Source of the DNA: Nitrosospira sp. Nl5
GTDB taxonomy: Bacteria; Pseudomonadota; Gammaproteobacteria; Burkholderiales; Nitrosomonadaceae
Length of the DNA: 64,000 bases
Assembly: GCF_900102495.1 (NCBI RefSeq)
Contig: NZ_FMVQ01000004.1
Location: forward strand, 62,001 to 126,000
Direction of reading: 5' to 3'
The notes beneath the pieces were generated by a model, which ran no database searches, was not told the origin of the DNA, and was given only the letters and a program-made list of their open reading frames with translations. Shown here piece after piece: positions 1 to 64,000 of this stretch (its first letter is position 1; the number at the start of each line of letters is the position of its first letter). A program made the translations under genes and the position numbers.

Positions 1-21
1 ATATGCTCCTCCCGCTTCCGG

Positions 22-66
22 TAGATACTCTGTTCGATGGATTACGCTTTGCTTCACCCATCCTAC
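22..66. repeat. dispersed short repeat, window-edge copy
   Basis: The stretch starts with GTAGATACTCTG, which recurs at about 2416 and, inverted, at about 60470. It continues into a sequence whose reverse complement (GTAGGATGGGTGAAGC and onward) resembles the repeats at 2615-2665 and 11113-11160. No gene is visible in positions 1-164. The repeat family is recognised only by self-similarity within the window. Confidence 0.5.
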
Positions 67-164
67 GCCTCAAACCAGGAACATAGGCATTGGATTCACT
101 ATGAATGGAAATACAGCGCTGCAATTCCTGTCAATGGACCCCTGCTTGACCGCATGAGGCCGAC

Positions 165-1646
165 ATGAAAATATCCCTCGTGCCCCGCGCTGCGCCGAGC
201 GACTGTATACGCATATGGGTCGGAATTCTTGCTCCCCATGCGCCTGCGCTTACCTGGTTTCTGGACGGCAAGCCGATTGCCGATGCCCGTCTACATCCGT
301 TGCGGCCTCTTGCAAGCGCCATCCCGGCGGAGCTTCTCGGCGGCCTGCCCGCGGATAATTTTATCGGGCTATTCGAGATCAGCGGCCTTGACCCAGGCAC
401 CGCCTACCTGGTGTCGGTCAAGGCGAGCATTCCTGGCGCGACGGCAAGCGCGGAATTACGCACCAGGACGCTCGCCTCCACCGTCCCCAGCCTTCTCGAC
501 GGCACGTTCAACGTCCTTCTGGCCTCCTGTTTTTACCGGCCGGAAGACAAAGGGCAGGCAGGCGCTCTTGCGAGCCAGCTGAACGGCGCTACCCGGCCCG
601 ATTTGACGCTGCTGCTGGGCGACCAGGTTTACCTGGATCTGCCCACGCTCGCGAACTTCCCCGACAACGCCGCCGCTCTCGCACAAAGATTTGAAGGCAA
701 CTACCGCGCGAACTGGCAGGGAGAAACCGGTTATTCGCAACTGCTCGGGCTCGCACCGGCAGCATCCGTTCCTGACGACCATGAATACTGGAATAATTTT
801 CCCCACGGCAGTCCTTTTATCCAGAACAGCTGGACGCAGTCCGGGCGCGATAACTGGACCGCGGCCGCGGCTGCCTTGTATAAAGCCTTTCAATTCTCCT
901 GTGAACCCGAGGCGTATCATTTTGGTGGCCAGGCCGAGCTGGGCGACGCATCGGTAATCACTGTCGAGCCACTGTCGTTCTTTCTGGCGGACGGACGGTC
1001 GAAACGTGACCCCGGCCGCGCCACGGTACTCACGGCAAGAGGGAGGAAACAGCTGGAACACTGGGTTTCCGAGGCGATACAAAAACGGCATATCGGCATA
1101 TTCGTCACAGGGCAGTCGATGCTCGATTCTCCGGCAGGGGGATTGAAAGGCGCGCTCGCCGGTTATCAGTTGTCGAATTATGGGGATTTCAGTTATGTCA
1201 CCCATGCGCTGGGGCGGTTCGCCGAGGCAGGCCTGCCCATTACCATGATTACCGGTGACGTGCACTGGGGGCGCGTGGCGGCGGCAAGGGATGCGCGCAC
1301 CGGACGGGAGTCGATATTCGAAATCATCTCCTCTCCCACATCACTCGTAAGCACGGTGGGAAAAGATCAGCTGATCGCCCTCCAGGGGACAATCAAGGGC
1401 CAGACCGATGCCTGGCCGCGCCATTCCAGTCCAGGATCCGTACCGGAATTCCTTTGGTTCGGTGATTTTGGCGCACGGTTTGTCTGCTCGCGGATGCACG
1501 AACAGCGCGGCAATCACTTTGCGCTACTGTCGTTCACCCGTAGCGGCGCCGGCGTACGTCTGCGCATTACCTATTACCCGATTCACGAAGATCTCAACCT
1601 GCGCAAGCCGCAAGCCGTGCGCGAGATATTATTAGTTCCCGACTAA
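165..1646 (+). CDS. PhoD-like metallophosphatase (alkaline phosphatase D family)
   Basis: A 493-residue protein with the metal-binding motifs of the PhoD/calcineurin-like phosphoesterase fold: LLLGDQVYLD near residue 148, PDDHEYWNN near 203 and TGDVHWGR near 362. The Asp, His and Asn residues in these blocks are the expected ligands for a Fe/Ca or similar dinuclear site. An Ig-like N-terminal region (residues 1-110) precedes the catalytic domain, as in PhoD relatives. No signal peptide is obvious, unlike classical secreted PhoD. A purine-rich GAGG lies just before the ATG. The next gene starts 9 bases after the stop behind its own strong ribosome site, so the two are probably cotranscribed. 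The substrate (phosphodiester or phosphomonoester) cannot be told from sequence. Confidence 0.85.
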   Translation: MKISLVPRAAPSDCIRIWVGILAPHAPALTWFLDGKPIADARLHPLRPLASAIPAELLGGLPADNFIGLFEISGLDPGTAYLVSVKASIPGATASAELRTRTLASTVPSLLDGTFNVLLASCFYRPEDKGQAGALASQLNGATRPDLTLLLGDQVYLDLPTLANFPDNAAALAQRFEGNYRANWQGETGYSQLLGLAPAASVPDDHEYWNNFPHGSPFIQNSWTQSGRDNWTAAAAALYKAFQFSCEPEAYHFGGQAELGDASVITVEPLSFFLADGRSKRDPGRATVLTARGRKQLEHWVSEAIQKRHIGIFVTGQSMLDSPAGGLKGALAGYQLSNYGDFSYVTHALGRFAEAGLPITMITGDVHWGRVAAARDARTGRESIFEIISSPTSLVSTVGKDQLIALQGTIKGQTDAWPRHSSPGSVPEFLWFGDFGARFVCSRMHEQRGNHFALLSFTRSGAGVRLRITYYPIHEDLNLRKPQAVREILLVPD

Positions 1647-1655
1647 GGAGAATAC

Positions 1656-2393
1656 ATGCCTACCCTATCTTCAAAAGCCAAATCGATCAACAAGGAATTC
1701 GCCGAAGCCAGGAGAGCCCGTGGAAAGACCAACATAGACTGGCTGCGCTCGCATTGGCGGGATGACAGAGTAGCCATATTGCTGCTCGGCGGCACGGGTC
1801 TGATCGACTTCCGCCTCAGGGTTGCGCAATCGCATTTGCGCAACGACCTGACGCCCAGCCACTGGTCGCATGTTGCGCTGCTGGGGCAGAGCGACGTTAA
1901 CAACCTGGCTGCCGCGCCGCTTTACGAAATCTCGCTCATGCCCCCTGCCGGCTTCGGTCTCCCTCCGGCAAGCAACGGCGTGCAGGAATCGGTTTTCGGG
2001 AGATATGCCGATGCCAAAAGCTTCCCCAACATCGCAATCCTTTACCTCCCGGCCTCGGTCGCGCCCGCCAAACTCATGGAAGCGCTCGAGCGCTTCCGGA
2101 AGCAGCGTGCCGTGCTCGACGCGGTACAACTCCTGGTAGCGTGGCTAGGGTATATATGGGGCGTAGGGCGCGCGGGGAATCCATTGCTGGACGGGTTGGG
2201 AATTCCTTCCGCCGCCATGCTTGAAACTATCAGCGGCGCCGAGGGGTTCGACCTCACGCCAGGGCTTGAAAGCCGCGCCAGCTGCCCGGAGGCAATCTGG
2301 CAGTCGGCGCGCTGGTGGCACGACTATCACAGGGAAAACAAGGAAGGCCCGATTACCGGCGCTTTTTGTACCACCCACTACCTGCCGACGTAG
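1656..2393 (+). CDS. putative papain-like (permuted NlpC/P60, YiiX-type) hydrolase
   Basis: A 245-residue protein with no signal peptide. SHWSHVALLG near residue 70 and SCPEAIWQSARWW near residue 210 place a candidate catalytic His before a candidate catalytic Cys. This is the permuted order of the YiiX/NlpC-P60 cysteine peptidase or amidase superfamily. The glycine-rich LLLGGTGLIDF precedes the His block. A strong ribosome site (AAGGAG) sits 7 bases before the ATG, in the short gap after the PhoD-like gene. Pairing with a phosphatase suggests a two-gene unit acting on an envelope or lipid substrate, but that is inference. The family call rests on two motifs only. Confidence 0.5.
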   Translation: MPTLSSKAKSINKEFAEARRARGKTNIDWLRSHWRDDRVAILLLGGTGLIDFRLRVAQSHLRNDLTPSHWSHVALLGQSDVNNLAAAPLYEISLMPPAGFGLPPASNGVQESVFGRYADAKSFPNIAILYLPASVAPAKLMEALERFRKQRAVLDAVQLLVAWLGYIWGVGRAGNPLLDGLGIPSAAMLETISGAEGFDLTPGLESRASCPEAIWQSARWWHDYHRENKEGPITGAFCTTHYLPT

Positions 2394-2414
2394 GACTCTG
2401 GCGAGATGAAATTT

Positions 2415-2608
2415 TGTAGATACTCTGCTCGCTGTCAACAATATTTTTTATTTTTTTATGCAGGCACATTGCCCTGCGCCTACTCCCCTTTACCCAGTCA
2501 TTCCCGCGAAAGCGGGAATCCAGACGCTGCCTGGAACAGGCCGTCATCTTGCGGTGGGTGAATTCAGGCAACCGAAAACCCATGGATTCCCGCTTTCGCG
2601 GGAATGAC
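2415..2608. repeat. composite palindromic repeat, copy A
   Basis: Two 25-base inverted arms (2497-2521 and 2584-2608; core TTCCCGCGAAAGCGGGAA, itself a palindrome) enclose a 62-base centre. An 82-base flank (2415-2496) runs from TGTAGATACTCTG to CTTTACCCA. The same parts occur at 60287-60485, but there the flank lies on the other side of the centre. It resembles REP/BIME-like intergenic repeats. It fills most of the gene-free gap 2394-2740. Confidence 0.85.
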
Positions 2609-2614
2609 TGCGCT

Positions 2615-2665
2615 TTGTAGGATGGTGTGGAGCGAAGCGCAACCCATCATTTGGCTTGGCGAATC
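2615..2665. repeat. dispersed repeat (GTAGGATGG family)
   Basis: A 50-base sequence beginning TTGTAGGATGGTGTGGAGCG, then GCGCAACCC and TTGGCTT. A similar sequence lies at 11113-11160 and a reverse-complement relative at 30-66. It lies between the composite palindrome and the 3' end of metY, with no coding potential. Confidence 0.5.
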
Positions 2666-2740
2666 AATTGATCCCCCATGCAGCCAGATCGGTGATCCGG
2701 AAAATCAAACTCACGCAGAAACCTGATGCGGGTCGCGCAT

Positions 2741-4015
2741 TCAAACAATCGCCTCCAGCGCCTGGGCGATATCCTCAATAATGTCGTCAATATGCTCTAT
2801 GCCGACGGATATTCTGACAAGGCCTTCCGAAACCCCCGAGGCCGCCAGCTCATCGGGATTCAATTGCCGGTGGGTCGTCGATGCGGGATGACAGGCGAGC
2901 GATTTGGCATCACCAATATTCACCAGGCGCAGGATCATCTTCAGCGCATCGATGAACTGGCCGCCGGCAGCCGCACCGCCGGCAATCCCGAAGCTCAGGA
3001 TGCCTGACGCTTTTCCCTTGCTTATCTCATTGCACAGTTCGTGATATTTGCTGCTGGGCAATCCCGCGTAATTCACCCACTCCACTTTCGGGTGGCTTTC
3101 CAGATACTGCGCGACCTTCAGTGCGTTTTCACAATGCCTTTCCATTCTCAGTCCGAGCGTTTCCAGGCCTTGCAGTATTAAAAATGCGCTATGCGGCGAC
3201 AAAGCCGCGCCGGTGTTGCGCAATGGCACGACCCGGCAGCGGCCGATGAAGGCGGCGGTTTCAAATGCTTCCGTGTAAACAACGCCGTGATACGACGGAT
3301 CGGGCTCGCTCAGCAGGGGGAAGCGTGCCTTGTGCTTTATCCAATCAAATTTCCCTGAGTCAACGATGATTCCACCTACTGTCGTACCATGGCCACCGAC
3401 ATATTTTGTCAGCGAGTGCACGACTATATCCGCGCCAAAGGTAAAAGGCTGGCATAGATAGGGCGTGGAAACAGTGCTGTCAACGATGAGGGGTACTCCA
3501 TGCCGGTGAGCGATATCAGCTAATTTTTCGATATCGACGATATTTCCCGCGGGATTTCCAATGGATTCACAAAAAACCGCCTTGGTGTTGGCATCGATAT
3601 GCCGCTCGACCCCTGCATAGTCATCGTGCGACACCATGCGCGCGGTGATTCCCTGCCGCGGAAACGTGTGCGCGAACAAATTGTAAGTGCCCCCATAAAG
3701 CTGGCTGGTGCTCACAATATTGTCACCGGTGCTGGCGATGCATTGAATGGCATAGGTAATTGCGGCCATCCCTGAAGCAACGGCCAGCGCGCCGACACCG
3801 CCCTCCATCTCCGCCATGCGCTGCTCCAGCACGGCGGTGGTAGGGTTCATGATTCGCGTATAAATATTTCCATGCACCTTTAAATCGAATAAATCAGCGC
3901 CGTGCTGGGTATTATCAAACGTATAAGAGGTTGTCTGATAAATAGGGACTGCCGCGGCTTTCGTCGTCGCTTCGGAGGTGTATCCGTGATGCAATGCCAG
4001 CGATTCCAGTTTCAT
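2741..4015 (-). CDS. metY: O-acetylhomoserine sulfhydrylase (aminocarboxypropyltransferase)
   Basis: A 424-residue PLP enzyme of the Cys/Met metabolism family that makes homocysteine from O-acetylhomoserine and sulfide. Family signatures are PIYQTTSYTF near residue 24, YTRIMNPTTAVLEQRMAEME near 52, ASGMAAITYA near 80, and the PLP-lysine block HSLTKYVGGHGTTVGG near 200. The final part (ESLVRISVGIE-like) is complete and the length is normal. The product is cytosolic. The gene is monocistronic as far as seen: its upstream neighbour on the same strand begins 46 bases away and is unrelated. No SAM riboswitch-like structure was recognised in that gap. Cystathionine synthase relatives are the main alternative, but the length and the N-terminal motif favour MetY. 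Confidence 0.9.
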   Translation of the reverse strand: MKLESLALHHGYTSEATTKAAAVPIYQTTSYTFDNTQHGADLFDLKVHGNIYTRIMNPTTAVLEQRMAEMEGGVGALAVASGMAAITYAIQCIASTGDNIVSTSQLYGGTYNLFAHTFPRQGITARMVSHDDYAGVERHIDANTKAVFCESIGNPAGNIVDIEKLADIAHRHGVPLIVDSTVSTPYLCQPFTFGADIVVHSLTKYVGGHGTTVGGIIVDSGKFDWIKHKARFPLLSEPDPSYHGVVYTEAFETAAFIGRCRVVPLRNTGAALSPHSAFLILQGLETLGLRMERHCENALKVAQYLESHPKVEWVNYAGLPSSKYHELCNEISKGKASGILSFGIAGGAAAGGQFIDALKMILRLVNIGDAKSLACHPASTTHRQLNPDELAASGVSEGLVRISVGIEHIDDIIEDIAQALEAIV

Positions 4016-4060
4016 ACGGTTCTCTCTTCTTCAAGTTAAGGAAGCGGCGCAATGGATGCT

Positions 4061-4762
4061 TTACCATTTCTCCGCGAAAGGCCGGAGATCGAGTTCAAAT
4101 GTCCAGGCTTGTTTATTCTGCTGGGTGAGGAAGTAGACGGATTCCGCAATCCGGGAGGGTTCCATGAAGAATTCATCCGGTTTGTCGGGCATCTGCTGCC
4201 TGGTTCGCCGCAGATTCACAACCCCGTCAAGTATCACGTAGGCAACATGGATATTCTCGGGCCAGAGATGCCTTGCCAAAGACTGGGCAAGTCCCCGCTG
4301 GCCTGACTTGGCGGATGCAAAGGGAACAAAATTGGCCCCGCCCTTGACAGATGCGGTCGCGCCAATGACGACGACATTGCCGGATCCTGCAGCGCGCATA
4401 TCGGGCAGCACTTCCTTGACCGTTAAAAACAGTCCCCTGCAATTGACTTCCCAGGCAGCCTGAAAATCCTCCAGCGTGGCGTCGTCGATATTCGCGAAGG
4501 CGCCCGCGCCGGCGTTGTAGACGAGAACGTCAACGGGACCAAGTCGTTGCCGGATTTGAGCGAAAACGCCGGGAGCGGCGTCAGGGTCCCGGACATCATA
4601 TTCAAATGGGACAGAACCCTTGATGCACCCCGCAATGTCGTTCAGTCTCTGCTTGTCACGGGCACAAAGTGCTACCTTGTAGCCATTGGCGGCAAATCGG
4701 TCCGCAATCGCCGCGCCGTTGCCCGGACCAACACCGACAACCACGCAAACACCTTTGTCCAT
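4061..4762 (-). CDS. SDR-family oxidoreductase with Phe in place of catalytic Tyr
   Basis: A 233-residue Rossmann-fold protein. The cofactor loop is GVGPGNGAAIA at residues 9-19, and the NAG motif appears as VYNAGAGAF. The Ser block is VIGATASVKGG. Where typical short-chain dehydrogenases carry YxxxK, this one has FASAK, keeping Lys but replacing Tyr by Phe. The start at 4762 was chosen because GGGAGG lies 7 bases upstream; a longer reading from 4801 has no such site. The C-terminus EFFMEPSRIAESVYFLTQQ resembles an SDR subgroup I recall with the same Phe substitution, so it may be a family trait rather than damage. Substrate unknown. Confidence 0.8.
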   Translation of the reverse strand: MDKGVCVVVGVGPGNGAAIADRFAANGYKVALCARDKQRLNDIAGCIKGSVPFEYDVRDPDAAPGVFAQIRQRLGPVDVLVYNAGAGAFANIDDATLEDFQAAWEVNCRGLFLTVKEVLPDMRAAGSGNVVVIGATASVKGGANFVPFASAKSGQRGLAQSLARHLWPENIHVAYVILDGVVNLRRTRQQMPDKPDEFFMEPSRIAESVYFLTQQNKQAWTFELDLRPFAEKW

Positions 4763-4985
4763 ATCGGCGCCTCCCAAGAATCCCGCTTCGCCGGCCGTCA
4801 TGGTTGCAAATCAATTTGGCTTTGGCTGCCATCCACACGTTCTTAATATACGGCATACGCCCGCACAAAGTCGAGCGGCAGAAATGTGTCTGGCGCGAAT
4901 TTTATCCGGTTCGGGTTGAGGCTATCGTTTTACGATGTCTTTTAGCGTGAAATACGCGTTCCGCGGCACGCTTATGCCGGGGACA

Positions 4986-6017
4986 TCAGAGCGGCGTCAG
5001 GAAAGATACCCCACTCACGCCCACTGCGGAACCGCTTTGAAGGCGTTGCGCGAACCGGTCCCCTTGCGTCTCGCTATCGTCGCCGAACACCCGCGCTACC
5101 CTGCCCTTGTGAAAGCTGGATAACTGCTTGCGAAACGGGATGACAACAGACGTATCGGTCCCATACAGTGCCTGATGCAGCTTTGGCAGCGCATGCCAGG
5201 GCGTTGTCGGCCTGGTGTGATGCGCGTTGTGATAACCGAAATTGAGGGTAAGAAGATTCAGCCACGGATGCCTGGCCGAAATGAGGTTGCTGAACGTATG
5301 GGATTCCTCGTAGTCCCGGTCGCCCCTATGTTTGGTCAACTCCGCATTGTCGGCCACCAGCGCCAGGACAACGCCGTAGTTGTGCTGGAGCGCATCCATG
5401 AAGCGCAAAACCGTCAGCATGATGACGTAGGCCAGCAGGTAGCACACATAGGCCATGGGCGAATAAAGGAATAACGCCAGCAGCAGGCTGAAACGGATAG
5501 CAATGACCTTGACTGCCCGAAACCGTTGATCCTTCTTTTCCTTGAAGATGAACGGAGCGAGCATGAGCACGCCATGCATGATGAACTCGACAGCGGGCAC
5601 ATACAGCCACTCCAGCACCTCCACGATTTTCCGTTGAACCGGATGGCTCGCGAGATAACCCCGATAGTCGAACGTCATCACATCCGCGTTATCCACGTGA
5701 TGATGCATATGGTTCGTGCGCAAATCGCCATACATTCCATAACAGCCGCCGGTCAGCCAGTTTAATGCGCTCCCCAGCGCCGCGTTGTGATGTGGCGATT
5801 TGAACAAGGCATTGTGTCCGCAATCGTGGATCATATACGAGGCGATTATCATGCCGTGCGCCATTGCAAACGTACCGATCGCCATGAGAACCGAATTCAG
5901 GGACAAGATGAGCGCGGCTCCGCCAAAATAAGTCAGCGCGCAGTAAAGCAGCGCTGAAATGTTCGGGCGCAAGCTGCCCTGATAACGAAACCAGGTTTTC
6001 TCGATGCTGTTGATCAT
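4986..6017 (-). CDS. membrane fatty acid desaturase
   Basis: A 343-residue integral membrane protein with the three histidine boxes of di-iron desaturases: HDCGHNALF, HMHHH and YHNAHHTRP, in the right order and separated by hydrophobic helices. It would introduce double bonds into acyl chains at the cytoplasmic membrane. The start at 6017 follows AGAGG by about 8 bases; an upstream ATG at 6047 has no ribosome site. The divergent small regulator-like gene at 6248 shares the 230-base intergenic region and could control membrane fluidity genes, but this is guesswork from position. The substrate and regiospecificity are not readable from sequence. Confidence 0.85.
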   Translation of the reverse strand: MINSIEKTWFRYQGSLRPNISALLYCALTYFGGAALILSLNSVLMAIGTFAMAHGMIIASYMIHDCGHNALFKSPHHNAALGSALNWLTGGCYGMYGDLRTNHMHHHVDNADVMTFDYRGYLASHPVQRKIVEVLEWLYVPAVEFIMHGVLMLAPFIFKEKKDQRFRAVKVIAIRFSLLLALFLYSPMAYVCYLLAYVIMLTVLRFMDALQHNYGVVLALVADNAELTKHRGDRDYEESHTFSNLISARHPWLNLLTLNFGYHNAHHTRPTTPWHALPKLHQALYGTDTSVVIPFRKQLSSFHKGRVARVFGDDSETQGDRFAQRLQSGSAVGVSGVSFLTPL

Positions 6018-6169
6018 GGTGTTGGAGCCTCTTTTCGCAGCCGCCATCGTTTATGCCGGAATTGTCCGCCCGGTAACTCAAAATTCCCGTATCGGAATTT
6101 TAGAAATTATACATGTAAAATTACAGGTAAAAGAGATATAATCAGCCCTCGTTAGTAAATGCAAATTCC

Positions 6170-6229
6170 GCAAAGTTCAACGCAAAGTTCAACGCAAAGT
6201 TCAACGCAAAGTTCAACGCAAAGTTCAAC
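6170..6229 (+). repeat. five tandem 12-bp repeats (GCAAAGTTCAAC)
   Basis: Five perfect, uninterrupted copies of GCAAAGTTCAAC occupy 60 bases and end 18 bases before the ATG of the small wHTH-like gene. The unit length keeps the reading frame of that gene (AKFN repeated), but no start codon lies in frame upstream before the stop at 6128. It is therefore probably untranslated. Perfect copies imply recent slippage or ongoing copy-number variation. Confidence 0.95.
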
Positions 6230-6247
6230 GGTGAAACACAAGAAAAA

Positions 6248-6661
6248 ATGGGCAAACCCAATCGGCAGGTGAACATCAGGCGCCGCCAGTTCATTCAGCT
6301 GCTTAACAGCACGGATCAGTACTGGATGGATGTTCTGGGAGACAAGCTATTCCATGATTTGAATTATTACGATCTGTTCACGCAAATGTGGCTGCGACTC
6401 AACGGAACTCCCGCCGATACGTTCTGCAAGTCCGAGCTGTACCAGCTCATGCCGAACATCAGCCAGCGCACCGCCATCAAGTACATCCAGGTTGCGATCG
6501 ATCATGGATTGCTTATCGAGCACGTCGATCCCGAAGACCTTCGCTCCAAGCGCATTGCGATGTCTGCCGATCTCAAGCGTAAAATCGAGATGTTCCTGGA
6601 TTATTCCATTGCCGTCTTCGAGGTGTTTCCCCTGCCGGCTTCCCGGCAGCAAGGCTCATAA
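6248..6661 (+). CDS. small winged-helix-like (MarR-type) putative regulator
   Basis: A 137-residue soluble protein. Residues 45-110 (MWLRLNGTPADTFCKSELYQ, then TAIKYIQVAIDHGLLIEH and SKRIAMSADLKRKIEMFLDY) have the pattern of a winged helix-turn-helix of MarR type: recognition helix, a turn, then a Lys/Arg wing. No catalytic residues are evident. The ATG follows a poly-purine stretch (AAGAAAAA) rather than a clean ribosome site. It is divergent from the desaturase gene and preceded by the 12-bp tandem repeat, which would sit in its leader. I do not recognise a named family, so the regulator call is tentative. Confidence 0.55.
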   Translation: MGKPNRQVNIRRRQFIQLLNSTDQYWMDVLGDKLFHDLNYYDLFTQMWLRLNGTPADTFCKSELYQLMPNISQRTAIKYIQVAIDHGLLIEHVDPEDLRSKRIAMSADLKRKIEMFLDYSIAVFEVFPLPASRQQGS

Positions 6662-6689
6662 AATGGATGGTGGCAGTGCATCCGGAATG

Positions 6690-6836
6690 GTAGGGTGCAA
6701 TAAGCGAAGCGCATTGCACCATCGTGGGTGTCGCTGCAGCAGGTAACGATGAAGAAATAGACTCCGCTGGATGCTGGCAATGGGTAATCAACAGATTCCC
6801 ATGCGGCGCAATGCGCTTCGCTTATTGCGGCCCTAC
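6690..6836. repeat. paired inverted dispersed repeat 1
   Basis: GTAGGGTGCAATAAGCGAAG and onward (6690-6722) faces an inverted partner (6803-6836, ending CTTATTGCGGCCCTAC) across about 80 bases. Each arm is itself partly palindromic (GGTGCAAT...ATTGCACC). No transposase or open reading frame of substance lies inside, so this is best described as a MITE-like or REP-like pair. Confidence 0.7.
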
Positions 6837-6969
6837 CTCTTGCTCCATTTTAGAGATACGTGCAATGCGGCCGAATACGCTGCTCGGCACCTGCAAGCTG
6901 AATCAGCGTAGCCTCTCTGGCAATTTAGCCGGCTTAGCCGGCAACGCAGGAGCGTGCCAATGCCGCATT

Positions 6970-7280
6970 TCTACACGTAGGTATACCCAAGCGCAGCAAT
7001 ATCGCGCGTGGCCTCCTCATTCTCCGCCCATGGCAAGGCTTGGGTTCTGGCCAGGATTCGCCGTTTGCCATTCTGCCCAGATACGATCTATCTCCGCATG
7101 ACGCATCCAGAACACCGGATTCGCGGGCCGCGGTAGGTATGCCTCCCATTGATCCGCCTACCCATACATGCCCGGAGTTATGAATGCCATCCGCTAGCTG
7201 ATGGGGCGCTCTTCGTCGCAGACATATTTGCCGGCATCCTGTTCCGGCGCGAATCTGAGGGCCTCAAACGCTTGTCCCAC
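6970..7280 (-). pseudogene. tyrosinase (CuB domain) gene remnant
   Basis: Reading the minus strand in three frames gives a continuous protein-like path. VGQAFEALRFAPEQDAGKYV comes first, then (shifted at about 7197) LADGIHNSGHVWVGGSMGG, then (shifted at about 7120) NPVFWMRHAEIDRIWAEWQ, and (shifted near 7020) ENEEATRDIAALGYTYV followed by a stop. HNxxHxWVGG and DPVFWxHHxxIDRxWxxWQ are the CuB signatures of bacterial tyrosinases. Here several frameshifts and a stop break it, and one expected His reads Arg. Its 5' side ends at the repeat beginning at 7288, and the CuA half is absent. It is not translatable as a functional enzyme. Confidence 0.8.
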
Positions 7281-7287
7281 AGTAGTA

Positions 7288-7481
7288 GTAGGGCGTAATA
7301 AGCAAAGCGCATTACGCCGCATGAAGTATCGTCAATCTTCTTCTGGCATTCATTGGAGTGCAGATGCAAGGATTACAAATGACAACTCCCCCGTTATTAG
7401 GAGCATTTGACGGAATATTGAAGACTCGCGTGACAAACTAAGGTTGACACGGCGTAATGCGCTTTGCTTATTACGCCCTAC
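7288..7481. repeat. paired inverted dispersed repeat 2
   Basis: A second pair of the same family: 7288-7320 (GTAGGGCGTAATAAGCAAAG and onward) and its inverted partner 7451-7481 (ending TTATTACGCCCTAC), about 130 bases apart. The spacer has no gene. The left arm directly abuts the truncated 5' side of the tyrosinase remnant, so repeat arrival may have accompanied loss of that gene. Together with pair 1 this accounts for the gene-free interval 6662-7510. Confidence 0.7.
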
Positions 7482-7510
7482 ACCTACACCTCACCATGTT
7501 GATCATTGGA

Positions 7511-10500
7511 TCAGGATTCGCCAGCCGCTACGTCAAGCGACAGTTCGACGGCAACTGGCGTGCCGGGTTCGCCGGACACCTGGGTGAGCTCTCCCGATAT
7601 CACACGTTTGCTGTCGATACCCGCTTTCAGCAGCACGTCAATGATGGCTTGCGCCCTGCTTTTGCCCAGCGATTGCAGTGCGTCATCGGGTAGCGGCTGG
7701 AGCTCCACCAGGTGCTCGAACAGGGCTTCGTAGAATGCGCGGTCCTCGCTGCCACGTCCAAACAGCCCGAGTAGTGCGTTGACACGGTCAGGCTGGCGGC
7801 CGCTCCGTTTCGCGTAATCGTCCGCAAACTTCTTGATCGCGTTGCCGCCGGCACGTTCGGCCAGCAGCTTTTCCAGCGCTTTCTGAACATCGGCATCCCC
7901 GTACGCAATGAGTCCCAGATCCTCTTCGGCCTCTCCGCCCTCTTTCCTGACGCCCGTGGCAATCGCCAGCTCATGGCGGACGCGCTCGCTGCGCAGATGC
8001 TGTCCATCGCGCTTTGCATCGTACGATCCCCGCACCACCACTCCGATCTTTGGCCGCTTCTTCAAGGCCTCCACCAGGATATCCAGTTGCTCGCGCTGGG
8101 CTGGCGCGATCTCGTCGCTACCCGGTTCGAATTCCACTTTGCGAAGTTTCTCGGCGTCTGACTCGCCCAACAACCCGGCGAGCATGCGGAACGGCGAAGT
8201 CACGACGCGGCGAATCACGTTTGCAAGCGCCCCGCGTATGACTGTTCCATAGTCGAATGTCGGGTTGCCCACATCGCCCTCCACCGGTACCGCAAGCTTT
8301 ATCCTGCCGTCCGGTCCCTTCAGCAGCGCAATGGCCAGGTCGAGCGGGAGGTCGAGTGCATTTGGCGCCTCGATCCGCTCGCCGAGTTTGAAATCGGCGA
8401 GCATTATTGTGTTCTCGCCCGCAAGCTTTCCGTCCACGATTTTATAGTTCAGAGTAAGCCAGAGTTTGCCCGACGCAATTTTCCTCCCGGCAAAAGTAGC
8501 TGAGTATGCCGATAGCGGCGGCATTTCGATGTTTTCAAAATTCGCCTCGATATCGAGAAATTTTTTCGGATCCCTGGGTATCAGCGCGCCTGCGGCGCTC
8601 GCTTCCCCGTAAGCTTCCACCTGTCCGGTCAGTGCAATTTCAGCCCGGGTCTGCCGCGCCGACGAGATTCCCACAATTGCGCCGTCAAGCGCATGCACAT
8701 GAGTGGAGAACGGCAGCACCAGGCTCAGATCAGCGAAGTCGAGTGCCCCGTTCACAATCTGGACCTGGCCGATTTCAGCCGGAAAGGGCGAGCCATCCTG
8801 GCTTCGTGCCGATTTGCCAGCCGGCTTTTCTGGTGGCTTTTCCGCTGGTGATAGCTGATTTGCCGCAGCTTCCTCCGAAGGGCTATTCTTTAGCACCTGG
8901 TTGAGATTGACGCTTCTGTCCTCGCCGATAAGGAGCTTCATGCCAGGCTCGACCAGACGCACTTCCTTGATCGCAAGCCGATTGGGGGAAAGGCTTAGCG
9001 CGATTTTTTTTGCGGAAAGCGATTTCCAGGCAATGAGGCGTTCCTCCGTGCCGGCTTCGTTCAGACGCAAATTATGGATACTTGCATTGCCTTGAACTGT
9101 CATCGACGGCGTGGCATCGGAACGATAGCCCAGTTCCGCCGAGACTGCGACGTTTCCTGATTTCAGATCCAGCGTTGCGTGGCGCGCCACGAGCGGACGC
9201 AACGGTTCAAGCGGGATGCCTGTCGCGTCGAACTTGCCGCGCGCTTGTCCGAAGTCTTGCTGGAGGGTGCCGCCGCCATTGACAACGCCCTGCTCACCAA
9301 TGCGAAGCTCGGTTGCAAAAACAATCGGCGATTCGCTCGCACTGTCGATATTCTCGGCCGCAACGGATACCACCTTGATGTCATAGGAAATGGGAGGGGT
9401 AAAGCCACGGTCGGCCAGGTGGACACCCAGTTGCTTCAGTTCCACTGATCCCACCCGGTATTTCCAGGGAGCATCCGCCGGAACAGCGGAAACAGTATCC
9501 GGTGGCCGGGAAACTTCTTTCGATTTTGAGCCTGCCCCAAGCGCCAGTTGCAACAGGTCCACTGGCCCGCCGGGGCCTCGGGTGATTGCAACGTCGCCGT
9601 GGCTTATCGTAACTTCCTCCACCAGCGCGGTGCGCGCGCCCATATCCAGCCGGCCGCCGGTCAGACTGAAGGAGTCCAGTGTCGCCAGCGGTGCCGTATC
9701 AGCCGCATCAGCGGTACCGGCCACGGTCGGCGCCACCGCAATATTATTTACCGCCAGCTGTATCCCTTCCACGGCGCCTTGGGCTGGATCGGCGCCGGCC
9801 GCCATGTCAAGCCTGAATTTGCTATTTACCGCTCCTGCCCGGAAAACGATAGCCGGCGACGATGCGTGATGAGAATACGCAAGCGCGAGCCTTTCAATAA
9901 CGGCGTTTTCCACTCGCACGCGCCACGGTCGCTTTGCGTCCTCCACGGCGGCGGTGCTATCCGGGACCACGGCATCTCCATTGGCCGCTCCCTCATTCGC
10001 CCTGGGCGCGGGGTTTGCCGTCACGACCAGGCTCTGCCAGTCGAGAGCGCCGTCACTGGCAACACTTGCGCTCAGTTTACCGTCGGAAACCGTTAGTCTC
10101 GGCACAACAAGTTCTCGCTTATCGAGAGCAAAGCGCGCATCGCTGACGCGGAAACTGCGCAGCGCAAGCAACGCCGGGCTGCCGCCGGGCGGCGCAATGA
10201 GAAGATCCGATATTTCCGCCTGGATTTCGTCCAGGCCGAGCGTGGCCTTACCCTGTTGGTAAGAAAAATCGTAGCGGCCGGCGAGTGCGAATTCACCGCG
10301 CGGCTCGGCCATTCGCAGTTCGTCCCGCAAAAACTGCCATGCGGTCGCGAGTTTCATCCCCTTGATGCTGAACTCCCCGCTCGAAGCCAGCGGGTGCAGC
10401 GTCAGGCTGCCCTTCCACGCCAATGAAGCGCCTGCGGGCAGGCTTGCCGCCAGGATATAACGTCCTTCCCGATCGGGAATCGTGCTAAAACCGGTAAGCT

Positions 10501-11041
10501 CGAGGTTGATGGGCGCGAACGCCGTGCTCGCCGGGGTTGCGTCCGAGAGATCATTGAAACTGATGCTGCTGTCGCTTACCATCACATGCTCGAATACGAT
10601 GCTTGGAGGGGGTTGATCCGGCCGCTCCGGCTCCTCCGGCCCCTGCAGGCGTTTTACCAGTTCCATGACGTTGAGGCGCCCTTCCCTGTCAATCTCCAGC
10701 CGAAGATCGAGTTTCTCCGTGCGAAACTCCGCGAATGTCCACGCACCCCGGAAAATACTCGACAGCTCGAAGTCAATGACAAGACGCTTGAATTTCAGCA
10801 TGGCGTTCTCGCCGGTTCCGTCAAGCTGAAAATCCGACACGTCGAGTATGAACAGATAAGGATTGATGCGAATCTCGCCGACACTTGCGCGCTGCCCAAG
10901 ATGCTGCTCCGCATAGCGTGGCAGGTTACGCTCAAGCAGGTAAGGAGCAAGCAGGAAACCGCCAAGCGTATAGATGACGAACAGCGCTGCGGCTGCCCAC
11001 ACTATTTTGCTGGCGGCGGCTCGAGCAAAAATCTTTTTCAT
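7511..11041 (-). CDS. DUF748 / AsmA-like giant envelope protein
   Basis: A 1176-residue protein with an N-terminal membrane anchor (IVWAAAALFVIYTLGGFLLA, residues 14-33). Long beta-rich AsmA/DUF748 repeats follow (VGEIRINPYLFILDVSDFQL, then IVFEHVMVSDSSISFNDLSD). A C-terminal OmpA-like stretch begins around residue 1000 (VEFEPGSDEIAPAQREQLDI). Proteins of this type span the periplasm, and some relatives move phospholipids to the outer membrane. Function here is inferred by analogy only. A low-complexity Ala/Pro/Lys linker lies near residue 720. The neighbouring trehalose genes run the other way, and the 500-base gap between them holds only a dispersed repeat, so it appears to be its own transcription unit. 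Confidence 0.8.
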   Translation of the reverse strand: MKKIFARAAASKIVWAAAALFVIYTLGGFLLAPYLLERNLPRYAEQHLGQRASVGEIRINPYLFILDVSDFQLDGTGENAMLKFKRLVIDFELSSIFRGAWTFAEFRTEKLDLRLEIDREGRLNVMELVKRLQGPEEPERPDQPPPSIVFEHVMVSDSSISFNDLSDATPASTAFAPINLELTGFSTIPDREGRYILAASLPAGASLAWKGSLTLHPLASSGEFSIKGMKLATAWQFLRDELRMAEPRGEFALAGRYDFSYQQGKATLGLDEIQAEISDLLIAPPGGSPALLALRSFRVSDARFALDKRELVVPRLTVSDGKLSASVASDGALDWQSLVVTANPAPRANEGAANGDAVVPDSTAAVEDAKRPWRVRVENAVIERLALAYSHHASSPAIVFRAGAVNSKFRLDMAAGADPAQGAVEGIQLAVNNIAVAPTVAGTADAADTAPLATLDSFSLTGGRLDMGARTALVEEVTISHGDVAITRGPGGPVDLLQLALGAGSKSKEVSRPPDTVSAVPADAPWKYRVGSVELKQLGVHLADRGFTPPISYDIKVVSVAAENIDSASESPIVFATELRIGEQGVVNGGGTLQQDFGQARGKFDATGIPLEPLRPLVARHATLDLKSGNVAVSAELGYRSDATPSMTVQGNASIHNLRLNEAGTEERLIAWKSLSAKKIALSLSPNRLAIKEVRLVEPGMKLLIGEDRSVNLNQVLKNSPSEEAAANQLSPAEKPPEKPAGKSARSQDGSPFPAEIGQVQIVNGALDFADLSLVLPFSTHVHALDGAIVGISSARQTRAEIALTGQVEAYGEASAAGALIPRDPKKFLDIEANFENIEMPPLSAYSATFAGRKIASGKLWLTLNYKIVDGKLAGENTIMLADFKLGERIEAPNALDLPLDLAIALLKGPDGRIKLAVPVEGDVGNPTFDYGTVIRGALANVIRRVVTSPFRMLAGLLGESDAEKLRKVEFEPGSDEIAPAQREQLDILVEALKKRPKIGVVVRGSYDAKRDGQHLRSERVRHELAIATGVRKEGGEAEEDLGLIAYGDADVQKALEKLLAERAGGNAIKKFADDYAKRSGRQPDRVNALLGLFGRGSEDRAFYEALFEHLVELQPLPDDALQSLGKSRAQAIIDVLLKAGIDSKRVISGELTQVSGEPGTPVAVELSLDVAAGES

Positions 11042-11543
11042 GTTGAGCCTATGAATACGTTCAAAGTATCGACGGCACGCAAACGTAAGCGATTTTATAT
11101 GCCACTATGCGGTTTTCGGCAGGATGGGGTGGAGTCAGGCGCAACCCGCCATTCGGCTTGTCTCCCGCTGGCTGCGTCCCGATGTAGCAGAAGCGCTCCC
11201 AGGGGTAACCACGGCATTGAGGCGAAGTGGGATCGAAGGACAAAGGGAATTGGCGTGTGGAAGGTTCGCCGGAAGCAATCAACCAGGACGCCAGGAAAAC
11301 GAAATCCCGCTTCGCCGCACGAACGCGGCCTCTGCCTGATGGTTATCCTGAAGAAAAGGAATCGGAAGGTCTGTACGATATGACACAGACTCTCCCCTGG
11401 ATACATTCAAGAATACCGTTCTTGTCGTGATCGGGGAAAAGCCAATGACGGATGCGGGGCTGCGTTTTCTCCTTCCAGCGGAAGGGCGCCTGGTTTCCCG
11501 GGATCCGCCGCGAATTTCGAGTAATGAATAGGAATAGTACATA
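11042..11543. other. gene-free divergent intergenic region
   Basis: About 500 bases between the DUF748 gene and treS, so it should contain both promoters. Positions 11113-11160 carry a copy of the GTAGGATGG-type dispersed repeat also seen at 2615. Short open frames are present on both strands, but none has a credible ribosome site or a recognisable product. No terminator or riboswitch was recognised. Confidence 0.6.
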
Positions 11544-14942
<3,399 letters not shown>

Positions 14943-14958
14943 GCGGTGACGTTGAGCA

Positions 14959-16803
14959 GTGAAGAGGAGCACCTTGCTTACACGATCGCATGATATGCCC
15001 TACGGGGCGCAGTTGACGGCACAGGGCGTGCGCTTTCGCCTTTGGGCGCCGGACTGCGAGCAAGTGGCGTTGTGCATCGGCCGGCAAGAACCCCAACACG
15101 AGCTGGTACTGCCAATGGACGCATGTGGCGGCGGCTGGTTCGAGCTCATCACTTCGCGCGCCGGTGCGGGGACGCGCTATCGTTTCGAGGTGAACGAAGG
15201 CCTGCGTGTCCCGGACCCGGCCTCGCGCTTCAATCCGGACGACGTGCATGGCGCAAGTGAAGTGATCGACCCGGCCGGCTTCAAGTGGCAGGACGCGGAA
15301 TGGCATGGCCGCGCATGGGAAGAAGCCGTGATCTACGAATTGCACGTGGGGACGTTCTCGCCTGAAGGGACCTTCGCGGGGGTAATTGAACGGCTCGACT
15401 ACCTCGCGGAACTCGGCGTGACGGCGATCGAGCTGATGCCGGTGGCCGATTTTCCCGGTGCGCGCAACTGGGGTTATGACGGCGTGCTACCCTACGCCCC
15501 GGATAGCCGTTACGGCCGCCCGGACGATCTCAAGTCCTTGATTCAGGCCGCCCATGCGAAGGGCCTGATGGTGCTGCTGGACGTGGTCTACAATCACTTC
15601 GGGCCGGAAGGAAATTATCTCCACGTTTACGCGAAAAAATTCTTTACGGAGCATCACCACACCCCGTGGGGCGCAGCACTCAATTTCGACGCGCCGGGTA
15701 GCCGGGACGTGCGCGAATTCTTCATCCATAATGCGGAATATTGGCTGCGCGAGTACCACTTCGACGGCCTGCGGCTGGACGCGGTGCATGCGATCATCGA
15801 CGACTCCGCGCCGCACCTTCTCACCGAGCTGGCGACACGCGTGCATGCCGGCATCGACCACGAACGGCAGGTGCACCTGATCCTGGAGAACGACGCCAAC
15901 GAGGCGCGCTATCTCGGCCACGGCCACGGGCAGTATATCGCCCAGTGGAATGACGACTTTCACCATGCGCTGCATGTCCTCGCTACCGGTGAAACGGATG
16001 GGTACTACGTCGACTACGCTGACATGCCGATTGGCCGTCTCGGACGCTGCATGGCCGAAGGATACGCCTACCAGGGAGAGGCATCCCCCTACCGCGATCA
16101 CGCAGCGCGCGGCGAAGCGAGCGCGCATCTTCCGCCCCAAGCCTTCGTGTCCTTCCTGCAGTGTCACGACCAAGTAGGCAATCGCGCTTTCGGCGAGCGC
16201 ATTACCCGCATCGCGCCAGAGCCTGCGGTACGCGCGGCAGCGGCCGTCTACCTGCTGGCCCCTGGCATTCCCATGCTGTTCATGGGCGAGGAGTTCGCCG
16301 CAAAATCGCCTTTTCAGTTCTTCTGCGACTTCAGCGGTGACCTGCGCGAAGCGGTGACGCAAGGACGGCGGCGCGAATTTGCCAGGTTTGCGCGCTTTGC
16401 CGACCCTGCGACGCAAGCAGCCATACCGGACCCGAATACGGCGCAAACTTTTCTTGACTCAAAACTCGACTGGGCTTCTCTCGGGGACGAGGCGCAGGCG
16501 GGCTGGCTGGCATATTACCGGCACCTTTTGAAGCAGCGGCAGGAAGTGATCGTGCCGCGCCTGCGCGGGACGGGAGGAGGTGCGGCGCAATTCGAGGTGA
16601 TTGCACCGGGCGGCTTGCGCGTGCAATGGCAGCTGGGCGACGGTTCGATGTTGCGGCTGCTGGCAAATTTTTCGAGTGAGGTGGTTTGCGCAGCCGTGCC
16701 AGCGGGAGAGACAGTGTTCGTCTCATCTATGGAAGCGGCAAAAGGCATGCTCGATCCGTGGTCCGTGGTGTGGACGCTCGAAGCCCGGAAAGGAAAACCA
16801 TGA
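14959..16803 (+). CDS. treZ: malto-oligosyltrehalose trehalohydrolase
   Basis: A GH13 enzyme of about 610 residues that releases trehalose from malto-oligosyltrehalose, the second step of the TreY/TreZ route. An N-terminal CBM48-like domain (VRFRLWAPDCEQVALCIG, residues about 25-110) precedes the catalytic barrel with HFDGLRLDAVHAI, LILENDANEARYLG and CHDQVGNRAF holding the usual Asp, Glu and Asp. YELHVGTFSPEGTF is the family entry motif. The start is uncertain: the GTG at 14959 is used here, but the ATG at 14995 (MPYGAQLTAQG) fits family N-termini equally well and neither has a strong ribosome site. The stop overlaps the next start by four bases (ATGA), implying translational coupling. Confidence 0.92.
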   Translation: MKRSTLLTRSHDMPYGAQLTAQGVRFRLWAPDCEQVALCIGRQEPQHELVLPMDACGGGWFELITSRAGAGTRYRFEVNEGLRVPDPASRFNPDDVHGASEVIDPAGFKWQDAEWHGRAWEEAVIYELHVGTFSPEGTFAGVIERLDYLAELGVTAIELMPVADFPGARNWGYDGVLPYAPDSRYGRPDDLKSLIQAAHAKGLMVLLDVVYNHFGPEGNYLHVYAKKFFTEHHHTPWGAALNFDAPGSRDVREFFIHNAEYWLREYHFDGLRLDAVHAIIDDSAPHLLTELATRVHAGIDHERQVHLILENDANEARYLGHGHGQYIAQWNDDFHHALHVLATGETDGYYVDYADMPIGRLGRCMAEGYAYQGEASPYRDHAARGEASAHLPPQAFVSFLQCHDQVGNRAFGERITRIAPEPAVRAAAAVYLLAPGIPMLFMGEEFAAKSPFQFFCDFSGDLREAVTQGRRREFARFARFADPATQAAIPDPNTAQTFLDSKLDWASLGDEAQAGWLAYYRHLLKQRQEVIVPRLRGTGGGAAQFEVIAPGGLRVQWQLGDGSMLRLLANFSSEVVCAAVPAGETVFVSSMEAAKGMLDPWSVVWTLEARKGKP

Positions 16804-19800
16804 GCAACCCGCTCGATCAACTATGCGACCTGCATGGCGTGTTGCCCCGGTACAGTGATAACTGGGGCAATGCCTATGCTACTTCCGAAGCCGCGAAGCG
16901 CGCATTGCTTGCCGCCATGGGGGTGGCCGCCAACACTGAAGAAGAGGTCCACGCATCCCTGCGCGCTTTCGAGCACCGCAAATGGGAGCGGCCGATGCCG
17001 CCGGTACAGGTCGTGCGCGAACCGGCGCGACCGTATCGCGTCCCCATTGCTCTGCCCCTGAGCGAGGATAAACTGGCCTACCGCTGGTGTCTGCGCAGGG
17101 AATCGGGCGCCGAGGACCGGGGTGAATTCGTTCCGGCCGCGCTGGAAGATGCGGAGCGCTGCCATCTCGACGGCCGGGAATTCGTGCGGCGGGTGCTGGC
17201 GCTGGATCTCGCGGTGGAACCGGGCTATCACCATTTTTCGATTGAACGCGCGGATGGTGGACGCGGCCTCAATGGCGACATGTCGTTCATCGTCGCACCC
17301 CTCGCCTGCTATGAGCCACCGGCGATCCAGGAGCGCGTGTGGGGGTTTGCGGCCCAACTCTACGGCATCCGCTCCGAACGCAACTATGGCATGGGAGACT
17401 TCGGCGACCTGCGCCAACTGGTCGAATTCTGCGCTGAAGCCGGCGCCAGCACGCTGCTGCTCAATCCGCTTCATGCGCTGTTTCCGGACGCGCCGGAGCA
17501 TGTAACCCCGTACAGTCCCTCCAGCCGCGCCTGGTTCAATACGCTTTACCTCGACGTGGAAGCGCTCCTCGATTCCGGCGAGTGCGAGGAGGCGCGCGCA
17601 CTGGTGCTTGCGCCGCAATTCCAGGCGCAACTGCGTGCGCTTCGTGCCATGGAACAGGTGGATTACCGCGGTGTCGCGGAGGTGAAGTCGAAAGTCTTTG
17701 AGTGCCTGTACCGGCATTTCCGCATCGGGCACTTGCCCCATAACACCCCCCAGGCACAGGATTTCCGCGCCTTTCAAGCCGAACATGGCGAGGGCCTGCG
17801 CAAGCAGGCGCTGTTCGACGCGTTGCAGGAGTATTTCCGGACACAGGACAACGCGGTGTGGGGCTGGCCCGCTTGGCCGGAAGCCTACCGCGACCAGCAC
17901 GCGCCGGAGGTGAGGGCATTTTGCGAGGCGCATCTGGACCGGGTGGAATACTTCGAATACCTGCAATGGCACGCTTTCAGGCAACTAGGCGCGGCCGGCA
18001 CGCGTTCGCGGGAGCTGGGGCTCAGCGTAGGCCTGATGTTCGACCTGGCGGTCGGCGTGGCGGAAGGCGGCGGCGCGACCTGGTCACGGCGCGAACTCTA
18101 TGCACTCGGCGTTAATATTGGCGCGCCGCCCGACGCGTTCAACCGTCTCGGCCAGGACTGGGGACTGCCGCCCTGGATTCCCCATCAGCTCACTGCCGCG
18201 GCTTATGTGCCTTTCATTGAGCTGCTGCGTGCCAACATGCGCGATTCGGGGGCGCTGCGCGTCGACCACATCATGGGTCTGCGCCGCCTGTTCTGGGTCG
18301 CGCGCAGCCTGCCCGCCGCGGAAGGCGCCTATGTGCTGTATCCGTTCGAGGATCTGCTGGGCATTCTCGCCCTGGAGAGCCAGCGCAATCGCTGCCTGGT
18401 AGTGGGTGAGGATCTGGGCACCGTCCCCGATGAAGTACGTCAAGCCTTGCAGCCGATGAACGTGATGTCGACGCGCCTGCTGTATTTCGAGCGGCGCGAC
18501 GACGGCCGGCTGAAGCCGCCGCAAGAGTATCCGGCGAATGCGGTGGCTGCGGTAACCACCCATGACCTACCCACACTGGCCGGATTCTGGCAGGGCCTGG
18601 ATATCGACCTGCGTCACGAGCGCCATCTGTTTCCTGACGACGAAGCACGGAATCAGCAGATCGTTGAACGCGCCGCCGACCGCGCGCAGCTGCTGGTGGC
18701 GCTGGAGAGCGAAGGTGTGTTGCCATCAGGCAGCGGCCTGCATCAGGTCGGTTTCCCCGAGATGACGGCGGAACTGGCGGCGGCAGTGTACACATACCTG
18801 GCGCGGGCACCGTCCAAGCTGCTGCTGGTACAGATGGAAGACGGTTTCGGGGTGCGCGAGCAGCCGAATCTGCCGGGCACGGTGGAGCCGGCCTACCCTT
18901 GCTGGCGGCTCAAGTTGCCGCTCAATCTGGAAGAGTGGCGCGGCAGTGCCTATTTGCAGGGAATATTGCTTGCGCTGCGCCAGGAACGGCCGGTGTTGCG
19001 TACGCCGGAATCCGCCGGGGGCATGGTCACCGAGGGCGTGAAGCTGTGGATCCCCCGGGCAACCTACCGGCTGCAATTGAATCGCGACTTCAATCTGGGG
19101 CAGGCGACGGAGTTGATTCCGTATCTGGACGAATTGGGGATCAGCCACTGTTACCTGTCGCCGCTGCTCAAGGCGCGCCCCGGCAGCCGCCACGGTTATG
19201 ACATCACCGATCACAGCAGCCTCAATCCGGAGATCGCCGGCGCCGAGGACTTCGAACAGTTCGTTGCCGCATTAAAACGCCGGGGTATGGGCCAGATCAT
19301 GGACATGGTGCCCAATCACATGAGCATCACCGGCGCCGATAACGGCTGGTGGCTGGACGTGCTGGAAAACGGCCCGGCATCACGATTTGCCAGCTACTTC
19401 GACATCGACTGGTACCTGATCGCGGAGTACTTGCCGGGCCGTGTGCTGCTGCCGGTACTCGGCGACCACTACGGCACAATCCTGGAGAACGGCGAACTCA
19501 AGCTCGCGTTCGACCCCGCCCAGGGGGCATTCAGCGTGTTCTATTACGAGCACCGTTTCCCGGTGGACCCGCGAGAGTATCCCCGCATCCTTGGCCACGG
19601 CCTGGAGCGCCTGCGGATACGGCTGGGCGAAGAGCATCCGGAGTTTCTGGAGCTGCAATCCCTCATCACCGCCTTTAGCCACCTGCCATCACGCGACGGC
19701 ATATCGGCCGAGGCGGTTGCGGAACGCGCGCGCGACAAGGAAATGCACAAGCATCACCTGGCCTCGCTCTTCATGAGCAGCGCCGATATTGCCCAATTCG

Positions 19801-21944
19801 TCCAGGAGAATGTGGCGGCGTTCAATGGCACGGCGCCGGACACGGCAAATTTTGATCCGCTGCACGAACTGCTCGAGGCCCAGGCATACCGCCTGGCTTT
19901 CTGGCGCGCGGCAGCGGACGAGATCAACTATCGCCGCTTCTTCGACATCAATGATCTCGCGGCGCTGCGCATGGACAACCCCGAGGTGTTCGAAAACACA
20001 CACCGGCTGGTGCGCGAGTTGCTGGCGCGCGGCCAGGTGAATGGGCTGCGCATCGATCATCCGGATGGTTTATACGCACCGAAGGAATACTTCGAGCGCT
20101 TGCAGGCAATGGCGGCGGAACTTTCCGCCGGGCTGGCGGAGGCAGACCGCAAACCGCTGTATGTGGTGGTGGAAAAGATTCTTGCTTCCCATGAACATCT
20201 TCCGGAATCATGGCCGATCCATGGAACCACGGGTTACAACTTCCTGGCGGTGTGCAGCGGCCTGTTTGTCGATGGCGGGGCCGCTGACCATTTCACCCGC
20301 ATCTATCAAGGTTTCATCCGGGCGCGCCCCAACCCGGACGAGGTCGTACGCGCGAACAAGCACCTGATCATGGAAACCTCGCTGGCGGGTGAACTCCAGG
20401 TGCTGGCCACCCAGTTGGCGCGCATTGCGAAAGGCGACCGCCGCACCTGCGACTTCACCTTCAACAGCCAGCGCAGCGCGCTAGCCGAAATTGTGGCGAG
20501 CTTTCCGGTTTACCGCACCTATGCTGCCGATTGCGAGACGTCGGCAGAAGACATTCGTTATGTCGATTGGGCAGTGGGGGTGGCAAAAAAGCGCAGCCAG
20601 GCCGCGGATACCAGCATTTTCGATTTTGTGCGCGATGTCCTGCTGGCGCGACAGACTCGGGGGAAGAGCGAGGCATACCGGAACGCGGTGTGCGCCTTCG
20701 CCATGAAGTTTCAGCAGTACAGCAGCCCGGTGATGGCCAAGGCAATGGAGGATACAACCTTCTACCAGTACAACCGCCTGGTGTCCCTGAACGAAGTCGG
20801 AGGCGAGCCGTATCGCTTCGGCGTATCGCTCGCGGCATTCCACCGGGAAAATCAGGAGCGCGCGCGCCGCTGGCCGCACGCGATGCTGGCCACTTCGACC
20901 CACGACAACAAGCGGTCGGAGGATGTGCGTGCGCGCATCAACGCGCTCTCCGAGATGCCGGACCAGTGGAACCAGGCGCTATCGCGCTGGAGCAAGCTCA
21001 ACCACAGCAAGCGCCGCAAGATGGATACAGAGCATGCGCCGAGCCGCAACGACGAGTATCTGCTATACCAGACGCTGCTGGGGGTATGGCCCTTCGAGCC
21101 GCCGGATGCGGCGGGCCTGGCCAAACTTTGCGAGCGCGTAGGCGTCTACATGCTGAAGGCCGGGCGTGAGGCGAAGGTGCATAGCTCGTGGATCAATCCG
21201 AATACTGAATACGAGGACGGGACACAAGGTTTCGTACGCGCACTGCTCTCCCCCGAGCCTGCCAACCTGTTTCTGCGTGATTTTTTGCCATTCCAGGAGC
21301 GGATTGCGCGTGTGGGCGCTTTCAGCAGCCTGTCGCAATTGCTGCTCAAACTCACGTCACCGGGAGTGCCGGATATCTACCAGGGCAACGAGGTATGGGA
21401 CTTCAGCCTGGTGGACCCGGACAACCGGCGGGCGGTGGATTATTCGGCACGGCATGCGGCCCTGGAAAAGATCAGGGCCATGGATGCCAGTGAGGGCGCG
21501 GCGGTTTGCGCGCGGCGCCTGATCGAGGACCTGCCGGATGGCCGGATCAAGCTCTATCTGACCTGGAAGACACTCACACTCCGGCGCGAGTGCGAGCAAC
21601 TCTTCCGTGACGGCGACTACCTGCCGCTGAAAGCACACGGTGAACGTGCGCAGCACGTGTGCGCCTTCGCCCGGCATCACGGAGACGAGACCGTATTGGT
21701 TGTCGTGCCGCGCCTGCTTGGCGGGCTCATGGGAGAAGACGGCCAGGCTCCGTCCGGCCAGCTCGCGTGGGGCGATACCTGGCTCGAACTGCCGCCGGAG
21801 CGTATGCACGGGCAGTGGACCAACACGCTGACCGGCGAGGTCCTTGACCCGCCGGCGCCACGTGAAGCCCATGGATTCGCGCTGGCGCGGCTGTTCGAGA
21901 CGTTTCCCTATGCGCTGCTGCGGGCGCATCAGGCAGGGATATGA
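16800..21944 (+). CDS. 4-alpha-glucanotransferase / malto-oligosyltrehalose synthase fusion (MalQ-TreY)
   Basis: A single 1714-residue frame joining two enzymes usually encoded separately. Residues 1 to about 735 are MalQ-type amylomaltase: GIRSERNYGMGDFGDLRQL, nucleophile in LRVDHIMGLRRLFW, acid in VVGEDLGTVPDEV, and THDLPTLAGFW. From about residue 749 the frame runs into TreY: PRATYRLQLNRDFNLGQATE, VPNHMSITG, GLRIDHPDGLY, VVEKILASHEHLPESW and STHDNKRSEDVR. The linker (about 735-749) is short. MalQ would remodel glucans into longer chains that TreY converts to malto-oligosyltrehalose for TreZ. The start at 16800 was chosen for AAAGGA 7 bases upstream and the ATGA overlap with treZ. Confidence 0.93.
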   Translation: MSNPLDQLCDLHGVLPRYSDNWGNAYATSEAAKRALLAAMGVAANTEEEVHASLRAFEHRKWERPMPPVQVVREPARPYRVPIALPLSEDKLAYRWCLRRESGAEDRGEFVPAALEDAERCHLDGREFVRRVLALDLAVEPGYHHFSIERADGGRGLNGDMSFIVAPLACYEPPAIQERVWGFAAQLYGIRSERNYGMGDFGDLRQLVEFCAEAGASTLLLNPLHALFPDAPEHVTPYSPSSRAWFNTLYLDVEALLDSGECEEARALVLAPQFQAQLRALRAMEQVDYRGVAEVKSKVFECLYRHFRIGHLPHNTPQAQDFRAFQAEHGEGLRKQALFDALQEYFRTQDNAVWGWPAWPEAYRDQHAPEVRAFCEAHLDRVEYFEYLQWHAFRQLGAAGTRSRELGLSVGLMFDLAVGVAEGGGATWSRRELYALGVNIGAPPDAFNRLGQDWGLPPWIPHQLTAAAYVPFIELLRANMRDSGALRVDHIMGLRRLFWVARSLPAAEGAYVLYPFEDLLGILALESQRNRCLVVGEDLGTVPDEVRQALQPMNVMSTRLLYFERRDDGRLKPPQEYPANAVAAVTTHDLPTLAGFWQGLDIDLRHERHLFPDDEARNQQIVERAADRAQLLVALESEGVLPSGSGLHQVGFPEMTAELAAAVYTYLARAPSKLLLVQMEDGFGVREQPNLPGTVEPAYPCWRLKLPLNLEEWRGSAYLQGILLALRQERPVLRTPESAGGMVTEGVKLWIPRATYRLQLNRDFNLGQATELIPYLDELGISHCYLSPLLKARPGSRHGYDITDHSSLNPEIAGAEDFEQFVAALKRRGMGQIMDMVPNHMSITGADNGWWLDVLENGPASRFASYFDIDWYLIAEYLPGRVLLPVLGDHYGTILENGELKLAFDPAQGAFSVFYYEHRFPVDPREYPRILGHGLERLRIRLGEEHPEFLELQSLITAFSHLPSRDGISAEAVAERARDKEMHKHHLASLFMSSADIAQFVQENVAAFNGTAPDTANFDPLHELLEAQAYRLAFWRAAADEINYRRFFDINDLAALRMDNPEVFENTHRLVRELLARGQVNGLRIDHPDGLYAPKEYFERLQAMAAELSAGLAEADRKPLYVVVEKILASHEHLPESWPIHGTTGYNFLAVCSGLFVDGGAADHFTRIYQGFIRARPNPDEVVRANKHLIMETSLAGELQVLATQLARIAKGDRRTCDFTFNSQRSALAEIVASFPVYRTYAADCETSAEDIRYVDWAVGVAKKRSQAADTSIFDFVRDVLLARQTRGKSEAYRNAVCAFAMKFQQYSSPVMAKAMEDTTFYQYNRLVSLNEVGGEPYRFGVSLAAFHRENQERARRWPHAMLATSTHDNKRSEDVRARINALSEMPDQWNQALSRWSKLNHSKRRKMDTEHAPSRNDEYLLYQTLLGVWPFEPPDAAGLAKLCERVGVYMLKAGREAKVHSSWINPNTEYEDGTQGFVRALLSPEPANLFLRDFLPFQERIARVGAFSSLSQLLLKLTSPGVPDIYQGNEVWDFSLVDPDNRRAVDYSARHAALEKIRAMDASEGAAVCARRLIEDLPDGRIKLYLTWKTLTLRRECEQLFRDGDYLPLKAHGERAQHVCAFARHHGDETVLVVVPRLLGGLMGEDGQAPSGQLAWGDTWLELPPERMHGQWTNTLTGEVLDPPAPREAHGFALARLFETFPYALLRAHQAGI

Positions 21945-22177
21945 CGCATTATCGCAAAAACCTGCGCGTTATCTGCAATCCTTGCATGCCAGCGCCATTT
22001 GATCCCATTCAGGCAATATGGGGGGCGACTGGCACATAAATCTGCCGACCGGGCATAAATTCATCCCTGGCGGCGATGCAGCGGGAAAACCGGGACCGGA
22101 TATCCATTATCCCAAATAAACATGGATATTTGACGACGGCTTAACTATGATTATTACATACTTACTTGGGAGGCAAG

Positions 22178-22378
22178 ATGAACGTTGACTACAAAGGATA
22201 CAGTATTGTTTCCGGATCGGAGTGCGACGACAGCACGGGTCTCTGGAACGGCCGTTACAGGATTCTCGACGATAAGGGTGTAGTCGTTTATGAAAGCTTC
22301 GTCGAACCTTTACACGATCAAAAAAAGGCGCATGAGGCTGCCGATATAGCGGCCCGCGCGTGGATCGATAAACGATGA
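22178..22378 (+). CDS. small conserved-looking hypothetical protein (66 aa)
   Basis: A 66-residue acidic soluble protein starting MNVDYKGYSIVSGSECDD, with a strong ribosome site (GGGAGG) six bases upstream. It contains NGRYRILDDKGVVVYESF, a pattern of short beta strands, and ends in a helix (KKAHEAADIAARAWIDKR). No transmembrane segment or signal peptide. It lies alone between treY and the convergent glgX gene, with 230 bases of unassigned sequence upstream. The ribosome site and coding-like composition support a real gene. Its role is unknown. Confidence 0.6.
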   Translation: MNVDYKGYSIVSGSECDDSTGLWNGRYRILDDKGVVVYESFVEPLHDQKKAHEAADIAARAWIDKR

Positions 22379-22412
22379 GCGCCGCCGGGCGCAAGAGGCC
22401 GCTGCTGCAGCA

Positions 22413-24530
22413 TCAGGCTTGACGCTGCAGCAGCACTGTCGACCGCGGCTCCATTTTCAGGCTGGCGCCCGCCTGGAGCGGTGCGGCATCGTCGACCCAA
22501 CCTCGGGTGGTGTCGAGCACCATTAGCCAGCATCGGCCCCAGCGTTCCTCAGGCAGCATGAAATCCACCGCTTCATGATGAGCATTGAAGATCAGGTAAA
22601 AGCTGTTGTCCGTCACCGGTTCACCGCGGACATTGGGGTTGGGAAAGGTTTCGCCATTGATGAAGATTGCCAGGCTTTTGGTAAGCCATCCGCCCCAAGG
22701 CTCATCTCCATTCGCCTGTTCACTGCCCGTATGATTGAACCAGGCAATGTCCTTGCAGTCCGCGCCATGAATTGCCTGGCCCTGGAACCAGCCGCGGTGG
22801 CGGAAGGCCGGATGGGCATGACGAAAGGCAATGAGGCGATTGGTGAATTCGCCTAAATCCCGGTCCATGTTGGCCCAATCGATCCAGGAAATTTCATTGT
22901 CCTGGCAATAGGCATTGTTGTTGCCGCGCTGGGTGCGGCTGAATTCGTCGCCCGCGAGCAGCATGGGCACACCCTGCGACAACAGCAGCGTGACCAGAAA
23001 ATTGCGCTGCTGCCGCGCGCGGAGGGCCAGTATGCCGGCATCGTCGGTATCTCCCTCGGCGCCGCAGTTCCAGGAACGGTTGTCATTGCTGCCGTCGCGG
23101 TTGTCTTCGCCGTTTGCCAGGTTGTGCTTGTCGTTGTAAGACACCAGGTCGCGTAGCGTAAAGCCGTCGTGGGCGCAGACGAAGTCGATGCTGGCGAAAG
23201 GACTGCGCGAGTTGCCGGCGTAGAGATCCGGGCTCCCGGTAAAGCGGTGCGCAAATTCGCTCAGGGTCTCTTCCTGGCCGCGCCAGAAGTCGCGCAGGCA
23301 GTCGCGATACCTGCCGTTCCACTCGGACCAGCCGGACGGGAAATTGCCGACCTGGTAACCGCCTTCCCCCAGGTCCCAGGGTTCCGCAATCAGCTTGACC
23401 TGGCTGATGACGGGATCCTGCTGGATGATATTGAAAAAGGCGGAGAGCATCTGTACTTCGTGCAATTCGCGCGCCAGGGCGGCGGCCAGATCGAAACGAA
23501 AACCGTCCACGTGCATTTCCATTACCCAGTAACGCAGCGAATCCATGATCAGTTGCAGCACATGGGGCTGGCGCATATTGAGGCAGTTGCCGGTGCCGCT
23601 GTAGTCCATGTAGTGGCGGCGGTCATCCGCCATCAGCTGATAGTAAGCCGCGTTGTCGATGCCCTTGAAACACAGCACAGGCCCCAGCTGGTTGCCCTCG
23701 GCGGTATGGTTATAGACCACATCGAGGATGACTTCGATGCCCGCCTGGTGCATCGCCTTGACCATCTGCTTGAACTCCGCGGCGGCGGCACCCGGACGTT
23801 TGTCGGCCGCATAGCCGCCTTGCGGCGCAAAGTAGGAAATGGAGTTGTAGCCCCAGTAGTTGCGCAGCCCCTTCTCGACAAGGTGTTTGTCCTGCACGAA
23901 ATAGTGCACCGGCATCAACTCGACAGCGGTGACGCCAAGCTGTTTCAGATACCCGATCGCAGCGGAATGCCCGAGGCCTGCGTAGGTACCCCGCAGTTCT
24001 TCCGGTATATCCGGATGCCGTGCCGTAAAACCTTTGACATGCAGTTCGTAAATGACTGTTTCATGCCAGGGCCGCTGCAGCAGACGGTCCCCACCCCAGT
24101 CGAAGAACGGCTGCGGGACGATGCACTTGGGCATGAAGGGGGCGCTGTCTCCATCATTGCGCTCACTGGGACCCGCGCTGAACTGGTAAGGGAATACCGC
24201 TTCATCCCAGCGAATATCGCCGTCGATCCCCTTGGCATAGGGATCGAGCAGGAGTTTGGCCGGATTGCAGCGGTGGCCCTCTTCGGGCGCCCACGGCCCA
24301 TGCACGCGAAAGCCATAGCGCTGCCCCGGCTCGATGCCGGGAAAATAACCGTGCCAGCAGTAGCCGGTGACTTCGGGCAGATCAGCCCGGGTTTCGCCGC
24401 CTTGTTCATCGAACAGGCACAGTTCGACGCGCTCAGCCACTTCCGAAAACAGCGAAAAATTGGTTCCCGCCCCGTCATAGGTGGCACCGAGCGGATAGGG
24501 GCTGCCCGGCCAGATTTTCATTGGAGGCAC
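22413..24530 (-). CDS. glgX: glycogen debranching enzyme
   Basis: A 705-residue GH13 isoamylase-type enzyme that removes short alpha-1,6 branches from phosphorylase-trimmed glycogen. It has an N-terminal CBM48 domain ([20 protein letters not shown]). The catalytic barrel carries [38 protein letters not shown] (nucleophile), [19 protein letters not shown] (acid) and [20 protein letters not shown]. Length and motif order are those of GlgX/TreX. The true start may be the ATG at 24521 (MKIWPGSP) three codons inside the GTG used here; neither has a good ribosome site. It faces the treY end convergently and glgC divergently, completing a glycogen/trehalose block. Confidence 0.93.
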
Positions 24531-24769
24531 CGATCACACAGCCTTATCCAGCGCCCTTCATACGCATGAGCCGTATGAGTCGCGTGGGCTGGATGAAGGA
24601 TGGGAGCAATGGACATGGGTTGGCGACGGGATTTGGCCTGTTCGTTGTAAGTTCTTGCTGCTGCCATGTGTTGTTGAATCTTAGCATATGCAGCGCCGCT
24701 AAGGCACTCCTGGGAAAAATGCAACATCATGGGCTATAAATAAAGCTGGATGTAATTGAAAGGATACAA

Positions 24770-26047
24770 ATGGAAACCGATATGCTGGAAAGAAGGGGCC
24801 GGGGGAAAGTCATGGCTTTTGTGATGGCGGGTGGAGAGGGTTCGCGCTTGCGGCCATTGACAACCGACCGTTGCAAACCGGCGGTGCCATTCGGCAGCCG
24901 ATACCGTATCGTGGATTTTGTTCTCACCAACCTGGTGAACTCCGACATTCGTTCGATTTACCTCCTGGTGCAATACAAGCCGCAATCTCTCATTGAGCAT
25001 ATCCGCAAGGCGTGGACCGTTTCCGCGCTGTTCTCGGACCAGTTCGTGACCGTGGTGCCACCGCAGATGACAAAGGAACGTACACTTTTCGGCGGGACGT
25101 CGGATGCCGTGTATCAGAGCCTGAATCTGATGGACATGCATCGGCCGGACTTGGTGGCGGTATTCGGCGCGGACCATATCTACCGCATGGACGTGCGGCA
25201 GATGGTGCGTTTTCATCGCGAGAACGATGCGGATATCAGCGTGGCCGCGCTTCCCGTGCCGCTGGAACAGGCTTCAAACTTTGGCATTATCGAAACCGAC
25301 GAGTCGAGACGAATTAGCGGTTTCCAGGAGAAGCCCAGGCAGGCCAAATCCATGCCTAACGATCCACGGCGCGCGTATGCCTCCATGGGCAATTATCTAT
25401 TCAACGCGGACCTGCTGAGGGTGGCGCTGGAGGAAGCGCACAAGCAGGGCGAGACTGATTTCGGCCACGACGTCATTCCCCGCCTGTCCAGGTCCCACCG
25501 GGTGTTTGCCTACGACTTTTCAACCAACATCGTCCCCGGCACAAAACCGTATGAGGAAAAGGGCTATTGGCGCGATGTGGGAACGCTGGACACCTATTTT
25601 GAGGCGCATCGGGACGTCCTCGGGCTGGAGCCGCACTTCGATGTTTTTAACCCGCAGTGGCCGATTTTTTCCAGTCATTACGACGGACCGACCGCCTGGG
25701 TCAAGCAGGGAAAACTTGATAATGTCGTGCTGGGCGCCGCAGCTATCGTGAACAATGCGACAATACGCAATTCGATCCTGCGGCGGGAAGTGGTGGTCGA
25801 GCCCGGGGCGCAAATCGAGGACTGCATCATCATGGATTATGTGCGCATCGGACGCGGCGCGAGGTTGCGCCATGTGGTCATTGACCGGCATAATGTAGTT
25901 CCCCCCGGAGCAAAAATCGGTTTCGATCATGCCAGCGACCGGGCGAAATATCACGTCACCGAAGGCGGACTGGTAGTCGTGCCGCTGGGCGACGTGCGCT
26001 ATTACTCACGGGAAGAGCAGAGGCTGGGTGGCGGATATTCGGAGTAG
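24770..26047 (+). CDS. glgC: glucose-1-phosphate adenylyltransferase (ADP-glucose pyrophosphorylase)
   Basis: A 425-residue nucleotidyltransferase that makes ADP-glucose, the committed donor for bacterial glycogen. MAGGEGSRLRPLTTDRCKPA near residue 16 is the nucleotide-binding loop, followed by FGGTSDAVYQSL and FGADHIYRMD. EKPRQAKSMP and the C-terminal left-handed beta-helix repeats (AAIVNNATIRNSILRREVVV) complete the fold. The start has a good ribosome site (AAAGGA). Allosteric regulation is typical of the family but effectors cannot be read. glgA and glgB are not in the window, so polymer synthesis depends on genes elsewhere. Confidence 0.95.
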   Translation: METDMLERRGRGKVMAFVMAGGEGSRLRPLTTDRCKPAVPFGSRYRIVDFVLTNLVNSDIRSIYLLVQYKPQSLIEHIRKAWTVSALFSDQFVTVVPPQMTKERTLFGGTSDAVYQSLNLMDMHRPDLVAVFGADHIYRMDVRQMVRFHRENDADISVAALPVPLEQASNFGIIETDESRRISGFQEKPRQAKSMPNDPRRAYASMGNYLFNADLLRVALEEAHKQGETDFGHDVIPRLSRSHRVFAYDFSTNIVPGTKPYEEKGYWRDVGTLDTYFEAHRDVLGLEPHFDVFNPQWPIFSSHYDGPTAWVKQGKLDNVVLGAAAIVNNATIRNSILRREVVVEPGAQIEDCIIMDYVRIGRGARLRHVVIDRHNVVPPGAKIGFDHASDRAKYHVTEGGLVVVPLGDVRYYSREEQRLGGGYSE

Positions 26048-26095
26048 ATGTAGGGGTTTAAACGTAAAACCCGGTTAAGGCTCCCTATGTATGGA

Positions 26096-26893
26096 TCAGA
26101 CTTCACGCCCGAATATCCCTCCAAGGATTCGCCTGTCGATATGTTTGTCAAGATAGGCAGCACCAAACCCACCGTAGAGTTCCTTCTTCGTAACATCGAG
26201 TTCCAATTCCTTAGCCGCCAGTATTTTACGGGTAGAAGGGCGCTCGCACATGGCATCGTAAAACGTCTGTAACGCCGGATCGTCTCGAAACAGATGCATC
26301 TCGGGTATTTCGAACAGTTCGGAAAACATTTGGCTAAGCTCGAGCGTGTAGAACAACTGGAAATCCGGCAGAAAAGGCTCTTTGCCAAGCAGGAACGGCT
26401 CCATTCTCGAGCCATTCACCAGCCGGGGCAGCCACATTTTGCTTAGCAAGACAGAACAAAGATTATAGATATGGGCTTCTTTTTCAATTTTGAGTTTCCA
26501 TGCTTTTGGAAAATATGCGCTGACAACAAACCAGTTGAAGAATGGACCCGCTATGGAGAAAGTGATGAAGTCATTCTTGGCATCGACCTCTGCACAGCGC
26601 ATCGGATCATCAATCGGATAAAACTTTCGTGCTTCCGGATAGATTCTCGCGAGATAACGACAGATTGCGTGACTTTCTGAAATATCAACGCCATTGACAT
26701 CCGTGAGAGTGGGAATTTTCCCAAGAGGATTTCGTTCTATGTGCTCTGGCGTGAGCGTGCTCCCCTGAAACGGAGACACGCGTTCATAACGATAAGGTAG
26801 ACCGGTTTCCGAGAGGAAGTGCGCGACCTGGCTCATATAAGGTGAGAGCCAGAATCCGTACAGCGTGCGCTCGACATTTGATTGATCGTACAT
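26096..26893 (-). CDS. glutathione S-transferase family protein
   Basis: A 265-residue protein with the thioredoxin-fold N-terminal GST domain: TLYGFWLSPYMSQVAHFLSE, then NPLGKIPTL (the cis-Pro loop) and ISESHAICRYLA, the usual Glu-Ser pair that grips the gamma-glutamyl group. An all-helical C-terminal domain follows. The start at 26893 has AGGAATT about 6 bases upstream; an earlier ATG six codons before lacks one. It lies on the same strand as, and downstream of, the HxlR-type regulator, with 168 bases between. This hints at regulation by that protein. Substrate unknown. The glutathione genes at 30.7 kb make a redox role reasonable but unproven. Confidence 0.8.
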   Translation of the reverse strand: MYDQSNVERTLYGFWLSPYMSQVAHFLSETGLPYRYERVSPFQGSTLTPEHIERNPLGKIPTLTDVNGVDISESHAICRYLARIYPEARKFYPIDDPMRCAEVDAKNDFITFSIAGPFFNWFVVSAYFPKAWKLKIEKEAHIYNLCSVLLSKMWLPRLVNGSRMEPFLLGKEPFLPDFQLFYTLELSQMFSELFEIPEMHLFRDDPALQTFYDAMCERPSTRKILAAKELELDVTKKELYGGFGAAYLDKHIDRRILGGIFGREV

Positions 26894-27061
26894 GGAGAAT
26901 TCCTTTTGCATTGCAGTTTAATTGTTAAGTAGGTGCAATATTAGAGGCATGGTACTGATGTGCCCTGGTAATAGTGCCAAGAGCATTTCAGTAAAGTTCA
27001 GTTAAAAATTAACTTTCATCTCTCTCACAGCCTTGATTTCCTTTTGCATCATCCAATCCCG

Positions 27062-27496
27062 CTATTCTTTATTCGCTTCATTCTCTTTACGTAGAGATAA
27101 TCGTATTTCCCCCATGAATTCCACCGGGTCCTGCTCAAATCGTTGAACCAGATTCTCGTGTACATTACTTTCAGGAACATATTTTGCACCCCAACGTACC
27201 AGCTCCATGATTGGAGGCGCCAGATCCACGCATTTTTCAGTAGGCATATAAATAATCTTGCGCGCATTAGCCGGATCGCGGCGTCGCAAAAGGAGGTGGC
27301 ATTCCTCCAGTTTTTTCAGGCGATCAGAAAGGGTATTGGTAGCGATTTTTTCCGGGGAATTTTGAAAATCCCCGAAGTATCGCTTACGAAAGAAAATGAG
27401 ATCACGAACGACAAGCAGCGTCCATTTGTCGCCCAATATGTCCAGAGCGCAACTGACTGGACAGGAGGAACGGCTGATCTGGTTTGATTTCGTCAT
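27062..27496 (-). CDS. HxlR-family transcriptional regulator
   Basis: A 144-residue winged-helix protein with the HxlR hallmark CPVSCALDILGDKWTLLVVR near residue 12, then FGDFQNSPEKIATNTLSDRL (recognition helix) and a Lys/Arg-rich wing. The Cys pair near residues 12 and 16 could serve as a redox or electrophile sensor, as in some HxlR members. The start at 27496 (MTKSNQ) removes an unlikely 60-residue extension; its ribosome site is weak. It is followed on the same strand by the GST gene, its most likely target. It lies 137 bases downstream of the AmoD-like gene, also on the same strand. Confidence 0.85.
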   Translation of the reverse strand: MTKSNQISRSSCPVSCALDILGDKWTLLVVRDLIFFRKRYFGDFQNSPEKIATNTLSDRLKKLEECHLLLRRRDPANARKIIYMPTEKCVDLAPPIMELVRWGAKYVPESNVHENLVQRFEQDPVEFMGEIRLSLRKENEANKE

Positions 27497-27633
27497 AACT
27501 TCGCGCTGGCCTGCAGATTGACTTGCTTTTTGCAACCAAAGATTATACTTGCATTCTGCAATGAATGTAGGTCCATGAGTGTAATAAAGTAAAGAAGCAC
27601 CCTTCCTACGTTTCGGGTGTTCTCGATGCCGCA

Positions 27634-28221
27634 TTATCCCCGGCGCCTGGAAGCCCGGCGCGTGGAAGCCCGCCAAACCTGTACCCGCTCGGACTTCATT
27701 AGTTTGTAACCAAGCAGGCTAAGCAGCAGCAGTACAACCAACGGACCTATCGCAGCACGAAAAATATTCGCATAGTTGATCATCTGTACGCGCAACGAAT
27801 ACTCATAATGTACCGGAGGGACCGCCTCGCCAGTAATAAATACCGTATATAACCCCTTATCCAGGCTGGTCTCTCCCCTCATTACCCCATCGGGATGATA
27901 ACTCGGACGCAGGTACGCCACCGTCTCATCATCAACCTCGCTGGTTCCCCGTACTACGCGTATCCCTACGGGAATGTCGCGCAACGCCTGATCCGCAAGG
28001 TCTATTACCAATAAAGTATTCCCTTCCCTGGGTATATCCGTGCAGTATTGGCCGCTGGGTTCATGTTGAGGCTGGTAGGCGCTCAAATGCACCATGCTTT
28101 CATCATCAAGCCGGCGAGTGCATGCGTCTTCCTCCATCGACACCTTACCATGCGCCCCAGCCGCGCCACAGTAAAGCGCTGCAACGACAATAATAGTGGA
28201 CCGTATCACTTGCTTGATCAT
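27634..28221 (-). CDS. AmoD/PmoD-like periplasmic copper protein, membrane anchored
   Basis: A 195-residue protein: signal peptide (residues 1-23), periplasmic domain, and a C-terminal transmembrane helix (residues about 155-175) ending in an Arg-rich tail. Cleavage after AGA would leave His24 as the new N-terminus, as in some copper proteins. Met29, Cys34, Met43, His45 and Cys60 cluster in VSMEEDACTRRL, SMVHL and QYCTDIP. This recalls the Met/Cys CuA-like site of the PmoD/AmoD family found near methane and ammonia monooxygenase genes. The start was chosen for AAGGAG six bases upstream; a longer frame from 28284 has none. It follows amoC behind a strong hairpin. The family assignment is from memory, not a search. 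Confidence 0.65.
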   Translation of the reverse strand: MIKQVIRSTIIVVAALYCGAAGAHGKVSMEEDACTRRLDDESMVHLSAYQPQHEPSGQYCTDIPREGNTLLVIDLADQALRDIPVGIRVVRGTSEVDDETVAYLRPSYHPDGVMRGETSLDKGLYTVFITGEAVPPVHYEYSLRVQMINYANIFRAAIGPLVVLLLLSLLGYKLMKSERVQVWRASTRRASRRRG

Positions 28222-28294
28222 TTGATTGCTCCTTGATGTATGGTTCAACTGATCTTCGTTATCCTCTGCGTGCTGTTTTACCATGACTTATTGC

Positions 28295-28334
28295 AAATCG
28301 CCCCGTCCTCTGTAATGCGGGAGCGGGGCGATTT
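28295..28334 (-). terminator. hairpin between amoC and the amoD-like gene
   Basis: A perfect 11-bp stem (AAATCGCCCCG pairing with CGGGGCGATTT) with an 18-base loop lies 38 bases past the amoC stop. On the transcribed strand it ends in GATTTGCAATAAG, a weak U-run. It could be a partial terminator or a processing/stability stem setting less AmoD-like than AmoC expression. Confidence 0.7.
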
Positions 28335-28371
28335 AGGCTTCAGGCCACTGCTCGGATTCCTCAGCTAGCCA

Positions 28372-29187
28372 TTACGGTACGATCCGGTTGTTGAGAATGG
28401 TTCTGCTCTGGCCATTCCAGACGACGTCGGTCAGGTTGGAGTAGCGGGTGACGATCTGTGCCACAACACCGCCGGCAAACAGGCCTGACCAGCCCAGTAC
28501 CACAAAGCCCCAGTGCAGCGGTGCGCTGAAGAGCTCTTCCATGAACCAGAAAGCATGGCCCCATTCGTTCAAGCCTACGTTCGGCAGGATCATGAGCGGA
28601 CCGGCAATGGCCATGACCAGCGGGAACGAGGTGCCCCGAGCGTACAGCGGCAGACGCGTCATGGCATACAGATAGGTGGCCACGCCGCAGACGATGTACA
28701 TCGGGAAGGAGCCATAGAACACCACCACGTGACTAGGGGTGAAGCTCGTGTCACGAATAATGACCTGGTGCCAGGAGGCATCCTGCTCGGTAAAGAAGCT
28801 GCCGCCCCAGTAAACACCGAACAGATAGACGCCCAGCCACATCATAAAATAGAAGTAGCGCTTGATCTCAAGCTTGGGATCAAGCTTGTCCAACTGCTCC
28901 TTCGTGTCCCGGGTCTTCCAGATCCAGCCCCAGGTGATCAGGGCAAACAGCGGCATCACCGTCATGTGCACCCGCCACAGCCCCATCCAGACTTTCTCGA
29001 ATTCAGGTTCCATTGAGTCCATGCCGTGCGAATAGGCAAAGGTGCGTTGATACCAGATCCAGAATATCGCCACCGCCAGCATCGTGATCAGCCCAAATTT
29101 GTACCACTTCGAGTCGTACCACAGGGACATGTCGTAGTCCCGACCTTCCGACTTCGCCGGGCTCGCCGTATTTAGTGTTGTTGCCAT
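28372..29187 (-). CDS. amoC: ammonia monooxygenase subunit C (stand-alone copy)
   Basis: A 271-residue integral membrane protein, very close to canonical Nitrosospira AmoC as recalled. The copper-site ligands known from PmoC are all present: Asp136, His140, His153 (Dx3Hx12H) and Asn207, His211, His225 (Nx3Hx13H). Hydrophobic segments near residues 32-50, 76-90, 112-128, 155-175, 188-205 and 225-245 give the expected topology. A strong ribosome site (AAAGGAG) precedes the ATG. No amoA or amoB follows. Stand-alone amoC copies are known in ammonia oxidisers, and one in Nitrosomonas europaea is linked to stress recovery. Upstream, on the same strand, is the AmoC-like mini-gene. Confidence 0.95.
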
Positions 29188-29304
29188 ATTTCAATACTCC
29201 TTTAGATTAATTACCCGCTACTGTTTGGGTGGATTGAACTTGGTCTCCATAAATATCAAAATGGGGATAAGTCGTTACATCATTCACCCTTGCAAAATGC
29301 TTCG

Positions 29305-29460
29305 TCAGGCAAAGATTTGAAACCCACTCCAGAGTACTGCTATTCCCAGAAGACCAAGCACGCCAAACTTGTACATCTTTGATTCGTGCAATGACGCCAT
29401 GCTGGAAGCACGAACACCTGCTTGCGGATAGCTCCGCAGCCTTCGATGTTTTGTTGCCAT
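29305..29460 (-). CDS. 51-residue AmoC N-terminus-like mini-protein
   Basis: A 51-codon frame upstream of amoC on the same strand. The leader (CTAAAAGGAGTACCGAA) and first codons (MAT) nearly repeat those of amoC (CTAAAGGAGTATTGAAAT, MAT). Residues about 20-51 (SMASLHESKMYKFGVLGLLG and a short Trp-containing hydrophobic tail ending FQIFA) align with AmoC residues 19-51 ([20 protein letters not shown]). This is the first transmembrane helix plus its preceding cytosolic segment. It ends at TGA where AmoC continues into its periplasmic loop. It may be a functional single-helix protein or the preserved stub of a lost amoC copy. The intact frame, the ribosome site and the non-identical sequence favour selection. 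Confidence 0.75.
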   Translation of the reverse strand: MATKHRRLRSYPQAGVRASSMASLHESKMYKFGVLGLLGIAVLWSGFQIFA

Positions 29461-29538
29461 TTCGGTACTCCTTTTAGTTAACTGACTACCACTTCTTCCT
29501 GTAGGGGAACTTCTTGCTAACGCAATTACCAGGTATTA

Positions 29539-29630
29539 TGCTTGCAATAAGCAAGTGGTCAGAGTATAGACCTGGAGACGAACAGGCGTGTAGTCTGCTA
29601 AATCAGTTATCAGAGTTCTATTTTTGAAAC
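29539..29630. repeat. 92-bp inverted repeat, left arm (control region facing mini-amoC)
   Basis: Matches the reverse complement of 30614-30705 at 87 of 92 bases with no gaps. Its outer end carries the palindrome CTTGCAATAAGCAAG (29541-29555), preceded on the minus strand by TATACT (29563-29568), a good -10 box directed toward the mini-amoC and amoC genes. Its inner end (TATTTTTGAAAC) abuts the lysR start. Confidence 0.95.
29541..29555 (-). promoter_or_regulatory. palindromic operator at the mini-amoC/amoC promoter
   Basis: CTTGCTTATTGCAAG on the minus strand is a 5-5-5 palindrome and also fits the LysR T-N11-A consensus. It starts 7 bases downstream of TATACT, so a regulator bound here would cover the transcription start. 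The identical site lies before gshA. LysR binding is inferred from position and symmetry. Confidence 0.55.
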
Positions 29631-29644
29631 GATGGGTAGCCCCT

Positions 29645-30550
29645 ATGCAAGACCTGAATGACCTCTACTACTACGTCCAGGCCGTGGATCATGGCGGCTT
29701 TGCTCCGGCAGGCCGGGTCCTCGGCATGCCGAAATCGAAGCTTAGCCGCCGCATCGCCAAGCTGGAAGAGCGTTTGGGTGTGCGCTTGATCCAGCGCTCG
29801 ACACGTCACTTTGCAGTTACCGATGCCGGCGAGACTTATTACATGCATTGCAAGGCGATGCTGGTGGAAGCTGAGGGGGCCCAGGAAGCAATAGACACGC
29901 TAACAGCCGAACCGCGGGGTGTAATCCGGATGACATGCCCCATACCGCTGGTGAATGCTTATGTGGGAGTGATGCTGGCCGATTTCATGGTGCGCTATCC
30001 GCACGTCACAGTGCAGATGGAGGCGACCAACCGGCGTGTCGATCTGGTCAGCGAGTCGGTCGACGTCGCCCTTCGTGTGCGACCACCGCCCTTGCAGGAC
30101 AGTAACCTGGTTATGCGTGTTTTGGCTGATCGAGGCCAATGTTTGGTAGCCAGCCCTGCCCTTGTCCAGCGGCTCGGTTTTCCTGCTGCACCGACTGCTT
30201 TGAGCAACTGGCCTAGCCTGGGCCTGGGAAACCTGCAACAAATCCATACCTGGGTGCTGCATGGGCCAGATGACGCACATGCAACACTTCATCATACGCC
30301 GCGCTTTGTGACGACGGACATGATCGCGCTAAGAGATTCCGCTGTGGCCGGTGTCGGTGTAGTGCAACTGCCGGAGGTCATGGCACGAGATCAACTTGCG
30401 GCTGGTTCATTGCTTAGGCTGATGCCGGACTGGGCACCGCGGCGCGAAATCATTCATGCGGTGTTTCCGTCCCGGCGCGGTCTTCTGCCATCTGTGCGGG
30501 CGTTAATTGATTTCCTCGCACAGCGTTTCGAGATGCTGCATGAGGACTAG
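29645..30550 (+). CDS. LysR-type transcriptional regulator
   Basis: A 301-residue LTTR: winged HTH at residues 1-60 (MQDLNDLYYYVQAVDHGGFA, then SRRIAKLEERLGVRLIQRST) and a periplasmic-binding-like effector domain from about 90 to 295 (GVIRMTCPIPLVNAYVGVML, DVALRVRPPPLQDSNLV). The ATG at 29645 is preferred to a TTG seven codons upstream because family members begin at MQDLN. The gene is enclosed by two 92-bp inverted repeats, each with an outward -10 box and the same palindrome. It could therefore control amoC on one side and gshA on the other from identical sites. The effector is unknown. It resembles LTTRs often paired with quinone or thiol enzymes, a weak clue. Confidence 0.9.
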   Translation: MQDLNDLYYYVQAVDHGGFAPAGRVLGMPKSKLSRRIAKLEERLGVRLIQRSTRHFAVTDAGETYYMHCKAMLVEAEGAQEAIDTLTAEPRGVIRMTCPIPLVNAYVGVMLADFMVRYPHVTVQMEATNRRVDLVSESVDVALRVRPPPLQDSNLVMRVLADRGQCLVASPALVQRLGFPAAPTALSNWPSLGLGNLQQIHTWVLHGPDDAHATLHHTPRFVTTDMIALRDSAVAGVGVVQLPEVMARDQLAAGSLLRLMPDWAPRREIIHAVFPSRRGLLPSVRALIDFLAQRFEMLHED

Positions 30551-30613
30551 GCTAACTAAGAGCGCTATCGGAACTTGCGCAAAGAATCCATCTCTGCCAC
30601 TGCGCCCCTCATA

Positions 30614-30705
30614 GTTTCAAAAATAGGACTCTGATAACTGATTTTGCAGACTACACGCCTGTCCGTCTCCAGGTCTATACTCATACCACTTGCTTATTGC
30701 AAGCA
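30614..30705. repeat. 92-bp inverted repeat, right arm (control region facing gshA)
   Basis: Reverse-complement partner of 29539-29630 (five substitutions, no gaps). It begins 64 bases after the lysR stop and ends 14 bases before the gshA ATG, so it forms essentially the whole gshA promoter. It carries TATACT at 30676-30681 and the CTTGCTTATTGCAAG palindrome at 30689-30703, followed by the GGAGG ribosome site. Confidence 0.95.
30689..30703 (+). promoter_or_regulatory. palindromic operator at the gshA promoter
   Basis: Same 15-base palindrome as at 29541-29555, here lying 7 bases after the -10 box and 7 bases before GGAGG. Occupation would block initiation or the ribosome site, suggesting repression, although LTTRs can activate from related sites. 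Confidence 0.55.
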
Positions 30706-30719
30706 ATATCGGAGGATAA

Positions 30720-32366
30720 ATGTCAAGTCAATTATCTTGTAGCGAGCACGCAACACCCATCAACAAATCTCTTCAGCCGTTATTAATTCATGGCTTGAAA
30801 GGCATCGAAAAAGAAAGCCTCCGAATTAACCGGGATGGATCAATATCATTGTCACCTCATCCGGTTCAGCTTGGAGCCGCGTTGACTCATCCGAATATCA
30901 CAACTGATTATTCTGAAGCCTTACTTGAGTTGATCACGCCAGCATTATCGGATGGAACGGAAGTGCTGCATTCCTTGATGGACCTCCATAAATATGTCTG
31001 CGCAAATATCAATGACGAATTATTGCTGGCGGCCAGTATGCCTGTCGGCGATTTGCGCGACCCGGCAATTCCCATCGCCGAATATGGTTTATCCAATCTC
31101 GGGAGGATGAAGCACATCTACCGGCAGGGTTTAAGCTATCGCTACGGCCGCTGCATGCAGGTCATCGCCGGAATCCATTTCAACTACTCGCTTCCTGAAC
31201 AATTCTGGCCCGAATACCAACAGTTCGTGAAACATACGGGTGATCTGCAATCGTTCACCACCGGCGCTTATATGGGAATGATCAGAAATCTGCAGCGTTA
31301 TGGCTGGCTTATCCTGTATTTATTCGGCTCATCCCCGGCAGTGGGCAAAAGCTTCATCGATAGCCGCAACTCTGTTTATTCCGATACTTTGCAGAATTTT
31401 GATGAGCATTCCTACTACAAGCCCTTTGCCACCTCTTTGAGGATGAGCGAGATAGGCTATTTGAATCCCGTTCAATCGATGGTTCATATTTCCTTTAACA
31501 GTATTGAAGAATATATACGGGATTTGGGCAGCGCAACAACGATACCTTATCTCGGATATGAAAGGATCGGGGCAAAGGTAGGCGACCAGTACCAGCAGTT
31601 GAATACTCATTTCCTGCAGATAGAGAACGAATATTACACTTCGGTGCGGCCAAAACAGCCCACGAGGCCCGCCGAGAGGCCGCTGCAGGCACTGGGAAGC
31701 CGGGGGATCCAATATATTGAAATACGAACCGTGGATGTTGATGTGTTTGAACCTGCCGGCATTGCGATCGAAACCACGCGCTTTCTTGAAGTGCTCAGCC
31801 TTTTCTGTCTATTCCAGACCAATGCGGGGCATGACTTGAAGCAGCATGACGAGACCAGCAATAACGCATTGTCGGTGGCCAATCGCGGCAGGGATCCGAG
31901 ACTGAAGCTGCTGGACAACGGGCATGAAGTCCCGCTGCGGCAGTGGGCCCTGACGCTGTGTGAGCAGATGCGGGAGATCTGTGAGATCCTGGATAACGGC
32001 AATACCGATATTCCCTACACCCGCGCATTGCACCAGCAGATCGAAACAATTCGCCATCCCGAGTTGACGGCTTCAGCAAGGGTGCTGTCGGCCATGCGCG
32101 CGCAAAAGATGTCCATTACCGAACTGGTATTGCAGAAGTCCCGTGAATACACTCGTTATTTCCAGAATGCCGCATTGGACGCGGCGGTAAAGAGGAATTT
32201 TGATCTCCAGGTCAAGGCATCGCTGGCGCAACAGAAACAGCTCGAGGCCACGGCTGAGGTCCCTTTCGATCAATACCTTAGCAACTATTTCTCGCAAGAC
32301 GCCTTAGGCAGCATCATTCAATCCCAAAACTTGCCTGTCTCCATGGTCGAAACTGCCGCTCGATGA
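30720..32366 (+). CDS. gshA: glutamate-cysteine ligase, proteobacterial type 1
   Basis: A 548-residue enzyme joining glutamate and cysteine, the first step of glutathione synthesis. Family blocks are GLKGIEKESLRINRDGSISL near residue 26, ITTDYSEALLELITP near 60, IAGIHFNYSLPEQFW near 143 and SRGIQYIEIRTVDVDVFEP near 330. The last two hold the metal and substrate Glu/His residues of the E. coli-type enzyme. Length is slightly above the usual 510-530. A perfect GGAGG precedes the ATG and the promoter is the right inverted-repeat arm. Its stop overlaps the next start by four bases, making it the first gene of a coupled four-gene operon. Confidence 0.93.
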   Translation: MSSQLSCSEHATPINKSLQPLLIHGLKGIEKESLRINRDGSISLSPHPVQLGAALTHPNITTDYSEALLELITPALSDGTEVLHSLMDLHKYVCANINDELLLAASMPVGDLRDPAIPIAEYGLSNLGRMKHIYRQGLSYRYGRCMQVIAGIHFNYSLPEQFWPEYQQFVKHTGDLQSFTTGAYMGMIRNLQRYGWLILYLFGSSPAVGKSFIDSRNSVYSDTLQNFDEHSYYKPFATSLRMSEIGYLNPVQSMVHISFNSIEEYIRDLGSATTIPYLGYERIGAKVGDQYQQLNTHFLQIENEYYTSVRPKQPTRPAERPLQALGSRGIQYIEIRTVDVDVFEPAGIAIETTRFLEVLSLFCLFQTNAGHDLKQHDETSNNALSVANRGRDPRLKLLDNGHEVPLRQWALTLCEQMREICEILDNGNTDIPYTRALHQQIETIRHPELTASARVLSAMRAQKMSITELVLQKSREYTRYFQNAALDAAVKRNFDLQVKASLAQQKQLEATAEVPFDQYLSNYFSQDALGSIIQSQNLPVSMVETAAR

Positions 32367-32860
32367 ATTCCGTGCGCTCATGCAAACATTACAGCATCGG
32401 TGTGATCCTGGAGACCCTCCCGCGCTATCGCATGCGCACGACCCATGATTCAGCCAGCGAGCGGTACATTCCCGATATTGCTCAAGGCGATAAACACATC
32501 GTGCTGATCGCCGGGACACATGTGACTTACTCACTTGCCCGCATTTCCAAGCGAGGCGAGACACGCGACAATCTTAACGCGGGCGGGATACCTGTGGCGC
32601 AGCCGCTCACCCTGCGTGAGCGCGAAATCGCTCAAGCGCTTGGTCCCGCGCTATACGATGCAGGTCTGATGCTGGTGGGGCTGGACGTGATCGGTGATTA
32701 TCTCACCGAAATAAATGTTACCAGCCCTGCCTGCATGCAGAAGATCGCCGACCAGACCGGTTTCAACTCTGCGAAAATGATGGTGGATGCGATCAAAAGC
32801 CATATCGCCGAGCGATACGAATTTGTCATTCCTCCGTTTGAAACAGAGCTTTCTTCATGA
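32363..32860 (+). pseudogene. gshB: glutathione synthetase, C-terminal half only
   Basis: A 165-residue frame matching only the second half of GshB (normally about 315 residues). It runs from RYIPDIAQGDKHIVLIAG at residue 34, through ARISKRGETRDNLNAGG near 59, to the metal/ATP motif DVIGDYLTEINVTSP at residues 108-122. The N-terminal substrate domain and the front of the ATP-grasp domain are missing, and the first 30 residues are unrelated. The frame itself is open and starts at an ATGA overlap with gshA and ends in another with the ABC gene. It is thus a deletion derivative still in the operon. Independent synthetase activity is unlikely. A full gshB presumably exists elsewhere. Confidence 0.8.
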
Positions 32861-33780
32861 CTCCGGCAATCGAAGTCAGGCAGGTGCACAAGCGGTTCGG
32901 CACATTGCATGCCTTGAAGGGCATTGATCTCGAAATCCATACCGGCGAATTCTTCGCATTGCTTGGCCCCAATGGAGCGGGAAAGACGACGCTGATCAAT
33001 ATTATCGCGGGTCTTACCCTTGCCAGCAGCGGGAGTGTCAGGGTAAAGGGGCATGATGTCGTTGCCCAATACCGTGAAGCACGCCGCATGTTAGGCGTGG
33101 TGCCGCAGGAGTTGGTATTTGATCCGTTTTTTACCGTTCGGGAAACGCTTGTGTTCCAATCCGGCTATTACGGGATAAAGAAGAATAACAGCTGGATAGA
33201 CGAGATAATCCACCATCTCGACCTTGCCGATAAAGCCGATACCAACATGCGTTTGTTGTCCGGCGGGATGAAGCGGCGCGTACTGGTAGCGCAGGCATTG
33301 GTCCACAAACCCCCGGTAATCGTTTTGGATGAACCCACCGCAGGCGTAGATGTGGAATTGCGCCAGGCCCTGTGGCGCTTCATCAAGCAGTTAAACCGCA
33401 GCGGTCATACCATTGTGCTCACTACGCATTATCTGGAAGAAGCAGAGGCTTTATGCAACCGCGTGGCAATGCTCAAAAATGGCAGTATCGTTGTGCTTGA
33501 TAGCGTCAGAAATCTCATCAGCAACATTTCCGGACACCGGATACGAGTGCGGTTATCTCCCGATACGCTGCCGGCGGCGTTACAGCTACTGATAATCGGC
33601 CACGACCAGGGCTACTACGTTCTGGCAATCGAGAAATACTCCCAGCTTGAAAATGTGATGACAGCATTACGCGCAACCCAGACCCAAATCCTGGAACTCC
33701 AGATATTGCAACCTGATCTGGAAGAAGTGTTCGTAAAGATCATGCACGATACAGAGAGTCTGGAACCTGCATCGGTATGA
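32857..33780 (+). CDS. ABC-2 type exporter, ATP-binding protein (YadG/NodI-like)
   Basis: A 307-residue ATPase: Walker A GPNGAGKTT near residue 36, Q-loop VVPQELVFDPFF, signature LSGGMKRR near 131 and Walker B VIVLDEPTAGVD near 151, then the H-loop LTTHYLEEAE. The C-terminal extension of about 90 residues is typical of ABC-2 exporters such as YadG, DrrA and NodI. It starts within the stop of the gshB fragment and its stop overlaps the permease start, so the two transporter genes are coupled to glutathione genes. Cargo is not inferable; a thiol or peptide conjugate is an attractive guess only. Confidence 0.9.
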   Translation: MTPAIEVRQVHKRFGTLHALKGIDLEIHTGEFFALLGPNGAGKTTLINIIAGLTLASSGSVRVKGHDVVAQYREARRMLGVVPQELVFDPFFTVRETLVFQSGYYGIKKNNSWIDEIIHHLDLADKADTNMRLLSGGMKRRVLVAQALVHKPPVIVLDEPTAGVDVELRQALWRFIKQLNRSGHTIVLTTHYLEEAEALCNRVAMLKNGSIVVLDSVRNLISNISGHRIRVRLSPDTLPAALQLLIIGHDQGYYVLAIEKYSQLENVMTALRATQTQILELQILQPDLEEVFVKIMHDTESLEPASV

Positions 33781-34532
33781 ATGGATTTCTTACGCTGCTC
33801 TACAAGGAACTGCTAAGATTCTGGAAAGTCGGGTTCCAGACCGTATTTGCACCCATGCTGTCTACCTTGCTCTATCTATTGATTTTTTCTCACGCACTGG
33901 AAGAACGGGTGCAGGCATATCCCGGTGTAACCTACACAGTTTTTCTGATTCCGGGACTGGTGATAATGGCCATGTTGCAGAACGCTTTCGCTAACTCCTC
34001 ATCAAGCCTGATTCAATCGACGGTCTCGGGCAATCACATCTTCATGCTGTTATCGCCGCTTTCTTACCAGCAAATATTCACTGCTTATGTACTGGCATCG
34101 GTAGTTCGCGGTCTCGTGGTAGGACTGGGTATCTACGTGGTGACGCTAGGGTTTTTTGAAATTCCCCTGTACTCGTTCGCATGGATATTCGCATTTGCCT
34201 TGATGGGCACCGCGTTGCTGGCCGCCTTAGGCATCATTGCGGGAATCTGGGCGGAAAAATTTGAGCAGCTTGCTGCGTTGCAAAACTTTATCGTCCTGCC
34301 ACTGACGTTTTTATCGGGGGTTTTCTATACGATCCCCTCGCTGCCTCCACTTTGGCAAGGATTATCATATCTGAATCCGTTTTTCTACATGGTAGACGGG
34401 TTTCGCTACGGCTTCTTTCGCGCCTCGGATGTTTCACCCTACCTCAGCCTTGGGACTCTGATGGCATGTTTCCTGGCAGTATCGTGGTGGACATTGCGAA
34501 TGCTGAAAACAGGGTACAAAATCCGAAAATAA
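33777..34532 (+). CDS. ABC-2 type exporter permease (YadH/NodJ-like)
   Basis: A 251-residue membrane protein with about six hydrophobic helices and the ABC-2 membrane signature region (NALSYLNPFFYMVDGFRYGF-like, here LSYLNPFFYMVDGFRYGFF near residue 195). The N-terminus (MNGFLTLLYKELLRFWKVGF) is the amphipathic coupling segment of YadH-type permeases. Its ATG overlaps the ATPase stop by four bases. It is the last gene of the run that starts at gshA; about 100 bases separate it from the convergent lipoprotein gene and no clear terminator was seen. Confidence 0.9.
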   Translation: MNGFLTLLYKELLRFWKVGFQTVFAPMLSTLLYLLIFSHALEERVQAYPGVTYTVFLIPGLVIMAMLQNAFANSSSSLIQSTVSGNHIFMLLSPLSYQQIFTAYVLASVVRGLVVGLGIYVVTLGFFEIPLYSFAWIFAFALMGTALLAALGIIAGIWAEKFEQLAALQNFIVLPLTFLSGVFYTIPSLPPLWQGLSYLNPFFYMVDGFRYGFFRASDVSPYLSLGTLMACFLAVSWWTLRMLKTGYKIRK

Positions 34533-34636
34533 TCCGATCCACGACTTCCCCTTCAGCCCCGCAACATATTTTTCAAATCTGATTTATTGCTCCACCTGCT
34601 TCCGAATAAAAATGACGGGACTGTCCAAACCGCCCA

Positions 34637-35239
34637 TCACAGCTCCCCGCTCTTTTGCATGTCTATCAACGCCTTGACAATCATTTGCCGAAGCATTCTT
34701 CCGAAAGCCTCATCCGAGGGAAAGGGCTGCAGGTGATCGGGTATGTCGATGTTGCCGATAGCGGTGTGAAATGCGTGTTTTATGCCGCTTCGGCTGATTG
34801 TCTTTCCCCGCGTGGTGATACTCATCGACATTTCGTAGGCATCGGTAATGGTTTTCCCGACCATCCATAACGGGAATCCAGTACGGGCCGTTTCCGCGGC
34901 GACGGTTCCGCTGTCGGCGATGTTGTTCAATACCACCTTGACGGTGCCTTCTTCCTTCTCGTCACCCGGCGAGAGCATGTCAATCGGGGAAATGACGCCG
35001 GATTCCCTGAATATTCGGGTAGCATAATCCCGCAACGGGATGTCGCCCTTGGAGAAGTGTTGGCCATTGCGCTGAAACTCGACAGCAAGCCGCAGATGAA
35101 GCGGCGCGTCTCTCTTTTGCACATCTTCAAAGGTAACCTTGGGAAAGGAAGCGCCTAAATATGATTTGGGCGATGCGCATCCCATTAAGGCGGAGGAGAC
35201 AATTACAGATGCCATCATTACGTGGCGGCCAAGATTCAT
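34637..35239 (-). CDS. putative outer membrane or periplasmic lipoprotein
   Basis: A 200-residue protein with a signal peptide and lipobox (SALMGC, Cys21), so the mature protein would be lipid-anchored and start at Cys. The rest is soluble, mixed alpha/beta, with TVKVVLNNIADSGTVAAETA and YEMSMSITTRGKTISRSGI giving a beta-rich middle. The second residue after Cys is Ser, which by the E. coli +2 rule would allow export to the outer membrane. No family recognised. It converges on the ABC exporter operon but is transcribed separately. Confidence 0.75.
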   Translation of the reverse strand: MNLGRHVMMASVIVSSALMGCASPKSYLGASFPKVTFEDVQKRDAPLHLRLAVEFQRNGQHFSKGDIPLRDYATRIFRESGVISPIDMLSPGDEKEEGTVKVVLNNIADSGTVAAETARTGFPLWMVGKTITDAYEMSMSITTRGKTISRSGIKHAFHTAIGNIDIPDHLQPFPSDEAFGRMLRQMIVKALIDMQKSGEL

Positions 35240-35500
35240 GAATACTCCGTCTCGATACGCGGGTTACGCTTTACGTGGGATAAGGCGCCGAGCGACTGTT
35301 ATATGCTGCTGATTGGAGCTCGACAATACTAAGAGTAGTGCATAATTCTTCCCGCTGCAACCTGCCTGATCCTGTCATCCCGACTGAGTGCCTCAAGAAC
35401 CATCGCGGCTTCCTGAGTCGCCAAGGGTGATGGCAAAAATAGCTGTACTTATCGAACGTTCTTCTCAACAATATCATCATGGAAAACTCCCTGGAAAATA

Positions 35501-36613
35501 ATGAGCGCTAAAAGCACATCCCCCCGTGCGGCACGCAGGTTTGACAAAGCGCGAATCCAGGAGGCAATTTCGGTATTAGGGCTGAATGCGGAACATGGCA
35601 AACTTGCGGAGCGCATAAGGGCCGAAGTCATCAATGGGAAAGCGGATGCGATGGTGAAGTCCTGTTTTGCCGCCCTTGCGCGCAACCGGGGCTTCTCGCT
35701 GATGGAGCGGAATATTGGCATCGAATCCTTCAAGCAAGCATGGGTTCGCCGCTTGCAGTGCTATGGCCAGGGCTTCGATACTCCGGAGTACTTTAGTGAG
35801 CGACTGGAAACTGCCGCTGCTTTCGCCCGGGGAAAAATCCCTTTGAGCATCTTGCAATTACAACACTGCCTGACGCAGCAAACCATGGTAAATAGCCTAT
35901 CATCCATTAAGCTTGCCGAGGATGCCGCGACTGTCCAGCCCCTCGTCGACTGCATTTTGAAACTCACCTCCCTCGAGCTCTATCTGGCTGCGGAGGGTTA
36001 TCGCCTGCCGGAAATTGATGAGTTGCAGAAGGCGTTGGATGGGCTGCGCAAAGAAACATCCCAGTTGCACCGTGAAGCCTCGACCGATCAGCTCACCGGC
36101 ATGATGAATTATGCCAGTCTCATGGAAACCCTCGAGCACCAGATCAATGCCGCCCACAATGACCGGCGGCAAGATGGCGGAAACCCCTTGTGCCTGATCA
36201 TGATCGATCTTGATTTCTTCAAGAAGATCAATGACACATATGGACATGTGATTGGCGACTTTGTACTGCGGCATGTGGCCGAGCGGATCCGGGCGGCGGT
36301 GCGCGATTTTGACAAGGCAGGCAGGTTCGGCGGGGAGGAATTCGTTATTATCATGACGAACACCGAACTGGAATTGGCAAAGGTTATCGCGGAGCGCATA
36401 CGCAAGGGTGTCATGGAGACGCCGTTGCATTTGAAGGAATTTACCATCGAGGTAACGATCAGTCTCGGCCTGGCAATGCTAAAGGAAGGCGAACGCAAGG
36501 AAGCATTGCTTGAGCGTGCGGATGCGGCAATGTATGAAGCGAAAAGAGCCGGGCGCAATCGCATCATGGTGGCAAAGGATACGGATGCTTCCCAAGCGCT
36601 CCCGGAGTTGTAG
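35501..36613 (+). CDS. diguanylate cyclase (GGDEF domain)
   Basis: A 370-residue cytosolic protein. Residues 1-195 form a helical N-terminal region of unknown sensing function. Residues about 200-360 are a GGDEF domain with the substrate loop DLDFFKKINDTYGHVIGDFV and active site RFGGEEFVII (GGEEF, competent for c-di-GMP synthesis). No RxxD inhibitory site was noticed directly before the active site. No transmembrane helix. It lies 260 bases from the divergent lipoprotein and converges on the large GGDEF-EAL protein, so two c-di-GMP genes sit side by side. The ribosome site is weak. Confidence 0.9.
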   Translation: MSAKSTSPRAARRFDKARIQEAISVLGLNAEHGKLAERIRAEVINGKADAMVKSCFAALARNRGFSLMERNIGIESFKQAWVRRLQCYGQGFDTPEYFSERLETAAAFARGKIPLSILQLQHCLTQQTMVNSLSSIKLAEDAATVQPLVDCILKLTSLELYLAAEGYRLPEIDELQKALDGLRKETSQLHREASTDQLTGMMNYASLMETLEHQINAAHNDRRQDGGNPLCLIMIDLDFFKKINDTYGHVIGDFVLRHVAERIRAAVRDFDKAGRFGGEEFVIIMTNTELELAKVIAERIRKGVMETPLHLKEFTIEVTISLGLAMLKEGERKEALLERADAAMYEAKRAGRNRIMVAKDTDASQALPEL

Positions 36614-36638
36614 GTGGACCGCGCTTGTCCCGCTAAAT

Positions 36639-39600
36639 TCAAGGTTCGGTTCGGAAGCATCCTCCAGAGTCATGCTTTTCCCGCATGAACTCCTCGAATC
36701 GGTCAAGCGCCAGCGGCTGGCTATACAGGTACCCTTGATAGGCGCCGCAGCCATTCTGCGCGAGAAAATCCCGCTGCGCCTGCGTTTCCACCCCCTCGGC
36801 GATCACTGCCAGCCCCATATTCTGGGCCAGGGCCACGATGGTGCGGACAATAATCGCGTCATGAGGTCTGATCAGCACGTCCTTGATGAATGACTGATCG
36901 ATTTTAATCCAGTCCAGCGGGAGCCGCTTCAAGTAGTAGAGCGAGGAATAGCCGGTGCCGAAGTCATCCAGTGCAAATCCCACTCCCTCAGCTTTCAGTG
37001 CAGTCATTTTGGCAATTGTTTCATCCATATTGCGCACTAGAAGACCCTCCGTAAGCTCAAGCTTTAGTTTTTGCGGATTAGCGCCGGTCTGATGGAGCGC
37101 CGAGCGTACCTGCTCGATGAACTCCGGATGCCGAAACTGGCGGGGACTGACATTCACGGCCAGATCAAGTCCTGCTGTCTCCGGGCGCCGGGACCAGGCT
37201 GCAAGTTGAGCACATGCGGTTTGCAGAACCCACAAGCCAATGGGGAGGATCAGCCCGGTTTCCTCGGCTTGAGGAATAAACTCGCCTGGAGATAGGAGGC
37301 CACGACGGGGATGTTGCCAACGCAGCAGCGCCTCGGCACCCGTCACGCCATGGCTGCTCACCTGAGGCTGGTAGTGGAGAACGAACTCATTCCTCTCCCA
37401 GCTTTTATGCAGATCCGACTCCAGGACAACGCGCGCGTTCATCACCGCCTGCATGGCAGGATCAAAGAAGCAGATGGCGTTTCGGCCGGATGCCTTGGCC
37501 TCATACATCGCGAGATCCGCCTGTTTCAGAAGTTCATCCACGGTGGTGGACCGATTACCAAACAAGGTGACACCGATGCTTGGAGTAGTGTGCTGCTGAT
37601 AGGCGCCCAAATTGAAAGGCTGGCTGAAAGCGGCAAGAATCCGCTCGCAAACAGCACTGATTCGAGCAACAGCTTCCTTCGGATATTCGCTGAAATCAGG
37701 CGCCAGGATGACCACAAACTCATCGCCGCCGATACGCGCTACGGTATCGTGCTCACGAACGCATGAAACAAGACGCGGGGCGATCTGCTGTAACAACAGG
37801 TCGCCGATGTCATGGCCGAGGGTGTCATTGAGTAATTTAAAATTGTCCAGGTCAATGAATAACAGCGCGCCCGTTTGCCGGCTGCGGGCGCTAACCGCGA
37901 GAACTTGCTTGAGGCGGTCCAGCAGGAGCTGCCTGTTAGGCAGCCGTGTCAACGAATCGTAGAAGGCAAGATACTGTATCTCGCTCTCGGCCACCTTGCG
38001 TTGGGTGATGTCGGTGTTGATTTCGAGAACCGACTGGGGCTGGCCCGCATCGTTGCGAACTAGGGTCCAATGGCCTTCAGCCGTCAATATGCCGCCCCCT
38101 TTGCGTCGTTGCGTAATTTCGCCGCGCCATTCTCCGGCGTGCAACGCCAAGCGGGCCACCTCGTAAAACACTTCGGGGTCATCGTATAACACGTTGTCGA
38201 TGGAGTTGCCGACCACCTCTTCCGAGGCCCATCCGTAAAGACGTTGCGCGCCCTTGTTCCAGAACTGGATACGATGATCGAGCCCACGGACAATAATCGC
38301 GTCCGTTGCGTGATCAAGCAGCGAAGCCTGCTGGCGGATTCGTGCATCGGCTTCCCGACGCGCCACTTCAGCCTGTTTCCGCTCGTTGATGTTACGAAAA
38401 TAAACAGCGAGACCTTCTTCCGAAGGATACGCATGGACTTCAAACCATGTCCCCAGGGGAACATAGAAGTCTTCGAAGCTGACCGTACAGTTCTCGGCGA
38501 GTGCTCTGTGGTATTCGCGGTCAAAGGCGCTACCGACCGCTTCCGGAAACTCTGTCCAGATTTCCCTGCCCAGAAGGTCGCCCCGGGTTCGCCGCAACAG
38601 GTTTTCCGCTTCTTTATTCAATAATGTAAAACGCCACTCGCGGTCAAGCGCAAAGAAAGCATCGGTAATGCTCTCCATTATCCTTTCGATCCGAAGCTTC
38701 GAGTTTGAAAGTTCGAGAGTTGCTGCCCGTTGTTCCTCGATAGCGGATAGCAACTTGTTATTGACTTGTCCCAAAGCCACGGCCTTTTCCTTGTTTACCG
38801 AAAGGACAAAAGAAACTACCGCACTCAAAATACTCACCAGAATTCCGCTAAGCAATACAAGAACGGCTTCGTTACTACTGACAGCCTCTTCAAATGGAGG
38901 ACGTGACGAGGCCTCGATAGTCCAGGTTTGACCATAAGCAGATATGACGCGCGTTCCCCTGAATTGCGGGAAAATCTGCTCTGTCTCGTTTTTAGTGCTA
39001 TCGAAAAGCAGGGAATTCTCGGTTATTGCGTTGCCATCAAAGATTTTCAGGTCAACAGACTGAAGCTCGGATTGAAGAATGGTTCGTATGAAATCATCCA
39101 TCCTGAATGGCGCATAGACATAGCCAATAAGGGAAGACTGTCTTTCCTCAAGCGTTTGAGGCAACTTTTCACGTCCATAATACGGGATATACATAAGGAC
39201 CCCTGCCTGCACATCCTCGCTGGTTTCCTGAACAAGCTTTACCTTCCCCGTGAGAGCAGCTTCTCCGGAATCCCGGGCTCGCGACATCGCCATGCGCCGA
39301 ACGGGATCGGAATACATGTCGTATCCAAATGCACGCAAGTTTCGCCCAGCAAAAGGTTCCAGATAGATGATCGTCGTGTACTGGTCCCGCAGCGGCTCTT
39401 CCGGCCAAACGTTATAATCGGGAAACCCTTGTGCGCGAATTGCGGCAATATGTGCGGGAAGTTCAGCGGGGAGAAGATGTTCGGCAAAGCCCACTCCCAG
39501 AATTCCGGGATAGCTATCGGCCAGGCGCAAGGTCTTCATATATGTCCGCCATCCCTCGCGGGAGACAAAGCCGGAGGCAAGCAGGTATCCATGAGCCCCT

Positions 39601-39707
39601 TTCAACACCTGTTCGTATCCCAGGAAACGAACCTTGATTTGAAAGGCGGCCTCGGCTAAGAGCGTATCGAAGCGGGTATTTGCATTGCGCTCCTGAAGAT
39701 CTTTCAC
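36639..39707 (-). CDS. CHASE-PAS-PAS-GGDEF-EAL c-di-GMP signalling protein
   Basis: At least 1022 residues. An extracytoplasmic CHASE sensor (about 25-250, SYPGILGVGFAEHLLPAELP) and a transmembrane helix near 280-305 precede two PAS domains (ITDAFFALDREWRF; HATDAIIVRGLDHRI). GGDEF (RIGGDEFVVIL near 660) and EAL (TGAEALLRWQHP, DDFGTGYSSL) follow. Both catalytic signatures are intact, so it may make and break c-di-GMP. The GTG at 39707 is the first standard start, but the missing N-terminal helix is encoded in frame just upstream (VAALTFAVFLSLTLASWGIV). An ATT at 39815 preceded by GGAGG could be the true start. Its ligand is unknown. Confidence 0.9.
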   Translation of the reverse strand: MKDLQERNANTRFDTLLAEAAFQIKVRFLGYEQVLKGAHGYLLASGFVSREGWRTYMKTLRLADSYPGILGVGFAEHLLPAELPAHIAAIRAQGFPDYNVWPEEPLRDQYTTIIYLEPFAGRNLRAFGYDMYSDPVRRMAMSRARDSGEAALTGKVKLVQETSEDVQAGVLMYIPYYGREKLPQTLEERQSSLIGYVYAPFRMDDFIRTILQSELQSVDLKIFDGNAITENSLLFDSTKNETEQIFPQFRGTRVISAYGQTWTIEASSRPPFEEAVSSNEAVLVLLSGILVSILSAVVSFVLSVNKEKAVALGQVNNKLLSAIEEQRAATLELSNSKLRIERIMESITDAFFALDREWRFTLLNKEAENLLRRTRGDLLGREIWTEFPEAVGSAFDREYHRALAENCTVSFEDFYVPLGTWFEVHAYPSEEGLAVYFRNINERKQAEVARREADARIRQQASLLDHATDAIIVRGLDHRIQFWNKGAQRLYGWASEEVVGNSIDNVLYDDPEVFYEVARLALHAGEWRGEITQRRKGGGILTAEGHWTLVRNDAGQPQSVLEINTDITQRKVAESEIQYLAFYDSLTRLPNRQLLLDRLKQVLAVSARSRQTGALLFIDLDNFKLLNDTLGHDIGDLLLQQIAPRLVSCVREHDTVARIGGDEFVVILAPDFSEYPKEAVARISAVCERILAAFSQPFNLGAYQQHTTPSIGVTLFGNRSTTVDELLKQADLAMYEAKASGRNAICFFDPAMQAVMNARVVLESDLHKSWERNEFVLHYQPQVSSHGVTGAEALLRWQHPRRGLLSPGEFIPQAEETGLILPIGLWVLQTACAQLAAWSRRPETAGLDLAVNVSPRQFRHPEFIEQVRSALHQTGANPQKLKLELTEGLLVRNMDETIAKMTALKAEGVGFALDDFGTGYSSLYYLKRLPLDWIKIDQSFIKDVLIRPHDAIIVRTIVALAQNMGLAVIAEGVETQAQRDFLAQNGCGAYQGYLYSQPLALDRFEEFMREKHDSGGCFRTEP

Positions 39708-39815
39708 GATCCCCCAGCTCGCAAGAGTAAGGGACAGAAAGACGGCGAATGTCAGGGCAGCTACGATATTCCGGGAAGGAGCGCGGCCAAACGGAAGGCT
39801 ATGCTTGGGGTTAAT

Positions 39816-40150
39816 CTTCCGCCTCCACGATGGTCCTCCCTGTGCCTGAGAAAGATTGACGATTATGCTGGTGGCACGGCTCCATTTAAGATGATGTACC
39901 GATAAGCATAAAGTCTCCCCGTCCAGGGGACCACACAGTTACTGTTACAGTCAGCGCGAGCTTCCAGAAAAGAAGACGTGGAACGCGCTACAAATGAGCC
40001 GTCTCCAACAAAATTATAACAAATAAGATCGGCGCCTTTGTTACTGTTTGGCAACGCTTTTTTAGGACACCTCTCCGGCAAAAAACTTAACATGGCGGCT
40101 TGCCGCTCATTTTGCAGCTCCTTTTTGACCTTTCTCAGCCCGATACCACG
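39816..40150. other. gene-free region between the CHASE protein and pyk
   Basis: About 335 bases containing the upstream region of the CHASE protein and the 3' side of pyk. Apart from the possible pyk terminator at 40079-40106 nothing was recognised. Short open frames on either strand have no ribosome site or family resemblance. Confidence 0.5.
40079..40106 (-). terminator. possible intrinsic terminator after pyk
   Basis: On the minus strand GCGGCAAGCCGC forms a 5-bp stem with a 2-base loop, followed nine bases later by TTTTTT. The stem is short and the U-run is set back, so this is a weak candidate. Confidence 0.35.
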
Positions 40151-41665
40151 TCACGGCTCTTTGCCCCCGGGCTTCGCCTTTGCAACCGCGGGATCTAAAT
40201 GGACAGCCTGCAGCGTATCGGCCTTATCATCGGCAGCGCCTGCGGCGAAGACCAGCACCGCCTGATCGCCTGGCTGCGCCAGTTCGTGGGATATCAGCCA
40301 CTCTCCCGCCTGGGCGACATATGCCCGCGCGTCAGTTTCCTCATTTACCAAAGCGGGCGTAGCGAAAAAAAGGGGCGAAACGCCCCGCACCAGCGCCAGG
40401 CTCCGGTACAGCCGCTCCGAATCCGCCAGTATGACGAGCGGCGCCTGCGGGCGGAACCGGGCGATAGCCAGCGCCGCTGTCATCGTCCGGACGGGGATGA
40501 TGATCGCCCGAGCACCGAGACGCGCTGCAAGCAGGCACGCGGCGAAGCTCACAGCATCGTCCGGCGAACCGGCAGTACTCGCATGCATCTGGCCCAGCAC
40601 CATGCGTTCGCCATACTCGTTTTCGGTCGCGGCAATCACGCGGCGAAGGATCCGCACCGCGGCAGCAGGGAACCGGCCGATGGCCGTCTCAGCCGAAAGC
40701 ATCACCGCGTCTGTTCCATCAAGCACCGCATTGGCGACGTCGGCGACTTCCGCACGCGTGGGATGTTCGTGCTCCACCATCGACTCCAGCATTTGCGTGG
40801 CGGTGATCACCGGGCGGCCGCGCGCGTTGGCCGCCGCGATAATGCGTTTTTGCACAATCGGTATCTCGGCAAGATCGGTTTCGACGCCCAGATCACCGCG
40901 CGCGACCATCACACCGTCGGATGCTTCCACGATTGCATCAAGATCGGCAAGCGCTCCGCGCTTCTCTATCTTCGCCATCAGCAGGGGCGCAGCCCCGGAT
41001 GCGGCCGGAAGGCATGCCCGGACGCGGTCAATATCAGCGGCTGATTGCACGAACGACACGCCGACCCATTCGGCCTCCTGCGTCACCGCAAATGCGAGAT
41101 GCCGCCGGTCGTCGTCAGTCGGAATCAGCGCGCTCAAGGCTGATTCCGGAACATTGATTCCGGATCCGGAACGTACGGTGCCGCCGATGACGACTTCGCA
41201 TCCGACACCATTCCCGGCGCCGCTTCCGATGCCAGCAGTTGTTACGCGCAGCTCGATCGAACCATCCGCCAGAAATACCAATTCCCCCGCCCGAAGCGCG
41301 CTGAGCAATTCGCGGTTCCGCACGGGCAAAAGATTACCGCTCTCTCTCGAATCATCCTCCTCCGCCAGCGTGACTATCTCGCCTTCGGCCAACTCGCAGG
41401 CGCCGCCCGGCAGATCGCCGACGCGAAATTTCGGGCCCGGCAGGTCGACGAGAATCGCCACCGGTTGCCCGAGTGCCTGCGCCGCCCGGCGCACCCGCTC
41501 TATGCGGCATGCATGATCGGCATGCTCGCCGTGCGAGGTATTCACGCGCGCGACGTCCATCCCACTCTCGATCAGGCGCTCGATCACACCCGGCTGGTCC
41601 GTTGCCGGGCCCAGCGTGCATACGATTTTGGTCCGCTGCCAGCTATGATTTTCAGGGATTTTCAT
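40151..41665 (-). CDS. pyk: pyruvate kinase
   Basis: A 504-residue glycolytic enzyme converting phosphoenolpyruvate and ADP to pyruvate and ATP. Family blocks are RTKIVCTLGPATDQPGVIER near residue 10, VDLPGPKFRVGDL near 88, LLMAKIEKRGALADLDAIVE (catalytic Lys) near 232, and GVMVARGDLGVETDL near 254. ATQMLESMVEHEHPTRAEVA and VMLSAETAIGRFP follow around 290-320. The C-terminal allosteric domain is present and the protein ends in a basic tail. The start ATG lies in an AT-poor context with no strong ribosome site. It stands alone, with the 165-bp inverted-repeat element about 100 bases upstream. Confidence 0.93.
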   Translation of the reverse strand: MKIPENHSWQRTKIVCTLGPATDQPGVIERLIESGMDVARVNTSHGEHADHACRIERVRRAAQALGQPVAILVDLPGPKFRVGDLPGGACELAEGEIVTLAEEDDSRESGNLLPVRNRELLSALRAGELVFLADGSIELRVTTAGIGSGAGNGVGCEVVIGGTVRSGSGINVPESALSALIPTDDDRRHLAFAVTQEAEWVGVSFVQSAADIDRVRACLPAASGAAPLLMAKIEKRGALADLDAIVEASDGVMVARGDLGVETDLAEIPIVQKRIIAAANARGRPVITATQMLESMVEHEHPTRAEVADVANAVLDGTDAVMLSAETAIGRFPAAAVRILRRVIAATENEYGERMVLGQMHASTAGSPDDAVSFAACLLAARLGARAIIIPVRTMTAALAIARFRPQAPLVILADSERLYRSLALVRGVSPLFFATPALVNEETDARAYVAQAGEWLISHELAQPGDQAVLVFAAGAADDKADTLQAVHLDPAVAKAKPGGKEP

Positions 41666-41770
41666 GGGGAAATCGGGATCTGATCATGGGAGGCGCCTGC
41701 TATTCGGTGGCTTTCCCTCCTTGCGAGTTTGTTAAGCGCCGGCACCTCGGCGTCATTCACATCATACCTT

Positions 41771-41935
41771 AGCAGTCTGTCGGACTTGAAGAATCGATGC
41801 GAAAAAGTGACTGGGCGAGGACAGATTTTGACGATTTTGAAGGCCAATAGTTGTTCTATTGGCCGAAAAAGCGGTGAAATATGCACCGATCCAGACGCTT
41901 TTGCAGCCGATCTCCTTTAAGTCCGACAGGCCGCT
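41771..41935. mobile_element. 165-bp MITE-like element
   Basis: Imperfect 17-bp terminal inverted repeats (AGCAGTCTGTCGGACTT at 41771-41787 and the partner of AGCGGCCTGTCGGACTT at 41919-41935; 15 of 17 identical) bound 131 internal bases. The inside has a second hairpin, GGCCAATAGTTGTTCTATTGG. There is no transposase. It lies in the gap between pyk and the RND pump gene. Target-site duplication was not evident. Confidence 0.65.
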
Positions 41936-42123
41936 AGCCTGTCAGATGCGCCTTCGAAATACATGATCTTTCCCCGATCCTTTGCCCCAACGTATTTTCC
42001 TGATCCCGCCACCACCCGGTATTACATCGCCGCGCTCCGGGGTTTATGGCGAGTACGTGGCAGGGCTTTTCATATTCCTTGCCGGTGAGAATCTTGGAAA
42101 CCAGCTTGTGCTGGTGCTGGCAC
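41936..42123. other. gene-free region downstream of the RND pump
   Basis: Sequence between the MITE-like element and the end of the RND transporter gene. Only short shadow frames are present. No terminator for the pump operon was recognised. Confidence 0.4.
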
Positions 42124-45100
42124 CTACTCCCGGGGATTCCCTGGCACATCCGGTACTTTCGGGTTGTGCCTGATAAGCGCACCTCCCGATAATTTGCGAA
42201 GAGCGACATAGAACACAGGGGTGAGGAACAGTCCAAACAGAGTTACGCCGATCATGCCCGCGAACACGGTAATCCCCGTGGCTGAGCGCACTTCGGCGCC
42301 CGCGCCTGTAGAGAGCACCAGCGGTACGGAGCCGGCGACAAAGGCAATGGATGTCATGACGATCGGCCGCAGCCGCAGGCGGCAAGCCTCAAGTGCCGCT
42401 TCAACGATCCCCTTGCCCTGGAATTCCAGTTCACGCGCGAATTCCACAATCAGGATCGCATTCTTGCAGGCCAGGCCCATCAGCACGACAAGTCCCACCT
42501 GCACAAATATATTGTTGTCGCCACCGGTCAACCATACACCGAGCAAGGCGGCACACATGCATACCGGCACGATCAGGATGACGGCGAGCGGCAACGTCCA
42601 GCTTTCGTACAGTGCGGCGAGCACGAGGAAGGCGAGCATGACGGCAAGCGGAAATACAATCAGTTTTGCGTTGCTTTGTGTCACTTGCTGATAGCTCAAA
42701 TCCGTCCATTCGAGCATCATGCCGTCTGGCAGTATTTCCTTGCCCATTTCCTTAAGCCGGGTGATGGTCTGTCCCGAGGACAACTGACGCGGATCGGAAT
42801 CGCCAATCAGATCAGCAGCAGGATAACCGTTGTAGCGCAGCACCGGATCGGGACCATAGGTCGGCCTGATCGTCGTCATCGCGCTCATGGGAATCATATC
42901 GCCACTCTCATTGCGTACTCGTAATTTTTCAATATCTTCAACGCGTTGCCGCTGCCCGGCATCGGCCTGGACGAATACGCGATAGACGCGGCCGAACAGA
43001 TTGAAGTCGTTCACATAGGCTGAGCCCAGGTAGATTTGCAGCGTGTTGAACAGTTCGCTCAGCGACACGCCCTGCGCTTTGGCCTTGGTACGATCGACCT
43101 TGATTTCAAGTTGGGGAATATTTGCCTGATAAGCGCTGACCGGATAGGTCAGCCCCGGTGTTTGCGCGATCTTGCCCTGAAACGCTTTGGTCGCATCCTG
43201 CAGTGCGCCATAACCAAGGCCGGCGCGATCCTCCACGTACAGCGAGTAACCGGAACCATTGCCCAATCCCTCGATCGGCGGCGGCATCAACGCGAAGGTA
43301 ACACCCTCCTCAATGGAGGAAAATTTTTCATTGAGCTCGGCGACGATGGCGCTGGCGCTGCGGCTGCGCTGATCGAACGATTTGAGGATGACATAGGCGG
43401 CGCTGAAATTAGGCGTGTTGGTGAGCTGCAAGGCGTTGAGGCCAGCATAGGCTGCAACTTTCTCCACGCCGTCGGTGCCAAGCGCGATATCGACCATCTT
43501 GCGCACGACCTCGTCCGTGCGTGCAAGCGAGGCGCCTTCGGGCAGCTTGGCGCCGGTAAAGAGATAAAGCTTATCCTGTGTCGGGATAAAACCATCCGGT
43601 ACCTTGCCGAACAGAAACGTGGTGCAGGCGAGCAGCATGAGGTAGATGCCGAACACGAGCCCGCGTTTTGTCAGCGCGTATCCGACGGTACGATGGTATC
43701 TCTCGGAGCTGCGCCGGAAGAAGCGGTTGAAGGGACGGAACACCCAGCCGAGCAAACGCTCGATCACGCGTGATAGCGTATCTTTGGGCATATCGTGGCT
43801 TTTGAGCAGCATGGCCGCCAATGCCGGCGACAGGGTCAACGAATTGATGGCCGATATCACTGTGGAAACCGCAATCGTCACGGCGAACTGCTTGTAGAAT
43901 TGGCCGGTTACGCCCGTCAGGAAGGCCATCGGCACGAATACTGCGCACAGCACCAGCGCGATGGCAATGATGGGGCCTGATACCTCTTTCATCGCCTGGT
44001 GCGCGGCGGCAAGCGGCGTCAATCCTTCCTCGATGTTGCGCTCGACGTTCTCGACGACGACAATGGCATCGTCGACGACAATGCCGATCGCGAGCACAAG
44101 ACCAAACAGGGTCAACGTGTTGATCGAAAAACCGAGTACGTACAGCACGGCAAAGGTGCCCACTATCGACACAGGTACCGCGATCAGGGGGATAATCGAC
44201 GCGCGCCAGGTCTGCAGGAAAAGAATCACGACAACCACGACGAGGGCAACTGCTTCCAGCAGCGTGTTCTGCACGGCGCGGATCGAATCGCGCACAAAAA
44301 CGGTTGGGTCCCATGTCGGATCGTAGATGACGCTCGGCGGGAAGCGCTTGGATAGCTCATCCATCTTCGCATACACCGAGTCCGCCACTGCCAGGGCGTT
44401 GGCGCCTGGCGAGAGGAAGACGCCTATCGTGGCGTTGGTGTTCTTATTGTTATATGCGCGCACGGTATAATTGCCGGAGCCAAGTTCCACGCGCGCCACG
44501 TTTGACAGGCGCACCACCTCACCATTCGGGCCGCTCTTCAGTATGATGTTCCCGAACTCGGCTTCCGTGCTGAGACGGCCGCGCACATTGATTGAAACCA
44601 GGAAATCCGGTTTGTTCGGCGAAGGTTCGGCGCCGAGCTGGCCGGCCGATACCTGCACATTCTGTTCGCGCAGCGCGTTGAGTACGTCCCCGCTCGTCAG
44701 GCCGCGCGAGGCGACTTTATCGGGATCGAGCCAGACACGCATCGCGTAGTCGCCCGATCCGAACAGCTGCACATCGCCGATGCCGTGCAGGCGGGATAGC
44801 TCATCCTTGATGTGCAATACCACGTAATTGCGCAAATAAAGCGAGTCGTAGCGTCCGTCCGTCGAAAACAGGTTCATGTACATCAACGGCGTCGGGGATT
44901 GTTTTTGCGTCGTCACCCCATATTGCCGGACCGCCTCCGGCAGGCGCGGCAGCGCCTGGCTCACCCGGTTCAGCACGCGTACCGCGGCGATATCCGGATC
45001 CACGCCCGGCGTGAAGGTGATCACTACCTGCAGGGTGCCATCGGAACTGGCGATAGACTTCAGGTACATGATGCCTTCAACGCCGTTGATGGCTTCTTCC

Positions 45101-45300
45101 AGCGGCACGGCTACCGATTCGGCGATCTCTTTCGGGTTGGCGCCTGGGTAGTTGGTGCGTACGAGAACGGTCGGCGGGATGACTTCCGGATATTCGCCGC
45201 TCGGCAGCAGGGGGATCGCAATCAGGCCGGCGGCAAAAATCACGATCGACAGCACAGCCGCGAAGATCGGCCGGTCGATAAAGAATCTGGAGAAATCCAC
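42124..45300 (-). CDS. RND multidrug efflux transporter, HAE1 (AcrB/MexB) family
   Basis: A 1058-residue inner-membrane proton antiporter. The first helix (MDFSRFFIDRPIFAAVLSIV) and the proton-relay motif [20 protein letters not shown] (the Asp-Asp pair in helix 4) are classic HAE1. Two large periplasmic loops carry the porter domains. Helices from about 340-540 and 870-1030 give the twelve-helix layout. It would export hydrophobic drugs, detergents or metabolites together with an adaptor and an outer-membrane channel. The adaptor gene lies immediately upstream (22 bases). No TolC/OprM homologue is present in the window, so a shared channel must be used. Confidence 0.93.
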   Translation of the reverse strand: MDFSRFFIDRPIFAAVLSIVIFAAGLIAIPLLPSGEYPEVIPPTVLVRTNYPGANPKEIAESVAVPLEEAINGVEGIMYLKSIASSDGTLQVVITFTPGVDPDIAAVRVLNRVSQALPRLPEAVRQYGVTTQKQSPTPLMYMNLFSTDGRYDSLYLRNYVVLHIKDELSRLHGIGDVQLFGSGDYAMRVWLDPDKVASRGLTSGDVLNALREQNVQVSAGQLGAEPSPNKPDFLVSINVRGRLSTEAEFGNIILKSGPNGEVVRLSNVARVELGSGNYTVRAYNNKNTNATIGVFLSPGANALAVADSVYAKMDELSKRFPPSVIYDPTWDPTVFVRDSIRAVQNTLLEAVALVVVVVILFLQTWRASIIPLIAVPVSIVGTFAVLYVLGFSINTLTLFGLVLAIGIVVDDAIVVVENVERNIEEGLTPLAAAHQAMKEVSGPIIAIALVLCAVFVPMAFLTGVTGQFYKQFAVTIAVSTVISAINSLTLSPALAAMLLKSHDMPKDTLSRVIERLLGWVFRPFNRFFRRSSERYHRTVGYALTKRGLVFGIYLMLLACTTFLFGKVPDGFIPTQDKLYLFTGAKLPEGASLARTDEVVRKMVDIALGTDGVEKVAAYAGLNALQLTNTPNFSAAYVILKSFDQRSRSASAIVAELNEKFSSIEEGVTFALMPPPIEGLGNGSGYSLYVEDRAGLGYGALQDATKAFQGKIAQTPGLTYPVSAYQANIPQLEIKVDRTKAKAQGVSLSELFNTLQIYLGSAYVNDFNLFGRVYRVFVQADAGQRQRVEDIEKLRVRNESGDMIPMSAMTTIRPTYGPDPVLRYNGYPAADLIGDSDPRQLSSGQTITRLKEMGKEILPDGMMLEWTDLSYQQVTQSNAKLIVFPLAVMLAFLVLAALYESWTLPLAVILIVPVCMCAALLGVWLTGGDNNIFVQVGLVVLMGLACKNAILIVEFARELEFQGKGIVEAALEACRLRLRPIVMTSIAFVAGSVPLVLSTGAGAEVRSATGITVFAGMIGVTLFGLFLTPVFYVALRKLSGGALIRHNPKVPDVPGNPRE

Positions 45301-45322
45301 TGAAAGTTTACCTCACGGCGCC

Positions 45323-46480
45323 TTACAGCGCAGCCATCGGGATTTCATTAGGTTTAACCGACATACCGGGGTGGATTTTCTGCTGGCCGGCGACTACGAC
45401 CTTGTCGTCAGGCGCAAGGCCGGACTGTATTACGCGCAATCCCTCCGCCATGCGGCCGGGCACGATATCCTTGCGTTGGATTTTAGCATCCTTGTCCACC
45501 ACGTAGACGTACTTGCGGTCCTGATCTGTCATCACGGCCTTATCATCGATCAGCAGGACATTTTCCTTGCTGCCGCTGACGAATTGCACGCGTACGAACA
45601 AGCCGGGGGTAAAAATTCGATCGGCATTGGGGAGCACGGCGCGCACGCGTATGATTCCAACGTCGGAATTGACCTGGTTGTCGAAGAAGTTGATTGTGCC
45701 TGCGTGGGGATAACCTTCCTCATTGGCCAGGCCGACACGTACCGAGGTGCCTGGCGACGCGTCCTTGCCATCGCGTTCCTGTTCGCTGTAGCGCAGGTAG
45801 CTGTTCTCGTCGACGTCGAAATATACGTATATCGGATCTTGCGACACGACCGTGGTCAGTATGGTCTGGTCGGCAACGGCCAGATTGCCGACCGTTACCA
45901 GGGCACGGCTCGTTTTTCCGGCGACTGGCGCGCGCACTTCGGTAAATTCCAGCTGGAGCTTGGCGTGGGCTACCTCTGCCTGGGCCGCATTGATATCAGC
46001 GGCGCTCTGCGTGTACGTGGTTCGGCGCGTGTCCGCCTCTTCGCGTGAGATTGCCTCGTCTTTCATCAGCAGCCGGGCATTCTTGTCCCGCATGCCCGCG
46101 AGCTGTTCCGCCGCGCGCGCCCGATCCAGCTGTGCCTGCGCATTGGCCAATGCCGTCCGATAGGGACGCTGATCGATGAGGAACATCAGATCACCCTGCT
46201 TCACCTCCTGACCTTCCTTGTACGCGACACGTTGCACATAGCCACTCACGCGGGCTCGCAGTTCAACGGTATGGATCGCGCGGACACGGCCAGTGTATTC
46301 ATCCCATTGTTGTACCGGCTTGGAGAGCACCTGGGCAATGCTGACTTCCGGCGGAGGCGGCGCCTGCTCACCCCCAGGCTGCCCGCTGTCACAACCTGCC
46401 AGCACCAACACCGATGCGATGATTACGCCTGGCATAATCGACCGTGTACGGAACACTCTACCCATTTGAAAGTGACGCAT
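45323..46480 (-). CDS. RND efflux periplasmic adaptor (membrane fusion protein)
   Basis: A 385-residue lipoprotein adaptor of the AcrA/MexA family. The start at 46480 (MRHFQMGRVF) gives a normal family length and a signal peptide ending in the lipobox VLAGC (Cys23). Longer readings from 46657 are unlikely. Domains: barrel-sandwich hybrid (VELRARVSGYVQRVAYKEGQ and VRAPVAGKTSRALVTVGNLA), an alpha hairpin between them (residues about 95-165), a beta-barrel and a C-terminal MP domain (PGLFVRVQF). It transfers substrate between the pump and the outer-membrane factor. It is the first gene of a two-gene operon with the RND transporter. Confidence 0.9.
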   Translation of the reverse strand: MRHFQMGRVFRTRSIMPGVIIASVLVLAGCDSGQPGGEQAPPPPEVSIAQVLSKPVQQWDEYTGRVRAIHTVELRARVSGYVQRVAYKEGQEVKQGDLMFLIDQRPYRTALANAQAQLDRARAAEQLAGMRDKNARLLMKDEAISREEADTRRTTYTQSAADINAAQAEVAHAKLQLEFTEVRAPVAGKTSRALVTVGNLAVADQTILTTVVSQDPIYVYFDVDENSYLRYSEQERDGKDASPGTSVRVGLANEEGYPHAGTINFFDNQVNSDVGIIRVRAVLPNADRIFTPGLFVRVQFVSGSKENVLLIDDKAVMTDQDRKYVYVVDKDAKIQRKDIVPGRMAEGLRVIQSGLAPDDKVVVAGQQKIHPGMSVKPNEIPMAAL

Positions 46481-46702
46481 GCATATCTCTTTTAAGTGAG
46501 TACAGCGATATAAAGGCATTTTCTTATCTCCGTGGTTTGTTAGGTCGTTTTGACCTTCCGCTTTAACGCTCGATGTCAGGTTGACCGACCTACCCTTAAC
46601 AAACCGGGCAACCCGGGCAACCCGGCCGGATACCGTTTCCCGTTCTTCCGTAATCATCCTGGCCGCATGGTTGATTTGCTCGACTCAATCTGACCGGACG
46701 CC

Positions 46703-46900
46703 CTAAATGCTTCCCCCTTTTTCTTGCAGCACGCATTCCAGCTTCGACCGTTCGGAAATCAGCGCGCGCTCAAACTCGGCCACTTCCTGGGGGTGTTCAA
46801 TAGCCCGCTTCAAGCCGATACACTGAATGGCACCTTTCTCGGACTTAATCAGCCACGTGCAGCGTCCTGATGAGGTGTTATACAAAGGGGATACGATCAC
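46703..46900 (-). CDS. small hypothetical protein (65 aa), low confidence
   Basis: A 65-residue frame with a GTG start and only a weak ribosome-like GTGGGA upstream. It contains CTWLIKSEKGAIQCIGLKRA followed by an acidic helix (PQEVAEFERALISERSKLEC). The composition is protein-like and soluble, but no family was recognised. It lies about 220 bases upstream of the adaptor start, on the same strand. Confidence 0.35.
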   Translation of the reverse strand: MIVSPLYNTSSGRCTWLIKSEKGAIQCIGLKRAIEHPQEVAEFERALISERSKLECVLQEKGGSI

Positions 46901-47476
46901 CGCAATCCCACTCGCGATAATCGCTCACGTCGATGCCGGGGGGCGCTGGCATAATAGCGTCAAGTTCCGGATTGTTCAAAGCGACCGCACATTAATAGTG
47001 CTCAGTCTTGTTATCCAGACCTTGGATGACACTGCCTAAAACACTAGCCATTGTTTCAATTATCTCTTCCGCTTTCGCCAGGAAGCAATTTCCTTTGCGA
47101 GATCAGGACGTTTGCCAGTTCCTCCAATGCCTGCTTTGCCAGCGAATTCCTTGATCTGCGCAACCCTGACAAAAGCAATATTCAGTAATATTGGAATTGC
47201 TTCTCGGCAATTGTTCTCGTATAAACCAAATCCCAAACAGACGCTATGTCGCAACCCATCTCACGTAATTCTCTACAATTGGCTCCTCTTCCACTGGAAG
47301 CCTGGCCGCGCGTTCGATTCGCCTTTGTTCCCTGTTTATTGATTTCGCATAGGCAAAAGGTATGTAAAATCAAGATTGCCTGGATCAATACCAAAACTGC
47401 AAGTGACATTAAGCAGAGAGGATTTACCAAACCGCATTCATCCTGCGCTTCCTAGTGTCAATTGGAGGAACTAAAT
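46901..47476. other. region without a convincing gene
   Basis: About 575 bases with several overlapping short frames on both strands. The minus-strand stretch near 47060-47190 (FVRVAQIKEFAGKAGIGGTG, then KRPDLAKEIASWRKRKR) looks protein-like but lacks a credible start. It may be the tail of a decayed gene. Nothing else was recognised. Confidence 0.4.
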
Positions 47477-47766
47477 ATGAAAACTGCTATGATCGGATCA
47501 TTTATTGCTGTCGCGTTGTCTGTAAGCGTCGTTCACGTTCGTGAAACCGCAACGTATGTTGGCGAACCAAACTTGATTTAAACGGCACCAAAACGGTAAG
47601 CGACTGCCACAATCAGGCGATGGCCATTGCCCCTTATATTGAAAACCACCCGATTATTACCGACAATGCTTGCACTCCGATATTGATTCTTTATATCCCG
47701 CGGAGTTCGCCAATTAGCGGCTACCGCTTCGTCATACCATGCCTTTATCGGCTGCTCGGCATATGA
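47477..47766 (+). pseudogene. small secreted protein gene broken by a frameshift
   Basis: A good ribosome site (TTGGAGGAAC) precedes an ATG that opens a signal-peptide-like start (MKTAMIGSFIAVALSVSVVH). The frame stops at TAA (47579-47581). One frame over, the sequence continues as LNGTKTVSDCHNQAMAIAPY, then IENHPIITDNACTPILILYI, and so on to a stop at 47764. Restoring a single base near 47576 would join them (NLDLNGTKTV). Two Cys in the distal part would fit a periplasmic disulfide. Either a recent pseudogene or a sequencing error. Family unknown. Confidence 0.5.
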
Positions 47767-47930
47767 TGCCCTATATGTACTGGCCTTCCGGCATCAGAAG
47801 GAAGCAGGGTATTAAATTGACATACAGCAAACAATGCGCAACCTGACAGCGAGCCGGTGATGGATGGCGATTAACTATTCTCCGGATTAACCCGGTTTTC
47901 CCTTGTTCAGATACCCTAGAAGGAGACACT

Positions 47931-48191
47931 ATGCCCAAACTGACGGACTACGCCAAAATGGCGGCGGAAGAGTATCTGGAAGAAACGGGAGACACCGAAC
48001 TGGACGCTCGCTGGGTTGCCGAGTTTTTCCAGGACTGCGGCGTGCTGGATGCTTATCCCCGGCAGGACCTGGTCGCTTTCGCGGAGATGGTGCAGAAAGA
48101 ATTGACAAAAAACGCCGAGCGAGCCACCAAGAAAATGCATTCTGTCCTGGAAAAAACTATCCTCGGAATAAAGCATCCGCGCAAGCGTTAG
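47931..48191 (+). CDS. small acidic/helical hypothetical protein (86 aa)
   Basis: An 86-residue protein, strongly helical, with an excellent ribosome site (AGAAGGAGA) seven bases before the ATG. Residues 1-35 are acidic (AAEEYLEETGDTELDARWVA) and the C-terminus is basic (KHPRKR). No transmembrane segment. One Cys at residue 36. It follows the broken secreted gene and precedes the 196-bp inverted-repeat element. No family was recognised; the ribosome site and composition support a real gene. Confidence 0.65.
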   Translation: MPKLTDYAKMAAEEYLEETGDTELDARWVAEFFQDCGVLDAYPRQDLVAFAEMVQKELTKNAERATKKMHSVLEKTILGIKHPRKR

Positions 48192-48247
48192 GGAAGTAAA
48201 AGCACTTTCAATTCATATGCCATTCGACCGGCACCGGGCAAAAAGGG

Positions 48248-48443
48248 CTAGTGTAGTGAGTCAGAGATATCGTTACATAACCGATTCAAATGAATAAACC
48301 GTGAAGGAATGTTAAAAATGACTGGATTGGCGCCAGACAAGGCGCGAGGAAGTGCATAGTTATTCATGTGCAACGACGAGCAACGCAGTATCGCGGCAAT
48401 CTTGTCATTTTTAAGTAGCGATATCTCTGACTCACTACACTAG
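48248..48443. mobile_element. 196-bp MITE-like element with perfect 25-bp inverted ends
   Basis: Positions 48248-48272 and 48419-48443 are exact reverse complements (starting CTAGTGTAGTGAGTCAGAGA), 25 of 25 bases. The inside contains GGCGCCAGACAAGGCGCGAG and GCAACGACGAGCAACGCAG but no frame of use. This is typical of a non-autonomous element, mobilised in trans. Perfect ends suggest recent insertion. It fills most of the gap before the FadL-type gene. Confidence 0.8.
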
Positions 48444-48495
48444 CAGCTGGAAGAAGAATAGCGGCTATTTAGATGCCTCCTCGAATAAGGATTTC

Positions 48496-49746
48496 ATGTA
48501 TCACCCCTTGGCACTCCTAGTCGTTCTCCAGGCAATGAGCTGGATATTTGCCGCTAGCCATGCGGCCGCTTCAGGATTCGCAATACTGAACCAGAATGGG
48601 TCAGGGGCAGGGTATGCTTATGCGGGAGCAGCGGCGGCCGCGCAAGATGCTTCAACGATCTTCTTTAATCCAGCAGGGATGACTTACCTTACCCCGGGCC
48701 ATCACTTCTCCGGAGCATTGAGCGTACCAATAAGTTCCTTAAGGTTTAAGGACACCGGTAGCACGGTATTTCCCGGCAGCTCCGTCGGGGATAATGGCGG
48801 CCACGGAGGGGGAGTTGCGATTATTCCAACCGGTTATTGGAGCATGTCGATTAATCATGCGCTGCGTCTTGGACTAGGCCTGTCCCCGACATTTGGCAGT
48901 ATTACGGACTGGAGTAAAACTTTTATAGGACGCTATCAGGGGACCTCATCAGAAATCACTGGGATCAATGCAAATCCCAGCATTGCCTGGCGCATGAATA
49001 ACGTCGTTTCTCTTGGCGCGGGCTTTAATATCGTAGGATTTGATGCAGATCTCCGCGGCATGGCACCGGTTGCCGCGCCCATCGATCCGAGAACAAAGCT
49101 AACCGGCAGGGATATCGGATTCGGATACAACCTTGGAGCGATGTTGCAAGTAACGCCTGCAACGCGCTTAGGCATTACCTACCGTTCGTCGATAGATCTT
49201 AACGTCGATGGGCACTTCCAAGGTCTGGGAAGCAAGATTCCTGCGTCAGCTTCTATCAAGTTGCCGGACACTATATCCGTTGCCATATCCCATATGTTCA
49301 ATGCCAAGTTACAGCTTCTCGCTGATTTTACCTGGACAGGCTGGAGTAGTATTCCAGCGTTAATGGTGGAGAGTCGTATAGGTGGCGCCACGTTGCTAAA
49401 CGAGAGACTGGGTTTCAAGGATAGCTGTCGTTTAGGGTTCGGAGCTCAATACCAATATAACGACGGATTGCGTCTGAAAATGGGCGTGGCCTATGATCAA
49501 TCCCCCATTCGTAATGCGATGGATCGTACAGTTAGGCTTCCCGACTCGGATCGGACGCTGCTAGCGGTAGGAATTAACCAGAAGATCAGTCAACGTACCT
49601 CGGTCGATTTTGGGTACATTCATGTATTTCTTGAAAAATCCGAGATCGATAGGCCGACCGGCAATCCGCTATTGCTTCCAGTGGTTCGCGGGTCCTTCAG
49701 CAGCTCGGCTGATATTGTGTCCGTTCAACTCAATCATCAATTCTGA
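48496..49746 (+). CDS. FadL/OMPP1-family outer membrane transport protein
   Basis: A 416-residue outer-membrane beta-barrel with a signal peptide ending near AAASG (residue 27). The FadL-like N-terminal hatch sequence is ASGFAILNQNGSGAGYAYAG, followed by the conserved DASTIFFNPAGMTYL. Alternating-hydrophobicity strands run to a C-terminal Phe (SVQLNHQF), the usual barrel-assembly signal. Relatives admit long-chain fatty acids or hydrophobic aromatics across the outer membrane. The ribosome site is AAGGATT. The MITE-like element ends 52 bases upstream, so it may lie in or near the promoter. Confidence 0.85.
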   Translation: MYHPLALLVVLQAMSWIFAASHAAASGFAILNQNGSGAGYAYAGAAAAAQDASTIFFNPAGMTYLTPGHHFSGALSVPISSLRFKDTGSTVFPGSSVGDNGGHGGGVAIIPTGYWSMSINHALRLGLGLSPTFGSITDWSKTFIGRYQGTSSEITGINANPSIAWRMNNVVSLGAGFNIVGFDADLRGMAPVAAPIDPRTKLTGRDIGFGYNLGAMLQVTPATRLGITYRSSIDLNVDGHFQGLGSKIPASASIKLPDTISVAISHMFNAKLQLLADFTWTGWSSIPALMVESRIGGATLLNERLGFKDSCRLGFGAQYQYNDGLRLKMGVAYDQSPIRNAMDRTVRLPDSDRTLLAVGINQKISQRTSVDFGYIHVFLEKSEIDRPTGNPLLLPVVRGSFSSSADIVSVQLNHQF

Positions 49747-49838
49747 ACTGCCTGGGATGGTTTGCATAATAATTCCGCCATCTGCCAAATAACACGATCA
49801 TAAATCGCTTACCAGATTCTTCCCCTTTTAGCCCGGCC

Positions 49839-50054
49839 CTACCGATAAAAATGCGGCCCTGATTCCCAATGTAGATTCATATCGTTCAAAAGCGAGGGAT
49901 CATAGGGATCGAACTGGCAGGAAATAGATATTCCCCCTCGGGTATCAAGACCAGCACATAAATCCCGGCTACGCCGCTGCGCTTCACCTTCCATCGTTTC
50001 GGGCCAACGCCCATCCACGCGGGCCAATACCTGTAAGATTTTACAGGTATTCAT
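49839..50054 (-). CDS. small hypothetical protein (71 aa), low confidence
   Basis: A 71-residue frame starting MNTCKILQVLARVDGRWPET with AGGATC about 7 bases upstream. It has two further Cys (LCAGL, SCQFDP) and an acidic/aromatic tail ending WESGPHFYR. No signal peptide or membrane segment. It lies between the FadL-type gene (convergent) and the di-haem cytochrome (divergent). Coding status is uncertain. Confidence 0.4.
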   Translation of the reverse strand: MNTCKILQVLARVDGRWPETMEGEAQRRSRDLCAGLDTRGGISISCQFDPYDPSLLNDMNLHWESGPHFYR

Positions 50055-50409
50055 GGCGCTGATCCTGCTATCTAATATGGGTATTGTTAATCGACAATCA
50101 GGGAGGCCACCGGACATAGACATTGCTTGCAATACCGGTCAAGAGCAACTGCTTGACACAGACTTACCAAATCATTGAACCGGCTCCGCTACAAATAAGA
50201 AACATAGAGCCGGGTTCGATTCATTTAGCCGGGATGTTTTTTCGTTCGTGCGATGATCGCGCAGGACTTTGGCTGATAGAAACTTTTGAAAGGAAATGGC
50301 GTAGCGGCTCATACGTCCATCCGGAAAAACTTTCTCGTGTCAGCAAAAGGCAGGCGAGGATGCGGACCAGCGCATGAAATATCCGGGTTACCTCAAAGGG
50401 AGATAACAA
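50055..50409. other. gene-free region upstream of the di-haem cytochrome
   Basis: About 355 bases that should contain the cytochrome promoter. A short plus-strand frame beginning at 50123 has no ribosome site and no recognisable family. Nothing else was identified. Confidence 0.4.
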
Positions 50410-52134
50410 ATGAAAACCGGATTTGCATCTTGGTTCGGCAACATGGTGCTGGCATTCGCCATGCTTGCGCCGCTGGCCTTATCCGCGGCGGCACCACTAC
50501 CTATTGATCAAGGCAAGGAATGGACCGCTTCCGCCCGGAAAGACTTCTATAGTCGCGATCAGGGTTCACGGATCATGCCGCTTCGCTGGATCGCCGCCTT
50601 GAAGCAGGCAAACGGGGAACCCTTCATGGCTGCAAATCTCAGCCGGTATGGATACCTGCCCAACGAAGAGAGCCGGCCTGCCGGGCTGCCGGTCGGCTTT
50701 ACGGTCGGCAGCGGGAGCAACGGGCAGGAAATCGGCATGAACTGCTCCGCCTGCCATACGCGTCAGATCGAGGTTAACGGTAACTCCTATCGCATCGATG
50801 GTGGTCCGGGAATTGTTGACTTTCAGAGCTTCCTTGCCGATCTCGATATCGCGGTCAATGCCGTACTGATCGATCCACAGGCCTTTACGGAGTTTGCTAG
50901 CTCCGTATTGGGACCATCGCCCACGCCGGATGAACAAGCGAAGCTGCGCGAAGCGCTGAAAGCCTGGTATCTGCCCTATCACACGTTGATGAAAGGGGCG
51001 TTGCCCTCGTCGCCCTGGGGGCCGGCGCGGCTTGACGCGGTGGCAATGATTTTTAACCGGCTCACCGGGCTCGACATCGGCCCGCCCCCCACGTACCTGA
51101 TCCCCGAGAATATCAAACCCGCGACGGCGCCGGTGCGCTATCCTTTCCTCTGGAACGCCGCGGTTCAGGATAAGACACAGTGGCCGGGATTTTCCAGCAA
51201 TGGCAACAACATTTTAGGGCTCTCGCGTAATCTCGGTGAGGTTTACGGCGTCTTCGCCGTTTTCCACCCTAAAAAGGATGCATGGCGGCTGCTTGGAGTC
51301 GATTACCTGCATCATAATTCCGCCAATTTCCAGGGGCTGAATGCGCTGGAGGATCTGGTTCGGAAAATTGGCCCGCCCAAATGGCCATGGAAGGTAGACC
51401 AGGCGCTTGCCAGCAAAGGCAAGGCGATTTTTGCGCGCAAGACCGCGCAGGGTGGCTGCGCCGACTGCCATGGAATCACCCCTGGCGTGACCCGGTTTCC
51501 CGACCAGAAAACCTGGAACACGCCGATTCTGGATGTCGGCACCGACTCGAGGGAATACGAAATACTTGCTTGGACGGCGAAGACGGGCGTGCTTGAAGGC
51601 GCTAAAATCCCCTTTCTTACGCAGCCGCTCAAGCCCGTCGATACGGCCTTTAATATCCTGGTGACATCTGTCCTGGGTTCCATTCTCCAGCATTACGTTC
51701 CCGTATTGATGAAAGCGGAAGGCCAGGCGGAGGCCAAGGGCGCGCAATCGCCGTTTACCCCGGAGACGGAATCTCTCAAGGATGCGTTCAAGATACCGCC
51801 GCTGATGTTGGGCCCCGCCACTTCCTACGCCTATGAATCCCGGGTGCTTGAAGGAATCTGGGCAGCGGCTCCATATTTGCATAACGGGTCGGTGCCAACG
51901 CTGGCCGAGTTGCTGAAGCCCGTAGCCGAACGAGTCGGTTCATTCAAGGTTGGCCCGGCGTACGACCTGGTTAATGTTGGGCTTGCCGTCGACCAGACCA
52001 AGTTCGACTACACCCTGCAAACCACGGACTGCAGCGACCGGAATTCGGGCAACAGCCGCTGCGGCCATGAATTTGGCACCACGCTTTCGCCGGACGAGAA
52101 AAAAGCACTGCTCGAATATCTCAAGACGCTTTAG
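50410..52134 (+). CDS. secreted di-haem c-type cytochrome (peroxidase/RoxA-like)
   Basis: A 574-residue protein with a signal peptide (residues 1-27, ending ALSAAA) and two haem c motifs: NCSACHTRQI near residue 112 and GCADCHGITPG near 353. LEGIWAAAPYLHNGSVPTLA near residue 480 is a conserved block of di-haem cytochrome c peroxidase relatives, including the RoxA/rubber-oxygenase branch, which have the same two-motif spacing. The ribosome site is AAAGGGAGAT. It would act in the periplasm as an oxidase, peroxidase or electron carrier. The exact reaction is unclear. Not obviously part of an operon. Confidence 0.8.
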   Translation: MKTGFASWFGNMVLAFAMLAPLALSAAAPLPIDQGKEWTASARKDFYSRDQGSRIMPLRWIAALKQANGEPFMAANLSRYGYLPNEESRPAGLPVGFTVGSGSNGQEIGMNCSACHTRQIEVNGNSYRIDGGPGIVDFQSFLADLDIAVNAVLIDPQAFTEFASSVLGPSPTPDEQAKLREALKAWYLPYHTLMKGALPSSPWGPARLDAVAMIFNRLTGLDIGPPPTYLIPENIKPATAPVRYPFLWNAAVQDKTQWPGFSSNGNNILGLSRNLGEVYGVFAVFHPKKDAWRLLGVDYLHHNSANFQGLNALEDLVRKIGPPKWPWKVDQALASKGKAIFARKTAQGGCADCHGITPGVTRFPDQKTWNTPILDVGTDSREYEILAWTAKTGVLEGAKIPFLTQPLKPVDTAFNILVTSVLGSILQHYVPVLMKAEGQAEAKGAQSPFTPETESLKDAFKIPPLMLGPATSYAYESRVLEGIWAAAPYLHNGSVPTLAELLKPVAERVGSFKVGPAYDLVNVGLAVDQTKFDYTLQTTDCSDRNSGNSRCGHEFGTTLSPDEKKALLEYLKTL

Positions 52135-52348
52135 CGGTAGTGGTCTAACAGCGGCTCCCTTCCCGCATCCCTGGGGGGCAGCCGCCCTCACGGGCAAGGG
52201 TTGGGGATGGGTGGAGTTGGATGACGGGCAAATGCAGGGCCTGTGTTCTGGCCTCGCATGAAATGTTTATCCCCCACAAGTACCCATCGCAGAGGATTGA
52301 GGGGCGCTTGCTGGGGGATTCGTGTGGGAAGAGGCTTGGCCTATACCG

Positions 52349-52663
52349 TCAGGGGACAATTCTTCGCTCATCTACAAACCCACTCTGACTTGCAATTGCC
52401 ACGACATCACGCGCTCCATGCAGGACACGAACGATAACTGCCCCTGTTTCAGTGGGGAGGTAATAGATAGCGTACGGATTATGAAATATGACACGCAGTC
52501 CTGCTCCCAGATGTTCCCGAGCAGGCCCCATCAGGGGTGTTTGCAATAATGGCTGAAACGCCTGTTCGAGGGACGAGAGAAAGCGCGTTGCCACGGTGTC
52601 CGATCCCTCTGTTGCGATATACGCCCATATCTCTGCGAGGTCGGCCTCGGCCGTGTCCGTCAA
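52349..52663 (-). CDS. ParE/RelE-superfamily toxin
   Basis: A small basic-to-neutral protein of 104 residues as read from a TTG at 52663, where TTGA overlaps the antitoxin stop. ParE hallmarks are LTDTAEADLAEIWAYIATEG at the N-terminus and GLRVIFHNPYAIYYLPTETG with VLHGARDV near the end. Family members usually have a few more residues (IRLTxxAExDL) upstream, and the frame does continue upstream as SRTQTIRLTD, but without ATG, GTG or another TTG. The rare start suggests tight coupling to the antitoxin. Gyrase or ribosome-dependent RNase action cannot be distinguished. Confidence 0.8.
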   Translation of the reverse strand: MTDTAEADLAEIWAYIATEGSDTVATRFLSSLEQAFQPLLQTPLMGPAREHLGAGLRVIFHNPYAIYYLPTETGAVIVRVLHGARDVVAIASQSGFVDERRIVP

Positions 52664-52947
52664 GCGGATGGTTTGCGTGCGGCTAATAGCTTGCTCCCGC
52701 GTTCGACAATCCGATCGGCATTGAATTCAGTCAATCGGCCTGCCGCAACATCGGCAAGGCCTTTGTCGATATCCGCCTTGAGCGCCGCGATTTCCTCGTG
52801 TTGAATTGCGCGCTTGATCTTCCAGTCGCGCAGTGCTTCTCGCACGACCTCGCTTGTCGATGCGTAGTCACCTTCTGCGACCGCAGCTTTGACGACTGCG
52901 ACCATTTCGCCTGGCATGGTGATGGTCAGTCGCTCGAGTTCCGCCAT
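52660..52947 (-). CDS. ParD-like antitoxin
   Basis: A 95-residue protein with an N-terminal ribbon-helix-helix (LERLTITMPGEMVAVVKAAV, then YASTSEVVREALRDWKIKRA) that would bind its own promoter. A disordered C-terminal toxin-neutralising tail follows (DIDKGLADVAAGRL). The start at 52947 (MAELER) matches family N-termini; a longer reading from 53034 is unsupported. It is translated first and overlaps the toxin by four bases, the normal type II order. Confidence 0.85.
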   Translation of the reverse strand: MAELERLTITMPGEMVAVVKAAVAEGDYASTSEVVREALRDWKIKRAIQHEEIAALKADIDKGLADVAAGRLTEFNADRIVERGSKLLAARKPSA

Positions 52948-53308
52948 ATTTATTTCCGGTAGAAGGTTTATAAAATCATACTTTATCATACCAAAGCGCC
53001 GAGAAAAGGCCTGCGGCACGTTGTCGCGCGACAATTTGCGTATATACAGGAATAAGGTAGTTCCGGAGTGCGAAAAAGCCGTGCTTGAGGATGCGGGTTA
53101 ACCGAAAGCGAAAAGCGCCTGTTTTTCGAAGAGATAAACCAAGTTGATGTAAATCGCCCGCCCGCCGTGCTGAAAGCCCAGGAAACTTTTCATCTCCTGG
53201 GCCGGGGGCTGGATAAGATCCTCATTGAAGAGTTTCTGGCCGATTTGCCGCGCGTCCTGGCACTTAGCTATTACCACTATTACCGCCGTTACTGCCACTG
53301 GCGGCAGG
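52948..53308. other. promoter region and unassigned sequence between parD and selO
   Basis: Contains the toxin-antitoxin promoter near 52950-53030. A plus-strand stretch near 53100-53290 (ESEKRLFFEEINQVDV, then LLGRGLDKILIEEFLADLPR) is protein-like and may be the relic of a gene, but has no credible start and runs antisense into selO. No terminator recognised. Confidence 0.4.
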
Positions 53309-55021
53309 TCACGAACTGCATGACAGCGCCGAGCACCCCGCCTTGTTACGCGCCCATTCAGGGCGCCTGCCGGCGAGTTCCTCGTGCTCCGGTTGTTCGT
53401 CATAGGGGTGCTTCAATACTTCCATCAGCCGCGTTATGACCAAATCATCCCCCTGCTCCAGCGCTTCGATTGCCTGCTGCGCCAGGTAATTGCGCAGGAC
53501 ATACTTGGGATTGGCGCGCCGCATCCGCTCCCGGCGCGCGCTCGCAAACTTCGCCAGGTCCTCCATGTTAGCCGCCTTCGCGTCCATCCGCGTCCGTGCG
53601 ATATAGCGGCGCAACCAGCCGGCCAGGCGGCTCAAATGCGCCTGCGCCAATCCCTCCTCGGTATAGAACGCGCCCCGCAGCAGCCCCGCCAGCGCGGCGT
53701 CATCCATTGCGTTAGCGGTGCCATTCATTGGAATGGTCATAAGCCCACGAAAGAATATCGTCATGTCGGTCTCGACCTGCTGCAATAGATCGAACAGGTC
53801 GCTCAGCAATACGTCATCCCCTTCTTGTCCCAGCGAGACCAGCCCAAGCTTGTCGGCCAGCACGCCACGCCACGCGTTCTGGAAGGTTTCGCCGAAAACC
53901 CTCAGCCCGTTCTCCAGCGCCGCATGGTCCTCGATCAGCGGGGCAAGCGCGCTGGCAAGCCGGGTCAGGTTCCATTGCGCGATCTCCGGCTGGTTGCCGA
54001 AGCAGTAACGCCGTCCCTGCGCATCTGTCGTGTTGGGCGTCCATTGCAGATCGAAACCCTCCAGCCATCCGTAGGGGCCGTAATCGATCGTCAGACCCAG
54101 TATCGACATATTGTCGGTATTCACCACGCCGTGGACAAAACCCACTCGCATCCAGTGGGCGACCAGCACCCCGGTTCGCCGGCAGATTTCTTCGAACCAG
54201 CGCCCGTAGGTGGAAGGCGACGGCGCCCCCAGTTCGGGGAAATGCCTGCTTATCACGTAATCGGCCAGGCGTTTAAGCGTATCCAGTTCACGGTGTGCAG
54301 CCAGTATCTCGAAGTTGCCGAAACGCACGAATGACGGGGCGACGCGGCAGACGATGGCGCCCATTTCGGCCTGCGGGTTACCGTCATAAAACATGTCGCG
54401 CACCACCGTTTCACCCGTCGCCAACAGGCTCAACGCGCGGGTCGTCGGCACTCCCAGGTAGTGCATGGCTTCGCTGCACAGAAACTCGCGTACCGACGAA
54501 CGCAACACCGCGCGCCCATCCGCGGTGCGCGAGTATGGTGTTTTACCGGCTCCCTTGAGCTGCAATTCCCAGCGCTTGCCGTCCGGGCCGAGTATTTCCC
54601 CCAGCGTAATGGCGCGGCCATCGCCGAGCTGCCCCGCCCATTGGCCGAACTGGTGACCGCCGTAGCGCGCCGCATAAGGCTGCATGCCGGGCAGAACTCG
54701 GTTGCCGCCGAGCACCTCCACCGCCGGGCCAACAGGCGACGCGGGACGCGAGATACCGAGTAATTCTCCCACCGGTTCCGCCCAGGCAAGCAGCCGCGGG
54801 GCGCGTACCGGCGTTGGCGTGACCCGCGTATAGCAGGCGTTGCGCACCGCGCGGGGTACGTTGTGAGTCACCGTATCGCCCGGAAGCTCGCTCACGAAAC
54901 TATTGTCGAATTGCGCTTCGCAGAGATCGTGACGGCCGGCTCGTTCGCTGCAACCGATGGGGTCCGCAATGGCGGGATTATCCGGAATTGCGGCGCTGCG
55001 CTTAAGATTGTTCTGTCTCAT
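53309..55021 (-). CDS. selO: SelO/YdiU-family protein adenylyltransferase
   Basis: A 570-residue pseudokinase-fold enzyme that transfers AMP to protein Ser/Thr/Tyr. Family blocks are RYGGHQFGQWAGQLGDGRAI near residue 121, LQLKGAGKTPYSRTADGRAV near 153, FVHGVVNTDNMSILGLTIDY near 298, and the conserved C-terminal Cys tail (SALSCSS at the end), which can form a regulatory disulfide with an internal Cys. Length is slightly above the E. coli protein because of a 30-residue N-terminal addition. It is preceded by about 230 bases that hold nothing recognisable. Known links to redox stress in other bacteria fit the glutathione and catalase genes nearby, loosely. Confidence 0.92.
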   Translation of the reverse strand: MRQNNLKRSAAIPDNPAIADPIGCSERAGRHDLCEAQFDNSFVSELPGDTVTHNVPRAVRNACYTRVTPTPVRAPRLLAWAEPVGELLGISRPASPVGPAVEVLGGNRVLPGMQPYAARYGGHQFGQWAGQLGDGRAITLGEILGPDGKRWELQLKGAGKTPYSRTADGRAVLRSSVREFLCSEAMHYLGVPTTRALSLLATGETVVRDMFYDGNPQAEMGAIVCRVAPSFVRFGNFEILAAHRELDTLKRLADYVISRHFPELGAPSPSTYGRWFEEICRRTGVLVAHWMRVGFVHGVVNTDNMSILGLTIDYGPYGWLEGFDLQWTPNTTDAQGRRYCFGNQPEIAQWNLTRLASALAPLIEDHAALENGLRVFGETFQNAWRGVLADKLGLVSLGQEGDDVLLSDLFDLLQQVETDMTIFFRGLMTIPMNGTANAMDDAALAGLLRGAFYTEEGLAQAHLSRLAGWLRRYIARTRMDAKAANMEDLAKFASARRERMRRANPKYVLRNYLAQQAIEALEQGDDLVITRLMEVLKHPYDEQPEHEELAGRRPEWARNKAGCSALSCSS

Positions 55022-55252
55022 GAAATATTTGGCTGATATGGATTAATAGCGTTTGAGTGATTTGCTCCGCTTGCGTTCCCTGCATGGATTTTCGCCAATT
55101 TATCCGGCGAGAGTAATATAAAGCCGTCATTCCGGGCCTGACCCGGAATCCCGTCCCGGTCCATCGCAGTTACTATCTTGCGCCGCCCGGTGCCAGCTTT
55201 CGCCGGCATGGCGTTATACTTGTTTTCCCCCCGATTAACAATAGCACCCGCT

Positions 55253-56860
55253 TTAAACGATAAAGCGCAGCGTTTTGCATACGGTTCTCTCAAGATCGGA
55301 TAACAATCTTTTCTTTAGAAGCGGCGAGCGCCCGTGTGGCTCCTGTCGAGAAAACGCCATGTCGCAAAGTTGGGCGGCATACTCGAACGCAATCGCGTCA
55401 GCGGCACGCTCGCGGTAAACCTGGGTGGGCATTTTCAGCAAACATGATAACACACCCACTGCCCCATCGAGATTGACGGTCATGACAGGTTCAAAAACCT
55501 TCTGATCAAGCCTGGCGAGGTCTAACGCGCTGTTATCCAGTTGAAGCCGAAAAAGCGGCATCGGCAGTATCCCGGTGGGAAGACCGATATATCGCGTTAC
55601 GCCCACCAGGTCTTCCGGGTGCTCAAGTACATGCTCGATGAGCATCCGCTGATCGGCCGCATACGCTTTCATCATATTACGAAGCGTGACATGAAAGGCT
55701 TTCTCCCAACCTGGGGAAGACGCCTCATGCACCTCTTCATAAAAATCGACCCCGCGGCCTGCCCAGTCGAGAGACTCCTGCAGCGATTCGCGCCAGGGAC
55801 TAACGCCCAGGGCCGCATCCCAATAGTCCCAGGTTGCGGCGATGCTCAAGGGAGTATTCCGGGCGATATTCACCTCGGCACGATCCACGGAGAGATGCTT
55901 TAAAAGATTCGTCAACCGTTCCGCGGGGGATGCTGCTTCCCCTTCCTTGAGATAACTCCCCAGCAGCGTCCAGGTTCCGATCGCCATGATCTGCAAACTC
56001 GCAGCAAAGGCCTGCTCGAATGCGTCCTCATGCTCGGTGGGATCGGGCGCCCGCCGCGATACGACATGCAGCAGAAACCGCCAAAGCCTGGCGGACGGCA
56101 AATTGCTTTCGCGCAGGAAAAACCGCGCAAAAATGCGCGCCTGCTGCTCACCCTGCGCCTGCCATACGGCGCCCAACTGTACTGTCAAGGCAAGCACTTC
56201 CTGTATGTTGGCGGGGTTGATCAGCTCCCGGTAGTCGGGTGAACGGGAACTCGCCAGCGCTTGAACGGCCTCTTGTATCCTTGCGTACCCGTACATCGCA
56301 TTCTCGGCCGCAAGCGAAAAAATGGCTGCAGGATCATTATTGCCTTCTATTGCATAAACCTCTGTTTCACGCGGCCGCAACAACGCTTTCTTTGACAAGA
56401 CCGGGACCGGTATGACAACGGGCTTGTTCCCATCGTGACTGAATGCCGCCCAATCTTCCAGCTGTGCGCCCCGCTCTTCCGCAGACAACGCCATCCACGT
56501 GCTCAACGGGACAGGAAACACCTCGCCGGACAGCTCCTTTGCCACATACAGCGCCTTTATCCCATTCAATATGCCTTGCAGCCGGGCCCTGAACAGCATG
56601 CCGTTATACGAGCCGAGCAGAAAATCGTGGTAGTGGCGGCTTTCGTGCTCTATCACGGACCGCATCAAAATGGGGCTAAGAGATTCTTTCCTGTCTCCGG
56701 GAAGAGTCTGGGATGTCAGGAACGATACGAATTCGTCGTAGGCCGCCTGCGATGCGATACGGATGGTGACACCGGCGAAAAGCGGGCTGAAGCCGCCGAA
56801 GTCGTCCCGATAAAAACTGCCGAGTTCAACGCGAGAGTCAATCTTGTTTCTTTTCGGCAT
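55253..56860 (-). CDS. uncharacterised HExxH-containing protein
   Basis: A 535-residue protein with HESRH at residues 72-76 (SVIEHESRHYHDFLLGSYNG), the zinc-binding HExxH of metallopeptidases, in a helical context. A downstream third ligand could not be pinned down. No signal peptide or transmembrane helix was recognised. The start at 56860 (MPKRNKIDSRVELGSF) is inside the end of the upstream gene, and a longer frame to 56956 is mostly basic low-complexity. It forms an operon-like overlap with the small membrane protein upstream. No family recognised; peptidase activity is a motif-based guess. Confidence 0.6.
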   Translation of the reverse strand: MPKRNKIDSRVELGSFYRDDFGGFSPLFAGVTIRIASQAAYDEFVSFLTSQTLPGDRKESLSPILMRSVIEHESRHYHDFLLGSYNGMLFRARLQGILNGIKALYVAKELSGEVFPVPLSTWMALSAEERGAQLEDWAAFSHDGNKPVVIPVPVLSKKALLRPRETEVYAIEGNNDPAAIFSLAAENAMYGYARIQEAVQALASSRSPDYRELINPANIQEVLALTVQLGAVWQAQGEQQARIFARFFLRESNLPSARLWRFLLHVVSRRAPDPTEHEDAFEQAFAASLQIMAIGTWTLLGSYLKEGEAASPAERLTNLLKHLSVDRAEVNIARNTPLSIAATWDYWDAALGVSPWRESLQESLDWAGRGVDFYEEVHEASSPGWEKAFHVTLRNMMKAYAADQRMLIEHVLEHPEDLVGVTRYIGLPTGILPMPLFRLQLDNSALDLARLDQKVFEPVMTVNLDGAVGVLSCLLKMPTQVYRERAADAIAFEYAAQLCDMAFSRQEPHGRSPLLKKRLLSDLERTVCKTLRFIV

Positions 56861-57218
56861 CGGAAGCGGCTGGTCCGGACGGCCCGGCGGAAGTCGCGCC
56901 ATGGGCGGATAGCTGCTTCTCCAGGTCTTCCGGCGTCGACTTGTTGCCGATTTCAATAAGCGTTGCCGCCGCGGCGGTCTTGACTTCGAGCCGCTTCTTT
57001 TCGCCTTCCTTCAGGTGCCTGGCGATGACGATCAGATATTCAATAAGCTTGGCGACATTGGCCACGATTGCGATGATCGCGGCCGCTTCCAGCAACCCCA
57101 AACGCAGCTCAGTCCTGTCCTCCAATTTTTCTACCGGCTCACCCAGCGCCTTGTCTCTGTCAAGCGCCGCGCCAAGTTCGTCCATGATGGATTTTTCGCC
57201 GGTAATCATTATTCGCAT
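56838..57218 (-). CDS. small single-helix membrane protein (126 aa)
   Basis: A 126-residue protein with a membrane segment (LLEAAAIIAIVANVAKLIEY, about residues 42-62) followed by YLIVIARHLKEGEKKR and an Ala/Ser/Pro-rich, charged tail. The N-terminus is acidic. The start is supported by GAGGA seven bases upstream. Its 3' end overlaps the start of the HExxH protein by 23 bases, so the two are translationally linked and may interact at the membrane. No named family recognised. Confidence 0.65.
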   Translation of the reverse strand: MRIMITGEKSIMDELGAALDRDKALGEPVEKLEDRTELRLGLLEAAAIIAIVANVAKLIEYLIVIARHLKEGEKKRLEVKTAAAATLIEIGNKSTPEDLEKQLSAHGATSAGPSGPAASDAEKKQD

Positions 57219-57281
57219 AATTATTCCTCACGTACATGTTGGGGCATTGAAGTATCCAGGATTTACCGTGAAAACTACGCT

Positions 57282-57821
57282 TTATTGCGGCGGTGGAGGC
57301 GGCGGATTTCCCGGCGGCGGCGGAGGCGGCGTTACATTGCCCGAGGGTTGGGAAGGCTGCGCCGCCGGTTGATTAGGAGGATTATCCACGATCTGCCCTG
57401 ATATCGGGACACGGTGGCCGTGCCCGTACATGCATTGCGTATAACCCATGTCATACCGATGCTGACGAAGATCCCCTGAAGTCCTGGCGGTGCGGGTTCC
57501 CATCAGCCCTCCCAGCAAGAGGCCGCTGCCGGCGCCAATCGCCGCACCGGTTCCCCCCGCGAAAGCACCACCCGCCGCGGCGCCAACCCCGGTGCCGATG
57601 GCGGCGGTTCCCATGCCGCTGGTGATGGAGGCCCGATTCGGCGTCATCCCCTGAATTTGTTCAGTGGCATACTGTTTGCAGTAGGTGTCGTCCCCCCGAA
57701 ATTGTTCGAAGGTTTTGCCGGAGCCTGGCAGGGCCATCACGCTGGGGCCGCTCGGGATGCTCGCACACGAGGCTAATAAGAATGCCAGTAGCAAGGGGGC
57801 CGATCTACGGGTTTTTGACAT
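57282..57821 (-). CDS. glycine-zipper lipoprotein with Pro-rich tail
   Basis: A 179-residue lipoprotein: signal peptide and lipobox (LLASC, Cys19), a short Cys/Tyr-containing domain, then a glycine-zipper block (TAAIGTGVGAAAGGAFAGGT, AAIGAGSGLLLGGLMG; residues about 72-110). YDMGYTQCMYGHGHRVP and a poly-Pro C-terminus follow (PPPPPPGNPPPPPPQ). Gly-zipper outer-membrane lipoproteins of this type are common and support envelope integrity; a precise role is not known. The ribosome site is GAGGA. It is followed by the small membrane protein and preceded by the His-rich protein, all on one strand. Confidence 0.8.
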   Translation of the reverse strand: MSKTRRSAPLLLAFLLASCASIPSGPSVMALPGSGKTFEQFRGDDTYCKQYATEQIQGMTPNRASITSGMGTAAIGTGVGAAAGGAFAGGTGAAIGAGSGLLLGGLMGTRTARTSGDLRQHRYDMGYTQCMYGHGHRVPISGQIVDNPPNQPAAQPSQPSGNVTPPPPPPGNPPPPPPQ

Positions 57822-57836
57822 GGTTGTCCTCGTAAT

Positions 57837-58373
57837 TTATTGAGCGGGTTGCGGGGCAACTTGCAGCCAGCCATCGGGGCATTTTCTTACATACGGATAG
57901 TATCCCTCCGGATTCCTGCAATAATGCCAGTAATTGCTGGGCTTCGGGGGCGGCGGTGGCGAAGGCTGTGCGGAGCCCTGTTGTTGCTGCTGAATATATG
58001 TTGGCGGCGTCACCGGTACGGTAACCACCGGGGGATATGCGTAATAAGGGGGATAGTAAGGCATTCCGAAACCATAGCCCCCAAAACCATAACCGCCATA
58101 ATAACCCCCATAAAAACCCGGCCCGAATCCATAGCCGAAGCCATAACCAGGATAGAAGCCTCCTATACTCAGGAAACCTATTCCTCCATGATGGTGGTGT
58201 CCGCCATGATGATGATGCCCACCATGGTGGTGGCCCCCGTGATGGCCTCCTCCGTCATGATGACCACCACCGCCGCCGCCCTGGTCTCCCCCGCCGCCCT
58301 GACCATCCTGCGCACCGGCGGGAACCAGCCCGAACATAACGAAAACCAGGCATAGCAATCTGATCTTTTTCAC
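57837..58373 (-). CDS. His/Gly-rich secreted protein
   Basis: A 178-residue protein read from GTG at 58373 (AGGGAG five bases upstream), giving a signal peptide (KKIRLLCLVFVMFGLVPAGA). The mature N-terminus is dense in His and Gly (blocks such as HHGGHHHGGHHHHGG), about 17 His in 45 residues, then a Gly/Tyr/Phe-rich segment (YGFGYGFGPGFYGGYYGGYG), a Gln run and Pro-rich stretches. The end YWHYCRNPEGYYPYVRKCPD recurs in many small secreted proteins as a two-Cys motif. The His block would bind Ni, Cu or Zn. A role in metal buffering is inferred. It lies 15 bases upstream of the Gly-zipper lipoprotein, probably one operon. Confidence 0.8.
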   Translation of the reverse strand: MKKIRLLCLVFVMFGLVPAGAQDGQGGGGDQGGGGGGHHDGGGHHGGHHHGGHHHHGGHHHHGGIGFLSIGGFYPGYGFGYGFGPGFYGGYYGGYGFGGYGFGMPYYPPYYAYPPVVTVPVTPPTYIQQQQQGSAQPSPPPPPKPSNYWHYCRNPEGYYPYVRKCPDGWLQVAPQPAQ

Positions 58374-58500
58374 ATAGGCTCCCTGTTCCCCACTGGCATA
58401 CCGCAAGCGCGACCTGGCTTGACACTCATCCCTCCGGCAACCTTGCAGCAATCAAACTCCTGATGGCCCATTTGCCAGCACATATTGTATACGTCCATTC

Positions 58501-60192
58501 TTAATATGCGTTGGCCTGCTTCAAGTAATCCCGGGCCTCTTGCAGTTCCGGCAGCCCTGCGTCGCTCAGCCGCCACTGGCGCAGAAACAGCGAGTAGGCA
58601 GTGATTGCGCTCTCGCGGTTTCCTTGCCGGGCAGCGGCACGCGCCGCGCCCAGCAATGAACTCGCCCGGTTTGTGTGCCTCAGAAGCGCTGTCTCGAATT
58701 GCTTTTCAGCTTCCGCGGGGCGGCCGGCCTGCAAAAGGATTTCACCGAACAATTCATGCGACGGCTTGATCAGTGGAGGCGGCCCCGGCAGAGGCGGCAA
58801 CGGTTCCTCCGCGGCTGTTGCTTTCTTCATACTCCTGATCGCTTCGTCCAGTTTGCCTTTTGACGCGCTTGCCACCGCGCCGACCTCCAGCCTTTGAATC
58901 TCCAGTATCTTCGACAGAGGCAGGCCGATACCGGGCAGATCCCCTGTCCCTGGACCGGTGCCTTGCGCCATCGCCTGTAATGCGTCGATACTCTTTTGCG
59001 CATCCGGCAAATTCTTGTGTGCCGCCGCCATGCCACGCGTGAATATCCATAACGATTGAACGTACTTGGCCAACCCCTGGTAAGGGCCGGGGTTGCGCTC
59101 GACAGCATCGATGAAGTGCGCGGTGTTTCGCTGAAGCGAATCAATCAGCTTTGCTGCCCAGTCCCAACGCCTGGTTTCGACAATGAAAGCCGCGGCCATG
59201 GCGGAATAAATGAAGGTCGCATAGCCCCGGAAAGCCCTTGCCTCTTCGGGACTGTCGGCCAGGCCTTTCTGCATCAGGGCAAGCAATTCTTCGGCCTTGC
59301 CGTAGCGGCCCTGTTGGAGATAGACATAATGCAGCCAGTACAGGCTGTGATAGTCGCGCTCGCTGACCGGAGAATCTTTCTGCCGCGCCCACGACGCTTC
59401 CAGTGTCGCGGCGGCTTCCGGCCACATCCCGAGTTGCAGGAAAACGTGAGAGGGCATGTGCCCGGCATGGGGTGCGTCCGGCGCAATGTCGGCATAGCGT
59501 TGCGCTGCCGGGAGCGCCAGGATGGCGTGCACAGGATCATCAAACGTATGCAGGATGTAATGCGTGGCGCCGGGGTGATCGGGCTGTTTGCGGGCAACTT
59601 CCAGCGCGATTGCCCCCGCCTTTACCCGGTTCCGTATACCGGCGGGGTCTTCCGACCGGACGCTGCCGAGCAAGGCCAGTACAAAAAAGGATGCGGCCTC
59701 CAGGTCATCCGGATATTCCCGGTAGACCTTTTCCATCGCCTCGGCGTAGGCTTTGTCGCGCGCGGTTTTATCCCCTTCGCCATATAATATTTTCACCGCG
59801 TGCAGATAAGCGCGTTCCTTCGAGGTCAGCCTTGGAGTGTCCTTGATGCTTGCCAGCACCTTCCGTGCGGCCTCGGTGTCCTGCTGTCCCCACAAGGTCT
59901 GGTTGTATGCCATCGCCTCGCCCCAGTGCGCCATCACGAAATCGGGTTCGGTTTCCATGGCCTGCCGAAACGCATCGAGCGCCAGTTCGTACGAGAAGGA
60001 ATGAAGCGCGGCAACACCGCGCAGAAAGAGCACCTGCGCCTTTTCGGATTCAGCCGAGGTCGGGAAATTGACCTTGCCTAACTTAACCTCCTGCGGACTC
60101 GCAGTGCCGCCGGGGGGGTGGGCGGGCGCATGCGCCATGACCCCAAACGCGGGAATTATCAAGGCAATGGCTAGCAGGAGCGCCTTTTTCAT
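58501..60192 (-). CDS. secreted TPR-repeat protein
   Basis: A 563-residue protein with a signal peptide (MKKALLLAIALIIPAFGVMA). Helical TPR repeats cover most of it, for example SYELALDAFRQAMETEPDFV near residue 67, YREYPDDLEAASFFVLALLG near 153, and a C-terminal repeat with AEKQFETALLRHTNRASSLL. TPR scaffolds mediate protein-protein contacts in the periplasm. HTFDDPVHAILALPAAQRYA and the HAGHMPSHVF block near 240 are typical of a conserved proteobacterial group of unknown function. It begins about 1.8 kb upstream of the His-rich gene end and shares its strand; 127 bases separate them. Confidence 0.75.
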   Translation of the reverse strand: MKKALLLAIALIIPAFGVMAHAPAHPPGGTASPQEVKLGKVNFPTSAESEKAQVLFLRGVAALHSFSYELALDAFRQAMETEPDFVMAHWGEAMAYNQTLWGQQDTEAARKVLASIKDTPRLTSKERAYLHAVKILYGEGDKTARDKAYAEAMEKVYREYPDDLEAASFFVLALLGSVRSEDPAGIRNRVKAGAIALEVARKQPDHPGATHYILHTFDDPVHAILALPAAQRYADIAPDAPHAGHMPSHVFLQLGMWPEAAATLEASWARQKDSPVSERDYHSLYWLHYVYLQQGRYGKAEELLALMQKGLADSPEEARAFRGYATFIYSAMAAAFIVETRRWDWAAKLIDSLQRNTAHFIDAVERNPGPYQGLAKYVQSLWIFTRGMAAAHKNLPDAQKSIDALQAMAQGTGPGTGDLPGIGLPLSKILEIQRLEVGAVASASKGKLDEAIRSMKKATAAEEPLPPLPGPPPLIKPSHELFGEILLQAGRPAEAEKQFETALLRHTNRASSLLGAARAAARQGNRESAITAYSLFLRQWRLSDAGLPELQEARDYLKQANAY

Positions 60193-60286
60193 AAAAACTT
60201 TATGCCTCTATACGGCTTTCAGGGTTTAATGGGTTACGTACGTTTTACCCATCTACCTATGTACCTACGCTTCATCCAACCGCTTC

Positions 60287-60485
60287 GTCATTCCCGCGAA
60301 AGCGGGAATCCAGACACTGACCGCAACAGGCCGTTATCCCGCAGTGAGTGAATTCGAGCAACCGAAAACCCATGGATTCCCGCTTTCGCGGGAATGATTG
60401 GGTAAAGGGGAAGTAGGTATAGGGTAATGTGCCCGCATAAAGAAAAAAATCAAAAATATCGTTGACAGCAAACAGAGTATCTACA
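60287..60485. repeat. composite palindromic repeat, copy B
   Basis: Inverted arms at 60287-60311 and 60374-60398 enclose a 62-base centre that matches copy A in the same orientation. The AT-rich flank with TACTTCCCCTTTACCCA and GTAGATACTCTG (60399-60485, reverse strand) lies on the opposite side from copy A. It fills the gap between the TPR gene and the next minus-strand gene. Confidence 0.85.
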
Positions 60486-60534
60486 TAAGCACTAAACTGA
60501 GAATGGTTCATAGGCATATAAAATTTTTACAACA

Positions 60535-61047
60535 TCATCTGCGCCTGCTCTTCGCCGCATCGATCAGATCGCATGCGACCAGCCCCACAGCCAGGATACC
60601 AAAGATTGTGGCTAATGATTTTCCCGAAAGACGTTTTTCGAAGCCGGGCGTGAACCGTTCGGGGATGAGATAATAATCGGTAACGTAAGCTCCCGCCGTG
60701 ACCGCGGCTGCGCCGAGAATGGGCTTTGCCAATGATCTCGCTTCGTCAGCACCGGCGGTACCAGCGACGCTTCCCGTGCCGCGCCGGCCAAACCATTTTT
60801 CGTAAAACAGCGCCCAGAAAATTGCCGCGGCATGGTTCAACAAAAGGCCGGTTAACGTATATTTAAGCGATGCATCGTCCTGATGCGCCGCCTTATCCCC
60901 CCATAGAACATGGCTGGTTGCGTTCAGCGGCGCGGCGTATGACCCGTCTTCACGTTTTCCCGCCAATGCCGCGGCGATTGCGGTTGCGATGCCGCTTACG
61001 GTTCCCGAAGTCAACGCGCGTTTAATAACGCCCCGGGGTTTTTCCAT
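60535..61047 (-). CDS. hypothetical membrane protein (170 aa)
   Basis: A 170-residue protein with about four hydrophobic segments (SGTVSGIATAIAAALAG near residue 16; LTGLLLNHAAAIFWALFYEK near 65; AAAVTAGAYVTDYYLI near 110; ATIFGILAVGLVACDLI near 145). The N-terminus and C-terminus are basic (KSRRR). The start at 61047 (MEKPRG) follows AAGGA by seven bases, so a longer reading from 61062 was rejected. It lies just downstream of the catalase gene on the same strand, separated by 39 bases, and may be cotranscribed. No family recognised. Confidence 0.7.
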   Translation of the reverse strand: MEKPRGVIKRALTSGTVSGIATAIAAALAGKREDGSYAAPLNATSHVLWGDKAAHQDDASLKYTLTGLLLNHAAAIFWALFYEKWFGRRGTGSVAGTAGADEARSLAKPILGAAAVTAGAYVTDYYLIPERFTPGFEKRLSGKSLATIFGILAVGLVACDLIDAAKSRRR

Positions 61048-61086
61048 GATTGCGTCCTTCATCCATATTAGACAAAACGTTTTTCG

Positions 61087-63465
61087 TTAAACACGTGGCG
61101 GGTCTATTTCCCTCTCGAAATGGCGGTGCGCGGCAATGGCCTCGACAAATTGGGGCAGAATAGTGTCAACATCCTCATCCTCAAAATAAAGCACTCCCGG
61201 ATCAGGCTGGCCGGACGGCAATGTCAGCTTCACGCCCGCTTTCTCGACCACCTCCTTGCCGGCCCCGAGCACCAGGATGGGTTTGCAATGGCGATATTGC
61301 TCCCTGATGAATTCTGTCGCGTGTCCCAGGGTGGCGAGATCCGCCACATCGGCATGCCCGCCGGGAACCACCAGCGCGTCAAAAAGCACGGCGGGCATGG
61401 CTTCAAAGGTAACGTCGACCTCGATTTGATCGCCGTCCGTGCTTTCCACCGTCCCCAGCCGGACACCTACAAGACGCGGCACGGCTCCCTCCCCGGCCAA
61501 GCCTGCCTGCAGAGCCTTTAAAGCCGCTCCACTTATGCCATCGGCGACCAGGATGGCAATGCGCCGCATGCGGATGCTGCCATCGCCAGGACGGGCAAAA
61601 AGGGAAAGCGCCGGAGATGCAGCCACCTCCGGCACAACCGGTTGTTGGAGCGCTTTCGGTTGAGCGGGCGGCACGGCTCTCATCCCAAGGCCCAGCGCGA
61701 CGCCTTGTGCGAGATCCTCCGCCACGTTTACCAGCATCGACACCACCCGTTCACGTATCGCGGGCGTCTGCACTCGCGTCAGTTCAAAACGGAAGGCGCG
61801 GATGATATGCGCTTTCTCGGTCGGTGTCTGGCTGTTCCAGAACAGGGTAGCCTGCGTGTAATGGTCCGCAAAACGCTCCGGTTTCCCCCGCACCTTATCC
61901 CCGGTTACGGGCTGCGGAAACGAGGTAAAGCCAGCCGTGCCGCCCTGGAATGGGCAACCTCCCGCCAGGGAGTTTGGCTCATAGGCAACACGACCGCGAT
62001 TGATTGCCTGGCGATGCATGCCGTCACGCTGGTTGTTGTGCGTTTGCGCCACCGGCGAATTGATGGGAATCTCGTGGAAGTTGGGCCCGCCAAGCCTTGA
62101 TATCTGGGTATCCACATATGAATGGATGCGGCCGGCCAACAGCGGGTCATTGCTGAAATCCAGTCCCGGAACAATATGCGCGGCACAGAAAGCAACCTGC
62201 TCCGTTTCGGCAAAGAAATTGTCGGGGTTGCGATCGAGGACCATTTTGCCCACGGGGATGACAGGCACCAGTTCTTCCGGCACGATTTTCGTGGCATCCA
62301 GTATGTCGAAGCTGAATGCTTCGGCCTGGGCTTCGGTAAAGATCTGCATGCCCAGTTCGTACTCCGGGTAAGCGCCGCATTCGATCGCTTCCCACAAGTC
62401 GCGGCGATGGAAGTCGGGATCGGCTCCGGCAATTTTCACCGCCTCGTCCCAGTCCAGCGAATGGGTTCCGGCAAACGGCCGCCAGTGGAATTTGACAAAT
62501 TGCGAGTCGCCATCGGCTGTCACCAGCCTGAAAGTGTTCACACCGAAACCCTGCATCATGCGAAAACTACGTGGAATACCGCGGTCCGAAAACACCCACA
62601 TCAGCATATGGGTTGATTCCGGCATCAGGGAGACAAAATCCCAAAAGGTATCGTGGGCGGTTGAAGCCTGCGGAATGGCGAAATGCGGCTCGGGCTTGGC
62701 GGCATGCACAAGGTCGGGGAATTTCATCGCATCCTGAATAAAGAAAACGGGAATGTTATTTCCCACAAGATCCCAATTGCCTTCGTCCGTATAGAATTTA
62801 ACGGCGAAGCCACGTGCATCGCGCGCTGTGTCGGCCGAACCGCGCTCGCCAAATACAGTGGAGAATCGCACGAAAACCGGCGTCCGCTTCCCGGCTTCGG
62901 CGAACAGGGACGCCCGTGTATATTTTGCCATTGACGCGTAACATTCGAAGTAGCCATGCGCGGCCGACCCCCGCGCGTGCACGACACGCTCGGGGATGCG
63001 CTCATGATCGAAATGCGTGATCTTTTCGCGCAGGATAAAGTCTTCCAGCAAGGCCGGACCGCGAAGTCCCACTTTTAGCGAATTCTGATTATCGCCGACA
63101 GGGACTCCCTGATTAGTCGTGAGCACCCGGTCGCTCGAATCCGCCCTCACCCTGTCGAGCGACTCGTTGCCTGGATTAAAACCAGGCTGAGGCTCACCGG
63201 CACCGGCCTTTTCGGAAGCGATGGTCTCGGTTAGCGTGCTGCCCAGGACGAAGGGATCAGGCGGCTCCACCGTCTGACCTTTTTCCGGACAGGCAGAAAC
63301 CTCCCCGTGCTCAGCCGCCTTATTGGCGTTATAGGGCATCCCCGCGGCAAGCTCCTGGGTTGCGGCGAGCTTGGCGGTAAATTCATTGGCTGGCGTTCCC
63401 TCCTGGTGGGCGGGACCGCCAATGGTTGAGCGATTGTCATCGCCATTTTCTTTATCTGTCGGCAT
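61087..63465 (-). CDS. katE: large-subunit monofunctional catalase (HPII/KatE type)
   Basis: A 792-residue haem catalase of the long clade, with an N-terminal extension and a C-terminal class I amidotransferase-like domain (from about residue 640: [20 protein letters not shown]). Core motifs are [17 protein letters not shown] (active His), [20 protein letters not shown], and the haem-Tyr segment [18 protein letters not shown]. It disproportionates hydrogen peroxide in the cytosol. The ribosome site is GAGGAATT. A stationary-phase or stress promoter would be usual for the type but none was assigned. The next minus-strand gene follows closely. Confidence 0.95.
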
Positions 63466-63708
63466 GGTAATTCCTCGTATTGGGTTAAACTGAAGCTAAG
63501 GTGTTCTTTTCACTATCTGAGTGTGAGTGAACGGCGTGTGAAACAGGTTTGTGGCTTCCGATCCACCTCCCAGGTGCGCCGCCGTGCATCGAAGTGCATT
63601 TATCTTAAACAGCTATCCGGGTCTGCTGACGGACCGCGTGTGACCGCAAAAATCGGCTCAATCCCGCAAAATCCGAACCACCGATTGCCCGATACCGGGT
63701 CGCGCCAG

Positions 63709-64000
63709 TTATCGTTTTTTCTCGCGTGCTTTCTTGGGTACATTCGGCGCGGGAGCATCCGAAGCGACAATATCCGACGGTATTCCGCGCCGGTCCGTAT
63801 CCTTGAGACCGTGTTCGGTATCTTCCGCCGCTTGCCCTACCACGGCGCGCGAACGTTCATCCTCATTGTCCCGGCTGGTGCCCTGGCTCCGGGTCGTTTC
63901 ATCCCGCTCATGCGGCAGCAACGGTTGTTCATCCGTCTCGCCTTGCGCCTCCTGCCCTGGCTCCGGGTTGACCAGCTCCACCCTTTCCGTGGGCAAGGTT
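63709..64000 (-). CDS. hypothetical charged protein, 5' end outside the window
   Basis: The C-terminal 96 or so residues of a frame that stays open to the window edge. It is strongly hydrophilic and probably disordered (QEAQGETDEQPLLPHERDET, then a basic end PNVPKKAREKKR). An internal TTG near the edge is an unlikely start. Upstream of katE on the same strand, with 243 bases between that hold nothing recognisable. Function unknown. Confidence 0.5.
   Translation of the reverse strand, partial: TLPTERVELVNPEPGQEAQGETDEQPLLPHERDETTRSQGTSRDNEDERSRAVVGQAAEDTEHGLKDTDRRGIPSDIVASDAPAPNVPKKAREKKR

Follow-up and report, generated by a model that had tools for sequence, protein, structure and literature searches.

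Ammonia monooxygenase (AMO) carries out the first step of nitrification, and little is understood of how it is assembled and repaired. Among the small genes linked to it is amoR of Nitrosococcus oceani. In the excerpts available from PMC3772326, amoR is described as the first gene of its amo cluster, unique to the species and unannotated, and archaeal AmoX, AmoY and AmoZ are described as small, mainly helical membrane proteins that are found with AMO and are unique to archaea (PMC10030591, likewise in excerpt). Betaproteobacterial ammonia oxidisers furthermore carry singleton amoC genes, including amoC3 of Nitrosomonas europaea. Singleton AmoC proteins have been proposed to stabilise AMO under stress (excerpt of PMC4940428, crediting Berube and Stahl 2012), and three singleton amoC genes are reported for N. 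briensis C-128 (excerpt of PMC4964001). The excerpts of PMC4964001 and PMC4940428 contain no mention of a LysR-type operator and gene ahead of a singleton amoC, and a search over excerpts of open-licence papers turned up no micropeptide corresponding to part of a subunit in any copper membrane monooxygenase, which is weak evidence of absence.

The DNA analysed here (the window) is a stretch of 64,000 nt from Nitrosospira sp. Nl5 (G000). It contains one of these singleton amoC genes (28372..29187, minus strand), which encodes 271 aa, matches PF04896 over residues 13-255 and scores 431 bits against a family cut-off of 26.7. Ahead of it on the same strand lies a 51-codon gene running from ATG to TGA (29305..29460), the product of which (MATKHRRLRSYPQAGVRASSMASLHESKMYKFGVLGLLGIAVLWSGFQIFA, 51 aa) is a single-helix peptide resembling residues 16-47 of AmoC. 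This small gene is not itself an amoC: its product has the lead-in and helix 1 (SKxYKFG) in common with the AmoC/PmoC family, lacks all other helices, and is not recognised as a full-length AmoC by either PF04896 or NF041641. Compared by description rather than by sequence, and on the excerpted accounts, amoR heads a catalytic operon, whereas the 51-aa gene heads a singleton amoC. Its product is predicted from sequence to be a small helical membrane protein, like AmoX, AmoY and AmoZ as excerpted, and differs from these archaeal proteins in being a paralogue of helix 1 of bacterial AmoC. On our best reading, the gene is a lineage-specific case of the small membrane accessory peptides, and what sets it apart is that a single helix of an enzyme subunit has a paralogue of its own. 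A functional micropeptide associated with the linked amoC is the probable interpretation; the full statement, namely that the gene derives from the 5' end of an amoC, encodes a functional single-pass membrane micropeptide of 51 residues and is the first gene of a LysR-operator unit, is to us an even call. The computed support consists of the intact frame, the homology to AmoC helix 1, a signal of purifying selection in genomes with an intact amoC, decay after amoC deletion, and an operator region of which, in this genome and two others, a second copy lies before gshA.

A strong Shine-Dalgarno sequence (AAAAGGAGT, 29467..29475, minus strand) stands a few bases before the ATG of the small gene and is aligned across the amoC-bearing loci. 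When AlphaFold was run on a shallow 7-row alignment, one helix was predicted over residues 15-50, with a pLDDT of 92 over residues 31-40 and a mean of 70.3. Residues 33, 36 and 39 form a GxxGxxG ridge, a face that helix 1 of AmoC lacks. Over the first 21 scored codons the net charge is +3 to +5, from which an N-in orientation is predicted by the well-established positive-inside rule, and overall the protein resembles a single membrane helix, oriented N-in, that has gained a GxxGxxG ridge. The combination by which a micropeptide is recognised (a conserved short frame, a ribosome site and a transmembrane helix) was found in 7/7 amoC-bearing loci.

On the minus strand the small gene is followed by amoC, an amoE-like gene, an HxlR-family regulator and a glutathione S-transferase-like (GST) gene, while a LysR-type regulator and gshA lie on the opposite strand. 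The amoE-like gene (27634..28284, minus strand; AmoE/AmoD/PmoD kind, with a guessed start at 28221) had no Pfam or NCBIfam match at E 0.01; homologues exist elsewhere and were present in all four genomes searched, with two of them (71%) lying 3-4 kb after an operon amoC in G094. By eye, its protein contains C-x8-M-x-H, one residue longer than the Cx7MxH motif of AmoE (excerpt of PMC6189053). The HxlR-family regulator (27062..27676, minus strand), assigned by a Pfam-type family match, is given as its longest frame, which overlaps the amoE-like frame, and the GST-like gene (26096..26911, minus strand) was assigned by family match and synteny. Divergent from the small gene are the LysR-type regulator, of the PRK14997 family (29645..30550, plus strand), and gshA, encoding glutamate-cysteine ligase (30720..32366, plus strand; family match). 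The other amoC copies of G000 (C33, C13, C12 and C19) were matched only as pieces of 26-30 residues, the pattern that amo repeats collapsed at contig breaks would give. The amoE-like and GST genes, like the LysR-type operator and the restricted distribution described below, had escaped the earlier note on this DNA.

That note had suggested searching Nitrosospira and Nitrosomonas genomes for the 51-aa protein upstream of single amoC genes. The small gene turned out not to accompany such genes generally, as a whole-genome search found it only behind this LysR gene. The family search covered 125 Nitrosomonadaceae genomes (23 of the window's genus, 85 of a second genus, and 8 and 9 of two others), and among the matches listed homologous DNA was present in ten, always behind the same LysR regulator. 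The carriers in the window's genus are G000, G094, G110 (Nitrosovibrio sp. Nv6), G113 (Nitrosospira sp. Nsp11) and G114 (Nitrosovibrio sp. Nv4, with two loci); those in the second genus are G081 (Nitrosomonas sp. Nm34), G065 (a Nitrosomonas MAG), G027 (Nitrosomonas sp. Nm84), G089 (N. supralitoralis) and G090. Judged by position, the linked amoC of G094, taken as N. briensis C-128, would be one of the three singletons of that strain. The locus is absent from G097, which we take to be the N. multiformis chromosome. Ahead of 39 other amoC loci, none of the frames passing a hydropathy or ribosome-site filter resembled the small gene. Outside the family, a search of 300 genomes from the order, nine of the listed ones being members of this family, gave no relatives at E 0.001; the gene itself aside, it returned frames the size of amoC and a single frame close to the end of a contig. 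Viral contigs held no relatives of the small gene, and the 17 plasmid records matching the region did so, by their query ranges, only in the amoC or LysR part. A wider family of short AmoC-helix genes was rejected: 13 of the many short frames listed (L089-L101) all match within about 150 nt of a contig end and were for this reason taken as amoC genes cut by the assembly. Among the matches listed, other short frames near contig ends were judged by position only.

Synteny and alignment reveal three states of the locus, all beside the same LysR gene. The first, in six genomes (seven loci), consists of the small gene, amoC and the amoE-like gene, followed by the HxlR and GST genes in 6/7 loci; the exception is the second Nv4 copy, which is cut within the amoE-like gene. 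In the second state, found in four Nitrosomonas genomes (G065, G027, G089 and G090), the block from amoC to HxlR is gone and the small gene is left as an orphan. The junction is visible in the alignment, which runs to ATTTATGGA(G/T)AA after the small gene and then into the GST leader. The third state (G034, G024, G076 and G043) has the LysR and GST genes back to back, without the small gene or amoC. In a midpoint-rooted tree of the LysR proteins, the four orphans form one clade (87/85) that is nested with moderate support among the amoC-bearing genomes, so that loss of amoC is the likelier direction; since the orphans are one clade, a single loss with later damage is indicated rather than four independent events. 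G085, the contig of which starts at the LysR gene, was not scored for state and falls within the orphan clade on the tree.

Next in likelihood after the functional micropeptide, which stands at about even, comes a relic, that is, a disrupted tandem duplicate of the 5' end of amoC, slowly decaying and carried along with the promoter region before amoC. The narrow distribution (10/125 genomes), the broken fates in relatives and the lack of any known family (none in Pfam or NCBIfam for the 51-aa protein at E 0.01) are in line with such a relic, but we consider it somewhat unlikely in view of the state of the frame, which is intact with its ribosome site in 7/7 loci with the amoC unit (6 genomes). 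The small gene is also intact in all five genomes with an intact linked amoC, and across six genomes no indel occurs in its 153 nt (G081 contributing small-gene and promoter rows only), while the stretches on both sides have indels. The orphan clade supplies a true relic for comparison, and it behaves differently. A +1 insertion is common to all four orphans, the frames of three are broken, and that of G065 is open again through a -1 deletion and lacks the ribosome site, the Shine-Dalgarno sequence being deleted. In G090 the ATG is kept, the second codon is changed and insertions break the frame, and in the orphans D and R stand in place of the helix glycines 36 and 39. The earlier note had offered stops or frameshifts in homologues as grounds for giving up a functional gene; such lesions did turn up, in three of the four orphan copies and hence in genomes without a linked amoC, but none occurred in the amoC-bearing loci, and the wider marks of a pseudogene (stops, frameshifts and a dN/dS near 1) likewise belong to the orphan clade and not to the amoC-bearing loci.

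The tie of the small gene to the linked amoC is not strict, as in Nitrosomonas sp. Nm34 (G081, L067) the linked amoC is a clear pseudogene, in which a frameshift and a 6-nt deletion accompany three internal stops, and beside which the frames of the small gene and LysR remain open. This case loosens the tie, or leaves room for an action of the peptide on main-operon AmoC. That the 153 nt of the Nm34 small gene contain zero lesions is not surprising, since about five lesions in 816 nt correspond to an estimated 0.9 expected.

The dN/dS comparison proposed in the earlier note yielded values of 0.31-0.43 (p 0.0008-0.03) for the five genomes with intact amoC: 0.33 on an assumed tree (p 0.002), 0.31 on both the LysR tree (p 0.0009) and a star (p 0.0008), and 0.43 on the likeliest topology among those tried (p 0.03). 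The four orphans were left out of this test, as were Nm34, whose amoC is dead, and the second Nv4 copy, which has the same DNA sequence; with Nm34 added, dN/dS was 0.47 (p 0.018). When ten sequences were fitted (48 codons), the intact class gave 0.39-0.56 (p 0.01-0.076, reaching 0.076 with Nm34 counted as intact) and the branches without intact amoC 1.03-1.18, and the contrast between the two rate classes was borderline (p 0.045-0.067, or 0.16 with Nm34 in the intact set). Neutral simulation with the observed number of base changes (20,000 runs) produced as few amino-acid changes in 0.15% of runs, and kept the start, the frame and the helix hydropathy in all five in 0.7%. A relic would sit well with a p of only 0.03 on the likeliest tree tried, and with a constraint that is weak by comparison with amoC (dN/dS 0.045); the dN/dS values of the five genomes, together with the simulated fractions of 0.7% or less, tell against it. 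The signal of purifying selection on the small protein is consistent but modest, with five informative genomes. It also supports the proposal that the gene is not a fresh duplication, which agrees with the intact frame in 5/5 amoC-intact genomes, the absence of indels, a dN/dS below 1 and the relaxed or broken copies where amoC is gone.

It is quite unlikely that the small frame is a regulatory one, the translation of which sets downstream amoC expression (as a leader peptide or translational sensor) and the product of which matters little. The decay once amoC is gone would suit this role, as would the position of the frame, with its stop 117 nt from the amoC start in the window (117-129 nt in five genomes) and no transcription terminator found between the two genes in the window. 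Few changes are also seen in codons 1-21, where 4/63 sites vary as against 23/90 in the rest, and this low variation means that the constraint may act partly at the DNA or RNA level. Over 431 nt, however, nothing unusual was seen in RNA structure, which found no support as the conserved feature (z -0.73), the small frame ends over 100 nt before the amoC start, which argues against direct translational coupling, and the AmoC-like part is a membrane helix in which hydrophobicity and glycines are kept.

The derivation of the functional micropeptide from AmoC was assessed by profile comparison. Residues 17-48 of the small protein align with AmoC 16-47 at 38% identity over 32 columns (hhalign probability 89%, E 2.3e-6; the query being a 7-row profile of small-gene homologues, one row of which comes from an orphan copy). 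The likeness covers the lead-in and helix 1, to which the small protein is homologous, and the rest of AmoC has no counterpart, which bears out the description of the gene as encoding only the first helix of AmoC; likewise, the 51-codon frame with its SK-YKFG segment and MAT start is real, and at this profile E its likeness to AmoC is above chance. When the own genome was searched with the 51-aa protein at E<=10, only the protein itself and the adjoining amoC (E 0.0012) were reported. A PDB search gave nothing significant, with a PsbY chain first (E 0.23) and the AmoC chains 9cl6, 9leg and 9pxf at E 0.24, 0.27 and 1.1. That an unrelated single-helix peptide converged by chance on the SKxYKFG motif is very improbable: the shortness of the alignment (32 residues, 38% identity), the missing Pfam or NCBIfam match and the rank of the PDB AmoC chains behind an unrelated chain would allow it, but the profile E, the adjoining amoC as sole other match in the genome, and the common leader and MAT start speak against it.

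The leaders of the two genes contain a 23-nt direct repeat (29188-29210 and 29459-29481; 78% identical, ungapped), within which the Shine-Dalgarno sequence of amoC (TAAAGGAGT, 29196..29204, minus strand) lies. By eye, both leaders read (T/A)AAAGGAGT..GAA..ATGGCAAC. The repetition of the amoC ribosome site reported in the earlier note is thus real, but the repeat is short and partly a Shine-Dalgarno core, which by itself explains part of the resemblance, and short two-copy repeat families are, according to the repeat-finder's warning, often due to chance. Divergent singleton amoC genes likewise have the AAAGGAG core. The AAAGGAGTA..GAA pattern is absent from the 25 other amoC leaders of the window's genus listed, the forms of which include CAGGAGGAAAC and GAGGAGATAAAG, with CAAGGAGTAATCAAA, in two of them, as the nearest.

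The LysR gene is flanked by the two arms of a 96-nt inverted repeat, located by repeat search and 94% complementary. The left arm (29539..29634, minus strand) is the presumed promoter/operator of the unit of small gene and amoC, and the right arm (30610..30705, plus strand) that of gshA; as promoters the arms are putative, promoter-like sites in 27400-30800 being no more frequent than in shuffles (3 vs 2.7). Each arm contains the dyad TCTGATAACTGATTT(A/T)GCAGA, of the kind bound by LysR-type regulators. The left copy (TCTGATAACTGATTTAGCAGA, with flank at 29588..29613, minus strand) is symmetric at 16/21 positions and the right copy, ahead of gshA (30631..30656, plus strand), at 14/21. The 26-base pattern around the dyad was found, with up to three mismatches, at two places in the genome, namely in both arms, and nowhere in a reversed control. 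In the amoC-bearing loci the left dyad is retained beside the LysR gene. The link with gshA varies between loci, since the second arm and gshA are present in only 3/7 amoC-bearing loci (G000, G113 and one Nv4 copy); they are also present in 4/4 orphans and in G024 and G076. Within a genome, the two arms are 79-90% alike in eight relatives with both, and in G076 and G024 the two arms resemble each other more closely than the left arm resembles its G000 counterpart (70-71%). This within-genome similarity suggests gene conversion or an occasional inversion of the regulator segment. Elsewhere in the family, relatives of the LysR gene adjoin tautomerase-like and aldehyde dehydrogenase-like genes, or pirin-like and reductase-like genes (named by reading of the sequences). 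These neighbours suggest that the LysR protein regulates a response to electrophile or thiol stress, and that its promoter region was co-opted by the amoC unit.

A possible mechanism for the micropeptide begins with the observed gene order and dyad, through which a signal of electrophile or thiol stress would switch the unit on, so that the LysR protein would increase expression of the small peptide, amoC and the amoE-like gene, as well as of gshA in the window's genome; induction is here what we infer. The peptide would then insert N-in as the single helix seen in the protein, and by a further step that we infer its GxxGxxG face may pack against a transmembrane helix of AmoC (or of AmoA/AmoB) during assembly or repair of AMO, either replacing helix 1 or guarding the helix 1 site. 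The most specific version, a stress-switched, lineage-specific AMO assembly micropeptide in which a split-off AmoC helix 1 is joined to a spare amoC, an amoE-like copper-protein gene and a LysR-type operator that also drives glutathione synthesis in some species, and which would rebuild or protect AMO under stress, is doubtful; its probability is lowered by gshA adjoining only 3/7 amoC-bearing loci. An AmoC paralogue of just one helix, retained next to a spare amoC and decaying after the deletion of that amoC, would be a concrete handle on the assembly of AMO, as the gene connects a named regulator with a singleton amoC and could serve as a small tagged probe of this process.

The two locus copies of Nv4 (G114, C2 and C3; L069 and L068) have small genes that are identical in DNA, and the C2 copy has an interrupted LysR frame and a truncated amoE-like gene. 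Separately, tiny membrane frames were observed 130-190 nt before divergent singleton amoC genes (L142, L144 and L146, 26 aa; L139, 29 aa). These looked like a parallel, but an alignment of 12 loci, which has the 26-aa frame only in three and a similar start in a fourth, does not establish them as a conserved companion. The 26-aa frame has a ribosome site (MMKVGKLLALSYF...) in three Nitrosospira genomes, with a similar frame in a fourth, and several relatives have a TTTTTGTTCTTAATT-like stretch close by.
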